Source: Diphasiastrum complanatum (lineage: Eukaryota; Streptophyta; Lycopodiopsida; Lycopodiales; Lycopodiaceae). Taken from it: DNA of 64,000 bases. Below, piece by piece: positions 1 through 64,000 of the stretch. Within the stretch, counting starts at the first letter, position 1. Each line of letters begins with the position of its first letter. A program made the position numbers and the translations under genes. The notes below the pieces were generated by a model. That model had not been told where the DNA came from. It did no database searches and saw only the letters and a program-made list of their open reading frames with translations. The DNA lies in contig CM055113.1 of the NCBI GenBank assembly GCA_029204225.1, positions 14,134,406-14,198,405 of the forward strand, in the 5' to 3' direction.

Positions 1-851
1 CAACAAGGCAAAACATAGCTGAAAGCATACAGTACTTCAAAAAAAGAAAGCATTGTATAGCGAAACAAATTTCAAAACATCCAGCTGGTACCTACCATCA
101 TCCCACCACACAAAATCGTGCAAGTTAGCACACCAACCAGCCTTTTGATTCTTCGACATTCCAAGAACATCAAGAACTGGATTGTACAGAGATATGCAAG
201 AATCACACCATAGATCCAGTCTATTTAGTTTACTTGAATGTTGGCTTCTACATTAATCCACAAGAAAACAAGAAAGCTAATCCACAACTAGGAAAGCAAG
301 AAAACTAATCCACTCTAAATCCACAACCACACACAGTATGAATGAAAGGGCATGATCATAGGGGCATCACTCAAGAAAACCATCATGATCAAGGAGCTTA
401 GTGTAGCATTAAACTCATGGAAAATCTTCTTATTAAGCATGGAGTAGATACAATGAAAAAGCTTCTCTTCACAAAGAGGGAGTCTCTTAAATAAGCAAGA
501 GAGCTCCTTAGGTGGCATCCTAGTGGAATTTCCACATTTCACAAATTACAAGTGGAATATTGCTCTCCACTAGAGGTCACCATCAAAAGGTGGCTCACTC
601 TACTTTCTTTAAGAGGGGTCTGCTTGTATTTATTACATTTGCTTAGAAATACTAGTTCCTACATGGTCATTCCATCTTCTGGGATTCACCATGAGGCTTA
701 CATAGCTCTTGCATGTCTTTCCTAGCTAGTATTTCTCGGCTCTCAGTCTTCATTAATCTCATATTCTCAGAGACCTCCTCGGTCTAAGGTGAGAGGTGCT
801 CTTGAGTTGCTCTGTCCAAGTATCTTGGGGATTCGTCAGAATCAGCCAGCA
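1..851 (-). mobile_element. 3' LTR of family-1 LTR retrotransposon, copy A (cut by window edge)
   Basis: Read on the minus strand, this LTR starts at 851 with TGCTGGCTGATTC, directly after a purine-rich tract (852-866). It runs off the left window edge. Two further copies of the same LTR are in the window: 54526-55687 (plus strand) and 58151-59330 (minus strand), so it is defined by comparison. The other copies are about 1.16-1.18 kb, so roughly 300 bp are missing here. Small open frames in this stretch recur in all copies because the LTR itself is conserved; they are not genes. Confidence 0.8.
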
Positions 852-2320
852 TTATCCCACCCCTAATGTGTTGCAGGACCCACTGCAACTCATATTGGAT
901 GATGTCACTCTGCTTTGTATTGGCATCTTTGATCATCACTTGGAAAAGCGTAGATCCTAGTTTGCTTACATAAAACCAAGTGCTTATTGTCGCAAGTCTT
1001 TATCACAAAAACTGTCTTTCACAAATTGCCACAATTGGATTAGAATGTCTTATTGCTATAGGTGGTTGACATTCTCAAAATTGGTAAGCTCCCAGCAACT
1101 TCATAACTTGCATGCTCGAGTGCTTTCCTCATGTCTCTTTGTTTAGTCACTTGTATCTGCCATTGACGGTTTCATCTTTGGTTTCTTGGCAGATTCCATC
1201 TTTGGTTTCCTCTGGGAGGTCTGTATCCTCCATTTGCCTCTGGGTGTTTCCGTGGTTGTTCTCTCAGTTGAAGTTCCAGTCTTGTTGATGCCCTTTTCTG
1301 ATAGGTAGCACAAATCTTGGTTATCAGTCTCAAGGGGATGGACTCATCATCAAAAATTTGGTGGTAGAAACAGTTTTGGACGGTGAGGAAACATGATGAA
1401 GGCTTGGTGACAAGGTGAAGGAACTGATAGTTCTACAATTGCAGCCTTGGACCCTTGCAATGTCGAGCTTCGACCACCACTTGCTGGGTGAGGAGCTTGC
1501 TTTATTTGCAGGTTCACGGATGTCTTCATCTTTCATTTCCTGCAGCTCTTTCTTTTGATCCGTTACTTTTGGATCTCTTTGGGCTTCATAAGAGGGGATT
1601 CAACTATCATTACTCCAGAGAGTTGCTTTTGATCAAGATCGATCTGACTCATCTATTGCTTAAGTTTTGTCCTTTCCTCCTCAATTTCTTTGCATTATTT
1701 TTTTTTATTTCTTCGAGCTACTTCATCTGCTTTTGTACATCTTCTTCGGCTGAACAACCAACATAGGTGGTAGCTAGTCTCCACAAGACACTTGCAATGA
1801 TCTATCAGTTGCTTCGGTAAGACTATCAAAAACTGGGAATTTCTCAGAAGAACTGTAAACTGATGATAAACAAACAAATGAAAGGGATGGTGGTGGTGAC
1901 AACGGTAGATGGTGTGGATGATAGACATGAGAATGGGCGCAGAAGTATGGCAAGAGGTTGGTTGAAGAAGGAGACTGATTTTCCAATGCTTGTGTTTCCC
2001 TTTCTGAAGGATCTTCGTCGTGACTTCTTCTGATCGAGTCGCTTTGAATTACCCATCTGTCTTCTTAGCCTTTTCATTGTCGACTTTGGGTTTGTGACCT
2101 TGGGTGTCGATCTTGCTGGTGTTGTTGCTGGCAGCGTAACTGCTCCAGTGGATACAGGCAGATCCACTCTCTCCTCCCCCCCAAAAAAAATCTGTTGGTG
2201 GGGATGTTGTTGCTGGTGACTGTTCATGCCCAAGATTGGATCGGCGTGTAGAACACGTAGTTGAAACTCGTTGAACATGTGACTAGACTAAAGATTGAAC
2301 AAATTTTAACTAAATTACCT
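852..2320 (-). mobile_element. Internal region of family-1 element, copy A, with decayed ORF of unknown type
   Basis: This stretch is homologous, in opposite orientation, to 53022-54525. Read on the minus strand it holds broken open frames whose translations match those of copy B. One is a basic stretch containing STGAVTLPATTPARST and RLRRQMGN; another contains MKDEDIREPANKASSS. No transposase, protease, RT or integrase motif is visible. It lies directly upstream of the purine tract and 3' LTR, where some gypsy lineages carry an additional ORF, but that assignment is inference. Frames shift several times, so it is a pseudogene. Homology to copy B stops near 2320, where an unrelated plus-strand element begins. 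Confidence 0.65.
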
Positions 2321-2350
2321 CAATTTTAATGAGTTCACATTAAGGGGGAG

Positions 2351-2835
2351 TGTTGAATTTCATTTCTTCAATCATTTTGTAATGTGGAGCTACTCTATAG
2401 AAATTCACGTATTGTTGACACAATGTCGAGCAGACCTAAAATGATTATTCGAGGGTTACCAAATAACAACTTCATCATATTTGGTCATGGAGTCTTATCC
2501 ATTATATATTTCGGGTCCAATTCCTTATCTTCACGTGGCACCTACCAGGTGAATGACGATGCATTCCGTTAGGGTTGTGCCATCAACAACTATAAATAGA
2601 TCAGTAGATTAGTTCATTTAATGTTGAAGTTGAATTATTCAAGTTCTATTCAAGTTTCAAGAGTAGTCACTCTTCTTCTTCTTCTCCTCTCTCTGTTTCA
2701 CCATAGGCGTAGATTGATTGTTAATAAGCTTTCACAATTAAAGTTTGTGTATGAGCAAAATTTATGACAAAATTAGATGCACTATTATTATAGTGCAATC
2801 ATAGTAGACAATGGATGTATTTTCATCATTCAACA
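2351..2835 (+). mobile_element. LTR of a copia-like element (485 bp)
   Basis: The LTR begins TGTTGAAT at 2351 right after a polypurine tract (TAAGGGGGAG, 2341-2350) and ends ATTCAACA at 2835, so the termini are perfect inverted repeats. A TATA box (TATAAATA, from 2591) lies inside, followed by a pyrimidine-rich CTTCTT run. The purine tract shows it is the 3' LTR of a plus-strand element. The coding part is missing because the minus-strand copy A sequence abuts it at about 2320. The superfamily is not proven. Confidence 0.65.
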
Positions 2836-5800
2836 ATACATACTGCATTTGACAATTCGACACATGACTCTTGTCTTATTGTTTATGATATTTATGTTGT
2901 TTCAATATGAGTTCTAATAATGTATATGAAACAATCTTTTTCTATCATTCATTTTCTACACTTGTGAATGATAATAAGTTGTGTTTATGATAGTAACAAA
3001 ATAGTTTTGTTATTACATCAACTATTATTCTTCCTACATTCGAACTATAGTTATTCGACTCATATGCAACTTATTTCCAATTTTCAATACTTAACTCTTC
3101 CCTATGGTCATAGCACCTCACAACACATCATTTAATGTGGTATATATTAAAATTATTGCCAAGTCAATCTTTTGATTGAAATGGGTATTTTTGCACTTTA
3201 TGCTTGTAGGGTTTTTGTTCAAATTTTGATTGGATCTTTATATCATTATACAATCGTTATGATCTAATTATATAATGACAATTTATTTCAGCCTTCTAAA
3301 AGTTGATCTATTGCATAATCAAACAAAGCATATATCATTTTTGGCTCTTCATTACTCTATTAGAGTTTTGATTTTTATACCTCTTGTTGTGATACGAGTC
3401 TATAGCACTTGACAACTTATCAATTGAATATATCCTAGACCTCAATGGAGTTATCCTCAAATTATTGAAAAATCAAGTTCTTCGTCAAAAGAGGGTAAAT
3501 TGTAGCTTGTCCTACTACAACAACATGATCTCTAAGATTAGTTCCACACAAACAAACAAAAAATTAATACTAATACATAATAAAATAAAAAATCGAACCC
3601 CATTCTTGAAGTGAAAATCAGCATTAGATAGTTGTTAGGGCTTGGAAGGTTGATCACCAAGCGAGCTACTACAATTATTAGGCTTATCCTTGGTTCTTGT
3701 ATTTCATCTTCCCTCCATTGCTCCTAATACTAATATTAGAGTTTCCATCGTTGGTACATCTCTACATTTAAAAGTGTTGATGAGCAATTTGCACATACTG
3801 TAGCTTGTTCAAGAAAAACAAAGCCTTGAAGGCGCTCGAGCATCAAAGAAGTGTGATTGGTTACAATAATGTGCATAGATGAAACAGAGGCTTGCCAATA
3901 ATAGAGAAGGTCTAGAGATTGTAGAGTGGCTTCAATGTGTGGCTTATTACCACTAATAAGGCACAAAATTGATGGGTACAAACTATTGTGAAGAAATTCC
4001 AATTGAGATATAGTCATAGAAGATAAATATAAGATATGGGCAACAGTTTTTTGATGCATATGAAGTACAAGATGAAAGTTTCACATAATACATCTTGGTC
4101 CAAATGGGATATAAGATGTGATAGATGAGGCACTGAATCAATGCGAACTAGGTCCATGCATATCTAGAGCAATCAAAGCTTGTTGTAAATAAGCCACAAA
4201 CTCAAATCAACATTTTGAGGCACCTACAACTCAAGCAGAGGCACAACTTAATAATTCGAATACATTCCATAGTTTCAGTAGGATTACTTCAGGTTCTTTG
4301 TTGGTAGTGACAATTTTAAACAAAGTGTTCCTTTTACTAATGATCTTGGGTGTTATAAATCATTTTCCAATCTTCTCAAAGATTCTACTTCTATAATGGG
4401 TTATCACCCTATTCTTCAAAGCTATATTCCGCTCCGCCTTTATATGTGGAGCCATTTCCAAAATTCAGGGTACTTTCTTCCCAATTTCTTTGTGCGCTAG
4501 TGGCTTGTACGGTATAGGAATATTTGGAGTCCACCATTCCGATCAATACATGATATCCATGGTCCATATAGTCAGCTTGTATCTATATATATTCAAAGTC
4601 ATATCTTCTTGTAATTATCTAGTACTCTTGGTCTATAAGTTTGGCTCAAAGTTTCTTAGGCAACATTGTGCCATCTACTCCGATGTTTACATGGTATCCA
4701 TAGTCTATCAATTTGGCATAGTATTTTATCGTATGCACTGGGGTTCTTTGTGCATGCTTTGGTTCTCTTATTGATTTTTACATTTTTATGTGGCATCTTT
4801 GTTCCATCCGATTTGCATTGTATACCAATGTGTGCAACAAAGTTCTCACTAGCAGATAAAGTAATTACATTTGTGTATTGGGTCTTCTTCAATATATCAA
4901 TTTGTGACGATATTATCTGAAGTATATGCAATAGATTCTACTTTTCCACGTTGCTACATTCTTTTATACTCAAACTATGGACTATCTTTTTAACGAGGGA
5001 AGAAACCTGTAGGTCATTCGTGGGTAGTACATCGATCCATGACACACAACATTATTTGTGAGTAGACCATGTGGTTTGGCCTATCAGCCCCTCTAGCATC
5101 AGGATAAGATACATAGGTATGACGCCTCATCACATTAGTTAGATGAATGATTGGGAAGCTTAATCTTAGTCAATCGATACTCATAGAAGAATAACATTCA
5201 CCTTAGATGGCCCTTATTTTCCATTAAATTCAGCCATACATTTGCAATTTTCTCCTTGATTTCTTTACATTATGCGATTATGATTTAAGCCATATGAAAG
5301 TGGGGTTTTTTTAGTGGGATGTTCCTCCTATGAAGGCAAGGAAAGGAAAAAGAGGAGGCAGCAGCATAGAAGACAATCCAGAATAAGGAATCTGAAGAGA
5401 CTGCTCATCCTAGTGAGGATAGCGAACTTCTGTTCTTTTTGTGTTTGCCATGAGTATAGCTTATTCATTGTTACTGCCATGTCTACTTCAAGAACATTTT
5501 CTACTGGATGATATTGGTCACTATTTGTTGGATGGCGAACATTTTCTACGATGAAAGCAGAGTTGGCACATTCCGGAGCCGATTCCGGAAAACATTCCAA
5601 GAATTTGCCCAAAATGCTGGTCAGGAATGCCTTTTTCTTTTGCAATACAGTAGTCAAATTGCAAAAAAATTAGGGGGGGACCTGATGGTAGTGTTTGAAA
5701 TTTTAAAACACTACAGGGGCCCTATTTTTGTCAGATAATATTGTTCTGATTGTTTTAATAGTTGAAAAAAAATTAACTTAGATTTTCTTTGGTTTTTATA

Positions 5801-5955
5801 GCCAAAAAACAGCAGTAATCAATATACTGTTTATATGGTACAGAATATATCTATAATATATATTCGTAAAAAAAATTAAAAAAAGTTACTTTGTTCAGGA
5901 CAACATTCCGCGGTCCGGAACGCTCCCATTCCGGAATGGGGGTGCACCGGAACAC
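2836..5955. other. No gene seen; old unidentifiable repeat-like DNA
   Basis: No open frame with recognisable protein similarity, tRNA or clear LTR boundary was found. Around 5550-5950 the motif ATTCCGG or TTCCGGA occurs repeatedly in both orientations on either side of an AT-rich core. This could be the subterminal part of a short DNA transposon, but no target duplication could be fixed. Confidence 0.4.
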
Positions 5956-6047
5956 GTTCAAGTGCATCACTGGATGAAACTAGGTTGAAAGAGTGAATTT
6001 TGTTCAAGTGCATCACTGGATGAAGCTAGGTTGAAGGAGTGAATTTT
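5956..6047 (+). repeat. Tandem duplication, 46 bp x 2
   Basis: Two nearly identical 46-bp units (5956-6001 and 6002-6047) start GTTCAAGTGCATCACTGG. They differ at two positions. The array lies 0.7 kb beyond the 3' end of the VTT-protein gene. No function is apparent. Confidence 0.8.
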
Positions 6048-6754
6048 GACGTTCCTTTTAAAGAATCATGCCACTGTAGATTGGCCTTCATGGTCACGAT
6101 ATTTATTTGACTACCTTGATAGGTTGTGGTATATGTTTGAGGTGTGGAACACAAAGTCTTGCGTTCTCATATTGAGCTAACGACTTATCATAGAGACTAG
6201 TGTTGATATGGCAGGGTAGCAGTAGACTTCTATTCCTACGTGTACAATTGCAATGTGTTGATTTCATAATTCTAAGCATGAACTTAACATTTCTTCCTTG
6301 GGATAACTGTTCTCCTCTCGTGAGTGAGACACACAACAAAACAGAATTCAGTTCCTGAACTGTATCACAGAAGAACCTGGGGCTGTTTCTTGTATGATCA
6401 TCATAGGAGTCATTGTTCCAGATAATCCATACTTTGCTTTGTGATTCTAGCTAGCTTCCAGGTAGTGCCAGGCTTCTCGAATTGCAGGTAATACAAGATA
6501 AATTCATCAGCTTTAGCTACTCAAAGAGATGGATACTTAAAATGTACCATAAATCAGCGGACATCCGAAGCCCTTCAAAGAATGTATTTTGTTGACTGGA
6601 ATAGTTTCCCAAAGTCATGAATCAACAGCTAGCTACTAAGACAGCAACAGGTTGCAGATATTTCCTTGTTTTTGGAGGAAAAGTTTCTGAGTTCCTGATA
6701 ATGTCACTAGACAGTCCACTAACTGTGCCAGAAAAAATTACTGGGTCCAACAAC

Positions 6755-7292
6755 TCACCCAGATGAACACTTTGAAGACCTTTGGTGCAGGTTCCTTACA
6801 AATGCATCGCTTGATTCTGATACGCCCCTCGAGGCTGAATTTTGTGGAGAGTTTTTATCCTCTTTTTGCTCATTTGATACTTCAGGGTTTGATTGCACCT
6901 CCACAAAATGTTGCCCTTGAGATGCATACTTCTTAATTCGCCATGTGATAAGAACTCCAGATAGAATTCCTAATATCGGGAGTATATAAGATAAAGGACC
7001 AGACCTTTTTGATTCATGTCCAACATTTGCAGCTACACTTGTAAGAGTTCCAAGGGAGGTGTTCTGAAGAATCATTGGTATTCCACCAGCTAGCGTGGGA
7101 AGGAGAAAGTCAACAAAAAAGTGGATATCAGTTGCTGCAAGAGTATAATTAACAACATAAGATGGAACTGGGGAGAAGCGTGCAAGTAAGACAAATTTCC
7201 ATCCATCTCGAGCCACTCCATCTCGTACAATACTAAAGTACTTGTTCTTGCGCACAAAATTGGTTGCTGATGTAGAACTTCGAAAAAGTGCC
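6755..7292 (-). CDS. VTT/SNARE-associated (TVP38/TMEM64-like) membrane protein, exon 2 (3' part)
   Basis: This exon encodes the C-terminal about 178 residues of a VTT-domain (DedA/TVP38/TMEM64, SNARE-associated) multi-pass membrane protein. Plant members are predicted endomembrane or plastid proteins whose relatives act in lipid scrambling and membrane dynamics; the exact role is not assigned. On the minus strand a TTTTGCAG acceptor ends at 7293 and the exon opens in phase 2. That completes an Arg codon and continues ALFRSSTSATNF. The family signature LLARFSPVPSYVVNY follows, then two hydrophobic segments (PTLAGGIPMIL and LPILGILSGVLIT) and a charged, Ser-rich tail ending at a stop at 6755-6757. 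The frame is fully open with no lesion, unlike the surrounding DNA. Exon 1 is 12.8 kb upstream, at 20426-20116. Confidence is high for the family and good for the boundaries. Confidence 0.9.
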
Positions 7293-7994
7293 CTGCAAAA
7301 TACAAGTTTGCACAATCTTAGACTGCAAATCTTCTGCTTGTAAGTATATGAAAGCTTGCAGAAGCCAATACTCTTGATCATCGATAACACAGTGAGCATA
7401 AAAAGAGCAAGTAACTTTTCAAAGAGCCCAGTTAAGTCTTGAAACTGATTGCTTGATCACTCGGCATGCCAATTCAAACTTTTTGTTTCTGACGTTGACT
7501 GATGTAGATGAAGGAAAATTTTCTGTTTCCAAAATACTATTTGGCAGCTCAAACTTTATCGATTAGTGACAACGCAAACATCTGTTCCCATATGGCTCGT
7601 AAAAGACATTCCTCTCTCTTGCATGACATTTGACAAGTTCAATGAACTATAGAGCTGTTGATGATTGCTTGTGAATTTAGATTTCAATGGTTGTTGCTAG
7701 ATTTTCATCATTATATCTCCTCAGAAACGTCAGCAGTTACAAAGGCTAGTTCTTGAAGAAAAATGGTAACATAACTCGATAAATGAGAGACAAGGTATCC
7801 TGTCCTAAAAAACTTGAAATTTGTACTGAGCTCAAATAAGTAGACTCAATTATCAATAGTATTTTTCCATACATGTCAAATGCAAAAGTTTTCGTGATTC
7901 CTATCAACTCCAGTGTGTCAGAAAATTTTCAAAAAGTTGTCAGCACTTTTTAGAACCTTGCATAAAGTCCAAAAGTGGTTAAGCATCCTATTGA

Positions 7995-8415
7995 GTCCTC
8001 AGGAATGTTATGCCCATGTCAGTCCAAAAGCAGCCAAGAACCCTCTCATAGGGTGCCATCACTACAAGAACTGCATCAGTTGAGAAGCCAAGGTCACGTA
8101 ATCTTTGGATGAGAATGAAATGTGGGACAGAATCAAAGGCTTTCTTGAAGTCAACAAAAAACAATAAACCCTCTTATCGCTTGTGTGTAGCTTCCTCGAT
8201 GATAGCTCGAAGAGTGAAGACATGGTCAGTGGTGGAATAGTGAGCTCCAAGACCAGCCTGTCCCAAGGCATGTAGTTGCTTGATCTCAGCTTCAGAACTG
8301 ACAGCTGACTGAAGGATAGTGCCATATAGTTTCACAATAACATGGCCGATCATGATAGCATGGTAGTTACCGAGATTCATGGGGTCACCATTTTTGTGGA
8401 TGGGGTGGATGATAT
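7995..8415 (-). pseudogene. LINE (L1-type) reverse transcriptase fragment
   Basis: Read on the minus strand, three broken frames carry consecutive non-LTR RT motifs. First is HKNGDPMNLGNYHAIMIGH, the NYR-like block before the fingers. Then come GQAGLGAHYSTTDHVFTLR with IIEE, and FFVDFKKAFDSV, the catalytic block A with its Asp. A stop separates the second and third. The polymerase YxDD block and everything downstream are missing, as is the endonuclease expected upstream. It lies on the same strand as, and just after, the ORF1 remnant at 8729-9945, so both probably come from one LINE that lost about a kilobase between them. Confidence 0.8.
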
Positions 8416-8455
8416 TAGTGCATCAAGTGGAAGGAAAACTAGAGACAACCGCACG

Positions 8456-8458
<3 letters not shown>

Positions 8459-8510
<52 letters not shown>
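8459..8510 (+). repeat. (GA)n microsatellite
   Basis: About 26 uninterrupted GA dinucleotides, followed by imperfect CAGAGAGACAGAG. It sits at the deletion junction between the LINE RT and ORF1 remnants. Confidence 0.95.
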
Positions 8511-8518
<8 letters not shown>

Positions 8519-8728
8519 CAGAGAAAAGCTTTATTAACGTCTTTTTCCATGCCAAAAGGCGTATAAGACGAACAAGTACATCAAAATGGATGGCACCAAG
8601 ACGGAGCAATGCCGTCACAACAACATAACTAAAAACCAAACTAACTAAGAAGAGAAAAAATATCTCTTCAGTGCTCTAACTCTCAGCCTAATTATGCACA
8701 ATCTCTAACAAGCGTCAGTGAAAGGCTC

Positions 8729-9945
8729 TCACGCAGGAGGCGGTGCTGAGTGATCAATTTTGGATGGGGTGACAAAAAAATGTCGTCCATCACGAAATAT
8801 AACCTTTTTCCCTTTTGAATTCGCTTTCTCGATGAGCTGCTTATGTTCCTTCCACTGTAGGGCGGTCAGGTCTTCATGAACGAAAATGTTGCTCCCTTTA
8901 AGACGTCCACGACGCTTAAGAACTTCGTCTCGATAATCAGTGTAGTTGAAACGAATGAAAATTATCAAAGTGTCAAACTTACTACGCCATGCTGCTTCCA
9001 CAACATCTTGTTCCTCGTAAGAGAGTGAAGCTAACAGTTCCTTGGCTGCAAGAAGGGGATCTATTTCAAGAGAAAAACCTCGGACGCGAACGTTTTGGGT
9101 TTTATATTCCCTCTTGCTTTGTTCTTGCATTGCCTGTGAAACCACGATCGTATGCTTTCCTTCCGAGTTCTTGAGCAAGTCTGCCCAAGTTTTGGTCGAA
9201 GTTTGGATTTTGTCTTCCAGGGCCTTTGACATGACTAGGATCGATTTGAGAGTTCTTGGCTGTCAACTGTTCTTTGAGGTTTGCATTTTCATCTTCAAGT
9301 ATATGTTGGAATGTAAATGGAATTGCTTACATTACCATAGGTTACTTTGACCCAAAAGGTCGAGAGTTGTGTAACCATGGTCATTTATTATATTAGGCCT
9401 ACTAAGCTTAGAGTTAGCTAAGTTAGTATGAAATTAACTTGGTAGGGACTCATGGGTCCACTAGGCCTAATTGTGACATTAAGTACCCCGACTTGACATA
9501 TTGGAGGTACCTTATTCTTTCTATGTAACTTGTAGAAAGTTGGATAGTCATCTTGGACTATATATATGTGTGCATCCCATTTGTATAAGACACTTTTGTA
9601 AGCAATATTGTCTATTCTCCTTGGCTGTCCACGAGTTTCTACAAGAGGGTTTCTAGCCATCTCTCTCTTTCTTTTGAGAATGCTTTGTGTGATTGAATAG
9701 TTAAGATTCTGGATCCTTAGGCTTCTATTTCCTACAGTATCTTCACCTTTTCTTGTAGAGCGATAATACTGTACGAGTGCTTTTGAAGTTCGATTTCCAT
9801 TTTGCTTATGATCGGCCACACATCAAAATCCATGGGCGTTAGGGCGGCAGTAGTTGGAGCAATGGTGGGAGTTGGCGAGGCAGGAACTTCACTGGAAGTT
9901 TTCTTGCCTTTCCGGCGGGTGGTTAGTGTGTTATTTGGGAGCTAT
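8729..9945 (-). pseudogene. LINE ORF1 (L1-like ORF1p) remnant, split by a solo LTR
   Basis: Read on the minus strand from about 9945, a Pro/Thr-rich lead (PTPTIAPTTAALTPMDFDVW) runs into a heptad-rich segment ending ALQEKVKI. After removing the LTR at 9304-9736 it continues in the same frame as LEDENANLKEQLTAKNSQI, a coiled coil. A frameshift leads into the C-terminal domain at 9232-8729. That domain includes DYRDEVLKRRGRLKGSNIF, VHEDLTALQWKEH and GKKVIFRDGRHFFV, resembling the L1 ORF1 RNA-binding C-terminal fold. ORF1 proteins bind LINE RNA. The upstream end stops at a TAG near 9945, so the true start is lost. Confidence 0.75.
9304..9736 (+). mobile_element. Solo LTR (433 bp) inserted in LINE ORF1
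   Basis: It starts TGTTGGAA at 9304 and ends TTCCTACA at 9736, so the termini are inverted repeats with one mismatch. It is flanked by GTATA (9299-9303) and GTATC (9737-9741), a 5-bp duplication with one difference. A TATA-like CTATATATATG lies in the middle. Removing the LTR and one duplication rejoins the coiled-coil frame of the LINE ORF1, which independently confirms both edges. No internal coding region accompanies it. The small minus-strand frame inside is incidental. Confidence 0.85.
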
Positions 9946-12900
9946 ATTTCTTGGCATGCAATATAGCATACAAGGCCGTCTAATTTGTATTACGTGACCC
10001 AATATTTTTGTGTTGAGTAGCCCACACCATGTGGTTTTATTTGTTCTTGAAAGACCTTCTTTTTCTCATATATTAGTCGAAGACCAAAATTTTTGTGGAG
10101 TATAAAAACTTTAATAGGAAGCATATAAGCAATCCTTTGTTTTTGGTTTGTTGTTTGCAACAAAGATGGTTGTGTTGGGTACAATCAAATTGAAGTGCAT
10201 TTTATGGGTACCTGTTGGATTGAATTGGGGGCAAGGTGCTTTTTTCCAAGGAAATTCAATTTAGAGATATGAATCGGCTGAATCGGAATTGTGAGTCGAT
10301 CAACATCGAATCGCGATTAAGTGAAACTATAGTGAGAATGCTCCATGAGAATTTTGCTGTGCACTAGGGTGCAAGGCAACGCACAAGTTTACCACTGATT
10401 CTGGAAGGGGAAGCAACACCTATTAACGTTGATCTTGAGTGCAAGGCAGCAGAGAGTTTATTTTGGTTTTGAAGACAGAAGAAAGAGTATCAAAATATTG
10501 TGTATCCGTTCGTGCTAACTACCCCTTAGTGTAGTTTCAATCATATTAACTTCCATACCAACTTGTAGACAAGATTATTTACGTGATTTAGAGCTGTGTA
10601 TCAGGTGAATTGGCAGAACTGGATAATACTCTGTGCAGTAAATATGATTAGATTTGACATTCGTTGCCATTTACAACAAAGCCTGCAATTCTTGAATTAT
10701 TTTGGTTGATATTCGTTGCCATGTACAACAAAGATTGAAGACCTTGAATAATGTAATGTTTGATAAATACAATTAGACTTAAGATTCTTTGCGACACAGA
10801 CAACAAAGAAATGTTTTGATGTTACCATGAAAACATTTGCAAAGCTCTACATTAAAGTCTATTCAACATTTTATAAATTTGTGAGCATTTGCAGGTTTAA
10901 GCTTCCATTTAAAGCATTATGAGACCTAAGCACTGGTTGGATGTGCTATTCCTAATTGTTATAATGCACATTCTTATGATGTGATTGTAACTCGTGTAGT
11001 TGAATGAATGAGGATCCAAATGACCAAGATTCTCTACATTCTTAGCTAGATTTGTGATTACGGGGTCTGTGGTTGTGTATTACAAAACTAGTATCAAAAC
11101 ATTTACATGTGTTTGCCTAGTTTTTTTTATTGAGCCCTGATAAATACATCAACCAACTAGTTCCATGTCAACACAACCAGTAGCAATACACAAACCAAGG
11201 TATCAGGACCTCTTGTCCTACTAATTAACCATATTCAAAAGGTTGCACATCTCTGAAAGGGAGACAGTTCATATAAAGCTAGCGAAATGCCTCCAAGGTC
11301 AAGGCACAAGTTTCTCAAGTACAACAACACAAGGACTCAAATTGAAAGTGGAGGACCAGAATCCATGTAGTCAATACAAAACAAAAAACGAAGCACCAAA
11401 AGTTCAGCCAGTTGAAACGTCAAAAAAGTTAGTCGTATTGGCAAAGCATGATTCTGTGCAAAGGACAACCATTGAAAAGGTTCAGCTGCTGCAGTGGACA
11501 AGGTAGGTTGCTTGTTCCAACTCTTCTGACCAAAATTTTTGTCTCTTCCATATTTGTTTAAGAAAGACTCCATACCTATTGGTCACATTAAATTGGAACC
11601 ATTCTAGAAGACACCACTTTATCGTTCTGTCTTCAAATATTTCAGATTCAAATTTACCATTGCCAAATGGTGACGTTTGCTACATTAAGGGTCTTTCCCT
11701 TATAAAAATATAGGACACATCGGCATTGTAGATGAATCATATGTTAGAAAAGTTGCAACATATGAACTATTACAAACATGTCAATGCTCCAGCTTCAACA
11801 TGCAAATATCATAGAGTAAACAAATCGGGTAACTGCCATCAGACTTTCTCTTCTATCTCTGTCTCCTCCACGATCCCATTCTGTTGATCCCAATATAGCT
11901 CTAACGTGACCTCAGCATGGACAGTTGCCTGAGCCCAATGGTTGGTAACCAACGGGGGCACCTTGGCCCAAGTTGACAGGTGTCACAGGTCTTGTGATCA
12001 CCTAGCAAGCTGGAAGCAGAGAATCATGACTGTCTACTGGACCTAGCCATCAATGTGTGACAAGAAGCTAGCTAGCAAGTAGCCACGACTTTCCCTCTTC
12101 ACAACAATCCAAACGACAACAGCCAATTCACAACTTGTTTTTAGGGCAACAACCGCTGATGTGGTAGCACATTTTGCAATGCACTTTTGTAAGATCTTTT
12201 TTAAGGCATCGTAGTACCCACAGGGTAGTGCATTTTGAATAGGGTGTAGGGTCACCATCGTATTGCCATATTGATGCCTAGAAAGGAGCCAGCCAAAAGT
12301 CTTTAGCAAAGAATGGTTTCTTTTTGCAAAAAATCCATAGTTCGAGCAATTTTCAGAGTTTTTTAGTCGAAGATTGATAAAACCCCTGTTATTTATTGTT
12401 TGAGCTTAAACTATGGCACAAAAAAACCTACTATGAATGTACCTTCCACACATTTTCAGACCTGATTGCAAGAAAATTTTCTCCAATTTGGCTGTTGTAT
12501 ACTAATGGAGCCAAAAGTCTCAGTTTTTGTTACATTGTATTTTCCACATATTTGAAGGCCAAATGTTGATTTATGATGTCCGAGCGTTGATTGGCAGGGC
12601 ATTTATTGCATCGGCCTTCAAGACCAGGGAGTAATCTACCCCCTTTTCTTTCTTTTTTGTGAATCCCATTTTTTTGTTTTCTCTTCTTTCTGTATGGATC
12701 ATTTGTAGTTTGTTTGAAAAAAGAGAGAAAGTCTTTTTTTCTTTTAGCTTCCCATACAGATTTGCCCATTACTCTCACTATGGCCAATGATCGAGTGGAT
12801 ATCACCTATTGCACTCTAGTCACCAACTAGTAGCCCTAATCATCCTATGTCTAGCCATGACCATAATCCAAGTGCAGCTAGGGCAAGTTCGCCTGCTAGT

Positions 12901-15447
12901 ACTTCTTCCACGCAAGTTTGCACATGGCAGAGATGTGAATGATGCGTGGATTTGTGATAGGTAATTATGTGTCGTCATCTTAGTATGCTCCATCGTATCC
13001 ATCACAATTCAAATCTTTTTTCTACATGACCTATTCATTTAGCACCTTATCATGATGATACGGATATTAAGCACAAATCCTATCTTTTTCTACATGACCT
13101 ATCAGTATTCACAGTTCACAAGTGACATGCATGCTATCTGGACTGGTCACCCACTGCTAGATGCCATGTGCCAGGTGACATGAATAGCAAGTAGTCGGAC
13201 TCGGAGGGCGTGCCTAGTACCTATAGTTGGGAATTCCATTCTACACACCGGCCTTCTTAGTTTCACGAGCTTGGAGAGACAGTCTTGCGTATCCTCCTCC
13301 CCATCTTGAAGACAAGGACATGAAGCCTCCCTAGCCAACTGTTGATATTGTAGATCAGTGGTTACATAAATGGGAAGAATACTTTGACATAGAGCGGTCC
13401 CCAAGTGATGAAGGTTGGCGAGTCCGCAAAGAGCTCCTCGATTTACTGACTTTGCTGACAGGTGATGGCGAAAGTTATTGAAGTCCAATTAGGCCCTTTG
13501 CACCTGGGTTGATTTCAACCAAGCGTTCAGAGCTCAATTTATTCCTCCACATGAGCGTGTACATGCAACGGATGCTTGGTTTTTCATCATTAGAGGCAGT
13601 ACGCAGTGCAGGAATGTATAGAAAGGTACTTATCAAGATATCAAAGGAGATTCCCGAGTGGCTTGTGTTCCACAAGTTTATCCTCCAAAGACGGGGCGTA
13701 AGTAGGTGGAGCGGAGAATGGAGATAGGGTGAAGAGTAGAGGAGGACAAGAGACAAGAGTAGGGAAGGAAAAGGATTGATAGAATGCCATGGAGGAAGTA
13801 TAGAGGGGCAGCGATGAGGGAAAAACAAATACCCCCTATGAAAGGCTAGAAAGAGCTTTGATACAAGTTTTGAATGCGTTCACATATATGGCATCAAATA
13901 AAGCATAGAGAGACTATATTTGAAGAATATCCTTCAAAGATTACAAAAAGATCACCAAATGCAATTATAGGCAAAGCCATACAAGCAATGTAATTGAGTT
14001 CTCCCAGAAAGTGCCCAACCATCTCAATAATCAAAGCTAAATAATGAGTGTCTCCAGCTTCTATATATATTCTTCTGGGAAACCGTATAGGAACCTTCCA
14101 AGAAACCCATAATTAAAAAAGTAAAAGAGTTAACACTTTTGGAGCCCTAATATTCAAAATGATGGGCACACAGACACTGTATGTCCTCAACAAATCCAGA
14201 TTAAGTTTATTAAGGTTTACATGGCTTTTTAAGCATTCATTGCATGCAAATTGGTATTACATGGAGAGGATGCTGTCTTCCAGTATTTGGGAAAGCAATC
14301 CAGGGATCATGCACGATGTAGATGACAGACCAGATTCACAACTGCAGCCACAAGATGAGGACCTTCCACCTCTCAGCTTACATTAGAGAGTGACGATCTG
14401 GCCAGCAGTTTCAACTGACAAGTGTTCGGAGACACAGGCTAGTTGTAGGTAGAAAAGCCATCATCTTCCATACAAAGAGTTAGAGGCAGAGCCATGTAGT
14501 TCTAGATCACAAAGTTTAGTTTCTAGAGGCACCATAGATGTAAGACGGTAATGACGATATATTGTGCGCACACTGCACCTGTGATCCATGAGCTCTGTGA
14601 CGTTCGATCGTATGTATTATCTGACATCAATGATGGAACTCTCATTTGATATCGTTACCTTTTATTATGAGTCCTAACATTTATTATCTGATTTTCATTT
14701 ATGGTCATTGAGTATTAAATCTTGAATCTTGATCATAAATGTATGCTTCATCATTCACAATGCACAAATCCCACGCTCATAGTTTTTTTCTTTCAATCTT
14801 TTTCAAGTCCTGAAAGTTCTAATTGTTGAAAGTTTTATTTCTAATTTGTAAATCACAAATACAATGTTAAAATTAGAATCATGATTCATGCACTGTTGGA
14901 CATTAAATTTATTCGTACCAAGCTTTTAGATTATACATTGTAAAGTTGTGTTTATCCTAAATCTGATGATTGATCGTTGATGAAATTATGAACTATGATT
15001 GAAATTTGAAATTTGAATATGTATTATGGATTTTGTATCTCTATTTAGTAATAGTAGTAACTTCTTAGCTATTAACAGAATTTAACATCCCAATTTCCTA
15101 AAACCATATAAAAACGATCTTTTCCAAAAACAAAAAAAACACAAAATCAGTTCATATTAATACAAATCCTTCAAAATCAGTTCATATCGATTTGAATCTC
15201 AATTGAATTCTTCTCAACTTAAATCGGCTGGTAACTATGTCATACCCTGGTGACCTCCATTGGGCCTTTGCCTGCAGGAGCTTCACAAGCACCCATGCAA
15301 GTATGCATGAAAAGTCTAGAGCAGTGCTTCACAAAGATCTGGACCCTGTCATAGACTGGTCAGCAATCTACCGACTCCGTTATTTTACACACCTGTAACG
15401 TCCATTTAGTCCTCATCATCGCCAGTTTGCCACCGTTTTCTCGGTAC
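9946..15447. other. Intronic DNA, no gene or identifiable element
   Basis: No protein motif or LTR edge was recognised over these 5.5 kb. At 10620-10810 a degenerate motif (ATTCGTTGCCATNTACAACAAAG) recurs three times at about 70-100-bp spacing. Around 13020-13110 a TTTTTCTACATGACCTAT phrase is repeated. Everything else looks like unconstrained intron sequence. The longest frames (13147-13488 and 13475-13828, minus strand) show no domain and are judged chance. Confidence 0.5.
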
Positions 15448-16439
15448 TGTTGGGTTATGAGAGAATTAAGCAATGTTTTGTAACATGATTTAATACCATG
15501 CAGATGAAAGTTCCATAGTTGCAGCGAATCGCAATTCGCTGTCAGAATCGTTGAAAAAAAAAAACAGTATATTCTGATTTTTAGGCCTCCTCGTGGCCAG
15601 AATCGCGCTACTAGAAGAGGAGGCAAATTTTTCTTTTGTGAGCTATAGGCGTCCGATCTTCGCATGTGGATAGTCGGCAGGCATCTACTCGGCGATATGG
15701 AGGTGGTGTGCATGGTGCCAAGGGGATCTGAGCTTCGTGGAGAGCGAAATGACCAATTTTCGATATTTGGTAAGTGTAGGCTTAATTTTTTGCAAGTGTT
15801 GACATTGAGTTGTACGCAACCAAATCGAGCGTAGTTTCGCTCTAGACCACCTTTCTTCATGCACACGGTGATTCCTATGGCATCAATTTCAGCCGTTACG
15901 GCACGCCTAGCAAGATTTGAACACCACATTCCAAATGCATGTGCAGTTTTGCCGTTTTCACAAAATGACTTGTGGGCAACCGATTCAAGTGATGTCTGAG
16001 CCTAGAATGCATTTCCACATGCCTACAGAGACTCCCATGACCTCCGTTCCGCCCGTCTTCGTCCGTATCAAAAATTTCAAATTTCATGCCCTAATTCCAT
16101 GTTTTTTAGGGTTTAGGCATGGAGCATCGTGCAAGCATCTGCCAAGGCGTGGTTTAGGCCTACAATGCACTCCTTTATGCCTGCACGGACTCCCACGCTA
16201 ACGGCAGTCGCCCGCTATCGCTCATACTGAAATAATTCTATCCCACGCCCTAATCCCATGTGTTTCTTGGCACTTGCTATGATGTGTGAATTGGAATCAT
16301 TGTGATATATGCTCTGATATTTTGAGCTCTATTGTAGCCTGCTGATGTTGTTCAATGCAGTGTATTTTCTTCTACTGAACATTTGCTTGCTTATTTTTGT
16401 TTGCAAGTTTGATCTCGTGTCGATACGATGCCAGTGCGG

Positions 16440-17819
16440 GGCCGAGGCCTTTGGGCTGAGGTTGAGCTTACCGAGGGGGATGTGGCTACACACCATGGCA
16501 TGGAGATGCTTGCATTACGGTGGTCACTTCACAGAATAATTCACCAAGGTTAGGGCTCACTTACTGCGGGTCAGAGGGCCAGATGGACGGGCATTGGGCA
16601 TATCTGATTGCCCCAAGATTTCTGACGGGGAGATGCAGAGATTGTCTAGTATGTACGGGCCCGATGCTGCATCACAGGGTTCTAGACAGGGACTTGTAGT
16701 AGGAGCAGCATTTTTCCGGTCCATTGTGTTCGGTGATGAGTTCTGGACACATGCTGAGGAGATTGTTGGGGTCCTTCTACCCATTTTCAGAGTGTTGTGC
16801 TTGGTAGACCGTGAGGGGTGCACTCTCGGTCTCATTTACGAGTTCATGATGGGGGCGGAGGCACAGGGGGATGACCTGGCTGACCTGCTGGTGGACCCTG
16901 ATGCGAAGACATAGGAGGAGCCAGCCATTCTTGCACGTAGGCCTAGAGGGAAACCTAGAGGTTCTGGGAGGCGGGGGCTGAGTTCACTTTTTGTAGACAG
17001 GAGTGGAGCATCACAGGCAGCCATCGGCCAGGCATCCTCACAGTGGGTAGGGCTGTCATGTGCCAAACCCCAAACTAATAGCAATAGCAATGAAGTAAAG
17101 CTAGAAGCAAGATAATAACAAGACATCCATGATAGCATATCAATAGAAAGCTAGAAACAATGAGATCTCAATGGAATCACATCAGCAATGAAAGAAAGAG
17201 TACAATCAATGGAAATGGAGCATTGATTCATGTGGATAGGGCACATGAGACCTAGCAATGGAGATCCTTATGGCTTACATTCACAAGGAAGCTAGAAGCT
17301 CTCACTTGCAAAGGAGCCAAAAGATTCAAAAATTGATGTCTCTTGCCTAATTATAGACAATGCTCTCACTTAACTAAACTTAACTATCTTGAGGGATAGT
17401 TCGCCCTTGTTAAGTATTATTTAGCCTACATTGGGCCTTTTGGGCCTACAAAGCTTACATTGGATAGTATCTTGCATGTATAAGCATGGATGTACTAAAA
17501 TACATGACAAGGGCCATCCCAGGCCGTAGGATCACAGCCACCTGACACACAGACACGTAGCACTAGACACAGGGGTGGGGGCAGCCAGATGGGGGCCAGA
17601 GGAGGGGAGAGAGGCAGAGGCAGAGGTAGAGGTAGAGGCAGGGGGAGGGGGGGGATCCAGAGCCAGAGCACTCAGCAGAGATCCAAAGCACACAGCAGAG
17701 CCAAGGCCACACCACGGCGTATGGTTCCCTCCGGTTCCGATTCATCTGCAGACCATTGGGATCAGCAGATAGGCACAGACTTGGAGGAATCTGATTACCA
17801 TGACTCCGACGAGTCTTAG
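16440..17819 (+). pseudogene. hAT-like transposase remnant
   Basis: A BED-finger-like stretch (WRCLHYGGHFTE, stop, FTKVRAHLLRVRG) precedes KISDGEMQRLSSMYG. The second zinc Cys appears replaced by Tyr. After an apparent internal deletion comes the hAT core phrase FWTHAEEIVGVLLPIFRVL with LVDREGCTLGLIYEFM. One TAG stop lies at 16912-16914. The frame then stays open through a basic region (PRGKPRGSGRRG) up to the solo LTR at 17054. After removing that LTR and one AGGGC copy it continues in frame through an RG repeat to the acidic end ESDYHDSDES, stopping at 17819. Catalytic blocks and the dimerisation domain are largely missing, so it is inactive. The family assignment is by motif recognition. 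Confidence 0.65.
17054..17509 (-). mobile_element. Solo LTR (456 bp) with perfect 5-bp target duplication
   Basis: The ends are TGTCATGT and ACATGACA, perfect inverted repeats. The element is flanked by AGGGC at 17049-17053 and again at 17510-17514. Excision restores the transposase frame around it. A second member of the family lies in the opposite direction at 40632-41210. That copy shares the phrase CTATCCCTCAAGATAG and the TATA-like CTATAA motif, and sets the orientation here as minus strand. Confidence 0.93.
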
Positions 17820-17985
17820 TTGTATAGTTTTTCATTACGTTCATGGAACATCATTGTACCCCATTTTGGTGCCATGTGGCCCGATATTATATATTATCAT
17901 GATCCTATTCACAGCAATGTCGTGATTCAGTACTATTCGTTATGGTTTTAGTTCCGTAACTTCGGTTTTATGGTTTATGATTTAT

Positions 17986-17990
<5 letters not shown>

Positions 17991-18033
<43 letters not shown>
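17991..18033 (+). repeat. (GA)n microsatellite
   Basis: About 21 GA units in the 3' part of the hAT element. Confidence 0.95.
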
Positions 18034-18036
<3 letters not shown>

Positions 18037-18127
18037 GGTTGAAAAACGATTCTATACGGTTGAAAAATGTTTCATTTAAGGTTCAGCATGGTTCAAAATG
18101 ATTGAGCATGGTTTTTGTTCAGTTTGT

Positions 18128-18135
<8 letters not shown>

Positions 18136-18174
<39 letters not shown>
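18136..18174 (+). repeat. (GA)n microsatellite
   Basis: About 19 GA units, roughly 100 bp after a similar run. The spacer has several ATGGTT and GGTTGAAAAA repeats. Confidence 0.95.
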
Positions 18175-18179
<5 letters not shown>

Positions 18180-19311
18180 TCCTATTATGAACATATTGGG
18201 GCATTCTCTTTTTTTTGTTAATTTTTTATATTAAAAGGAGCTATGGCGTAAACCTGAATGCACCTAAATTGGACCATCCTGCACCCGAAACATTCGGCAA
18301 ACTACACAGTTATAATGCTCTTAATTAGAGCTTTCATCTAATACCCATATTGCCCAAAAAAATTTCAAAAAAAAAAAAACGATTCTAAATAATTTTAGAA
18401 TTTTTTCGAATTGCGATTCTGAACCGCAATTTGGACTGCGATTCTGAATCGCAGTGCATCTATGGATGAAACAGCCTTCCATTGTCTTCAAAAACACATC
18501 CATTCGGGAAGTAAGGAAAAATTGAACATATCAAGAATCCACAGAAGCTGTCATTATTCAACCAAAGAAGATATTGCAAAGAACTCTGATTTTTTTGGAT
18601 GCCTGACCCTTCCAGCGTGGGCAGGCTTTTATAGCCAAGGCCCAGGCAGAGTAATGCCAAGAAGAGGATGACACGGATAGCTACAAGTGGTGCGGATTGA
18701 TGACATCAGCAAACACAAAGACACCGACATCCCTCCCGCAAGCAAAACATCTAACATTAGTCGATTAATTTTATGTTTTTCTTCTTCTTTGACTATGTCT
18801 AAAAATCCCTTCACCTACATGTAGACTTTGCATCTTCACACTCCATTGTTGTGTGGTCTATGCAACCATACATGGACTATGATTTTGATTTTTAATTTAG
18901 CTGACATCTACAAGAAGCTACAGAAAAATTCATTTCATGTTTAGAACCTGAATGCTGAGATGCAGATTTCTTTGCACTCCTCCACGTCCATCAAGTTTTT
19001 TTTTGATAAGATTCCTTGTCTCCATAATCAAACATGCGCAAGATCTTTGGTTAATGACCACTGAATCGAGGGATCAATTGCTTTGAAGTAATTTGTGATG
19101 CAGTTTGCTTTCTTCAAGATGATTTTCTTTGGTTCTGACCACTTCAAGGAAATGGAGCTCGGATAGAACTCATTGCATCACAAGCAGCTGCAGTGTAGAG
19201 GGAGACGTGGACCTCAGAGAGAAAGGAGCTGAGCGAGCGCAGGTGGAGAGAGAGTGAAGAGATCGTTGGCTGAGCAAACCATGGCATTGTGTGGCCCCAT
19301 AACCTTTCTTG

Positions 19312-19615
19312 GGTTATGAGAGAATTAAGCAATGTTTTGTAACATGATTTAATAACAGGCAGATGAAACAGCCTTAGGTTGTCTTCAAAAACACATCCAT
19401 TCAAGAAGTAAAGAGAGATTGAACATATCAAGAATGCACAGAGGCTGGCATCATTCAACAAAGAAGATATTACAAAGAACTCTGATTGTTTTGGATGCCT
19501 GACCCTCCCAGCGTGGGCAGGCTTTATAGCCAAAACCCAGGCAGGGTAATGCCGAGAAGAGGATGACACGTATAGCTACAGGTGGTGCGGATTGATGACA
19601 TCCGCAAACACAAAG
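19312..19615 (-). repeat. LTR-like sequence copy 2 (the unoccupied hAT site)
   Basis: It is collinear with 15448-15509 joined to 18465-18720, with scattered substitutions. The site of the hAT insertion in copy 1 reads GCAGATGAAACAGCC here without interruption. Read on the minus strand it has a TATAAAGCC motif near 19530. Homology ends at CAAACACAAAG (19615); the outer part seen in copy 1 is missing. Confidence 0.8.
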
Positions 19616-20115
19616 TTGTTTTGCTTGACACCATCCTTCTGAAGAAAGATATGAGACACCCTAAGCTTGCTAGTATTGTTCAACCAAGAGCCTCTGTTTT
19701 TTATCAACCGCTTCATAAAGGTTCATTCATTGAATACTTGGGCACGCCTTAGTAGAATTTGAAGGATTGCTGCCTAGAACATCAGCTTGTTTCAGCATAT
19801 AGTCATGACGATTCCAAGCACGATTGCATCACGTAAAGTGAGTATTATCAGCAACTACAAGGCTTGATTTTAGGTCCTGGCAATGCTGTAAAGAATTTGC
19901 TGTTCATAGATCAGAAGAACCAATCTAAAATTGCCTTCCCTAACGTTCTACAAATAGCGCACAGAAAATGATGCTCTGCTTGCATACTGTTGTTTGCAAA
20001 CGACAAAAACATAAAGAAAATCTTTCAACATTCTTAAAAAAACAGAAAAAAATGACGAGAAAATATTCACCTAAATGCCATACGATCCAAGAAAGGAAAA
20101 CTTCAACCAATTTAC

Positions 20116-20426
20116 CTTCCAAGCCAGAATGCCAAAGCAGCCCCCGAAACTTTCGCGCAGAAGACGCACAGCACTCCGTTGAAAAATCCGAAGATGAAAG
20201 CTGCTGCCGCTTCAAACGCTATAGCATATGGAAAGCAAAAAGCAATGGCCACAGTGTGCACCAGCACGAACACCGGCATTGCCCAATTCCCGAGACTCTC
20301 AGAATGCATCTTTATGCTCTCTGCAAACGCTCTTTTGTCACCCCCGTACACTGCTGATACAAATACATAGATCCCGGCCGTCACAGCCAAAAACAAGAGC
20401 AGAGATACATGAGCAGCTTGCGCCAT
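20116..20426 (-). CDS. VTT/SNARE-associated (TVP38/TMEM64-like) membrane protein, exon 1 (5' part)
   Basis: This exon encodes the first 103 residues plus two bases of the next codon. I chose the ATG at 20426-20424 (MAQAAHVSLLL) because an in-frame TAG at 20477-20475 blocks a longer frame; an in-frame GTG at 20474 is not a credible plant start. An N-terminal hydrophobic segment (LLLFLAVTAGIYVFVSAV) is followed by a hydrophilic loop. Two more hydrophobic stretches (MPVFVLVHTVAIAFCFPYAI and AAAAFIFGFFNGVLCVFCA) lead into the start of the VTT domain, GAALAFWLGR. The exon ends at a GTAAA donor, 20116/20115. A purine-rich leader (minus strand, 20850-20820) and a weak TAAATAAA box near 20885 could mark the promoter. 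The spliced protein is about 282 aa, close to the family's usual size. Confidence 0.88.
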
Positions 20427-20894
20427 CTCCACAGCTCGCACATGCAGCTCACCTTCTGCCTTCAAAACACCCACTACAAATCACGATCGCTTTCAGCTCG
20501 TAGCTTGTTCTGCCAAGGCTTCCAGCAAGCTGCCCTTGCTTCAATTGTCTTTGCTACTGACCACCCTTGCTGCCCAATATCAGCCAAAACCATATATCTC
20601 TTGCTGTATTTTGATGCTGGGAAAGCGATCTGAATCCGTCTTTGTTCGCAGTTACAAATGCGAAAACAAAGAGAAGATGTGCAACAGATCAAGGGAGGCA
20701 GAGATTGAAAGATTTGATCCAATTGACTGACAACTCCTGCTGGAAGAATGCGAGAAGATAATTGGTCGATAATATCCAAACAGAACCTTCTTCTTCTTCC
20801 TCCAAAGGAACCCACAAAGTCTTTCTTTCTTTTTTTCTTTTTTTCTTTTGGAGTGTTAAAATATTGGGCCAATGTGAACACTTTATTTAGATCA

Positions 20895-21261
20895 TCACTC
20901 TAGGGGCCGCTGCATATCACGGAGCTCTAGAAAAGGAGCCAAATTATAATGATCGTGCACCTGGTGCAAATTTCTTTCCATTTGCCTTGGAAACATATGG
21001 TTGCCTCCACGAGAAATTTAATGATTTTTTATTTTTATGTGCGGAGCTTATGGTGAAACGCCAAGGACAAGGCATTACCTTACCATCCGTCATTTTTTTT
21101 TCTACCGTCGGCATATTTCTATTGCATTACAACGTTCACAAGCGATTTCAATTCTTCGGTGGGCTCGGTTTGCAGAAGCAACTGCTTCAAGGCTTCCTGC
21201 ATTATCTATTACTGGATCTATTTTAGTTAGTGATTTACACCAGGCAGTTGGTTTTGAGTAA
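20895..21261 (+). pseudogene. Degraded repeat-associated ORF, family uncertain
   Basis: One frame reads FFPFALETYGCLHEKFNDFL and a second, after a frameshift, reads RHISIALQRSQAISILRWARF and ends HQAVGFE before a stop. This pairing resembles a C-terminal module I have seen in plant repeat-derived proteins, but I cannot name the family with confidence. It lies just upstream of, and divergent from, the VTT gene. Confidence 0.35.
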
Positions 21262-22028
21262 TTAGCTCACTATTTTAAATTTTTACATAGCTATTGGGTA
21301 GCTTAATTCATTTTTGCCGTTATACGGTACAATTTTAAATACTTTAATCTTCTTGTATGATCATGGGTTTTCTCATCATTTTAAAAAAAAACAGTTTTAA
21401 ATTCTTACCCAATATCAAATATTCATTGGAAAGATTTGTAGGGTTTTTTGGGGCTTAGGTTGTTTTCACATGGGCCTTGGAGTGGGTAAGTGCACGCATT
21501 CCAAATCAGCGTTATGGATTGGTTGTTTCAATTGCACTCGCCCAGGACCCATTTCACACAAGACCTTTGTTGCCAGTGTGTGGTTGTCTACCTGGCACCA
21601 TGGCTGGGGTGTGGTGCCATGCTTGGGCAACAACAGAGAGCTAGGGATACCAAGGGAGAGTGCCTAGCATCTTCAACAAAAAAGGTCAACTAGAAAATCG
21701 AGATCAAGGGAAATGTTTTCTTTTTTTCATTATGTTTTATTTTGGCCTACTCTATAGCTATTTGGGCCAAGTCTTGAGAGCAGCCAGAAGCAGTTTTTGG
21801 GAGTTTGGCTGGAGATCTAGGTTCTCCTATTTGGCAGTAGATCTAGCATGTGGAGATGTGCAAAATATCAAGGGGGCGAACCAGGATGTCAATTTCACAC
21901 TTGTGGGAAGCCTATTTAGTGATTTTCTAAGAATGGGTCCCCAACATAAACTGGTTAGGAGGTGGCGAGTTGCACATCGCCATTTCTATAAATCTTTGTT
22001 ACCTTAGATTTTCAATTTGTCTTCGTGA

Positions 22029-22185
22029 CCTTGCTCTGATACATTAGAGCTAAGTAACCCAAGTATAGTGCACCAATGAATAGTAGAATCCAAGAGTACC
22101 ATGTATAAGCATGAAATGAGATAGAGAAGAGAGAAGATTGCTTTAGGACACTATCATCTAGAGTGATTATTGAAGCGCCACAAAC
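22029..22185 (-). mobile_element. LTR end plus primer-binding site of a minus-strand LTR element
   Basis: Read on the minus strand, TGTATCAGAGCAAGG (22043-22029) closely matches the initiator-Met tRNA primer-binding site TGGTATCAGAGC plus flanks, with one G missing. The LTR would lie to its right, but is cut at 22186 by another LTR. No coding region is recognised to the left. Confidence 0.4.
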
Positions 22186-23242
22186 TGTTGGATTTACTCC
22201 TCCTACTCTCCTAAATCCCAATTTTAATCTGCCTCCATTCATACTGCATATTTTTCTAACGTTGTCACGCAATCTGCATTTTTTACACGCAAATTCGCAC
22301 AGACAAAGAAAAGACGAATGAATCGCAACACTGTGTTCTTACACAGGTCATGGTGACAGGCGAAAAGGGGACACTATCTTACTGAATGCCAAAGGTGCCC
22401 TAACAGATAAGGCGCCCTATAAATCTTATCCTAAGGCCATTCGTACGAGTGACGCACTTTTGTGTCATCACCAACATTCACTTCAGTACTGGCTGACGTC
22501 GCACCCTTTTCACACTCACCCCATGTAGTTGCGCTAAGAAATTGGACAACGATTGCATCCACCCACGATCTCCTACAGACAGCACATCCACTCTGTACTT
22601 TTGCATCTGCACACCTGTAATATTATGTATATATATTGGATACCATCTGCGTATTCGATGATGATGAATTCTATGAAGCAAGATAAGTCTAAACTAAGTG
22701 AAGGAGGTTTCATTCCTCATTACAGACAGAAATAAGCTTTGTAGGGCACGCGGTTTTGTCCGCTACAGTCTTGTGCTCTACCACATTATTGACTTGTATA
22801 CTTGATATACTTAATCTGACACAGTTCATTTGTTCTGCATTTTAGATCTATCAATATTGCTATGCTTATACTTCATTCTGTCTGATCTTTCTTGTTGCTC
22901 TTTCTGGTAATAGATGATTGACTTTTAGTCTTGTCTTTCGCGAATAATCCGCGACTAATTATCAATCGAGCACAGTCTAGCTCTTCGCGAATCATTCGCG
23001 ACAGATAATTTGTCTTGCAATTCACGACAAATTATTCATCTAGCGCTTCATTCATTTAAATGTTTGGCTACTTGATCTAGAATGAATGTGATTTCTATCA
23101 CTAAAGTTCTGTTCATTCTTATAGGCGTAGTCATGCTTAGGGAGAGAGTCATTTAACTCATTCCGCTGTGCATGAACATTTTTTGTTCAAGTTCTTTTCT
23201 CGTTCGTGTTCGTCATTTATTCTTCTTCCCTCTCTCCCAACA
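22186..23242 (+). mobile_element. 5' LTR of a copia element (about 1057 bp)
   Basis: It starts TGTTGGA at 22186 and ends CCCAACA at 23242. A TATA box (TATAAAT, 22418-22424) lies about 230 bp in. It is followed directly by a primer-binding site and, 157 bp later, by a copia gag start. The 3' half contains repeated TTCGCGA motifs. The right edge is secure because of the PBS; the left edge is inferred from the TG start. Confidence 0.6.
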
Positions 23243-23254
23243 TGGTATCACATC
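23243..23254 (+). promoter_or_regulatory. Primer-binding site (initiator Met tRNA type)
   Basis: TGGTATCACATC differs from the canonical TGGTATCAGAGC at two positions and abuts the CAACA end of the LTR with no spacer. Confidence 0.65.
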
Positions 23255-23399
23255 AATCTTTATAGCTTGATTAGCTCCCACATTACAAGACTCTACTAGC
23301 CGATAGAGTAATTGTTTTCTTGTTTTGTATTTTTCAGTATCAGATTTTCATACTTAAGTCACTGATAGTTTCTCCTATCACGTAGACTAATTCTTCCAC

Positions 23400-23582
23400 A
23401 TGGATTCCCAAGGGAAAGCCAGTCCTCTCATGGACAAGCTTGATGGAGCCAATTACCATCTGTGGAAATTTAAGATGAAGACTATACTAATGGCAAAAGA
23501 ATTGTACGACGTTGTTACAGGTGTAGAAGGGAAACCCAAAGCGAACGACATGACAATCGTCTGGAATTTCCAGAGATGGTAG
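23400..23582 (+). pseudogene. Copia gag N-terminal fragment
   Basis: It opens MDSQGKASPLMDKLDG and continues NYHLWKFKMKTILMAKELYD, the hallmark start of a Ty1/copia Gag (a nucleic-acid-binding capsid precursor). The frame is lost after VWNFQRW. Only about 60 of the expected 250-300 residues remain before a minus-strand LTR element begins (PBS at 23763). Confidence 0.8.
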
Positions 23583-23774
23583 TTACTCCCATCAAGTTTG
23601 CCGATAAGAGAAAAACTAGAAGACGTATCCACTCTGGTTGAGTGAGATCATTGGTAGAAACAACGATTTTAAAATATTGTCAGTTGAGCGCTTGCTAGAA
23701 CAATGTCTTGATAGAAACAAGACTTGATAATCTGCAATGAAATGTAGATTACTGAACTGCCCGCTCTGATACCA

Positions 23775-24170
23775 TGTCAAAAATTAGTGAGAATGAGTGG
23801 AAGCTGATGAGCGAGCTTGGTGTAGGATCAGAAGCACTACAAACAACAGCAAAATATTTAAATTGAATGATTTAGACAAATGCACAATGAAACGATACAA
23901 TAGTGGGACTAAAAATTTGCACTCTGATTAATATCAAACAGTGAGTACAATGCTTGAAGTGATAACTTCAGCTTATAGTCGTTGAGCGTGATAATGCTGA
24001 TTATAGAAACTCGAATAATCAGAAAAAGTTTTCTAATGAAGATTCTAGGATTGATATCCTACAAAAAATATCTACAACTACCTTTTGTTATAGTTATTAC
24101 AACTGCCTCATTAAAGTTAATGCATGTACAAAGTGGGCGGACTGTCAACGTGAAGTCGTTGGGTCAGACA
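23775..24170 (-). mobile_element. 5' LTR of a minus-strand copia-like element, with PBS at 23763-23774
   Basis: Read on the minus strand, the LTR ends TTTTTGACA at 23775, followed directly by a perfect 12-base TGGTATCAGAGC (23774-23763). The proposed start TGTCTGACC at 24170 gives inverted TGTC/GACA termini. Its internal region is reduced to under 200 bp before the gag fragment of the neighbouring plus-strand element. The left edge and PBS are secure; the right edge is inferred. Confidence 0.6.
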
Positions 24171-24829
24171 ATATCAAAATTTAAAAGTATCGAAAAATAC
24201 ACAATAACTCAAAAATATACACTAACTTGAAAAATATAGAATTTTTTGAGTCGATCTGGTATCAAAAAATTCTAGAAAATTTGATGTTGAATTTTTCGAT
24301 CCTTTGCTCAAAAAATCGAGCCGTCTATTTCTGGTTTTTCAAGATGATCATTGATGAGTGGATTTGAGGCTGAGCATCGAATTCCAACAGAGTTGTCTCT
24401 CCATAGACTTCACATGCTTCTTCATAAATTTGAAGATAGCATGCTGGATTGGTAGTACCATCATACCGTGGTAGATCAAGTCTAGGAGCTCATCAATTAT
24501 GTGGAATAGCTCCTGGTAATGGTACAACATAGGCTAGGGGATTTGGGATCCTTTGGGATCCTAGTGCCTCAGGTGGTATTGGATTCTCTTGAGGTTGGTT
24601 TGGATTATTGGCAGTCATGTGAACTGCTCTTGGAGATTTCGAAGTTGGGGATGGCTAGTTCACGGTTCCTGATCTCCAAGCGAACTCTCTTCCTCTCGAG
24701 ATCCTAGATCTAGTCTTTCGACCTGATCTTAGTTGCATCGAAACAAAAGATCTTCTCTAAGTTCGTAGCTTGGGAACCTTTCATGTTTGGGAATGTGACA
24801 AGGCTTCTTTAATTCGAGAATTCAAGATC

Positions 24830-25450
24830 TATGCCCTAGGAATGAGAATGTGGGAATATGGGAATGCGGGAACGTGAGCTTGGGAGAATGAAATTGGGGA
24901 ATGTGATCTAGGAACGTGGATTCGGGAATTAACTGGGGACTCAGCAAGCTGGATATTGGGGAATTAGGAATGGGGAATGTGGAAATGGATCTTAGATCTG
25001 GGAATCAGATCTTGGGAATGCGATGGTAAGATTTGGGAAAGGTAGGTGATTGGGAATGTAAGTCTGTAACCAAATGAATATGAAAAATTGAGAACGTGGG
25101 AACAAGGTGAGTGGATATTGGGAATTTGGGTCAAATGAGTTGGAAAATGAACGAACTCGGAAATATGGGAAGTCTAGGTGAGTGATAGAGGGTTGGGGAA
25201 TGTAGATCTAGTCAAAAATCTACGAATATGGGATTTGGAAATTGTGGGGTCTGGGGATTGTGGGATTTGGGAAATGTGGGATTTGGGGAATGTGGGATTT
25301 GGGAGTATGGGTGGATATGAGTTGGAGAATGCAAGAAGAATGGCGAATGTCGGGTGAATGTCGATTTGGGAAATACAAAAGGTTGGGGATGGAAAGTGAA
25401 TGAGAAGAAATGATATGGGATTGTAGATAGAAGTGGGGAATGCATATCTA
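24830..25450 (+). repeat. Degenerate GGGAATG-rich minisatellite-like tract
   Basis: TGGGAATG, GGGATTTGGG and close variants recur dozens of times at irregular 8-20-bp spacing, giving a strongly purine-biased plus strand. The clearest stretch is 25225-25310, where TGTGGGATTTGGG repeats several times. The open frames on the opposite strand are Pro/Ser/Phe-rich by-products of this composition. Confidence 0.7.
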
Positions 25451-26386
25451 GGAATGTAACTTGATGAAATTAAAAAGTCTAATGGTGAGAGATAAGTTGG
25501 CAGTTTAGATTCTCCAATTTGGCCAGTGATAAAGGTTGGATGGTGAGGTTAAATACCAACTAGAGAGCCTGGATGGTCAATTTTAAAATCCTGGGGTGAT
25601 TTTGGGATTGTAAGATGTTGGGAGTGAAAAATGAAAAGATCGGAAGATCCCTTGGGATATCAGGTTTGCCCTCTTGGAGATTGAAAGATCTATTAGTTCT
25701 CTCAAAACTGAAAGTGGCGAGTCTAGATGTTGAAAATTGAAGCCTGTAGGTCCAAAATAATAATTTTGGGATTTTGCAATTTTCTGGCTGATGTTGTGGG
25801 TGTCTTGGCTCACTTGACTCAAGTTAAGCTCTTCTTGAGTGGGGAATGCAACTTGCAAATAGGTGAACCAAGATCTTGAGAGACCAGTGAGAAATGACAC
25901 TTTGGGATTGTCCATCTCTCAATCCCAATTGGCAGGTTGGTACAAATCTGGGAGAGTACAAATCCGAACTTTGACTTGCATTTGGGAAATGATTTGATGG
26001 ATTTTGTACTCCCCTTGAGTACAGTAAGTAAAACTCAAGTGAAACTAAGCACTTGTAGGTAGGGGAGGTCAAAAGTATTGTTGAGATCCCATAAAGTGCA
26101 AAATCAAGATTTTTACACTTTCCAATGTAGAATGATGGATTTTTTGGATCTAGGCTCATTGCCCATTGGGCAGTGTACTGGCCTTAGTGAGATCTCTCAA
26201 TGAAGGAGGCAAGCGAGAATTGATTCTAAGTTGGCTTTTGGGTTGGTTGGGATTCTAGTTTCCCTAAGTCTGAATGGTTAGACTTGTTGCATTTTCTAAG
26301 TTGGATTTTCAGTGAGTTCATGATAGATGAATGTTAGACTTAAGCATGTCTTGGGAAAATCGCTCAAGTCCCAGCTCCCTTTGAGG

Positions 26387-27169
26387 GGGCCTTGGCATTT
26401 TGTGAGTAAATTTTTGCGAGTTTTGCGAGTTTCTTTTTTGCCATCATTCAACAAAAGATAGCACATGGTGTGCCACCTTTTTCATGCTACTACTTCAATG
26501 TTATTATTAAAAATGTGGTTTGGTACATAGTTAAAATCCCACAACGTAAAAAAAAAATCAAATTAATGTTTTTTTTCCAGCGAGACGCTTGGCACGCCGG
26601 CATGCTACGTTTGGAGGCTGCAAAAAAAATGTCTCATTTCATATATCACGCAGGCATGCTATATTTAAAAGTTGCAAATCTTTTTTTTTAGTTGTTTTAC
26701 TTAGCACGTCAGCTTACTATGTTTGGAGGTTGTAATAAATATTCTGAAATAACTTTTTTACTCAGAATTTTGTTCCCAAATGTGTCAAAATAGCTTTTCT
26801 ATTTTATAATTTACTCGTCCACATTGGCATGCTAGTCGAATCAACTCCAAAAAAAAAATTATTTTTTCAAAAAGTTCTTCAAAAAAAACTTCATTTTTTG
26901 AAAATAAAAAAATCTGAAGGTTAGCATGTCGGCATGCTAACTTATGCAACTTCAAGAACAGTTTATTTTAATAAAAGTAAACCTATATTTATAGAGTAAC
27001 AAAGTATTTTGTGATGGACCTACTTAGAATTTGATGGATAGTCAAATTTTTAAGTATGCATCAAACCACAATTCTTGTTCTTAAAAAGAGTAGCACACCA
27101 TGTGCTACCATTTTGGGGTGGAAGAAACTCGCAAAACTCGCAAAAAATTATTCACAGAATGTCAAAACC
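26387..27169. mobile_element. Mutator-like miniature element (783 bp, long TIRs, 9-10-bp duplication)
   Basis: The terminal inverted repeats are about 95 bp. They share TTTTTGCGAGTTTTGCGAGT and TAGCACATGGTGTGC with matching spacing. CCCTTTGAGG is present at 26377-26386 and again at 27170-27179, a direct repeat compatible with the 9-bp duplication made by Mutator-like transposases; the G/C-run ends make the exact edge ambiguous by a base. The core repeats GGCATGCTA-containing phrases and has no transposase, so the element would be non-autonomous. Confidence 0.8.
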
Positions 27170-27179
27170 CCCTTTGAGG

Positions 27180-27400
27180 CATCGGCTCAACAAATACATT
27201 GTTGTCCTTCTAGAAAATCCATCAATAAAAGTAATAAAATACTTGGCATCTTTCAATGAAGGATTATGCATTGGGCCACATATGTTTGAATGTACAATAT
27301 CTAACAGATCTCTAGCAACATGTTGTTGACTTGATCTAAAGGGTTTCATTGCTTGCTTTCGACTATAGAATCTTGATAGATAGGCAATTTGACCTTCCCA
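27180..27400 (-). pseudogene. Copia integrase N-terminal fragment
   Basis: Read on the minus strand: SRKQAMKPFRSSQQ followed by LLDIVHSNICGPM and AKYFITFIDGFSRR. This is the typical junction of the pre-integrase zinc region and integrase core of Ty1/copia. HSN replaces the usual HSD, so the first catalytic Asp appears lost. It is cut on the left by the Mutator-like element at 27169. Confidence 0.75.
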
Positions 27401-30400
27401 TCTGGATAATCGAGATCAAGCACAATGGATAGTCTCAAGGCTGAAAAAATACTACTCAACTTTTAAGTCTCACATTATTTAGAAAAGAAGAAGAAAAAAA
27501 TAAATCAAAGGAAATAGCGGTGGCCGAAAGCAACTCATAGAAAGAGAATGTGAGACTAGTCGTTGGAAAAGTACTCTTCCGGTCATTGGAAGCTCAAACG
27601 CGTGAGCATTCGATGTAAGTCGTAAATGTGGCATCTGCAGATGCTTGAAGGATCGGTCTAATTGAGATCTCAAATGAGATACACGTGATAGAAATTGGAC
27701 AGCGGGAGCCGATTCAGATAGCATACTCGTAAGGTATGATCGACAACCTATGGTGGGAGGAAGACCGAGGAGGAGACTTTGGGAAGGGTTAGAACTTAGG
27801 ATGTGTGCCACTGACTAGTCACTGGGTCCCCAGGGGGCTGACCACCTCCCTTTCTATTTCTGACCTTTCAACGCGCTTGACCTCTCATGTCACATGCCTA
27901 GAGGCTAGGCTCGCTTGGTCCCATGCTTTTGGCACTTATCCGATACAATGTGCGGTGCCTTACCTCTCAAAATGAATGGTGCGAGTGAAAGCTATCAACC
28001 ATTTCTTAAAATTGCCTTTCATTTGAATTGCAGGCCGAAAATTTGCCTTTCCTCCTAAAGCTTCATAATGCCAACAGTCACAACCCGCCCACCTTTCACT
28101 TCACTTCCAACAAGTGTATCATTTTTATTTTTAAATTCAATCGCAGCGGGGTGTATGCATAGAGTTGTTGACCGCAACTTGTATATATGCTTGTATAAAA
28201 CCTACCATTAGTTGTTTAACACATTGCAAAAAAAAAAAAAAAACTTCCAAATGCTGAAAAGGTTAGATTCCCACTCTAATTTGGAATATCATTTTCCATA
28301 TAGTGAGCATTGGTGAGTTGCCCATTCAACATCCCACGCCAAGTGAGATATCTCACTTTAAGAGTGAGATTTTTACTTGTGAGAGAGTTCTGAGCCAAGA
28401 GAGTAGAACTTTGTACATTAACACTGGCCGTTGGATGGCCTATACGCATCTCAAACCAAGGTGTGAGAGAGGGCCCACATCCATCCAAGATTGGAGATCG
28501 ATGGACGAGTGTGGGGCCTTGCATGTATCCTCCATCACGATTGGAAATACATTATTCCCTCAAATTTCAACACCTACTTGGAACACGGACTTTTGGATAG
28601 GCCACACTACCAAGTGCCCATGCCCTCCTCTTGGGTCTCACATAGTTTTTCTTTCTCCAACCTTGAAGATTCTTTGAGTTTTAAATAACTTTGATATAAG
28701 TTTTTGTTATAATTTTATTTAAGCTTTAAATGAAGATGATTGAAAAAAATTAATCATTTAATTTAAAAACCATTACTTCATATGCTTGTTTTTTTACTTA
28801 GAGATTCACAACTCTACTTAGACCATGCAAAGATTTAGATAGGGCACTTGGACTTTTCAAAGATATATTACATGGATTTTCTCATATAAGTTAGAAGGTG
28901 TGACTAAATCAAAGGCCATGCTATATTTCAAGCTCTACAAGTTATTGTGTGAGAAAAATCTTTCTTGACATTAAGCAAAGGAAGACCCAAGGACTCGCGC
29001 CTTACTCCAAGGTCGGGCCTTCCCTCGGTGAGTAAGTCCACATGAACATTCTAATAGAATGTTTGATTGAATCAACATGCCTTGGTCGTAGGACTTGAGC
29101 ATTGGTTGAAACGGAGCCTACACAAAATGGAAGGGACTTAGATCAAATGATGCACTATGTTTTGATTCATTCCCCTTTTCCTTGCCCTTCACGACCTTTT
29201 CTCCTTCTATTTGAAGAGTATCATTTTTTGCTTTTGGCGAACTCAAGGGGAGACTGACTTTCATGCCAAAATTCAAAAAGAAAATTGGGTTAGATGAAAG
29301 TCATATACATTGTTTGTGGTGGAGGCTTTTACTCCACAATGAGGAGTTTGCACTCTTTAGAAACAATTTGCAAGAAAAGGTGATTGTGTATAGAATTTGC
29401 AAGTAAATGGATAATGTTGTGCTAATGACAGTTGCCACATGAAGAAAAATATGAAAGAGATTACATTTTGATTCTTGTACTTGAGAAATAGAAGAAAATT
29501 TCTTGTTTCTCCCATCTTTGGTGCAAGGTTCTACAAGATAGAGCACTATGGGATGGAACTAGATGCTTGGTTGTCACAATTGCCTCCATGTAGTCCTAGA
29601 GTTTCATCACGTGCAACTACCTCCATGGCTGGACTTTTATCTCAGGAGACTACTTATAGGCCTTGACGTTTATTCTTGCACCGTGAGAGTCCAATTTATG
29701 CAAGAATAATATGCATTGTGATAGCTATGCTTTTGAGGAATGGACATGTCTCTTAAGACCACTTCAAGATGGCATTTAGCTCCATCCAATCATGTTCCAC
29801 GTCACATGATTGGTAGTGCTATGTAAAAAATTGACAACATTTTGAAAATGAAAGCCCATGTTAAATGTCATCAAAAGGCAAAAATAGAAACTTCTATTTG
29901 AAGGGCGGTGATAATCTTGAGAGTTGACACTCCGGGAAATTTTTGTTAAGTCCTTTTCATGAAAAACTTGAAAAATATGAACTAGGCATAAGATGTGTTG
30001 TTGTGGGCAAAAATAAGCTATTAGATTATTTGTAGTAATAATCTCAAAAAAGTCAATTGTTTTTTCCTAGATAAGTAAATTTTTTTTCCTATTTTAATAT
30101 ATCTATTTCAAATTAACTAATTGAAAATATGTGAATGTTTTTCGTGCAAGATAGAGAAATACATTTGCAAAGGCAAAATAAAATGAAGCTCCATGTGACA
30201 CTTGTTAACTTTACCAAAGATATCGTGTCTCAATTGCATATATGATTGTTAGTGTAAATACAATAAAAAATGAAAATTGCACGAGGTCAACTAGGGAAGT
30301 TGGCGTATCACAAATTATTTTCACCTAAGAAGTCTCGTCAAAATTGCGTGAATGATTTCTAGTATTAATATAATATAAAAGAAGATATTTGGGGGCAATG

Positions 30401-30408
30401 TCAAACAT
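27401..30408. other. No gene seen
   Basis: Scattered short frames without domain similarity. A homopolymer A run lies at about 28228. The phrase TGAGATATCTCACTTTAAGAGTGAGAT (positions 28348-28373, shown here only as overlapping short inverted GAGAT/ATCTC motifs) could form a hairpin. No LTR edge or transposon end was recognised. Confidence 0.4.
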
Positions 30409-30528
30409 GAAGTTTTAAAATTGAGGAAAAGGGCAGTGTTATGTCCCATTTCAAGCCAATCGATAGTAGAAGTTTTAAAATTGAGGAAAAGGGAAGTGTT
30501 ATGTCCCGTTTCAAGCCAATCGATAGTA
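30409..30528 (+). repeat. Tandem duplication, 60 bp x 2
   Basis: Units 30409-30468 and 30469-30528 begin GAAGTTTTAAAATTGAGG and end CCAATCGATAGTA. They differ at two or three positions, so the duplication is fairly young. Confidence 0.9.
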
Positions 30529-31870
30529 GTGGTGGCCCTGCAAGATTCTACTTTAGCAACGGTGTGTCCTCTTTTAGGCCCCAAGCTTCATATTATTTTG
30601 TGAGGCACCACTTGGGGAGGCCATGTACTCTATTATAAATTTGAAGTATCACAACATTTACACTATATCTTTTCAATGTTAACGAGGCTGTTTTTTTTTT
30701 TTGCAAAACTTTAAGATTATATTTTCACAGATGTACAATCTTATCCAACTTTCCTATCACCTAGTCTCGCTCTTGCATATGAGGCTCTGTTATGAAGGAA
30801 TCCCTCTATGAGATTGTCAATAAATATACAATTATGATCATTATTATACAACAAAATTCATTTTATTGAAAGAATGTCCAAACTAGTTACAAGCCTATCA
30901 AAGATGCACCCTATTTTCTTATTGGCACGTCCCCGTCTGGCCACCACCTACTTAAATCCCCGATGCGTGTCCCCAGGTGCTCCGCTGGTGCTACCCTTCG
31001 CTTTGCCCGCCCTGCCCACCTTGTACGTGGCCTCCTCCTTGCTTGCTTGCCATGTGGCATGGGTCAGTTTATCCCATAATTCTCTGGAAGAAGTCAATGT
31101 GCTTGTATATATATTGAAAATGCATACTCCATAGCATGTATGCATGAGCGTCGCGACTGCTCATCATGCTCGGAAAAAATGCGATGCCCGTCAAATAAGG
31201 ATTCCCGGGAGTCACGAGGAATTGTTGCCCACCAAAAAAGGTGGTCCCGGGACCTCGCAGGACCACCCCACCTGGTGCTCCCGTCAAAAAGGTCGTCTTG
31301 GGCACACGTCCAGGCACTCGTGAGGAAGCAACGCATGCTGAAAAAGTGGTCTCCGGCCCAAGCGGATCCTGGAACCACGTGACCGGGAAAATTCTTCTTC
31401 CTTGCTGAGTCACTGAGTCACATGTCAATCGCTTAGTGGGTCGGGGCCAAAGATGTCGCGGTGCCAATAAGCTAATACCAAGATGCACCTGCACTCCTTA
31501 TCATTCCTGAAGATTTAGCACTTCTGTCCTTTTGTTGGACTTGGGAGTTGAATGTTTGTGTGGGTATGGCCCACATTTGAGGGCAGGGTTGACTGAAGCA
31601 GCCGCTATTTTGTGACTTTCTAGAAGTTCACAGCTATGAAAAGACCCTGCACTCAGAGAAAGAGCTGCAGCTGATCAGTGCTCATTGCTCAGGACACCCA
31701 AACAGCTTTAGTAAGAAGAGCTCATCAGCTTGCATGAAACCATTAGCTCATTTTGCAAACAGAATTACTGATTTCTAGGTGGGTTTCCTATGTGGGTTAT
31801 GATCAAGAGCTGATGCTTTTGCAGTATTGGGTGAGCAATTCAGCTTTCAGAAGAGAATTGGAGCTTAACC
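30529..31870. other. Upstream region of the 31871 gene, GC-rich in part
   Basis: From about 30890 to 31480 the sequence is clearly more GC-rich than its surroundings, with CCCGG and GGTCCCGGGAC motifs and a (CTTG)-like run. It contains no open frame with a recognisable domain. From about 31620 to 31870 it is purine-rich with GAGAAAGAGCTGCAGCTG-type phrases, consistent with a plant 5' leader. TATGAAAAG near 31635 is only a weak TATA candidate. Confidence 0.35.
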
Positions 31871-32389
31871 ATGGCAAGGTGGGCAGGCATGGTGGCTATG
31901 ACAGGAGGGACTGCAGGAGCTGGCTTGCTTTTGACTGTGGTCGGCTTCTGTGCTGTTCTCATGGTAGTGGGCATGTGTGCCAACCACCGCAGATCCAAAG
32001 GAAGCTCATGCAAGGTCCTGAATAGGGATTCTGACATGGATGATGTCTCACAGCGCTCACCTTGTTCCAAGAGCTCGGAAGACGAAAGATCACCCAAGAG
32101 TCACTCAAGCGGAGATGGAAGCAGCAAGAAGCTTTTGTCATTCTTCAAAAGGAGATTCGAGCAGGTTGATGAGATGGACTTGGCTGCTTATGCAGAGGCC
32201 TACAAGATGCAGGAAGAAGCCAATTGGGCTGCTTCTAGTGCAGTCTGGCAGCGCGCAATTATACTGGGTGAGAAATGCGAGCCACCTGCATTCTCCGGGC
32301 TTATCCTTTATGATGAATTTGGCAATAGAATCACAGAGTTTCCAGCAAAGTCACCCAGGCCTGGGTTATCCCTTCCAAGAACTTTTGAG
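31871..32389 (+). CDS. Plant-specific small membrane protein of unknown function, exon 1
   Basis: The start MARWAGMVAM lies in a strong plant start context (AACCATGGC). One hydrophobic segment at about residues 12-36 (GAGLLLTVVGFCAVLMVVGM) is followed by a basic Cys-containing stretch, then a long Ser/Lys/Asp-rich cytosolic-type region. The C-terminal block has VWQRAIILGEKCEPPAFSG and LILYDEFGNRI, then a Pro/Ser tail. I recognise the GEKCxxPxFSGxIxYD pattern from small plant proteins annotated only as transmembrane or hypothetical proteins; no biochemical role is known to me. The frame is clean over 173 codons in otherwise decayed DNA, which supports a real gene. Continuing without splicing gives a 222-aa protein ending at 32539; the spliced form below looks better. 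Confidence 0.75.
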
Positions 32390-32513
32390 GTGATACACAA
32401 AAGCCTTTCAAATGTAGATTTTACTGCTCTTTTACTTCTACAGATCTTCCACAGTCATCAATATCTAAATCCTAATTTGCTTTCTTGTATCTCCCTCTGG
32501 AAATCTCTGACAG

Positions 32514-32552
32514 GATGGTCCTTTGTGCAGGTATGCTGATATACTCAAGTAA
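32514..32552 (+). CDS. Probable exon 2 of the plant-specific membrane protein
   Basis: A phase-0 donor after ACTTTTGAG (32389|GTGATA) and a pyrimidine-rich acceptor ending CTGACAG (32513) define a 124-bp intron. Joining gives RTFEDGPLCRYADILK and a stop at 32550-32552, about 185 aa in total. The unspliced alternative reads through a hydrophobic, Leu/Ser-rich tail that looks like translated intron. Without transcripts the choice is inference. Confidence 0.5.
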   Translation, partial: DGPLCRYADILK

Positions 32553-35500
32553 AAACTGCTTCAGAAATAGAAGGATCTTACGTGGATATATCCCTCAAAC
32601 TTTTCTTATTAAAGTTGGTCTTTAGCATAGAGTTTGAAATACGCCATCCTTAAAGTCTAACCAATCGGAACAAAACTATCTTCTTTTCCTGTACGTGTAG
32701 TAGAGATCTCCCGAAGCTGTCGTACATGCTCTCGCGGAGTGAAGAAATAAAGTGAAGATTTCAAGTCTTTCAGTTGGAACTTGGAGCATGTTTTTCCAAG
32801 TCAACGTGTTCTGAGTAGAGATGTATAAATAGTTAGCTAACTCAAAAAAGTAGAATGTATCTGCGTTCACTGGAGAAAAGCTTAAATTTCTGTTTAGCAC
32901 TTTTTCTAGAAATACTGTCTCATTTTTGAGGATGGTTTAGTTCATAAGCTATTCAAACTTGCTTGATCTGGCACATTTGCAGTAGGGATGCAGAAGGAAG
33001 ATTTGCATATCAGTAAACTTGTTTCAGTGTTCAATGAGTGTTTCAATAACAAATTTATCTTGAGTGAAAACTGGTGGCTTTCCTCCCTCCCTGGACAGAA
33101 AAGACCCATCTAACTTCCTGCCTATCTCAACTTAACTTTCTGCATTTTCCTCTACCTTCACTGATACTTAATTGCTGTAAAAATTCTGAACTGATTGCTG
33201 CATAACTAGTCCTCTAGATGAGGATGATGCACTTTTATAGACCTGATCCACCAGCCTAGTAAAATAAAGACATGAATAGACTGACATGATGAATGTCAGC
33301 AAGCAACAGAACATGCCACTGCATTTGAAAGTTAGCAAGCTCAGTAGATCCATAATTTGGGAATACATGATTTTGAAAGGTTCCAAGGGGAAAATTCAAG
33401 TTCCTCAACAGAATAGACTTAAATTGACTTATAAAACTTTCAGGCGTATATTGTGATAATATTAACACTTGCAGAGCAACTTCTCTCAGCAATGAAAGGA
33501 TGGGTGCTGGTTATGTGTGCATGATGTTTTAGTTGCCAAGGGTTCTCAAATGACAGGTTCAACAAAAGGACTGGGTCTTGTGGCATGTCTCTCCTTTAAA
33601 ATAGCCCTTGGATAAGAAAAGCTAGTGAAGGCTTTTTTGCACATGAATTAGTCAAATAGAAGTTTAGCTATATAATTTAAGTCTTTGGTAGTGAGAGAGA
33701 TGTGGTTGAATGACTTTATGGGTCAACAACAAGAAAGGCGTAGAGTTTGTGTCAACAAGACTTCATATTGCATAGAGAACACAATCAAATTATTTTAATT
33801 CATTTCTTTTTGTTGCAACAACGAAGACATATTGTAACATTGTAATTTGTGTCTATTGCTATCATAAGAAGAAGATGGACGTGATGCCCTTTAAATGGAT
33901 TCGGCCATGGGCACAATGCCCTTTACACAAAAACACTCGCAAGCTCTAAAAAAACTGCCCTCTAGTCTTTACACACAAAGAATTTGAGCTTTTTAGAGGA
34001 AGGAAAACAAGAAAACAATTATGCCATTATATGCCATAAAAAAAAATAAGATAAAAAGATTTAGTCAAGTTTTGATTGTTAGAATAAATTGTGGTAGAAA
34101 GATTCTATGGTTTTAACAATCCAAGGTGTTTGAAAACCCATGAAGTTCTCCTTGACACCATCTAGGCTATGTGAAAATTGCATCAAAAGAATTTCTACGA
34201 CATTTCTTTTTGTTCTTTAACAAAGGTGATAGGTATCTCAAGCCATTTTTATCCCCTCTACATTTAGTAAAATGAGTTTTATGCAATAGAGAATATTTTT
34301 ATCTTTTCATCTTGAGTAACTTTGGTTGAATACAAGCTTGTTGTTGTGTGTTGAAGAATTGGAATTTGCTTCTCCAGCATGCTATAAAAGTCCATGACTA
34401 GCTTGTGGCAGAGTATGCAAAGGGATACACTATTGAGGCTTTCAACAATCTCATACATGATTTGAGGAAGATCTATTAGCAGCTTAGGAGGTTATCATTC
34501 ATGTAAGGAAGATCAAGAAGGAATAGGAAGTAGGAGCAGTGCATGCATGCAAGCTAAATATAGGATATCAATTGGAGGAATAACAACCATGACTAGAAGA
34601 TTTTCATGATAACGGTGAAGGCCCATAACTATATCAACAACCATAACTTGTTTCTTGGAGCTATTCTTTGTGTATGTGGTGGTAAAGAGCAAAGATTAAT
34701 CATAGTTCAATGGACCAAAGTTTTTTACTTGAGCTATGTTTAGTTTTTAGCTTCTTCTTTTTTTGTATTTTTCGGCACAAGTGTTCAAGTCCATTGAGTT
34801 TTTCATACATGAGATTGTCTTCAACTAGTTCACTATATATTTGTAAATGACACCAACATTGCTAAGACATGTTCCTCTTGTTGGACATCCCTCTATTCTA
34901 ACTAGAGCATTGGGAGGTAACCCTTAAGCACCAATCCTTCATCCTTGACATCCACATTTCCTTGGCCCTTTTTGGAAGTGTACCTTGCTCTATGAAAAGT
35001 TTTCAAGGTCCTCAAGAAATAAGCTTCGTCACAACCAAGTGGGCATTGAAAGCTTAAGCCTTTGAACTTTGGTGGCACTTCCCGCTTGACACAAGTTTTT
35101 TGAACAACTACTTTATCAATCACTGAGAAGCCAGTCCATTGACATAACTAGTTACTTGGCCATAAGTAGTTAGTTGCCAGGATGAGAAAACTCATAGGTA
35201 GTTCTTTGACTAAGCAACAAAACTTCGTTAAAGCATGTTCCAAAATCAACTGGTTCTCTTCTGCGCTTTCCAGTTCCTCCAGATCTTTTTTTTGAGTGTT
35301 GAGAGAGGAAAATGTGTTGGCCTTTTTTATTTTTGGCAACAAGAGGTGAGGTAGGTTTCCTTGGTTATGCCTCCATTGATCAACCACATCTTTATCTCGC
35401 TTTTGCCTTCATTAATCAACCACACCTTTCCTTAAGACCATCACATGACTTCCCTTCGTAACTAGTTGATTTTTAAACATGAGTTTTTCCTTAGTGCTAG

Positions 35501-35617
35501 ACTTTTCCATGGTCTTTTAGTTCTCACACAGGTATGCCATCATTGGTGGCAAGCATTAAAAGGGTGATTATGATATACTAGGTAAATCAATTCAATCAGT
35601 TAACAAGATGAATTAGG
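32553..35617. other. No gene seen
   Basis: The 3' flank of the 31871 gene and then AT-rich DNA with only short, domain-free frames (for example 33168-33492 and 34902-35387, minus strand). No LTR or transposon terminus was identified. Confidence 0.4.
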
Positions 35618-36715
35618 TGTTGGATTATTCTGTTTCCTACTAAATGACTAATCGGTTTTTAATCTTCATCCAATTGTTTATCTAGTTCTGCGGATTTCCC
35701 CGTATCTTTATACATTCTGTAGAATTACAAGTGTTTTTACACAGTCTACAGAAATACACGGAGTTGACAATAGTGTCACATTTTCTCTCTCTACAAACTC
35801 GATAGTGTCGCCTGTCAGAAATTGCGTGTAAAAATGCAGTGTCACCCTTTTCGCATTTTTCGCTTGTCAAGAATTACATGTAAAAAATGCAATGTCATCT
35901 TTTTTGCATTTTTCGCCTATCAGGAATTACGTGCAAAAATGCAGTGTCGCCTTTTTCGCATTTTTCGCCTGTCAGGAATTACGTGCAAAAATGCAATGTC
36001 GACTTTTTTGCATTTTTCGCCTGTCAGAAAACATGAGTAAAAATGCAATGTCGCATTTTTCGCCTGTGGCAGTTTACGTTCATTTCTGTAGAATGACAGT
36101 TTACGTCCATTAAAGCAGACAGACTGTTTATGGCCAATTGTCACCGCTTATCAACAAGCAACTTCTGAGAAGAACTGGATGAATGCCAGCGGACCCCAGC
36201 CAACTGGCAATCGCATTACTTAGTATAAATCGGTTGTTCATACATCTCATTATCAACGTTATTGTGAATTGTGAAGGAGTTGAGTGTTATTACACGGCGC
36301 TTCATGCACTCTCATCAAGCAGATCGTTCACAATCAGAAAGTATTGTTGCTAGCTCTCTATCAAGCTTTCAAGCTTGAACTCCCTTGAGCATTCTAGCTC
36401 CATCTTTTAGGAATTTATTTTAGAGTTGCTATTGCGCTACTGCTTATCAGCAGAGTGGCTTATTTCAGACTTATTATCATTTACTCAGAGACAAATTTAG
36501 AGTGCACAGTCTCTATCCGCTATTTTCTTGCACTCATTAGCATCTGCTCTTGTTTTTCTGAATCAATACTATTTTCTTATTGCGTTCAGTTTGTATCAGA
36601 ATGCATGCATCTTTGTATTTCTTTCGTAACTGGTAGAAATTGTCTGAGAATTCAATATAGCCACGTCCTAAAGTACTTCTGCTGGTGTCACGATATCTGA
36701 TCAAATATTTGTACC
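35618..36715 (+). mobile_element. 5' LTR of the deleted copia element
   Basis: The segment shared with the 3' LTR covers 35618 to about 36410; beyond that the 5' copy continues alone. The right edge is approximate: TGGTACTTGG at 36719 is only a poor match to a Met-tRNA primer site. It contains the 52-bp tandem array at 35840-36070 and a palindrome-like CAAGCTTTCAAGCTTG near 36362. Confidence 0.65.
35840..36070 (+). repeat. 52-bp tandem repeat array inside the copia LTR
   Basis: Units start TGTC at 35840, 35893, 35945, 35997 and 36049, a period of 52-53 bp. Each contains GCATTTTTCGCC, then TGTCAGGAATTACGTGC and AAAAATGCA. The same array, more diverged, occurs in the 3' LTR. Cysteine/phenylalanine-rich frames here are translations of the repeat, not proteins. 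Confidence 0.9.
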
Positions 36716-37215
36716 TCATGGTACTTGGTTGATCTTCTTGGTCCTTTGTGGAGCACGAATGATTTTGTGTCGCGAAACAATTTCATGTCGTGTGTCGCAA
36801 AATTGTTCACGAACATTTTTGCTTCGTGTGTCTTCTATGTCAAAATCAAGGTGGAAAGCTAGCAAAGCTTTGGCAATTGAAACATTTTATTTCTTTAGTG
36901 TCTTGAAATGGCAAAGTGGTGCCATAGCCCACGCTCGAAGAAATCCCATAAGTAGAAGTGGGACTTTGTTCAAAGTGGATATAAGTGGTAAATGTCTAAG
37001 TGTTTAATGTCATCTGGTACCAGCCCCTTTGTGGGCAAGGGGAAGGGCGGCTAGGCGTCCGAGGACGGGATCCCAGAATGCGGCTCACAGAAGGGGCAAA
37101 AGGCTCCATGATTTTGGTGCAACCTCTGAAGCAGAAAGGTTAAGTTGCATCATGGTGCAACCTCTAAACCAAAAAGATTAAGTTGTATCCGTTGAAGGCC
37201 CACCGAATTCCAACA

Positions 37216-37262
37216 TGGTATCAGAGCAGGCGACGTGACCTGTGCCCCACTTTGAGGGGGAG
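37216..37262 (+). promoter_or_regulatory. Complete 47-bp internal region 1: PBS plus polypurine tract
   Basis: TGGTATCAGAGC (37216-37227) is a perfect 12-base initiator-Met tRNA primer-binding site. CTTTGAGGGGGAG (37250-37262) is the polypurine tract. Only 22 bases separate them. Confidence 0.9.
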
Positions 37263-37591
37263 TGTTGGAATGGCAAAGTGGTGCCACAGCCCATGCTCAA
37301 AGAAATCCCATAAGTAGAAGTGGGACTTTGTTCAAAGTGGATATAAGTGGTAAATGTCTAAGTGTTTAATGTCCCCTGGTACCAGCCCCTTTGCGGGCAA
37401 GGGGGAGCACTTGGATTCATGGGCGGCTAGGCGTCCGGGGACGGGATCCCGGAACGGGGCTCAAGGAAGGGGCAAAAGACTCCATGATTTTGGTGCAACC
37501 TCTTAACCAAAAAGGTTAAGTTGCATCACAGTGCAACCTCTAAACCAGAAATGTTAAGTTGTATCTGTTGAAGGCCCACCGAATTCCAACA

Positions 37592-37638
37592 TGGTATTAG
37601 AGTAGGCAACGTGACCTGTGCCCCACTTTGAGGGGGAG
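37592..37638 (+). promoter_or_regulatory. Complete 47-bp internal region 2: mutated PBS plus polypurine tract
   Basis: It has the same length and layout as region 1. The primer site reads TGGTATTAGAGT, two C-to-T changes from canonical, one of them in a CAG (CHG) context. The polypurine tract (37626-37638) is unchanged. Confidence 0.85.
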
Positions 37639-37968
37639 TGTTGGAATGGCAAAGTGGTGCCACAGCCCACACTCAAAGAAATCTCATAAGTAGACGTGGG
37701 ACTTTGTTCAAAGTGGATATAAGTGGTAAATGTCTAAGTGTTTAATGCCCCCTAGTACCAACCCCTTTGCGGGCAAGGGGGAGCACTTGGATTCGTGGGC
37801 GGCTAGGTGTTCGAGGACGAGATCCCAGAATGCGGCTCGCGGAAGGGGCAAAAGGCTCCATGATTTTGGTGCCACCTTTGAACCAGAAAGGTTAAGTTGC
37901 ATCATGGTGCAACCTTTGAACCAGAAAGGCTAAGTTGTATCCATTGAAGGCCCACCGAATTCCAACAG

Positions 37969-38424
37969 GATGGTAAAGCTTTCGCGCTTATTATCCTCAA
38001 TTTATCAAATACTCAAATTGGCCCCATAGCTGAAGCTAAAACTTCGAAAGAAGTTTGGGACATCCTGAGCTCACTATATGATGTGAGAGACGTAACTACC
38101 AAGTTACAGATAAAAAAGAAAATTTTCGCACTCATCAAGATGTCCAATGGTGATTCTCTTCATAATCATATTAACCAGTTTAAGAATCTCTTGCAACAGA
38201 TGGCCGCTATCATTTCAGTCATAGACGATCAAGACGCAATAATGACATTGCTTTCAAGCATGTCCTCTACATATGAGAACTGGGTGATAATCATCACAAC
38301 ACACTCAATTTTAACTCTTATCAAAGTTATCACTATGTTGCTGCAAGAAGATACTCGAAAAAGTCAAGACACTTCGTCTACCTCTTCATCTCATGCTCTA
38401 TATATCAACAAGGGCTCAAAATGA
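37969..38424 (+). pseudogene. Copia gag segment (UBN2-type)
   Basis: The open frame starts DGKAFALIILNLSNTQIGPI just after the miniature element and continues EVWDILSSLYD and FKNLLQQMAAII with MSSTYENWV. This is the conserved middle of Ty1/copia Gag. It stops at 38424. A zinc-knuckle is not visible. A similar but diverged phrase (RWKASKALAIETF) lies left of the miniature element. Confidence 0.85.
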
Positions 38425-38639
38425 CAGAAAAAAAAAGCTCCAAGCAGTCTGCATCGAATCAAAAACAGACTCAAAGTCAAGGACAATCATCAAATCCACA
38501 TTCATCAAAGAAGAAGATGTTTAGCAACATATGACCAATCATCGTGAGATTTTCCAATCCTATACGCCTTACACCACAAAGAAGTATGTTCATCTTGGTG
38601 ACGATAATACTCACACTATCAAAGGTGAAGGTACTGTTC
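38425..38639 (+). pseudogene. Copia protease N-terminal scrap
   Basis: After Ser/Gln-rich linker codons one frame reads MTNHREIFQSYTPYTTKKYV followed by HLGDDNTHTIKGEGTV, typical of the copia protease region after the catalytic DTGA, which itself is not seen. It ends abruptly at the deletion junction at about 38640. Confidence 0.65.
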
Positions 38640-38853
38640 AACCAACCCTAGATTTCATTCTAGGAGTAACCACATTGAACTGAAGTATCACTTTGTTAGA
38701 AGCAAAGTTCTCAACGAAGAGGTCAGATTGCAGTACTGTCGAACGCAAGATATGACAGCAGATATTTTTACCAAAGCATTAAGCTTGGATGCACACAGAA
38801 GGTTTTGTGTAGAACTAAGTTTAAAGGTCAAGGCATTCATGGATTCAGATTAG
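38640..38853 (+). pseudogene. Copia RNase H C-terminal end
   Basis: The frame reads NPRFHSRSNHIELKYHFVR, then QDMTADIFTKALSLDAHRR, and stops at TAG 38851-38853, four bases before the 3' LTR. This is the standard end of copia Pol. It is fused directly to the protease scrap, so integrase and RT were lost in one internal deletion. Confidence 0.85.
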
Positions 38854-38856
38854 GAG

Positions 38857-39665
38857 TGTTGGATTATTCTCTTTCCTACTAATCGACTAATCAATTTTTA
38901 ATCTTTATCCAACTGTTTATCCAGTTCTATGGATTTTTCCGTGCCTTTATGCAGTCTGCAGAATTACAAGTGTTTTTACATAGTCTGCAAAAATACATGG
39001 AGTTTGACAACAGTGTTGCATATTCTCTCTCTACAAACCCAGCAATGTTGTCTGTCAGGAACTGCATGTAAAAAAGCAATGTTGTCTTTTTTGCATTTTT
39101 TGTCTATCAAGAATTACATGTAAAAAATGCACTGTTGTCTTTTTTGCATTTTTCGTCTGTCAGGAATTACGTGCAAAAATGTAGCGTCGCCTTTTTTTGC
39201 ATTTTTCGCTTGTCAAGAATTACATGCAAAAAGGCAGTGTTGTCTTTTTCGCATTTTTCACCTATCAGAAATCACAAGGAAAAATGAAGTGTCACATTTT
39301 TCGCCTATGGCAATTTACATTCATTTATGCAGAATGACAGTTTACGTTCATTTATGCAGACAGGCTGTTTACGGCCAATTGTCACCGCTTAACAGCAAAC
39401 AACTTCTGAGAAGAACTAGATGAATGCCAACGGACTCCAGCCAACTGGCAATCACATTTGACGACCTAATTACTTATTATAAATCAGTTGTTCATACATC
39501 TCATTATCAACGTTATTGTGAATTGTGAAGGAGTTGAGTGCTATTACAGGACGCTTCTTGTGCTCTCATCAAGCAAATCGTTCACAATCAGAAAGTATTG
39601 TTGTTAGCTCTCTATCAAGCTTTCAAGCTTGAACTCTCTGGAGTACTCTAGCTCAGTCTTTTAGA
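38857..39665 (+). mobile_element. 3' LTR of the deleted copia element (truncated)
   Basis: It is collinear with 35618-36410, including the TATA-less front part, the 52-bp repeat array (39047-39310) and the CAAGCTTTCAAGCTTGAACT segment. Similarity ends at CTTTTAGA (39665), so the right part of the LTR is missing. Confidence 0.8.
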
Positions 39666-40631
39666 GACTCCAGCAACTATTGCAACCCTATGTCTATTTT
39701 AACCCAGGTTGGGATCTTATTTCAACCTTGAAAATTGAAAGACCTGAATGGTCGAAATAGACTTCGACTTAATTGGCCTTGTCAATCCAAGCCAATAATC
39801 CTTATAGATTTCAATTCTTAGGGCCGAAATAGGTTCTAACCCAGACTATGTAAAATGTCTTGTAATTCTTCCGACTGAATTAGTTGCCTTGTAGTTTTGC
39901 AGACTGTTAGAAGTAAAGTACATTTGCATACTTGACAAGTCGTTATTAAAAAATAGAATTGGGTAGGAATTCTAACAGAAATGACAAAAGAGTAATTCTT
40001 TCCACAAATAAATTTGATCTGAAACTTGTTGTAAATAGGTCGTCTAGCAACAAAGAATTCATAAATGCATCTACCAATAGCATTCAAATCTAGCTACTCT
40101 ATGCCATCTCAAAGACAGATGTAGAAAAATGAGCAAAATAGAGATAATAAATGTATGGAATTCTTTCCAAAACAATATCAACTACTCCAACATGTTTCTC
40201 CACGACCTACTTGTTTTTATAGGTCAGAGAGATCACTCTCTCTCCTCTCTCTAGAGCCATTTCTCCTAAAATAGTCACTATGTATACCAAACTAGCTATA
40301 TTGGCCAAAATTGTCAATTTACATAAAAAATGAACTATTTGTGTACTTAAAGGTACTTGGACCCATCTAGAAATAGTATTCTAATATGGTTTCACATGTG
40401 TGAAAAAACCTTATGATGTTTACTTACAAATTTGGCCTCTCAAATGCCTAAAATAGCCAAGTACATGTTGACAATTTTTCACACAAACTTCTAGACTTTT
40501 TGTTCCACCTTGAGTGTTTGACACACGAGATCTTTGCCTAGTCTCACGCCAATGAATCACTGGAGCCACACACCTCAAGAGAACAACCAAGAAAAGCCAT
40601 CCATGCTTTAACCCAAACGAGAAGCATCTGA
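39666..40631. other. No gene seen
   Basis: AT-rich DNA with short frames only. The stretch 40190-40270 has a CT-rich run (CTCTCTCTCCTCTCTCTAG). No element could be delimited. Confidence 0.4.
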
Positions 40632-41210
40632 TGTCATGTACTTTTAGTGCATCAGTGCTTAGAAATATATTATGATATCCAATGTAAGCTTTGTTGGGCC
40701 CAAAAGAAATTATTAGCCTTAAGAATAAGGGCAATTCCCTCTTTAGCCCTCAAAGTACTTAAATAAGGATGATAGGCCAAGAAGGGCCCAAGTACATTTA
40801 ATAGGCTTAACAAAGGCTAGCTATCCCTCAAGATAGTTATGTTTAGTTGGGTTAGGGCATTGTCTATAAGTAGGCAAGAAACATGACTTTTGAAGTCTTT
40901 TGGCTCATTTGCATTTGAGAGAACTCGAAGCTCCATCTCCTCTTCCTCCTCTGGGAATGTGAGCCTTGGGATCTTGATCTTGCTAGATCTCATGTGTCCC
41001 ATCACATGCATTCATGTGTCCCATCACATGAATGCATGTATTTCCCTCACTCTCCATTATGGAATCCATCTCGTTTTGAGCTTCATTTTGATATGAGCTT
41101 TGTGGTAGCTTGTGGTTATTGCTCATGTTTGGTTCTCTTCAACATAGGTGTGGTAGTTGCCTCCATTCCCTAGCTTCCTTGGCTTGGATTGAGAGGTATG
41201 GCACATGACA
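40632..41210 (+). mobile_element. Solo LTR-like copy of the TGTCATGT family (579 bp)
   Basis: It starts TGTCATGT at 40632 and ends ACATGACA at 41210. It is homologous, in opposite orientation, to the solo LTR at 17054-17509, including GCTTTGTTGGGCCC-like and CTATCCCTCAAGATAG segments and a CTATAAGTAGG TATA-like box. The flanks TCTGA (left) and TCTAG (right) agree at only three of five positions, so a target duplication is doubtful. Confidence 0.75.
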
Positions 41211-42229
41211 TCTAGCCTCAATATCGCTCCACATTTATGGGTGACAACCCACACCACCAAGGACGACCGTGTTTTTACCTAATGAGGCAAAACTTTGTTT
41301 ACATCAATTTCTCGTATCATACAATGGAAGTTCCAACATCCAATTCACTTTGACAAGGTTTGATTGTGATTACACCTCACGCATCTTGGCATTGGTTCTC
41401 AAGTGTACCATAGTGTCCCGTTACAGTTGTACAAGCAATTGCACATATAGTTGCTCATAAATGCTTCTTCATCTATTCCTTGAACAGGGGATTGTGATGT
41501 CTCTACAACTATGAGGGGCTCAACAACAAGATTTGCATTATCAATGGACTAGCTAGCTCTCATGGTAGATGTTGCATTGGCACCTCAAGAGGAGATGGGA
41601 CACCCAACTTAGCCTCATATGTTCAACCACTTGTTTGACCAAACTAGCTTATCATCACACAAAAGCCAACGTCCCTGAGGCTTGCCATCTGTGGTATTTT
41701 TTTCAAAGACTAAAAGCTGCCATTTGGGTTGTGGCCCAAGTGTTGGAATGCACGGTATCTCTTTCCCCTTGATTTTTGATGTTTTAGACTTGATGTCCCA
41801 ACCACCTCTTGAGGAGACATGCCATAGAAATTTAGCTATTTCCTCCTCAATGCACCTGGGCTATGCAAATGCACGAGATGTGGGCCCAATTGGGGTAGAT
41901 GCTATGCTGGTTGGCCCTTGGTAGGTTTTGCCAACATCTGTTACTGGGTACTACTCGGTCTCCTAATCATGGTTATCTTGTTGGGATATTTCGGCTCTTG
42001 GCCTGGAGTTGCAGTAGTGTTTGGTGGTGGAGGTATCACCATCGATGGAGTGGGTTGTGCAGTTGCCTGCTGTTGTTAATATGTTTGGAAGGTAGCCTTC
42101 GCTTTCTGTAACTCTTGGGATGCCAACAGCTTATAACTATTGAACTTTTGTTGGAAGCCCTGCAATGCTTGCCAGTGTACGTCCTCACCCTGTGTTGAAG
42201 GTGAGATTTCGTGCTATTGTGTGGGTTGC
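41211..42229. other. No gene seen
   Basis: Only short frames with no recognised domain. Confidence 0.35.
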
Positions 42230-43150
42230 ATTACTGGTTCAGAATTTGCGAGAAAGGCATTGTGTTCTGTAGTGGTGTATTGAATTCTTTGATGAGGCAA
42301 TCCTTGTCAACCAGAGCTATGTCCAACTGGGCCTGCAACAATAAAACTTGTTGTTGATCGTTGACACTTGCCTTGCAGCATGCTGTAAAGCAAGTTGGAA
42401 CTGGTTCACATATTATTGCCAAGTCTACTCTGTGGATATGCTTTGTTGGAGTTGAGCATTAGCGGCGTCTTTGTGCTGATTCGCCACTAGGATTTCATTC
42501 TGTAGGTTTTGAATTTTCTATGCTTGTAGCTTATTTTTCATGCCCATATTTTGAATGTAAACTACCAGAGCCTGCTTCTCTGTCAGTAATCGATTCATCA
42601 GAACTCCAAGGTGTTGATATAGGCCTTGGAGATATTGCGAATCTAGTGAAGTTGTTGTTGATGTGCTAGCTTGCCCCATTGGTACTACTAGATCCTATGT
42701 CTGTTCTTCCTCGAAGCTATCTAAAATTTGCAACCCTTTGGGAGTTGTCGCATCCTTGGAAATGGGCAATGAAACTAGCATTGGTGACAAGAATGTGTCA
42801 TTGTTAAGGCCTGGTCCCGGACTTGAAATTGAGAGCAACTTGAGTGTCTTGCTCCTGTTGATACATGAATATCTGGTCCAGAGCCCCATCCTGGTCTTGG
42901 AGCTGAAGCGCTTCAAAAGGAGGTTGGAAAGATCAGACATACTGAAATCCAGGTTCATAAGCACCGACATTTGTAGTGATAGGAGGATGTTGGCTAGTGG
43001 ATGTAATGTCAGTGGTGAGGTGGTTGGCGTGGTTATAACCACAGACCTTATCCTCAAGGATTGTGGTGGCAAGGGTGCTAATGAGGGAACCAGTTACAAA
43101 CTGGTGGCGCTGGTTGGGTTTGATAGCACATCTGAGTCTCGCTAGCACCA
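42230..43150 (-). pseudogene. Degenerate minus-strand ORF with coiled-coil character, unidentified
   Basis: Read on the minus strand, consecutive frames give a Ser/Leu-rich N-terminal part (42695-43072). Gln-rich heptad-like segments follow, such as KIQNLQNEILVANQ, AANAQLQQSI and QQQVLLLQAQLDIALVDKD, broken by stops. This may be a Gag-like or accessory retrotransposon protein, but no diagnostic motif is present. The plus-strand frame at 42663-43145 is its shadow. Confidence 0.3.
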
Positions 43151-43415
43151 GATTGTGCCAGTTGTAATGAGAGAGTGTTGGCTACAAATTCGAGATGAGA
43201 CTCGATGATTTTGTCAGCATAATAGAGGAAATTTGCTCCTTGCAAAGATTTTCCATGATCAAGAAGTTCAGCCTTGACGATCTAATATGTTATGTGGTCA
43301 ACTAGGTACCCATTGTTGGTGTGAACTGTAGGGATGGTCATGTCTATGAAGGGAGAGATGGTTTGGATGGCTTTTCAGTGGGAGAGAGAAGGACATTTAT
43401 CGAAAACAATGTTAA

Positions 43416-44393
43416 TATGACCCTTCTCTATATTATAAGTTTGTAGATAACTTTGTAATTATACTTCTCATCTATGTAGATGATATCATTCTTTGTGGAA
43501 ACAATGAGAAGTTAGTTGAAGAAACTAAGCATGCACTTGGTATTGAGTTTAAGATGCAGGACTTGGGAGTTCTTCACTATATTCTAGGCCTTGATATAGA
43601 TTTTTGGAAAGGTCATGCATTTATAAGCCAAAGTAGATATGCGCTTTCCATACTCAGGAAATTCCATATGGAAAACTGTAAAGGCATAGATACACCTATA
43701 GAGCACACTGTAAAAGTTCCTATGAAAGATGATGAAAAATCCTTTGAGGACATCACTCTTTATAGGAGTCTTGTTGGCTCACTTATTTGGTTAACAGTGA
43801 CTAGGCCCGATCTAAGCTTTTGTGTTCATAAGCTAAGTCAACACATGCGAAATCCAAAGTTATATCATTGGAAGTTGGCTAAAAGAATCTTGAGGTATAT
43901 ATCTTCTACCTTGGATTATGGATTGTTCTACAAAGGAGAAGATCTGACTCAATGATTGCTTTTTCAGATTCAGATTTTGCAGGATAGGAAATCCACAAGT
44001 GTTTACACTATATTTCTTGGAGGGAACTTGGTTTCTTGGCTATCAAAGAAGCAGACAATTATTTCTTTATCATCTTGTGAAGTTAAATACAAATCTCTTA
44101 CAACCACAACAAAGGAGGTTTTATGGATAAAAAGGTTACTTTTGGAGCTAAAGTGTTATGAAGATCTTCCAATTATCAAGAATGATAACATTTTTGCTCA
44201 GGCTCTTGCAAATAATCCAGTCTTTCATGCAAGGAGCAAGCATATTGAAGTGGCTCATAATTTTGTAAGAGAAAAAGTCATTGGAAGAGAGATCTCATTG
44301 GAACATGTTGCATCTTCAGATTGTGTTGCAGATCTTCTCACCAAACCTCTACTCAAGAATGTCTTGATGCATGTCCATGGTGATTTCCACTAA
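43416..44393 (+). pseudogene. Copia RT C-terminus and RNase H
   Basis: The first frame begins YDPSLYYKFVDNF, contains the RT catalytic YVDD (43473-43484) and the connection phrase MQDLGVLHYILGLDID, then SLVGSLIWLTVTRPDLSF. It is broken by a frameshift at about 43950. The second frame resumes at DRKSTSVYTIFLGG, with NPVFHARSKHIEV and VADLLTKPL, ending at 44393. The N-terminal RT, integrase and gag are missing, cut off sharply at 43416. The expected SDADWAG block of RNase H is scrambled by the frameshift and an inner deletion. Confidence 0.9.
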
Positions 44394-44417
44394 AATTCAT
44401 GTTGTACATTAAAGGAG

Positions 44418-44873
44418 TGTGAATTGAGCACATATCCTTCTAGTGTAGCTCGGATTTGAGTTAGATAGGTTCAAATTTGATGACATGCAGTAGTTTAGAT
44501 AACTTGCAAAGTCATATTGTATGCATGCAAGCCACATGCAATCAGTGCATGCAACATGCAAAGTAGTTTATGTGATCTACACATGTCTAGGCGGTTTTAT
44601 GAGTTGACATGCAGTACATGCAACATACATGCATGCAGTTACACATGTGGATCTCTGGTAGGTGAATTAGTTCAGTTAAGTGGACTTTCCATGCAACTCC
44701 ACTATAGGAATTCGAGTCTCTCTCATGTAGGGAAAGCTGGGCATGTTTTGCCACATTGTGAATATTGGGATTTTGGTGTTTTGGATTCATTCGCTCTCTA
44801 CCCGAGTTTTCTATGTTTGATTTTCTCTCTCTACTCAAGCATACTGTTCTTTGATCAATCTTGTGCAATCACA
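44418..44873 (+). mobile_element. Probable 3' LTR of the 43.4-44.4 kb copia remnant
   Basis: Right after the pol stop comes a purine tract (AAAGGAG, 44411-44417), then TGTGAATTGAGCAC. A CAATCACA end near 44873 gives inverted TGTGA/TCACA termini. It contains several ACATGCA repeats. No partner LTR is present, so the right edge is inferred. Confidence 0.5.
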
Positions 44874-44904
44874 ACACCTCAATGAGATCCTGTAGGGTGT
44901 GTGG

Positions 44905-47394
44905 TGAAGTTCACACGTGCTAAAAACTTCACATGAACTGGGCTGAGAAGTGGACTAAAAGGAAAGTCAAGCAGATCAGGACTAATAGAGGAGGAGAGTA
45001 CATCTCCAACTGATTTACCGACTTTTGTAAAAGTCGAGGCATTCTTCACAGGAAGACAACAACTTATACACCACATCATAATGGTGTAGCGGAGAGGAAG
45101 AACAGAACTCTCATGGAAGCTGCAAGATCCATAATGGCCTACTCAAAGGTATCAAGATCGTTATGGGCTGAGGCAGTAGCTACAGCCGCCTACCTGCAGA
45201 ACAAGATAGGCAAGTCAAGCATTGCTCACACAACCCCACATGAGGTATGGTGGAGAAGCAAGCCAAATCTGGCTCATGTTCGAATCTTCGGATGTGTAGC
45301 ATATGCACACATACCAGATAAGAAGAGGAAGAAACTAGACGAAAAGGTGGAGCAAGAATTCTTGGTTGGCTATGATATACATTTTGCATACTACAGAGTA
45401 TACATGCCTCAAACCAATGAAGTAAAAACTATCAAAGATGTCAGATTTGATGAGACAAGAACAATGACTGAGGAAGATCCAATCAGCTACGAAGTTCTCA
45501 GTAGACAGCACTATGACCTGCCAACATCGACAAAGGGAGTGGACTCTGAGCATCCAAATGATGAAACTCAAATCCCAACTGAACTGAATGATAGTTCGGA
45601 CGACGAGCAGACCGACATATCGGGATTACCCAACACACCGGCGATACACCGAGGTTTCGAGGTGCTGCTGTCAGCAGACTGGACAAAGGCAAAGCATCGT
45701 TGATCCTGTATTGTCTCCAAGGAGATCTGTCAGACAAAGAAGAGCACTAGTCAGAGATATACGTGACAGCTCATTTTCTGCTAAGGAAGAATTCTGTGGA
45801 TTCGGGGGTGAACCACAAACTTACGAGGACGCCATCAACAATCTAGACAAGAACAAGTGGACCAAGGCCATGGAAGATAAAATGAGTTCCATGAAGCAAA
45901 ATGAAATGTGGACTCTCGAGCCACTACCAGCCGACAAAAAGACTGTCAAGTGTAAGTGGGTCTACAAGCATAAGTATGGACCAGACGGCAATGTACTAAG
46001 ATACAAAGCCAGGCTAGTTGCAAAAGGCTTCTCACAGAGGTACGACATTGATTATACAAATACATTCTCTCATGTTGTGAAGCACACATCACTACGCATA
46101 TTATTTGCATACGCAGCTAGCTGCCTATGATATGAAGATCTACATTGTAGATGAGAAGATAGTCTTTTTGCATGGTGAGCTGAAAGAAGGTCTACATGGA
46201 CCAGCCACCAAGTTTTTACTGCGAGTCACTTGCTGACTATGCATGCAGAATGCACAGAAGCATCTATGGACTGAAACAGTCCACCACAGGCAGTGGTACA
46301 AGAAGAAGGATCACGCACTTAGATCCTTGGGCTTCCAGCCTTTAAAGGTTGACTACAACGTTTATGTGAAAGTCATAAACGGGGAGATCATCATAATCAG
46401 TGTCTATGTAGATGACATGCTAATTCTGTCACGGAGTGACAATCTCATGGCATAGGTGAAGGCAGATATTTTGAGGCACTTCAAAATATTGGACCTAGGA
46501 GAAGCCAAATGCTACCTAGGTTTATAGATCGACAGAGATCTTCAGGCTGGGAGATTATATCTACACCAATCAAGATACGTTCAGAAGATCATTGATGATT
46601 TCAACATGACAGATTGCAAGGGAGTAAACTCTCCAATGGTTCCTGGCACAGTGCTGAAAAACGAAGACTGTCCCAGAGACGAAGCAGAACGACAAGCAAT
46701 GGAGCATAAGCCTTACAGAAGGCTCATCGGTTCTTTGATGTACTTGGCAGACAATACGCGGCCAGACATTGATTACGCAGTGTTCAGGTTGAGCCAATTC
46801 AATATCAATCCAGGTCCAATACACTGGAAGATCACCAAGAGGATCCTGCAATATCTGTAGAACACGAAGGACTACGACCTATGCTATTGTCAAGATGTAG
46901 GATTCAAGATTGAATCCTACAGTGATCCAAGTTGGGCATCTCTGAAAGATGATACTCAAAGTGTCTCAAGAGGATGCACCGTAGCAGCCGATGCAGCTGT
47001 TATCTGGATCAACAGAAAATAGACAATAACTGCCCAATCATCCTGTGAGGCAGAATATGTTGCTGCAGCCAAAATGGCCAATGAGCTGACATGGCTCAGA
47101 CAGTCCCTAGATGGACTAGGACAGAGCACCGATGAACCGTTGATCCTACACATGGACAACACCTCTACTATTCATTTGACAAAAGACCCAGTGTTTCATT
47201 CCAAAAGAAAGCACATCGCCATCAAGTATCACTTGATCGGGGATTTGGTTGAGAAGGACGAGCTGAAGACCACCTTCATACCGACAAAGCAAATGCTAGT
47301 TGATATCTTGACAAAGACATTGGATAAGGTAATGTTCGAAAGGCAGAGAGCCAAATTGGTAGTCAGAAAAATACACGCTTTAAGAGGGAGCTGA
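44905..47394 (+). pseudogene. Copia pol pseudogene: integrase, RT, RNase H
   Basis: The integrase part reads KQIRTNRGGEYIS, then TPHHNGVAERKNRTLMEAAR with the catalytic Glu in place, then FGCVAYAHIPDKKRKKLD. A frameshift lies near 45700. RT follows with EDAINNLDKNKWTKAMEDKM, WVYKHKYGPDG and KARLVAKGFSQRYDIDY. After a damaged section comes SVYVDDMLILSRSD, then YRRLIGSLMYLADNTRPDIDY. RNase H follows with SSCEAEYVAAAKMANELTWL, FHSKRKHIAIKYH and MLVDILTKTLD. It has at least five internal stops, four of them TAG at positions where Gln is expected. Gag and the 5' LTR are absent. Confidence 0.92.
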
Positions 47395-50206
47395 AGAAAC
47401 ATTAAGTTTCTACTTTATAGCCTTAGTATTTTTTCTTTGTCTTTTAGACTGCTGCATAATTTTGACTAGTTTTTGCACATTCAACCTTCGATTTTTTTTT
47501 ACTTTTTTGTCACATACTTAGAAAGGTGACACTTTGGGTTAGGCTGACACTCCAGAGTATCCATATGTAAGCCAGGGTAAGGAGGAACTATCAGCTCGGG
47601 CGTGAAGTTTTTCAAACTATCACGATCCACCGCCACCATGCAACGTTAACATAAACGTACTTAAACGAATGCTTAGCTTAAACTTAGATAATCAATCTTG
47701 TAATCTAATCCAGCATGATATATGTATTGGATCAGAGACAGATTCATATACACATACACAGAGAGAGTCCTAATTGCAATACCCAGTGAAGTGCATATCA
47801 AGGAAGAAAGATAGCTCTAGCAGTAGCTAGTTCCATTCGTGAAAAGAGAACACCTCTCTCACGCCGACGTGCTCATCTGAAGGAGACCACTTGATGTACT
47901 TGTTGATGGGTGTTGGACAAATGGACAAAAGGGCTCGAAGGGCATGAAAATTGGCAAAGCCTCATTTTGAAGGGGGACACTTGGGATTTACTATAAAAGG
48001 ACGCCACTCTTTGTGTTAAGAGATAGTTAGTACTTTTGTATGTTAGTATTTGTATGTTAGTACTTTTAGGAGTTGGCACTTTTGGGAGTTGCTTGCTTGT
48101 TTGAGTGTGCTTTGAAGTTAATTTCATTTTGTGGCTAATTGTTGTAAATGTTAGTTGCTCAATGTTAGTCACTTGCAATGTGAGTTAGTAGTTTGTGGGA
48201 GGTTAATGGTTGTTTTGTGCCCTCATGCCTATTTGTTGCTTGTGTGTTGTTAACTCCATAGTTAGTAAGGTGTATTCTAAACTTTGGCTTGATTGATTGC
48301 TTGAGGTGAGTTCAATGTTGATGGGTTGGTTAGAAGGATTGTGAGTTTCTTGAAATAGCTCAATGATAGTTGGATAATAATGAGATGATGTGAAGAGTTA
48401 GTACTTTTAAATGTTAGTACTTTTGTGAGTGAGGATTTTAGGAGTGGTTATGTTTGAGAGTTGAGAGTTGTAGTTGTCTTGGGGGTTGGGACTGATGTTA
48501 CTTACTATGCTGGCTTGCTCATATTGAGGAGTTGAGAGATTGTGGTTGTTTGTGTTGATTGCTTGGACCTCATTACTAGTGCGAGTTCGGACTTTTGTCA
48601 AGCCCCTACTCCACCTAAGGTGCCCTTCACTTTCTTGGTCCTTGGTTTCTTTTAGTTCTTCATTCCCTTGGCATTTGATTTTTCCTTGTAGTATGCGTGG
48701 CCCGCCGGCCCTTGCCATTTGGTTTCTCGGGATTACCGACTGATTTGTGTATTTTGCCCGCTCCTCGTAGTTTGCTCAATTTTACCCGTTAGAGTTTTTG
48801 CAAATTTTCAGTATTGCCCATAATTCACAGTTTGGTATTTGTCCACTAAATTTTTTTCTTTGATGGCTCTTTGACTGAAGTCGACTTATTCAACATTCAT
48901 GACTAGGGCTCCCACAACAACACGGTTTCCCTGAAAATGCACTAGGCAACCATATATTACTAAAATCAACTCTGTACATGGTAGGATTTTAGCACGGCTA
49001 TGCCGACTATTTGTACAACTGGCCAAAAAGTCGTAAAACATTATCACAGGCCATTTCTAAGGCCGCAAATTTTTTTCTAGCCTCATTTAGAGCGGGCTGG
49101 GACCCAACTCTAGGTGGACCGGCATTTTTGGCTCGGTCTTTACAAAAATTGACCACAAAATATTTTGACGATTTTTTCGAAAGTTAGTTTCTTACTTTTA
49201 AACTGTGTCTAGCCACTTTAGGGTGGGCTGGGACCCAATTTTAAGACAAATTTTTGCCAATTTTTCTGTAATAATCGGATTTTACATGCCGATTTTTTCA
49301 GGTTTTGCAAACTTAAGCTTCAATATTAGTCCGATTTTCCGTGCGGAAATATAGGCTAACATTGGCGACTACCACTGGGTAGTATGGTCCCCATACGGCG
49401 GACCCAGAGTCTCTTGTTTCACAGACCAGCTCCTGGCGGTGAATCAAGTATAGTGGGCTTAGCACCCTTGCTAGGTGATGTTAGCCACAGTGAGTTGGCA
49501 GGATGTCTTCAATAGCTTCCTACCCAAAGGCCATTGATTGAGCCCTTAGGATCCATCTGCAACCGGATTGGATGTAACCGCAGCATCTTTGAACAATTTG
49601 GTGTCTTCATACCTGCAAAAACCCCCATGTGACCTAAATGGCAAATGCTCCCATTCCCATCAGATGTAAGACAATGCCCACCTTCGGACCCATGCATGGA
49701 GGGATATGCAAATGCAAATCTCAGGATTGGAGATAGGATGATATGGATGCAAGTCAACAGTATTGTGTCTAACACCATGTCATTGATGTGTGTGTGAATG
49801 CATATGCAATGAGGCTTTGATGCCCCAACTCTGAAACCGGTCCAGACTGGTGATTACCATTTTTTTTTTAAGACATTCAACATATAGCCTCTAAGAATTG
49901 ATTCGACGGGGAATAACCATTTCTCCTCTTTGAACTGACTCTTCTCTCAAGCCTTATATTCTGACAGTAGTCCATGTAGGACAACTTACTGTCCTAAGAT
50001 CCAATACACAAGATGGTAGGAAGTACTGGTTTTCCTCTAGTCTATGGAATCAATTAGGAAAATCGTCCTCACCTCTTATGGATGTGTGAGGCGTCACTCA
50101 TCCTCACAAATTGGTTCGAGATCTGATAGATACAGCTGAAGTCCTTTTTTTTTTCTTTACTTTTCTCTCAGTCTTTCTTTGTCTCTCTTTTTCGGTTCTA
50201 TTTTTC
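47395..50206. other. LTR-like and low-complexity DNA, no gene seen
   Basis: The purine-rich AAGAGGGAGCTGAAG at the pol stop (about 47380-47394) suggests the 3' LTR of the preceding copia element follows, but no end could be fixed. A second LTR-like start (TGTTGGACAA, 47911) with a TATA box (CTATAAAAGG, about 47992) precedes repeats of GTTAGTACTTTT at 48028-48075 and 48400-48425. The remainder shows no coding similarity. Confidence 0.35.
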
Positions 50207-50398
50207 TTAGAGCTCCTTGAGTCGTTTAACATATAGGCGTACTGATTCTCTTGGTTCTTGTTGTATCATAGTCAAAGCGAAGCTATCAACATTGTATTTG
50301 AGTCCAAACTCTGCTATAAACAGTTGTAACCGTTTCTCCAAGGTGGTAATGGAAGCTTTGGGTAAATTATAGTACCATCGTCTAGCTTTTGGACACAA
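50207..50398 (-). pseudogene. Gypsy-type Gag fragment
   Basis: Read on the minus strand, ARRWYYNLPKASITTLEK and LQLFIAEFG, then RESVRLYVKRLKEL, match the retrotransposon Gag core of Ty3/gypsy elements. Only about 63 residues remain, opposite in direction to the gypsy pol that follows. Confidence 0.7.
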
Positions 50399-50557
50399 AA
50401 GATATAGTTTTTTAGACGGTTTTTCCGGTTACAATCAAGTCTTTATTAAGGAAGAAGATAGATAAAAAAACAAGTAGAGTTAAGAAGGGAGGAGGACCAC
50501 CAAAACATCGATTATATATCACAGCTTAAAACTAAAAATTAATTTGAACCAATATCA

Positions 50558-50841
50558 AATGAATTCCTAGATGAGCACATAATGCGCATTCAAACAGAAT
50601 TGTCCATTTATTTAGACATTATTAATTTCTTACAGGATCCAATAATTTCAATAAACAGTAGAAGATAGTTTTTCTTGTGAAAGTAGGACCCTACACGATT
50701 ATAGATAAGGTACTATATAAATCAGGAGCTGATGATAACATTCGCCGCTGTTTAGAACCCACTGAAATCACTACCGTAATAAGAGCACTACATGAAGAAG
50801 ATTCCGAAGGCCATTATGCACTTAAAAACACTGCCAAAACA
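50558..50841 (+). pseudogene. Gypsy pol: RNase H-integrase linker and integrase zinc finger
   Basis: One frame reads NEFLDEHIMRIQTELSIYLD and IINFLQDP, the linker after RNase H. After a stop and frameshift comes YTIIDKVLYKSGADDNIRRC with EITTVIRALHEEDSEGHYA, the H2C2 integrase zinc-binding domain. Its His-His pair is visible but the Cys-Cys half is missing: the frame passes at KNTAKT directly into a Gag start codon at 50842. The downstream integrase core of probably the same element reappears at 55688. Confidence 0.8.
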
Positions 50842-52217
50842 ATGGCCGACAATACAGATCCTGACATCCCCGAAGATTATCCATACGAGATCAGGTCCCC
50901 TGTAGCTGAACAAATCAGAAGTCATAGATTCTACCGAATGCGATCCCAACCCTATGAGCCATCCACAAACTCATTCGAAGGACAAGAACATGATAGAGCC
51001 GAGTCCTCGCGAGCCAAAACCCATGTTCATGGTGTTGAAACATCTCATGTCAGAACCAACCTCAATGGAGTCTCTGCTACCCACAATGCTCATCATGAGA
51101 GACGTACACCCAAACTAGATCTACCAAAGTTTGACGGTAGTTCAGACCCTCAAAGATTTTTGCAAATATTTGAGAATGCATGTGATGTATATGGTGAGAC
51201 ATCACCCGACGCCATGATTTAACTCTTCTCGATGACCATGATCGATCGAGCACGAGAATGGTTTTTCGGCCTTGATCGTGAAGATAAACGTGACTGGTCA
51301 CTCTCGAAGGAGGCCTTTATCAAATACTTCAAGCCATTTCACTTGATAGAAATCCCTTTTGTCAAGCTAAGTAATATCAAAATGACAAAAGACGAACGAG
51401 TACGAGACTATATTGAGCATTTCAAACGTCTCAAAAGTCAAGTACAAGAACAACCCTCTGAACAGATGCTCATCATCTGGTTCTTAGTCGGCCTTCCAAG
51501 ATGGATTAAACGTGAGTTTAAATCCAATGATGAATATACGAGCCTAAAGTTAGCTATGTCTGATGCCATCAAGGAAGAAGATGAAGGATCAGATGTTGAC
51601 GAATCCAGGGAAAGACGAGCACCATGTGCTCCTGTCCATGAGTCAAAGCCGATCGAGGACACCCGAGATCAGCTTTGGAAATCCCAGTTGGAGTTGCTTA
51701 ATAAGAAACATCAACTACAGATGGAGAAACTCACCAATGAGTTTCAAGCTACCCTGAAGTCTATCCAAGGCAATATGCCTGGTCAGTCAAACCCTGCACA
51801 AGTACCTTATAGACGAAAAACAATATGGTGCTCACACTGTCGGGCTACGATCCTGTTGATACTTGTCCTTCATATCGACCTATCCAAGCACATACAGTTC
51901 AACAATATGAAGAACACCCATCCCAATCTGGAAATGCCTTGCCTTATCCTAACTATCCATCAGAAAGTCTAGATCCACTAGCCATACAAGATGGCTATGC
52001 AGTTATACAAGGGCCACTGCACACCAGATGCTTCATATGTGGTGAAACTGGCCACTTCATGGTTGATTGTCCAGTGAAGACCAAGTACCATCCTGAGTGT
52101 CCCGACTGTATTAGGATACACAGTTTCAAAGACTGCCCGAGACAACCGACCAAGATCCTACCTACTCGTCACGTTAGTTATGGACAACAACACGAGCACC
52201 ATAGCAACAACAGTTAA
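50842..52217 (+). pseudogene. Gypsy gag with zinc knuckle
   Basis: It starts MADNTDPDIPEDYPYEIRSP. The capsid core runs LDLPKFDGSSDPQRFLQIFE, then a TAA stop at 51220-51222 where Gln is expected, then RAREWFFGLDREDKRDW, EAFIKYFKPFH and VRDYIEHFKRLKSQV. A frameshift near 51830 leads to the CCHC zinc knuckle CFICGETGHFMVDC, and the frame ends at 52217. It is probably the gag of the family-1 element whose 3' end is at 53022-55687, whose 5' LTR has been deleted. That linkage is inference. Confidence 0.8.
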
Positions 52218-53021
52218 ACCTGCTGCTCAATCGAGAAGTTTCTTGTAAACTTCTACTACATCACCGTCCAATACACCAACTCCATAATGAAAAAAGACAA
52301 TATGAAATGAGTCCTTGTCGAAAGAAAGTGAAACCCATATTTCGTCATCTGCTACAATGTCCAACCACGAGCAACCTCCACAGGGAATTGACAGTTTTTT
52401 CCCTTTCTACAAACTCCAATCTATTTGTCTTTCCACATGCAAATAAGATTCCAATGTGCCAATACACAATACATCTAGGATTCAGAAATCCAGATAGAGA
52501 TTCGGTTCTAAATCTCTTGTTCAGAGAGGTCCTTAGGACCTAGTACCTCAGCCATACCTGCATCTCACGCTATATCTTGCAACATCTGTTATCCATGATG
52601 ATAGATTTCAGCGTCACCAGTCCCGTCTTGTTTTGACAAGGGCATGTCAGAGTAAGTCACATTACTCTACAAAACAACTAAAATATTGCAACTATCAAAG
52701 TACATTATCAATGTTGATGAATGCAAGTTTTGTTCGACAAGTGCTATACAGTTCTCACTATCTGTAACGTTTGTTTATCTCCTTGTTTCTCTTCACCTAT
52801 TTTGTGTGACTGATTTTTGCATGAGGAATAGTTATTGCACGAGAGTCTTTTGTAGAGCATCTCCAGAACACATTTTTATTCATCTATCCATCTTCAGATT
52901 ACCATGTATAGCAGTTTCAAATTTTTGAAAACTATGAGAAATCCATGACAAGTTAGAGTTGATTCCTGCACCTCATTGCCATATTATTCTTTGAGTCAAC
53001 TACAGCAAGATCGAAACAAAT
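52218..53021. other. Internal region of an LTR element, no domain recognised
   Basis: Short frames only. RT, RNase H and protease motifs are absent, so the element between gag and 3' LTR is largely deleted. Confidence 0.4.
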
Positions 53022-54525
53022 TTAGTTAAAATTTGTTAAATCTTTAGTCCAATCACATGTTCAACGAGTTTCAACTACGTGTTCCACACGCCGATCCAAT
53101 CCTGAGCATGAACAGTCACTAGCAACAACATCCCCACCAACAGAATTTTTTTTTTTTTTTTTTGGGGGGGGAGAAAGGGGAGAGAGTTGATTTGCTTGGA
53201 TCCACCGGAGCAGTTACGCTGCCAGCAACAACACCAGCAAGATCGACAGCCAAATTCACAAACCCAAAGTCGACAATGACAAGGCTAAGAAGACAGATGG
53301 GCAATCCAAATCAACTCGATCAGAAGAAGTACCCTAGTCACGACGAAGATCCTTCAGAAAGAGAAACACAAGCATTGGAAAATCAGTCTCCTTCTTCAAC
53401 CAACCTCTTGCCATACTTCTGCGCCCATTCTCATGTCTATCGTCCACACCATCTACCGTTGTCACCACCACCCTCCCTTCCATCTGTTTGTTTATCATCA
53501 GTTTACTATTCTTCTGAGAAATTCCCAGTTTTGATAGTCTTACCGAAGCAGCTGATAGATCATTGCAAATGTCTTGCGGAGACTAACTGCTACCTACAAT
53601 GGATGATCAGCCAAATGAAGATCTAAGTAGCATGCGAAGCAGCTAGAAGAAATAAAATAAAAAAAATCCAGAAAGCTGAGGAGGAAAGGATAAAACTTAA
53701 ACAACAGATGATCCAAATCGATCTTGATCAAAAGAAACTCTCTGGAGTAATGATAGTTGAATCCCCTCTTATGAAGCCCAAAGAGATCCAAAAGTAACGG
53801 ATCAAAAGAAAGAGCTGCAGAAAATGAAAGATGAAGACATCCGTGAACCTGCAAATAAAGCAAGCTCCTCACCCAGCAAGTGGTGGTCGAAGTTCGACAT
53901 TGCAAGGGTCCAAGGTTGCAATTGTAGAACTATCAGTTCCTTCACCTTGTCAACAAGCCTTCATCATGTTTCCTCACCGTTACCAAACCATCCATCCAAA
54001 ACTGTTTCTAGCACCAATTTTTTATGATAAGTCCATCCCCTTGAGACTGATAACCAAGATTTGTGCTACCTATCAAAAAAAAGCATTGAAAAGACTGGAA
54101 CTTCAACTGAGAGAAGAACCACGGAAACACCCAGAGGCAAATGGAGGATACAGGCCTCTCAAAAGAAACCAAAAATGGAATCTACCAAGAAACCAAAGAT
54201 GAAACCGTCAATGGCAGATACAAGTGACTAAACAAAGAGACACATGGAAAGCACTCGAGCATGCAAGTTGTGAAGCTGCTGAGAACTCTCCAAATTTTGA
54301 GAATGTCAACCCATTACAGCAATAAGACATTCTAAATCCAATTGCAGCAATTTGGGAAAAATAGTTTTTGTGATAAATACTGGTGACAATAAGCACTTGG
54401 TTTTATGTAAGCGAACGAGGATCTACGCTTTTGCAAGTGATGATCGAAGACGCCGATGCGAAAGTAGAGCGACATCATCCAATATGAGTTGCAATGGGTC
54501 CTACAACACATTAGGGGTGGGATGA
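53022..54525 (+). mobile_element. Internal region of family-1 element, copy B, with decayed unknown ORF
   Basis: It is homologous to 852-2320 on the opposite strand. The frame at 53162-53626 (STGAVTLPATTPARST, RLRRQMGN, SPSSTNLLPYFCAHSH) and later frames (IDLDQKKLSGVMIVE, then MKDEDIREPANKAS) are shared with copy A. A basic and coiled-coil-like composition is visible but no known domain. It ends in the purine tract TTAGGGGTGGGATGA (54511-54525). Confidence 0.7.
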
Positions 54526-55687
54526 TGTTGGCTGATTCTGTCGAATCCCCAAGATACTCGGACAGAGCAACTCAAGAGCACCTCTCACCTTAGACCGAGG
54601 AGGTCTCCGAGAAGACGAGACTAATGAAGGCTGAGAGCCAAGTATGAGAGCTGAGAAATGCTAGTTAGGAATGACAAGTAAAGACTGTGTAAATCTCATG
54701 GTGAATCTCGGAAGATGGAATGACCATGAAGAAACTAGTATTTCTAGGCAAATGTAATAAATGCAAGTAGACCCCTCTTAAAGAAAGTAGAGTGAGCCAC
54801 CTTTTGATGGTGACTTCTAGTGGAGAGCATTGTTCCACTTGTAATTTGTGAAATGTGGAAATTCCACTAGGATGCCACGTAAGGAGCTCTCTTGCTTATT
54901 TAATAGACTCCCTCTTTGTGAAGAGGAGCTTTTTGCATTGTATCTACTCCATGTTTAATAAGTAGATTTTCCATGAGTTTGATGCTACACTAAGCTCCTT
55001 GATCATGATGGTTTTCTTGAGTGATGCCCCTATGATCATGCCCTTCCATTCATATTGTGTGTGGTTGTGGATTTAGAGTGGATTAGTTTTCTTGCTTTCC
55101 TAGTTGTGGATTAGATTTCTTGTTTTCTTGTGGATTAATGTAGGAGCCAGCATTCATGTAAACTAAATAGGCTGGATCTGTGGCGTAATTCTTGCATATC
55201 TCTGTACAATCCAGTTCTTGATGTTCTTGGGATGTCCAAGAATCAAAAGGCTAGTTGGTTTCTTGATTCTTGGTCTTCTAACATACTGTAGATTAGTTTC
55301 TTGTTTCTTGTTTTGTCAGTTTATGCAAGGTAGTTCAGTGTTAATGTAGTGTAGGCTCTGATTTCAGTCCGTTTTAAGTGTAGGTAGCTGTAGAATCTGT
55401 AGAACATTCATTGGTTTGTATGCTGATCTGTGAATGAGCGTTCTTGTGTTGCATCCATGTAGAATGTAAGTGCGTTCAAGAGTGACATCTCTGAGTTGTC
55501 CTCTGACAAGCAGGACATAAAGAAAATACTACAACAAAACTTTGTTTCCTTCTGCTTGGGTTGGCATCATAAAATCAAGAAACCATCTAACGATTGCCAT
55601 GAAGCCTGATAACAGGCAGAAATAGATCTATAAGCAAGAAGTAGAAAAGTAAACAACAAGTCCTCTGGAGCAGGGGATCTGTCACCA
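54526..55687 (+). mobile_element. 3' LTR of family-1 element, copy B (1162 bp)
   Basis: It starts TGTTGGCTGATTCTG and ends CTGTCACCA at 55687, where the gypsy integrase core resumes (ATCATTCCCTTAGCACC). The whole length aligns with the LTR at 58151-59330 (minus strand) and, for its first part, with 1-851 (minus strand). Confidence 0.8.
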
Positions 55688-56257
55688 TACACCAATCATT
55701 CCCTTAGCACCGTTCGAGAAATGGGGAATAAATTTTGTAGGGCCTATCAAGCCAACCACTCGTAAAACTTGTCGTCATTACATTCTCGTTGCAACGGACT
55801 ATGCTACCAAGATGGTAGATGTCGAAGCTACAATTAAAAACAATGCCAAAACAGTGGCAAAGGTTTGTTTCAAAACATTATCACTTGTTATGGATGTTCC
55901 TTAGAACTTGTAAGTGATAGGAGAACCCATTTTCTTAATCAAAACATTTAAGCTATGTTATCGTATTTTTTCATCACACATCGTCAAACCACTCCGTATA
56001 ATCCTAAAGCAAATGGACTTATTAAGCGAGCTAATGGAATCTTGTGCAAAATTTTGAACAAAGTGACAGAAACACATTCTTCAGACTGGGATCATAAGTT
56101 ACCGTCAGTTTTAGGGGCATATCAAACTGCCGAAAAAATTACAACTAGGCAGACTCCATATTACCTTGTAAATGGAATGCATCCAAAACTACCCATAGAA
56201 TTTCAAGTTCCAACCTTCCGCATTGATAATCAGAAACGGATGGATGAAAATGATAGC
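55688..56257 (+). pseudogene. Gypsy integrase catalytic core
   Basis: It reads PIIPLAPFEKWGINFVGP, then ILVATDYATKMVDVEA (catalytic Asp present) and LELVSDRRTHFLN (second Asp region), with frameshifts and a TAA between. The last part is open: TPYNPKANGLIKRANGIL, where Lys stands at the position of the catalytic Glu (normally VERANG). It continues RQTPYYLVNGMHPKLPIEFQ and stops being gypsy at 56257, exactly where the next element is inserted. Confidence 0.88.
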
Positions 56258-56572
56258 TGTTTAAAGCGAAGGTCTGAGGGTAATGGAAAAAGAAAATGAA
56301 AAAGCGAAGGTTTTCACAAAACAAAAACATGAAAAATACGACAATCTTGGGCGGCGGAAAAAGTGAGAAAAGCGAAGGTCTTGGGCGGTGGAAAAAAGTG
56401 AAAGTTGCGAGGGTGATGGAAAAAACGCAAAAAACTGGAGGGCACTAGAAAAAAAACTAGAAAGTTTTGGCGAAAAACGCGAAGGTTTTTGGCGAAAAAC
56501 TCGAAAGCTTTGGACGAAAAACACGAAAAAAAATTGATGGTCGATCGAGAATTGAAAAAGTGGCGTCGATCA

Positions 56573-56697
56573 AGATGGTGACGGAGGGCGTTGGTTGAGA
56601 TGGTGATGGAGGGCATCAGTTGAGATGGTGACGGGGGGCGTCGATTGAGATGGTGACGAATGGCGTCGGTTGAGATGGTGACGGAAGGCGTCAGTTG
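56573..56697 (+). repeat. 25-bp tandem repeat x 5
   Basis: Five consecutive 25-bp units of the form AGATGGTGACGGAGGGCGTC plus GGTTG, with a few substitutions each. Confidence 0.9.
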
Positions 56698-56699
56698 AG

Positions 56700-57690
56700 A
56701 TTTGATGGAGGTAAGGTTCGGTCAAGTTACTCAATGCAGGACCCGGTCGAAATCTGAACGCGTGTTGGCGAGGTCAAATTCTGAGCAACTGTTGGCTCGA
56801 TCAAGATGCAATGGAGACCCTTGGAGATTTGGAATGAATAACAGTCGATCGAGATGGTATAGAAACCTGATGGAATCCTCAGTCTTGGTCGAGAGCGGAA
56901 TGGAGTGGCACGGCTGAGAGGTGAAGATTTGTGCACGGTCGAGATCTGATCGTTTGGACGCAGTCCAGATTTGCACGGCTGAGAGGTGAAGATTTGTGCA
57001 CGGTCGAGATCTGATCGTTTGGACACGGTCCAGATTTGAAAAAAATGGCTCTAGAGATTTGAGAGCTTTCCGACTCGGTCGAGATTTGAATCAAATTTAA
57101 ACTCTGAAGCTGGTCTGATGTGATGACTCTCATGCAGTCGAGATTTGAGGCTTCTGGTGGTTGAGAGCTGAGCCCTCTGGCTCGGATGAATGCTGATCCC
57201 TCTAACGGTTGAGAGCTGAGCGTGGTAGCTCGGTCGAGAGCTGAGCCTCTCTGGTAGGTCAAAAGCTTAGTCTTGCTGGCTTGGGCGAGATTTCACAAGG
57301 TTATCTAGTTGAGATTTTCTGAAGTCTGAAGCTGGTCATGATGTGATGAATCTAATCTGGTCGAGATTTTACGTGAGACGATCCGGTCGAGTTTGATGGG
57401 TCTTGATCCGGTTGAGATTTGATCTTGTTTGATCCGGTTGAGATGCGGTTGAGATTTGAGCACCGAACTCGGTTGAGGTGGTCAGTAGAACACTCAGTTG
57501 ATATGGTCTTCAAACCACTCGGTCGAGATGGTCTTCAAACCACTCGGTCGAGATGGTCTTCAAACCACTCGGTCGAGATTCTACAAGTTCTATAAGTCAG
57601 TCGAGAGTTGAGCGCTTGGCAAATCGGTCGAGTTTCAGAGCCCTCTGGCTCAGTTGAGATATGAGTTCCTGCTGGCTTGGTCGAGATCAG
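56700..57690 (+). repeat. GGTCGAGAT-rich repeat field
   Basis: GGTCGAGAT, GGTTGAGAT and close variants recur dozens of times at irregular spacing, often followed by TTGA or CTGA. It includes a perfect-length 65-bp duplication (56909-56973 and 56974-57038, starting CACGGCTGAGAGG). A 25-bp array starts at 57491 (CACTCGGTCGAGATGGTCTT, three and a half units). The 25-bp period is the same as in the neighbouring array, so both may share an origin. Confidence 0.9.
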
Positions 57691-58150
57691 AAGAGAAGGG
57701 AGCGTGAAGGTCTGGGGCTCGTGAAGGAGAGGATGGTGTGGGGCACGATTTAGGTGCTCAAGTAGATAGCGATGGAGGAGAGCATGGCATCTGCAGATAT
57801 GTGAGAGATGAAGGTAAGGCGTTGGGTGTAGGAGGTATGCATGGTAGTGTATGGAGTATATTGCAGGGTGCGTGTTGTAGGTCTGAAGGAGGTGTAGGCC
57901 ATGAGGGTGCTAGTGAAGAGAAAATGAGTTATGTGTGGATGTTTGTCAGAAATCATTCCTGTATTGCAGGTCTTGTGCAGGTGGAGGTTGCATTTCAGAT
58001 ATCAGACTGCATGGTTAGGAACAGTGAAGTCCAAGAACAACTTAGAGGTGTGCAAGGATGGAGCGAGTGTGGGCAGGATTCTGAGTGTGCGCAACATTAC
58101 AGTAGTTTATAGTTTAATTATGTGTTGGTCCAAGTAGTAACGACGCCAAT

Positions 58151-59330
58151 TGTTGAAAGATCCTCTGCTTGGGAGGATCTATCTACAGGTTATTTTTTTG
58201 CTTCTGATTTCAAGAATGGTTCTACCTGTTATGAATTTTTTTGGGCGTTTTGTGATGTTTTTTTTTTATTATAATGCCCAGAATCAGATAGAAATGATTG
58301 GGTATCGTTGTAGTATTTTTGTCCTGCCTGTCAGAGGACACTCAGGTTTGTCACTCTTGCACTGAAGCACATGCATAAACAACCACAATCAATCAAGAAT
58401 GCATGCTAGAATGTTCAACCATAAAATCAGCATGCAGAACCGTTGAACAATGATTGAAATTCTACTCTATTGTTGCAGAAATGAGATACAATCAGATCCT
58501 AAACATGAAAACTAAGCTACATCTGCATTTTACAAAACAAGAACAAGAAATGAACTAAACTAGACAGCATTTTAGAAGTCCAAGAATCAAGAAACCAAAC
58601 AGTCTTTTGATTCTTGTACATCCCAAGAACATCAAGAACAGGGTTGTAAGAGAATATGCAAGAACTACACCACAAACCCAGTCTATTTAGTTTACCTAAA
58701 TGCTGACTCCTACATTAATCCACAAACAAGAAATGAAATTTAATTCACTCTAGGAAAGCGAGAAATCTAATCCACTCTACGATGCACAACCACACAAAAA
58801 GGAGGGAAGGGCAAGAACATGAATTCATTCACTCAAGAAACAAGCACGATTAAGGAGCTCAATAGATGCACCAAAAATCGTGGAGGCTCTTCTCATTTCA
58901 GCATGGAGTAGGTACATTTCACAAAAAGCTCCTCTTCTCAAAGAGGGAGTCTCTTAAATAAGCAAGAGAGACCCTTAGGTGGCATTCTAGTGGCATTTCC
59001 ACATTACACAAATTACAAGTGGAATAATGCTCTCCACTAGCGGTCACCATCAAAAGGTGGCCCACTCTACTTTCTTTAAGAGAGGTCTACTTGCATTTAT
59101 TACTTTGCCTAGAAATACTAGTTCCTACATGGTCATTCCATCTTTCGGGATTCACCATGAGGCTTACACAGTTCTTGCTTATCATTCCTAACTAGTACTT
59201 CTCAGCTCTCATACTCGGCTCTTAGTCTTCGGTTTTCTAGTTTTCTCAGAGACCTCCTCGGTCTAAGGTGAGAGGTGCTCTTGGGTAGCTCTGGTCAAGC
59301 ATCTTGGAGATTCATCAGAATCAGCCAACA
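58151..59330 (-). mobile_element. LTR of family-1 element, copy C (1180 bp)
   Basis: Read on the minus strand it starts TGTTGGCTGATTCTG at 59330 and ends GGATCTTTCAACA at 58151. It is followed by ATTGGCGTCGTTAC, reminiscent of the primer-site type seen in Tat-lineage gypsy elements (TTGGCGCCGTT), with mismatches. It aligns with copies A and B. Confidence 0.85.
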
Positions 59331-59500
59331 ATAGCCTCCAAGAGCGAATGATTGCTCTAACACAGTTGGAGGAGGACCGTCGGTTAGCATTAATAGAAAC
59401 CGAATGGGTCCACAATAAAAAAAGATAATTTTGATCAATCGATCAAAAAGATCAAAATAAAACGTGGAGACTATGTCTTACGTCCATGTCCAGTATGTGG
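59331..59500 (+). pseudogene. Gypsy integrase C-terminal region
   Basis: After the ATAGC duplication the frame reads LQERMIALTQLEEDRRLALI, then a one-base shift in an A run, then FDQSIKKIKIKRGDYVLRP. This is the usual end of gypsy integrase. It completes the pol started at 50558 and 55688. Confidence 0.8.
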
Positions 59501-59954
59501 GATTCGGAGTAATTTTTGACATGGATAGCAGGTCACTCTAGGTGTATATGGTTATTGGTTATGCCTCGTCATTCCGGGCTTGGCCTGTAAAGTAATTAAT
59601 GATCATATGAGGGCCCAGACCTATAATTGGACATAGGAGCACTTGCATGGTGTCTGACTGCTATAATGCAAGAATAGAAGGCTAATAGCTAATATAGGCT
59701 GCATGGGGATCCTAAGGGAAATATAGAGAGAGAATACTTACCATGGAAACTCGCCCATCTTCCTATTGGAAATTCAGTTTCTTTAGCCAGGATTCCTCTC
59801 CTCTCTTGCATTCATTCACCATGGCTCGGGGGCTAGATCTAGGAGGGAACTCTAGGAGGGATCTAGGATTAGATGGGTGGTTTTGCTCCACATGTGTCCT
59901 TTTGGTTGTTTTGCAACAGGATCTAGTTAGATCTTCATAAGGCGATTCTTAAAG

Positions 59955-59966
59955 TGGTATCAGAGC
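59955..59966 (+). promoter_or_regulatory. Primer-binding site (initiator Met tRNA type) of another LTR element
   Basis: A perfect TGGTATCAGAGC, followed by TATGG, marks the start of an internal region. The LTR should lie to its left (from about 59520), but its edges are not clear; the bases before the site are TTAAAG rather than CA. Confidence 0.65.
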
Positions 59967-62935
59967 TATGGATTTGCATCAATCGGAAGTTGGAGCTACT
60001 TCTTGTATTTTCTCAATTTTTGTGGATTTCTCCTTTCATGTTACTTCCAAGTGGTGGAATTGATCTCCAAGTAGGTGGCTTCTCTGAATTTGGTGTACTT
60101 TCAGTCTAAAGAGCATAATTATGGATTTTCTCCATAGATTTTGAGGGAAATCAAAGGATTTTTTATGGTTTTAGTGAATTTTTCACCTAGCATTCATGTT
60201 TTTTGCTTGGAATTGGTCATAGCTACTGATGTTGTACGTTTTCCAGATTTTACTTTCTGTTTTAAAGTCATTATTGATTGGATCTTATGATTGCATGATG
60301 TTTGAATAGTCAAAAGAATGATTAGATAGTGATTTTGGACCAAAAATTGGGGTTATTGGACTAGAAATGAACTATAGAATCCATATTTGACTAAAATCAA
60401 AATTTTTAGTGCTTGAATGTAATGAATTTACAGGGATTTGGATCTGATTGCACTTATTTGGTCTAAATTGGTCAGAAAACATGGTTTTTTGATGGTTTTT
60501 GGACAAAATTTGTGGTACATCTCAAAATTCTTAGCCAATAGCTGGTAAGCATATTTTAAAAGGTTTAATTAAGTTGTCCTAAGGCTGTCATAAAGTTTGG
60601 TTAGGATTGGACACCATTAGGGGGCTCAAAACATCAAAAAATAGAGTATTTTTGGTGATTTTATACCTATCAAATGGGGGTCTGAAACTTTTGGTTTTCA
60701 TTACAAGCTTAAAGGTATGATGGCTTGTGTGTGTTTTGAGCCATCATGCATCCAATTTGGATAGGTGATCATTAGACACCATCATGTTGAAGTTTTGCTT
60801 GTTGAAGGAGGCCAAAAATGCATTTTTTGCATGATCTAAGCTTATGATTGCTTGCTGGACCTGTTAGAAGCTTCTATGCCTCTCTAATGAACATTAGTAG
60901 AGTGCTTGTAACCTCTGGTTGGATGCTTATTGGGCTAGAGTTGAATTTTTTATGATACTACCTACAAAAAGTGCGCCCTCCTACCTGATTTTTTGTCATT
61001 TATAGCTTGCACATGTGAAGCCTAGGTGGCAGGGTGATGTCGCAAGTGCCTTGTATCTCCCTACGTACTGTGCTTTACAACAACTAATTTGGTGTCTTGT
61101 AGAGAAAGTTATAGCTGTCAGAAGTTTTTTAACCAAAATTTGCAAAAAAAAAATCAGTGCATATGAAGTTTGTTGCATGCAGATTGTCTCAAAATGATGT
61201 CGATATGTGACAGTGCCTATGAATTTGATAGATCGGTCTTCTTAATCAATTTTCATAGTTGGTCCATATCGAAAGGATTTCGAAAATCCCAGTGCTAATT
61301 TTCTAATTTCTTGACAATTTATGTAAAAATTGATTTTTTTTATTGAAATCACTGCATGTCATGTTGGATGCATGCTGGATGTTTCAAAATCCTTTCAATA
61401 TGTGATGGTAACTGTGAAATTGTTAAGTCGATGTTTGATTGATTTTCATAGTTTAGGTCCATATTGAATGGAATTTGAAAATCACAGTTTACGTAAAATT
61501 TGAAGAAACCATGGACGATTTCGATTTGTTCAAATTCATTGGTTATTGATCAAACAGAAATGACTTTAAAGTGAATGATCTTAATGTGTTGGAATTAATC
61601 AGTTCTTTAAGATCAATATAACCTTCACTTTTAGTTGAAGATTTTGTGAATCTGTCAATTAAGGAGCATTTCTTGTTTTAGGGATCAATAAGGACCAAGA
61701 ATAATGTAAATCTAGTTGGAACAGTTTCTATGCTGATCCATAAGGGGATTTGCCAAGAATTAAGTGCGGCACTTAATGATTGAACAATCAAAACTATCAG
61801 GATGATTAGTGTTAAAGTTTCTGATACCAAATTGAACCTTTTCCTAGTACAAATTTGGGACTTTTTTTTTAACTTGAACCAGTTTTGGAAAGGGGGAAAG
61901 GGTGGAAGCCTGAGATGTAGATGATTGGTGGTCTTAGTGATCCAGTTATTTTATTTTCATTCAATTCTTGAAGTATAAGTAATTGCAAGTGAGAATAATA
62001 CTGGGAATTATTTAAGAAGACTGCCTCTAGGAATTTGGATTCCTTTTTCCCAGTGTGAATTAGAATTTTGAGAATTCAATGATTCGAAGAGAAAAGTGTG
62101 GCTAGACTGATAATCCATTTATGGAACCATCTCTGTTTTTCAATTAGATTTGGATCTTGCAAAGTAAAGCAGATGGAAGGTGTTCCATATAGGAATCTAG
62201 TAATTTGGATTCTTTTTTGTTATAGAGTATTTCTCTACAATGATTGTAACAACCAAAAGGAATTCTAACCTATAAAAGAATTAAGTTCTTTTTACCGGTT
62301 TTGAAATAGATATTGGATATCTAGGACAATATTTTGTTGAGATCCATGTTCCTTTTGGACTAGAGAATAGACTTGCGGCATTTCAACTGTACTTGAATGA
62401 TACATCTCATCTTGTCCATGTCGGGGTACAATGCGGAGTGGTATTTTTTTAGTATCGCTTAAGGGGCATGAGGGATTTCAACGGTTAGAAGTATCCCCTG
62501 GAATTTGTTGTGAATTTGATTCTATATTTGGATACAGAATAGCCAAACAGTTTTTTTGACTTCTTGGGCAAAACAGATCTAGATGCAGAGGATTCTTGGA
62601 GGAAAAGCTGGTGGTATGAGACATCAATGATTCTAAAGGGGATTTCTTGGGTAGAATGATCTGTAGAGCGATGGTTAGTGATTGTTGTAATGGTAATACT
62701 AACAGAATCCATTGGTTTTTGTTTAGGGTATTTTGGGAATTATGAGATATAGATCGATCCCTAAATGGTTACAAAATATGGAAGCCCTTAAATATATTTC
62801 TCTTTTATATTAGACCTCTACTCTTTAGAACTTTCTTAATACATGACAATTGGATTGTAGAGAGAAAAAACTCAAAATCGATGGCACTTCAAACTTAGCC
62901 ATTTCTCAGCCACATAGCCCACTGGCCGATCAGCT
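59967..62935. other. Probable LTR-element leader, no gene seen
   Basis: AT-rich sequence with repeated TTTTGGT/AAATTGG phrases downstream of the primer site. Two diverged copies of a roughly 180-190-bp unit lie at 61141-61325 and 61326-61510, sharing TTTTCATAG, GGTCCATAT and TTGAAAATC/TCGAAAATC phrases. No open frame with a domain was found. Confidence 0.45.
61141..61510 (+). repeat. Diverged tandem pair, about 185 bp each
   Basis: Both copies run from an A/T run with CAGTGCAT or CACTGCAT, through GCATGC, ATATGTGA and GATTTTCATAG (AATTTTCATAG), to AATCCCAGT or AATCACAGT. The borders are approximate. Confidence 0.55.
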
Positions 62936-62939
62936 ATGC

Positions 62940-63160
62940 GCTTCTCACGGAAATGGCCACGGTTTGGGGTTCATCAAGACAACTGTTGTGCAAGGTGCTG
63001 CCCTCGAGGAGTAAGCACGGTCAGTTATCACAGTTCGGGCCTGGCGCTGTCTGCAAGACCGGACATTTCTTATAGTGTCTCACTCATGAGTCAATTCATG
63101 CATGGTGTAGAACTCTGTTCTGAAGGACTGTTATAGTTATATAAAACTATACTTTTGTGG
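62940..63160 (+). pseudogene. Copia RT/RNase H connection fragment
   Basis: The frame reads LALSARPDISYSVSLMSQFM followed by SEGLL, a stop and LYKTILL. This matches the ATRPDISY...SQFM...LRYLKGT stretch between copia RT and RNase H. It is only about 70 codons and broken. Confidence 0.65.
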
Positions 63161-63189
63161 AGCCTTATGATCCCACATTATCCAAACTT

Positions 63190-63633
63190 ATTGTTTATAT
63201 TGTAAAACTTTTCAATTTTTATACGTGTAAATGTGCTATAGTGCCTAAATTCATGTAATGGCCTATTTGCACTTTGTAAATTCACATTTAGGTTAGAACT
63301 CGCAATGTTTTGTGCGACGTTCTATAGAGACGCGGTAGCAGATCCCAACCGACATCTTAACGGTTGGTAAACGACATTGAGGCTGGTGATCATTTCTATA
63401 AGGACGGCACTTCGTGCCATTGTACTTACGCATTTGCACAAATCTGAGTATCAATAGAGAGAGAAGAGTCAGTTTCTACAAGCTTGAGTATTCTTTCTCT
63501 CTGTCATCTTTTACAACATTACTTCTTATCAATTGAGCGAATACACTATGTATGACCTGTAACTATTGGTGATACTGCTTTGTCTGCGTCACACATATTT
63601 CTCATGTTTTACTGAATTTCAGTCACTCTAACA
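63190..63633 (+). mobile_element. Possible LTR with TATA-like box
   Basis: The sequence ends TCACTCTAACA at 63633 and has TCTATAAGGACGG near 63395 and GAGAGAGAAGAG downstream. This resembles other copia LTRs in the window. The left edge is not fixed and no canonical primer site follows (TGGAGGCGTCACC), so this is tentative. From 63634 to the window end nothing further was recognised. Confidence 0.35.
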
Positions 63634-64000
63634 TGGAGGCGTCACCAGCGAGCAACAATTCTGACTAATGTGTGCAGAGAATTAGCCGAAGTTGTTAAGC
63701 ATAACTTCTTTCAGTTCTGAATGAGCTATGTGTTTAGATAATGAACTTGTTTGATGCTCTGTTCTATTTGCTTTCAACAATAAGAACTAATTCTCTGTGT
63801 TTGATTAAAAGGAATCGTTAGCCGAAAGATAAAGTAATCTTTATAATCATATACCTTGACCAAATCATTTCACCATTGGTGTTCCTAGATGCCAATTTAC
63901 CCAAATAACTTTGGATAACCAGATATGCCGTTGTAGTATTCATTGTGAATATTGCACATCCCAGTCCATTTACCATCATACACTTATCATACAAAAGATG

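Follow-up and report, generated by a model that had tools for sequence, protein, structure and literature searches.

A three-LTR TRIM retrotransposon with 47-bp internal regions in Diphasiastrum complanatum, and TRIM LTRs joined to copia interiors at the primer binding site

The window analyzed here is a stretch of 64,000 nucleotides of Diphasiastrum complanatum DNA (contig CM055113.1, positions 14,134,406 to 14,198,405 of the forward strand). At 36899-37967 it holds an array in which three LTRs of 317, 329 and 329 bp alternate with two 47-bp spacers; these boundaries had been proposed in an earlier, sequence-only reading and were reproduced by alignment. The array and its flanks comprise the following features, in window coordinates.

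36658 to 36898, minus strand: left flank, resembling sequence near the 3' end of a copia element, reversed; it is not the start of the gag found on the right.
36899 to 37215, plus strand: LTR1, 317 bp by alignment, 92.1% identical to LTR2 and 91.1% to LTR3.
37115 to 37189, plus strand: two 38-bp tandem units near the 3' end of LTR1.
37216 to 37262, plus strand: internal region 1 (spacer 1), 47 bp by alignment.
37216 to 37227, plus strand: primer binding site (PBS) TGGTATCAGAGC, 12 letters by alignment, abutting LTR1.
37254 to 37262, plus strand: polypurine tract (PPT) GAGGGGGAG, by alignment, abutting LTR2.
37263 to 37591, plus strand: LTR2, 329 bp, TGTTGG...CCAACA.
37493 to 37565, plus strand: two 38-bp tandem units in LTR2, as in LTR1.
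37592 to 37638, plus strand: internal region 2 (spacer 2), 47 bp, with a PBS copy, TGGTATTAGAGT, that carries two changes.
37639 to 37967, plus strand: LTR3, 329 bp, TGTTGG...CCAACA.
37867 to 37941, plus strand: two 38-bp tandem units in LTR3, as in LTR1.
37968 to 38340, plus strand: right flank, copia gag-like, entered at about internal nucleotide 330 of copia family C, 72-73% identical to the family C loci L111 and L115.

LTR1 is missing 14 bp internally, and its 5' start is ragged (TGTCTTGAAATGG versus TGTTGGAATGG). The three LTRs are 91-92% identical pairwise, with K2P distances of 0.085, 0.096 and 0.099; no date is given for this divergence (K2P 0.085-0.099), as a rate for the plant is lacking. 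The two spacers differ at 3 of 47 positions. Each has the PBS at its left LTR and closes with GAGGGGGAG at its right LTR, and the earlier statement that the spacer holds little beyond these two signals describes both well, with the correction that about 26 bases, and not about 22, lie between them. The PBS TGGTATCAGAGC is presumably complementary to initiator tRNA-Met. Direct LTRs with TG...CA ends, a PBS and PPT adjacent to them, a non-coding 47-bp interior and a two-LTR size below 1 kb, together with the dispersed copies and 5-bp duplications described below, are the traits by which the element was assigned to the TRIMs. The 12 letters of TGGTATCAGAGC are also those of the Cassandra PBS as given in PMC7215508. 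The 5S rRNA-like sequence that is a trait of Cassandra gave no match in the window LTR in an Rfam search up to E 5, the tRNA-like sequence that is a trait of Helenus was not found in that LTR, and for the window element as a whole Rfam returned nothing above chance.

The site of the array has a history of its own. The left flank (offset 992-1232 at the window locus) matches positions 8067-8301 of locus L067, and its part at offset 992-1108 also matches L067 at 4935-4823, while the gag to which the right flank is similar is supported by Pfam in both L111 and L115. With a reversed copia 3' end on the left and copia sequence in mid-gag on the right, the site has been rearranged, and its right joint looks eroded. 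No 5-bp target duplication was found at the array, the left five bases being TTTAG or TAGTG, by the end chosen, and the right five GGATG. Positions 35667-39167 are duplicated at C22:12998500-13002000, 1.17 Mb away on the same contig, with 99.26% identity over 3501 bases, and this duplication of the neighborhood within contig C22 is recent. Duplication, with 98.7-100% identity over the aligned lengths, was likewise found for nine other groups of TRIM loci.

In the 1.74 Gb of genome searched, with pattern matches counted at up to three mismatches, a 35-base core of the LTR occurs at 396 places, a word across the PPT/LTR junction at 210 and a word across the LTR/PBS junction at 134. Reversed control patterns occur at 0 places, which excludes chance as the source of the junction matches. 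Matches to the LTR/PBS word that stand without a TRIM LTR were rejected (L002, L006, L012, L013, L019, L020, L112 and L116-L119). A script annotated 74 TRIM loci, which became 62 distinct ones once duplicated neighborhoods were removed; the spacer and duplication counts omit L002, L006, L012, L013, L019, L020, L061-L067, L069-L072 and L091-L105. At the distinct loci the spacer (n = 63) measures 47 bp in 55 cases, 46 in four, 45 in two, 42 in one and 144 in one, counts that lean towards 47-bp copies in that some loci were picked for their likeness to the window and the 34-base pattern includes eight spacer bases. The lone 144-bp spacer is probably a false end, its second LTR not having been found there. 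In a spacer-independent sample, consisting of every fifth of 100 listed zero-mismatch LTR-core places and so leaning to little-mutated copies, a 45-47-bp spacer was counted by eye at 14 of 20; the remaining six (L082, L084, L085, L086, L088 and L089) have one readable LTR, being truncated or having an unreadable partner. Across 69 spacers that are 47 bp long, the most frequent base accounts for 83% or more at every position.

The standard copy is an LTR of about 329 or 291 bp, 47 bp and a second LTR, about 705 bp in the longer form. Perfect 5-bp target duplications flank 14 of the 33 distinct two-ended copies with a spacer, against 0.40 expected, and a duplication of four in five or better flanks 19 of the 33 (five at four of five), against 1.16 expected, the expectations being obtained by permuting right flanks. 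At least two spacers are present at 7 of the 62 distinct loci (the window array, L003, L009, L011, L016, L017 and L041), and the arrays at L003 and L009 lie within perfect duplications, AATAG and ATGAG. The family is a dispersed, non-autonomous LTR retrotransposon of the TRIM kind that produces 5-bp duplications on integration. Such a family, with duplications at its single-spacer copies, is what the sequence-only reading had anticipated, and of the two outcomes that it had set against itself, a much longer interior genome-wide and a merely local tandem duplication, neither was found: the 47-bp interior is the norm (55 of 63), and the copies are dispersed.

A 47-bp internal region thus suffices for dispersal. 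It had been argued that any packaging or dimerization signal must then lie in the LTR, a claim that finds no clear support at the 3' end, where structure does not clearly exceed that of shuffles. The last 110 nucleotides of 56 LTRs fold with a median z of -1.45 relative to shuffles, 20% of them falling below -2, and whole LTR2 and LTR3 of the window reach z of -2.1 and -2.7; the 3'-end fold was set aside as a candidate packaging structure. The LTRs fall mainly into length classes of 290-291 and 329-330 bp, plus a few of 360-369, which are taken to contain one, two or three of the 38-bp units towards the 3' end. Judged by length bins, 10 of 29 two-LTR copies have unequal numbers of units in their LTRs, and three more copies fall in a catch-all bin. 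The pairing of a one-unit with a two-unit LTR is odd for LTRs made identical at insertion, and slippage or mixed parentage are candidate causes at most.

The TRIM LTR was also found without its spacer. A search pattern made of the TRIM LTR end and PBS, without the TRIM spacer next to it, matched 26 places, of which 15 were examined; the TRIM LTR was present at ten, namely nine direct copia joints and L106, a complex case with a piece of copia LTR intervening, and absent at five. With L121, which came from the family B matches described below, ten distinct loci in all have the TRIM LTR fused at the LTR/PBS boundary to interiors of four copia families, whose letters are labels given by nucleotide likeness. 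The five bases that precede the TRIM LTR are AGGAT in L109, ATACA in L110, CTTAA in L111 and GAAAG in L113.

Family A joints: L067 and L110.
Family B joints: L107, L109, L113 and L121.
Family C joints: L108, L111 and L115.
Family D joint: L114.

The four copia interiors have no nucleotide similarity to each other, and the one TRIM LTR is common to all. Copia proteins were recognized by Pfam in L107, L109, L111 and L115, with L114 just under the curated cut-off; L108, L110, L113 and L121 were assigned to copia by nucleotide likeness alone. Long copia open frames are found in L107 and L111, and just the last 79 bases of the TRIM LTR remain in L114 and L121. The 3' end was read at two of the ten joints, being a copia LTR in L067 and a second TRIM LTR in L108.

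The one complete hybrid is locus L008 on C5 (extended as L067), which past its second LTR and PBS runs into copia sequence. Its layout is TRIM LTR, 47 bp, TRIM LTR, PBS, the leader, gag, integrase and reverse transcriptase of copia A, and copia A LTR, with Pfam matches to Retrotran_gag_2, gag_pre-integrs, rve, SH3_retrovirus and RVT_2 in pieces that occupy more than one frame. The bases GGAGG stand directly before the TRIM LTR and directly after the copia LTR, a five-of-five agreement with a chance of about 1 in 1000, on a reading that requires the copia LTR to end in ..CTTCA; in native copies a single G separates ..TCA from the PBS, and were this G part of the copia LTR the right-hand five would be GAGGA. 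The LTRs of copia A finish in ..TTCA or ..ATCA where the TRIM has CCTACA, and those of the native family A copies L069 and L070 are about 0.9-1.0 kb long. Two direct searches for more family A joints returned only L067 and, at two places, a joint of another miniature element described below; the search with the family A 5' end (4885 candidates, 40 scored) is a weak test of the native family A LTRs, as its query had nine LTR bases, and the direct LTR comparison reported below is the better one.

For family B, 36 of the 40 scored matches (3265 candidates) start within 10 bases of the boundary, and the remaining four run through it into the TRIM LTR, which makes three distinct loci when the L107 place and C20:7749573 are taken as one duplicated locus. 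In six ordinary family B copies (L122-L127) the sequence ahead of the PBS ends in ..GACA. The native LTRs of family A (L069, L070) and family B (L122-L127) gave no match to the TRIM LTR at E up to 1e-3. Upstream of the TRIM LTR in L109, L110, L113, L106 and L008 there was no match to these native copia A or B LTRs, the stretch tested being 176-266 bases for L109, L110 and L113, and 1269 for L109 when taken as L120. The 5' layout of L109, L110 and L113 is that of a TRIM LTR followed by copia interior. L107 is different in its order: a copia B LTR (67-76% identical to B copies), the 47-bp TRIM spacer, a TRIM LTR and the copia B interior.

Two loci have a further plan. L068 is bounded by a TRIM LTR on each side and by a perfect ATGAC duplication; its 2370-bp interior is composed of pieces of another copia, downstream of which lies the full 47-bp TRIM spacer, opening with a PBS-like sequence of its own. 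L108 follows the same plan, with about 180 bases of copia C leader and the whole 47-bp spacer downstream. Such a plan suggests copia sequence captured by a TRIM. Copia elements whose LTR starts with TGTTGGAAT after GAGGGGGAG or AAGGGGGAG were found at L095, L096 and L098; with ends of this kind in copia, the TRIM ends look copia-like, none of the three being a proven partner, and a frame in L095 is RNase H-like by eye and has no Pfam match. In L070, at about 5100-5550 when read in reverse, the end of a copia LTR borders directly on base 63 of a TRIM LTR that is itself reversed, probably through insertion of the copia into a TRIM.

A second miniature element was observed beside these. At L091:992-1135 (C15:30.21 Mb) there is a 144-bp LTR with an intact tRNA-Thr(GGT) cloverleaf, belonging to an element with a 116-bp internal region; a genome search gave 1189 candidates, of which 40 were scored, with 94 matches. 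It too forms arrays (L099, L100 and L101): L099 has seven LTRs in two groups, seven predicted tRNA-Thr and GTGCT on both sides, and L101 has four LTRs, two predicted tRNA-Thr and ACTAC on both sides. The element resembles Helenus, for which Selaginella is the sole plant in the species table of PMC10886601, as far as the available text goes. At L091:1-1300 (also C3889 and L072) its unit lies between a copia LTR and the copia family A interior, at the PBS, which makes it a second miniature family joined to copia at that site.

In the standard retrotransposon cycle, plus-strand strong-stop DNA consists of the LTR and a copy of the PBS, and it pairs with the minus strand at the PBS end of the latter. 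Our preferred reading, to which we give roughly three chances in four, is that the window array is a TRIM copy of the L3I2 form (three LTRs and two internal regions), that TRIM and copia RNAs share particles, and that strand transfer at the PBS makes the hybrids and some of the arrays, with crossover as a second route. The TRIM RNA would run from LTR to LTR and be primed by a tRNA at the PBS, the second strand would begin at the PPT, and a borrowed copia integrase would insert the product. Where TRIM and copia RNAs are copied within the same particles, a nascent strand ending in the PBS could anneal to the PBS end of another molecule, in an intermolecular second-strand transfer. The expected product is donor LTR, acceptor interior and acceptor LTR, donor and acceptor meeting at the LTR/PBS boundary; a copia as acceptor would give the hybrids, and a second TRIM as acceptor would give LTR-I-LTR-I-LTR arrays such as that of the window. 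The predicted order of donor LTR and acceptor interior matches the 5' layout of L109, L110 and L113, and that of L067 past its extra TRIM unit. Unequal crossover between LTRs after insertion would be the second route to arrays.

For that second route there is strong evidence, from the distribution of informative sites, at L003, where the middle LTR resembles LTR3 at the first five informative sites and LTR1 at the next eight and has no private change (chance 1/1287). One might then suppose that all arrays arise after integration, by unequal crossover between the LTRs of a two-LTR copy and with no role for reverse transcription, as the Wukong arrays of maize have been interpreted (PMC4528315). 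We regard this as unlikely, though the clean mosaic of L003 speaks for it. No mosaic pattern was found in arrays L009 and L017 or in the window array. The window LTRs have 12, 13 and 16 private changes, and the middle one switches its likeness between neighbors 13 times (0.47 of shuffles have as few); with switching at the level of chance and private changes in each, the window array is not the product of a recent crossover. Being about equally diverged and without a mosaic, its LTRs point to an array formed at or soon after insertion. The ending CCAACA is common to all three and argues for one source element: 7 of 125 LTRs have it, and six of these belong to the window array and its duplicate. 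The tree of 114 LTRs, tried as a test of this common origin, does not unite the three: it is star-like, with bootstrap not settled, LTR1 and LTR3 grouping with L089 (90/86) and LTR2 unplaced. A PBS-joined TRIM-copia hybrid with a target duplication, moreover, is not obtainable from crossover between unlike LTRs. Of the two origins that the sequence-only reading had offered for the array, template switching and unequal recombination, each thus finds support elsewhere, in the L067 hybrid and the L003 mosaic respectively, and the window copy favors neither.

It is less probable still that the hybrid joints as a whole arose within chromosomal DNA, through microhomology repair or through recombination of cDNA at a common PBS, although DNA-level recombination there could account for some of them, notably that of L107. 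The TRIM and copia PBS do have 12 identical bases in common, L107 and L091 have a miniature-element unit lodged between copia LTR and copia interior, and erosion is apparent at the window's right joint. Against this, the GGAGG of L067 lies outside both its TRIM LTR and its copia LTR, and ahead of the TRIM LTR in L109, L110 and L113 nothing matched a native copia A or B LTR within the 176-266 bases tested (1269 for L109).

A third explanation would make the TRIM an internal-deletion derivative of a copia that natively bore this LTR, the hybrids being surviving parents. Longer relatives were reported for 11 of 289 plant TRIM subfamilies and interpreted as parents (PMC4717578), the long copia frames of L107 and L111 would suit such a role, and the native copies compared here are those of A and B, so that the TRIM LTR on C or D could in principle be native. 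The native A and B LTRs are unrelated to the TRIM LTR, however, one LTR stands on four mutually dissimilar copia interiors, and L067 terminates in a copia LTR; we consider this explanation improbable. The 99.26% copy of the window array 1.17 Mb away on the same contig might suggest a satellite or local tandem duplication and no mobile element at all, a view refuted by 62 distinct loci with differing flanks, many of them with target duplications.

A wider and more tentative proposal, which we hold at somewhat below even odds, is that TRIMs of this kind spread partly as LTR swappers, their nascent plus strand, an LTR with a PBS copy, passing to the PBS end of any copia cDNA in the same particle, and arrays being the same event between TRIMs. 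One 329-bp LTR would then become the 5' LTR of many unrelated copia elements, and some reported autonomous parents of TRIMs with a duplicated PBS word would be capture hybrids and not ancestors. LTR swapping between autonomous and non-autonomous retrotransposons has reportedly been described in soybean, to go by the title of a 2010 paper by Du et al. According to the available text of PMC4717578, no relative encoding a retrotransposase turned up for 278 of 289 plant TRIM subfamilies. A PBS joint of TRIM LTR and copia interior inside one target duplication would be a sequence record of co-copying. A single short pattern suffices to look for such joints in any genome, which makes the question of the mobilizer testable with no need for an expression system.

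TRIMs in plants, arrays of the L3I2 form and very short interiors are already on record. The tandem TRIMs (TA-TRIM) of Gao et al. (2016, PMC4717578) are small, non-coding elements with 5-bp duplications, L3I2 denoting three LTRs and two internal regions; the window array has this plan in common with them, a likeness judged by description. In maize, L3I2 is the commonest tandem form (63 of 93 arrays; PMC4717578), so that the three-LTR element is less of a novelty than the sequence-only reading implied. Wukong of maize (PMC4528315) has a 72-bp internal region with PBS and PPT, compared with 47 bp here, and arrays of three to seven LTRs for which recombination was invoked, and it has a longer copia-like relative sharing its LTR. 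The SMART element FRetro129 of grasses (PMC3281118) is likewise an extremely small copia-type non-autonomous LTR element, of 292 bp with 85-bp LTRs and a 122-bp interior, versus about 705 bp, 329-bp LTRs and 47 bp here. The interior is similarly short in biv-TRIM of bivalves (77-80 bp; PMC6934838) and in Helenus-1_SMo of Selaginella (85 bp; PMC10886601), whose LTRs carry a tRNA whereas the window LTR does not. The contrast of 47 bp with the 72-122 bp of the compared elements is no claim to a record, the survey in PMC4717578 having accepted interiors as short as 30 bp.

As the origin of arrays, recombination and reverse transcription have each been put forward (PMC4717578, PMC4528315, PMC7215508, PMC11899658), and the words "template switch" occur 0 times in the available text of PMC4717578. 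The same paper describes in rice the pair OsajLTRA10/OsajRetroS10, a long copia that bears TRIM LTRs and has, at the breakpoint, a duplicated 25-bp word that ends in the PBS. OsajLTRA10 was interpreted there as the parent of the TRIM by deletion, whereas L068 and L108, also with a second PBS, suggest capture. Transfer at the PBS would offer a reverse-transcription route both to arrays and to the duplicated PBS word of the rice element. Three-LTR complexes within a single target duplication, for which reverse transcription or recombination was invoked, are described for Triticeae, where Sabot and Schulman proposed template switching at R regions between like elements (PMC1950507), and for tandem LTR-retrotransposons of rice (PMC11899658). 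Those cases, as far as the available text goes, involve like elements and a switch in the R region; here the joint is at the PBS, and a TRIM and copia elements with unlike LTRs are its partners. The LTR recombinants of the Onsen burst in Arabidopsis, mostly consistent with the first template switch (PMC5668417), differ from the present hybrids in the same respect, namely the PBS joint to unlike elements. Among the papers listed by literature searches, judged by titles and abstracts, no earlier report of a TRIM-copia joint at the PBS was recognized. What is new here is the TRIM LTR joined at the LTR/PBS boundary to interiors of four copia families.
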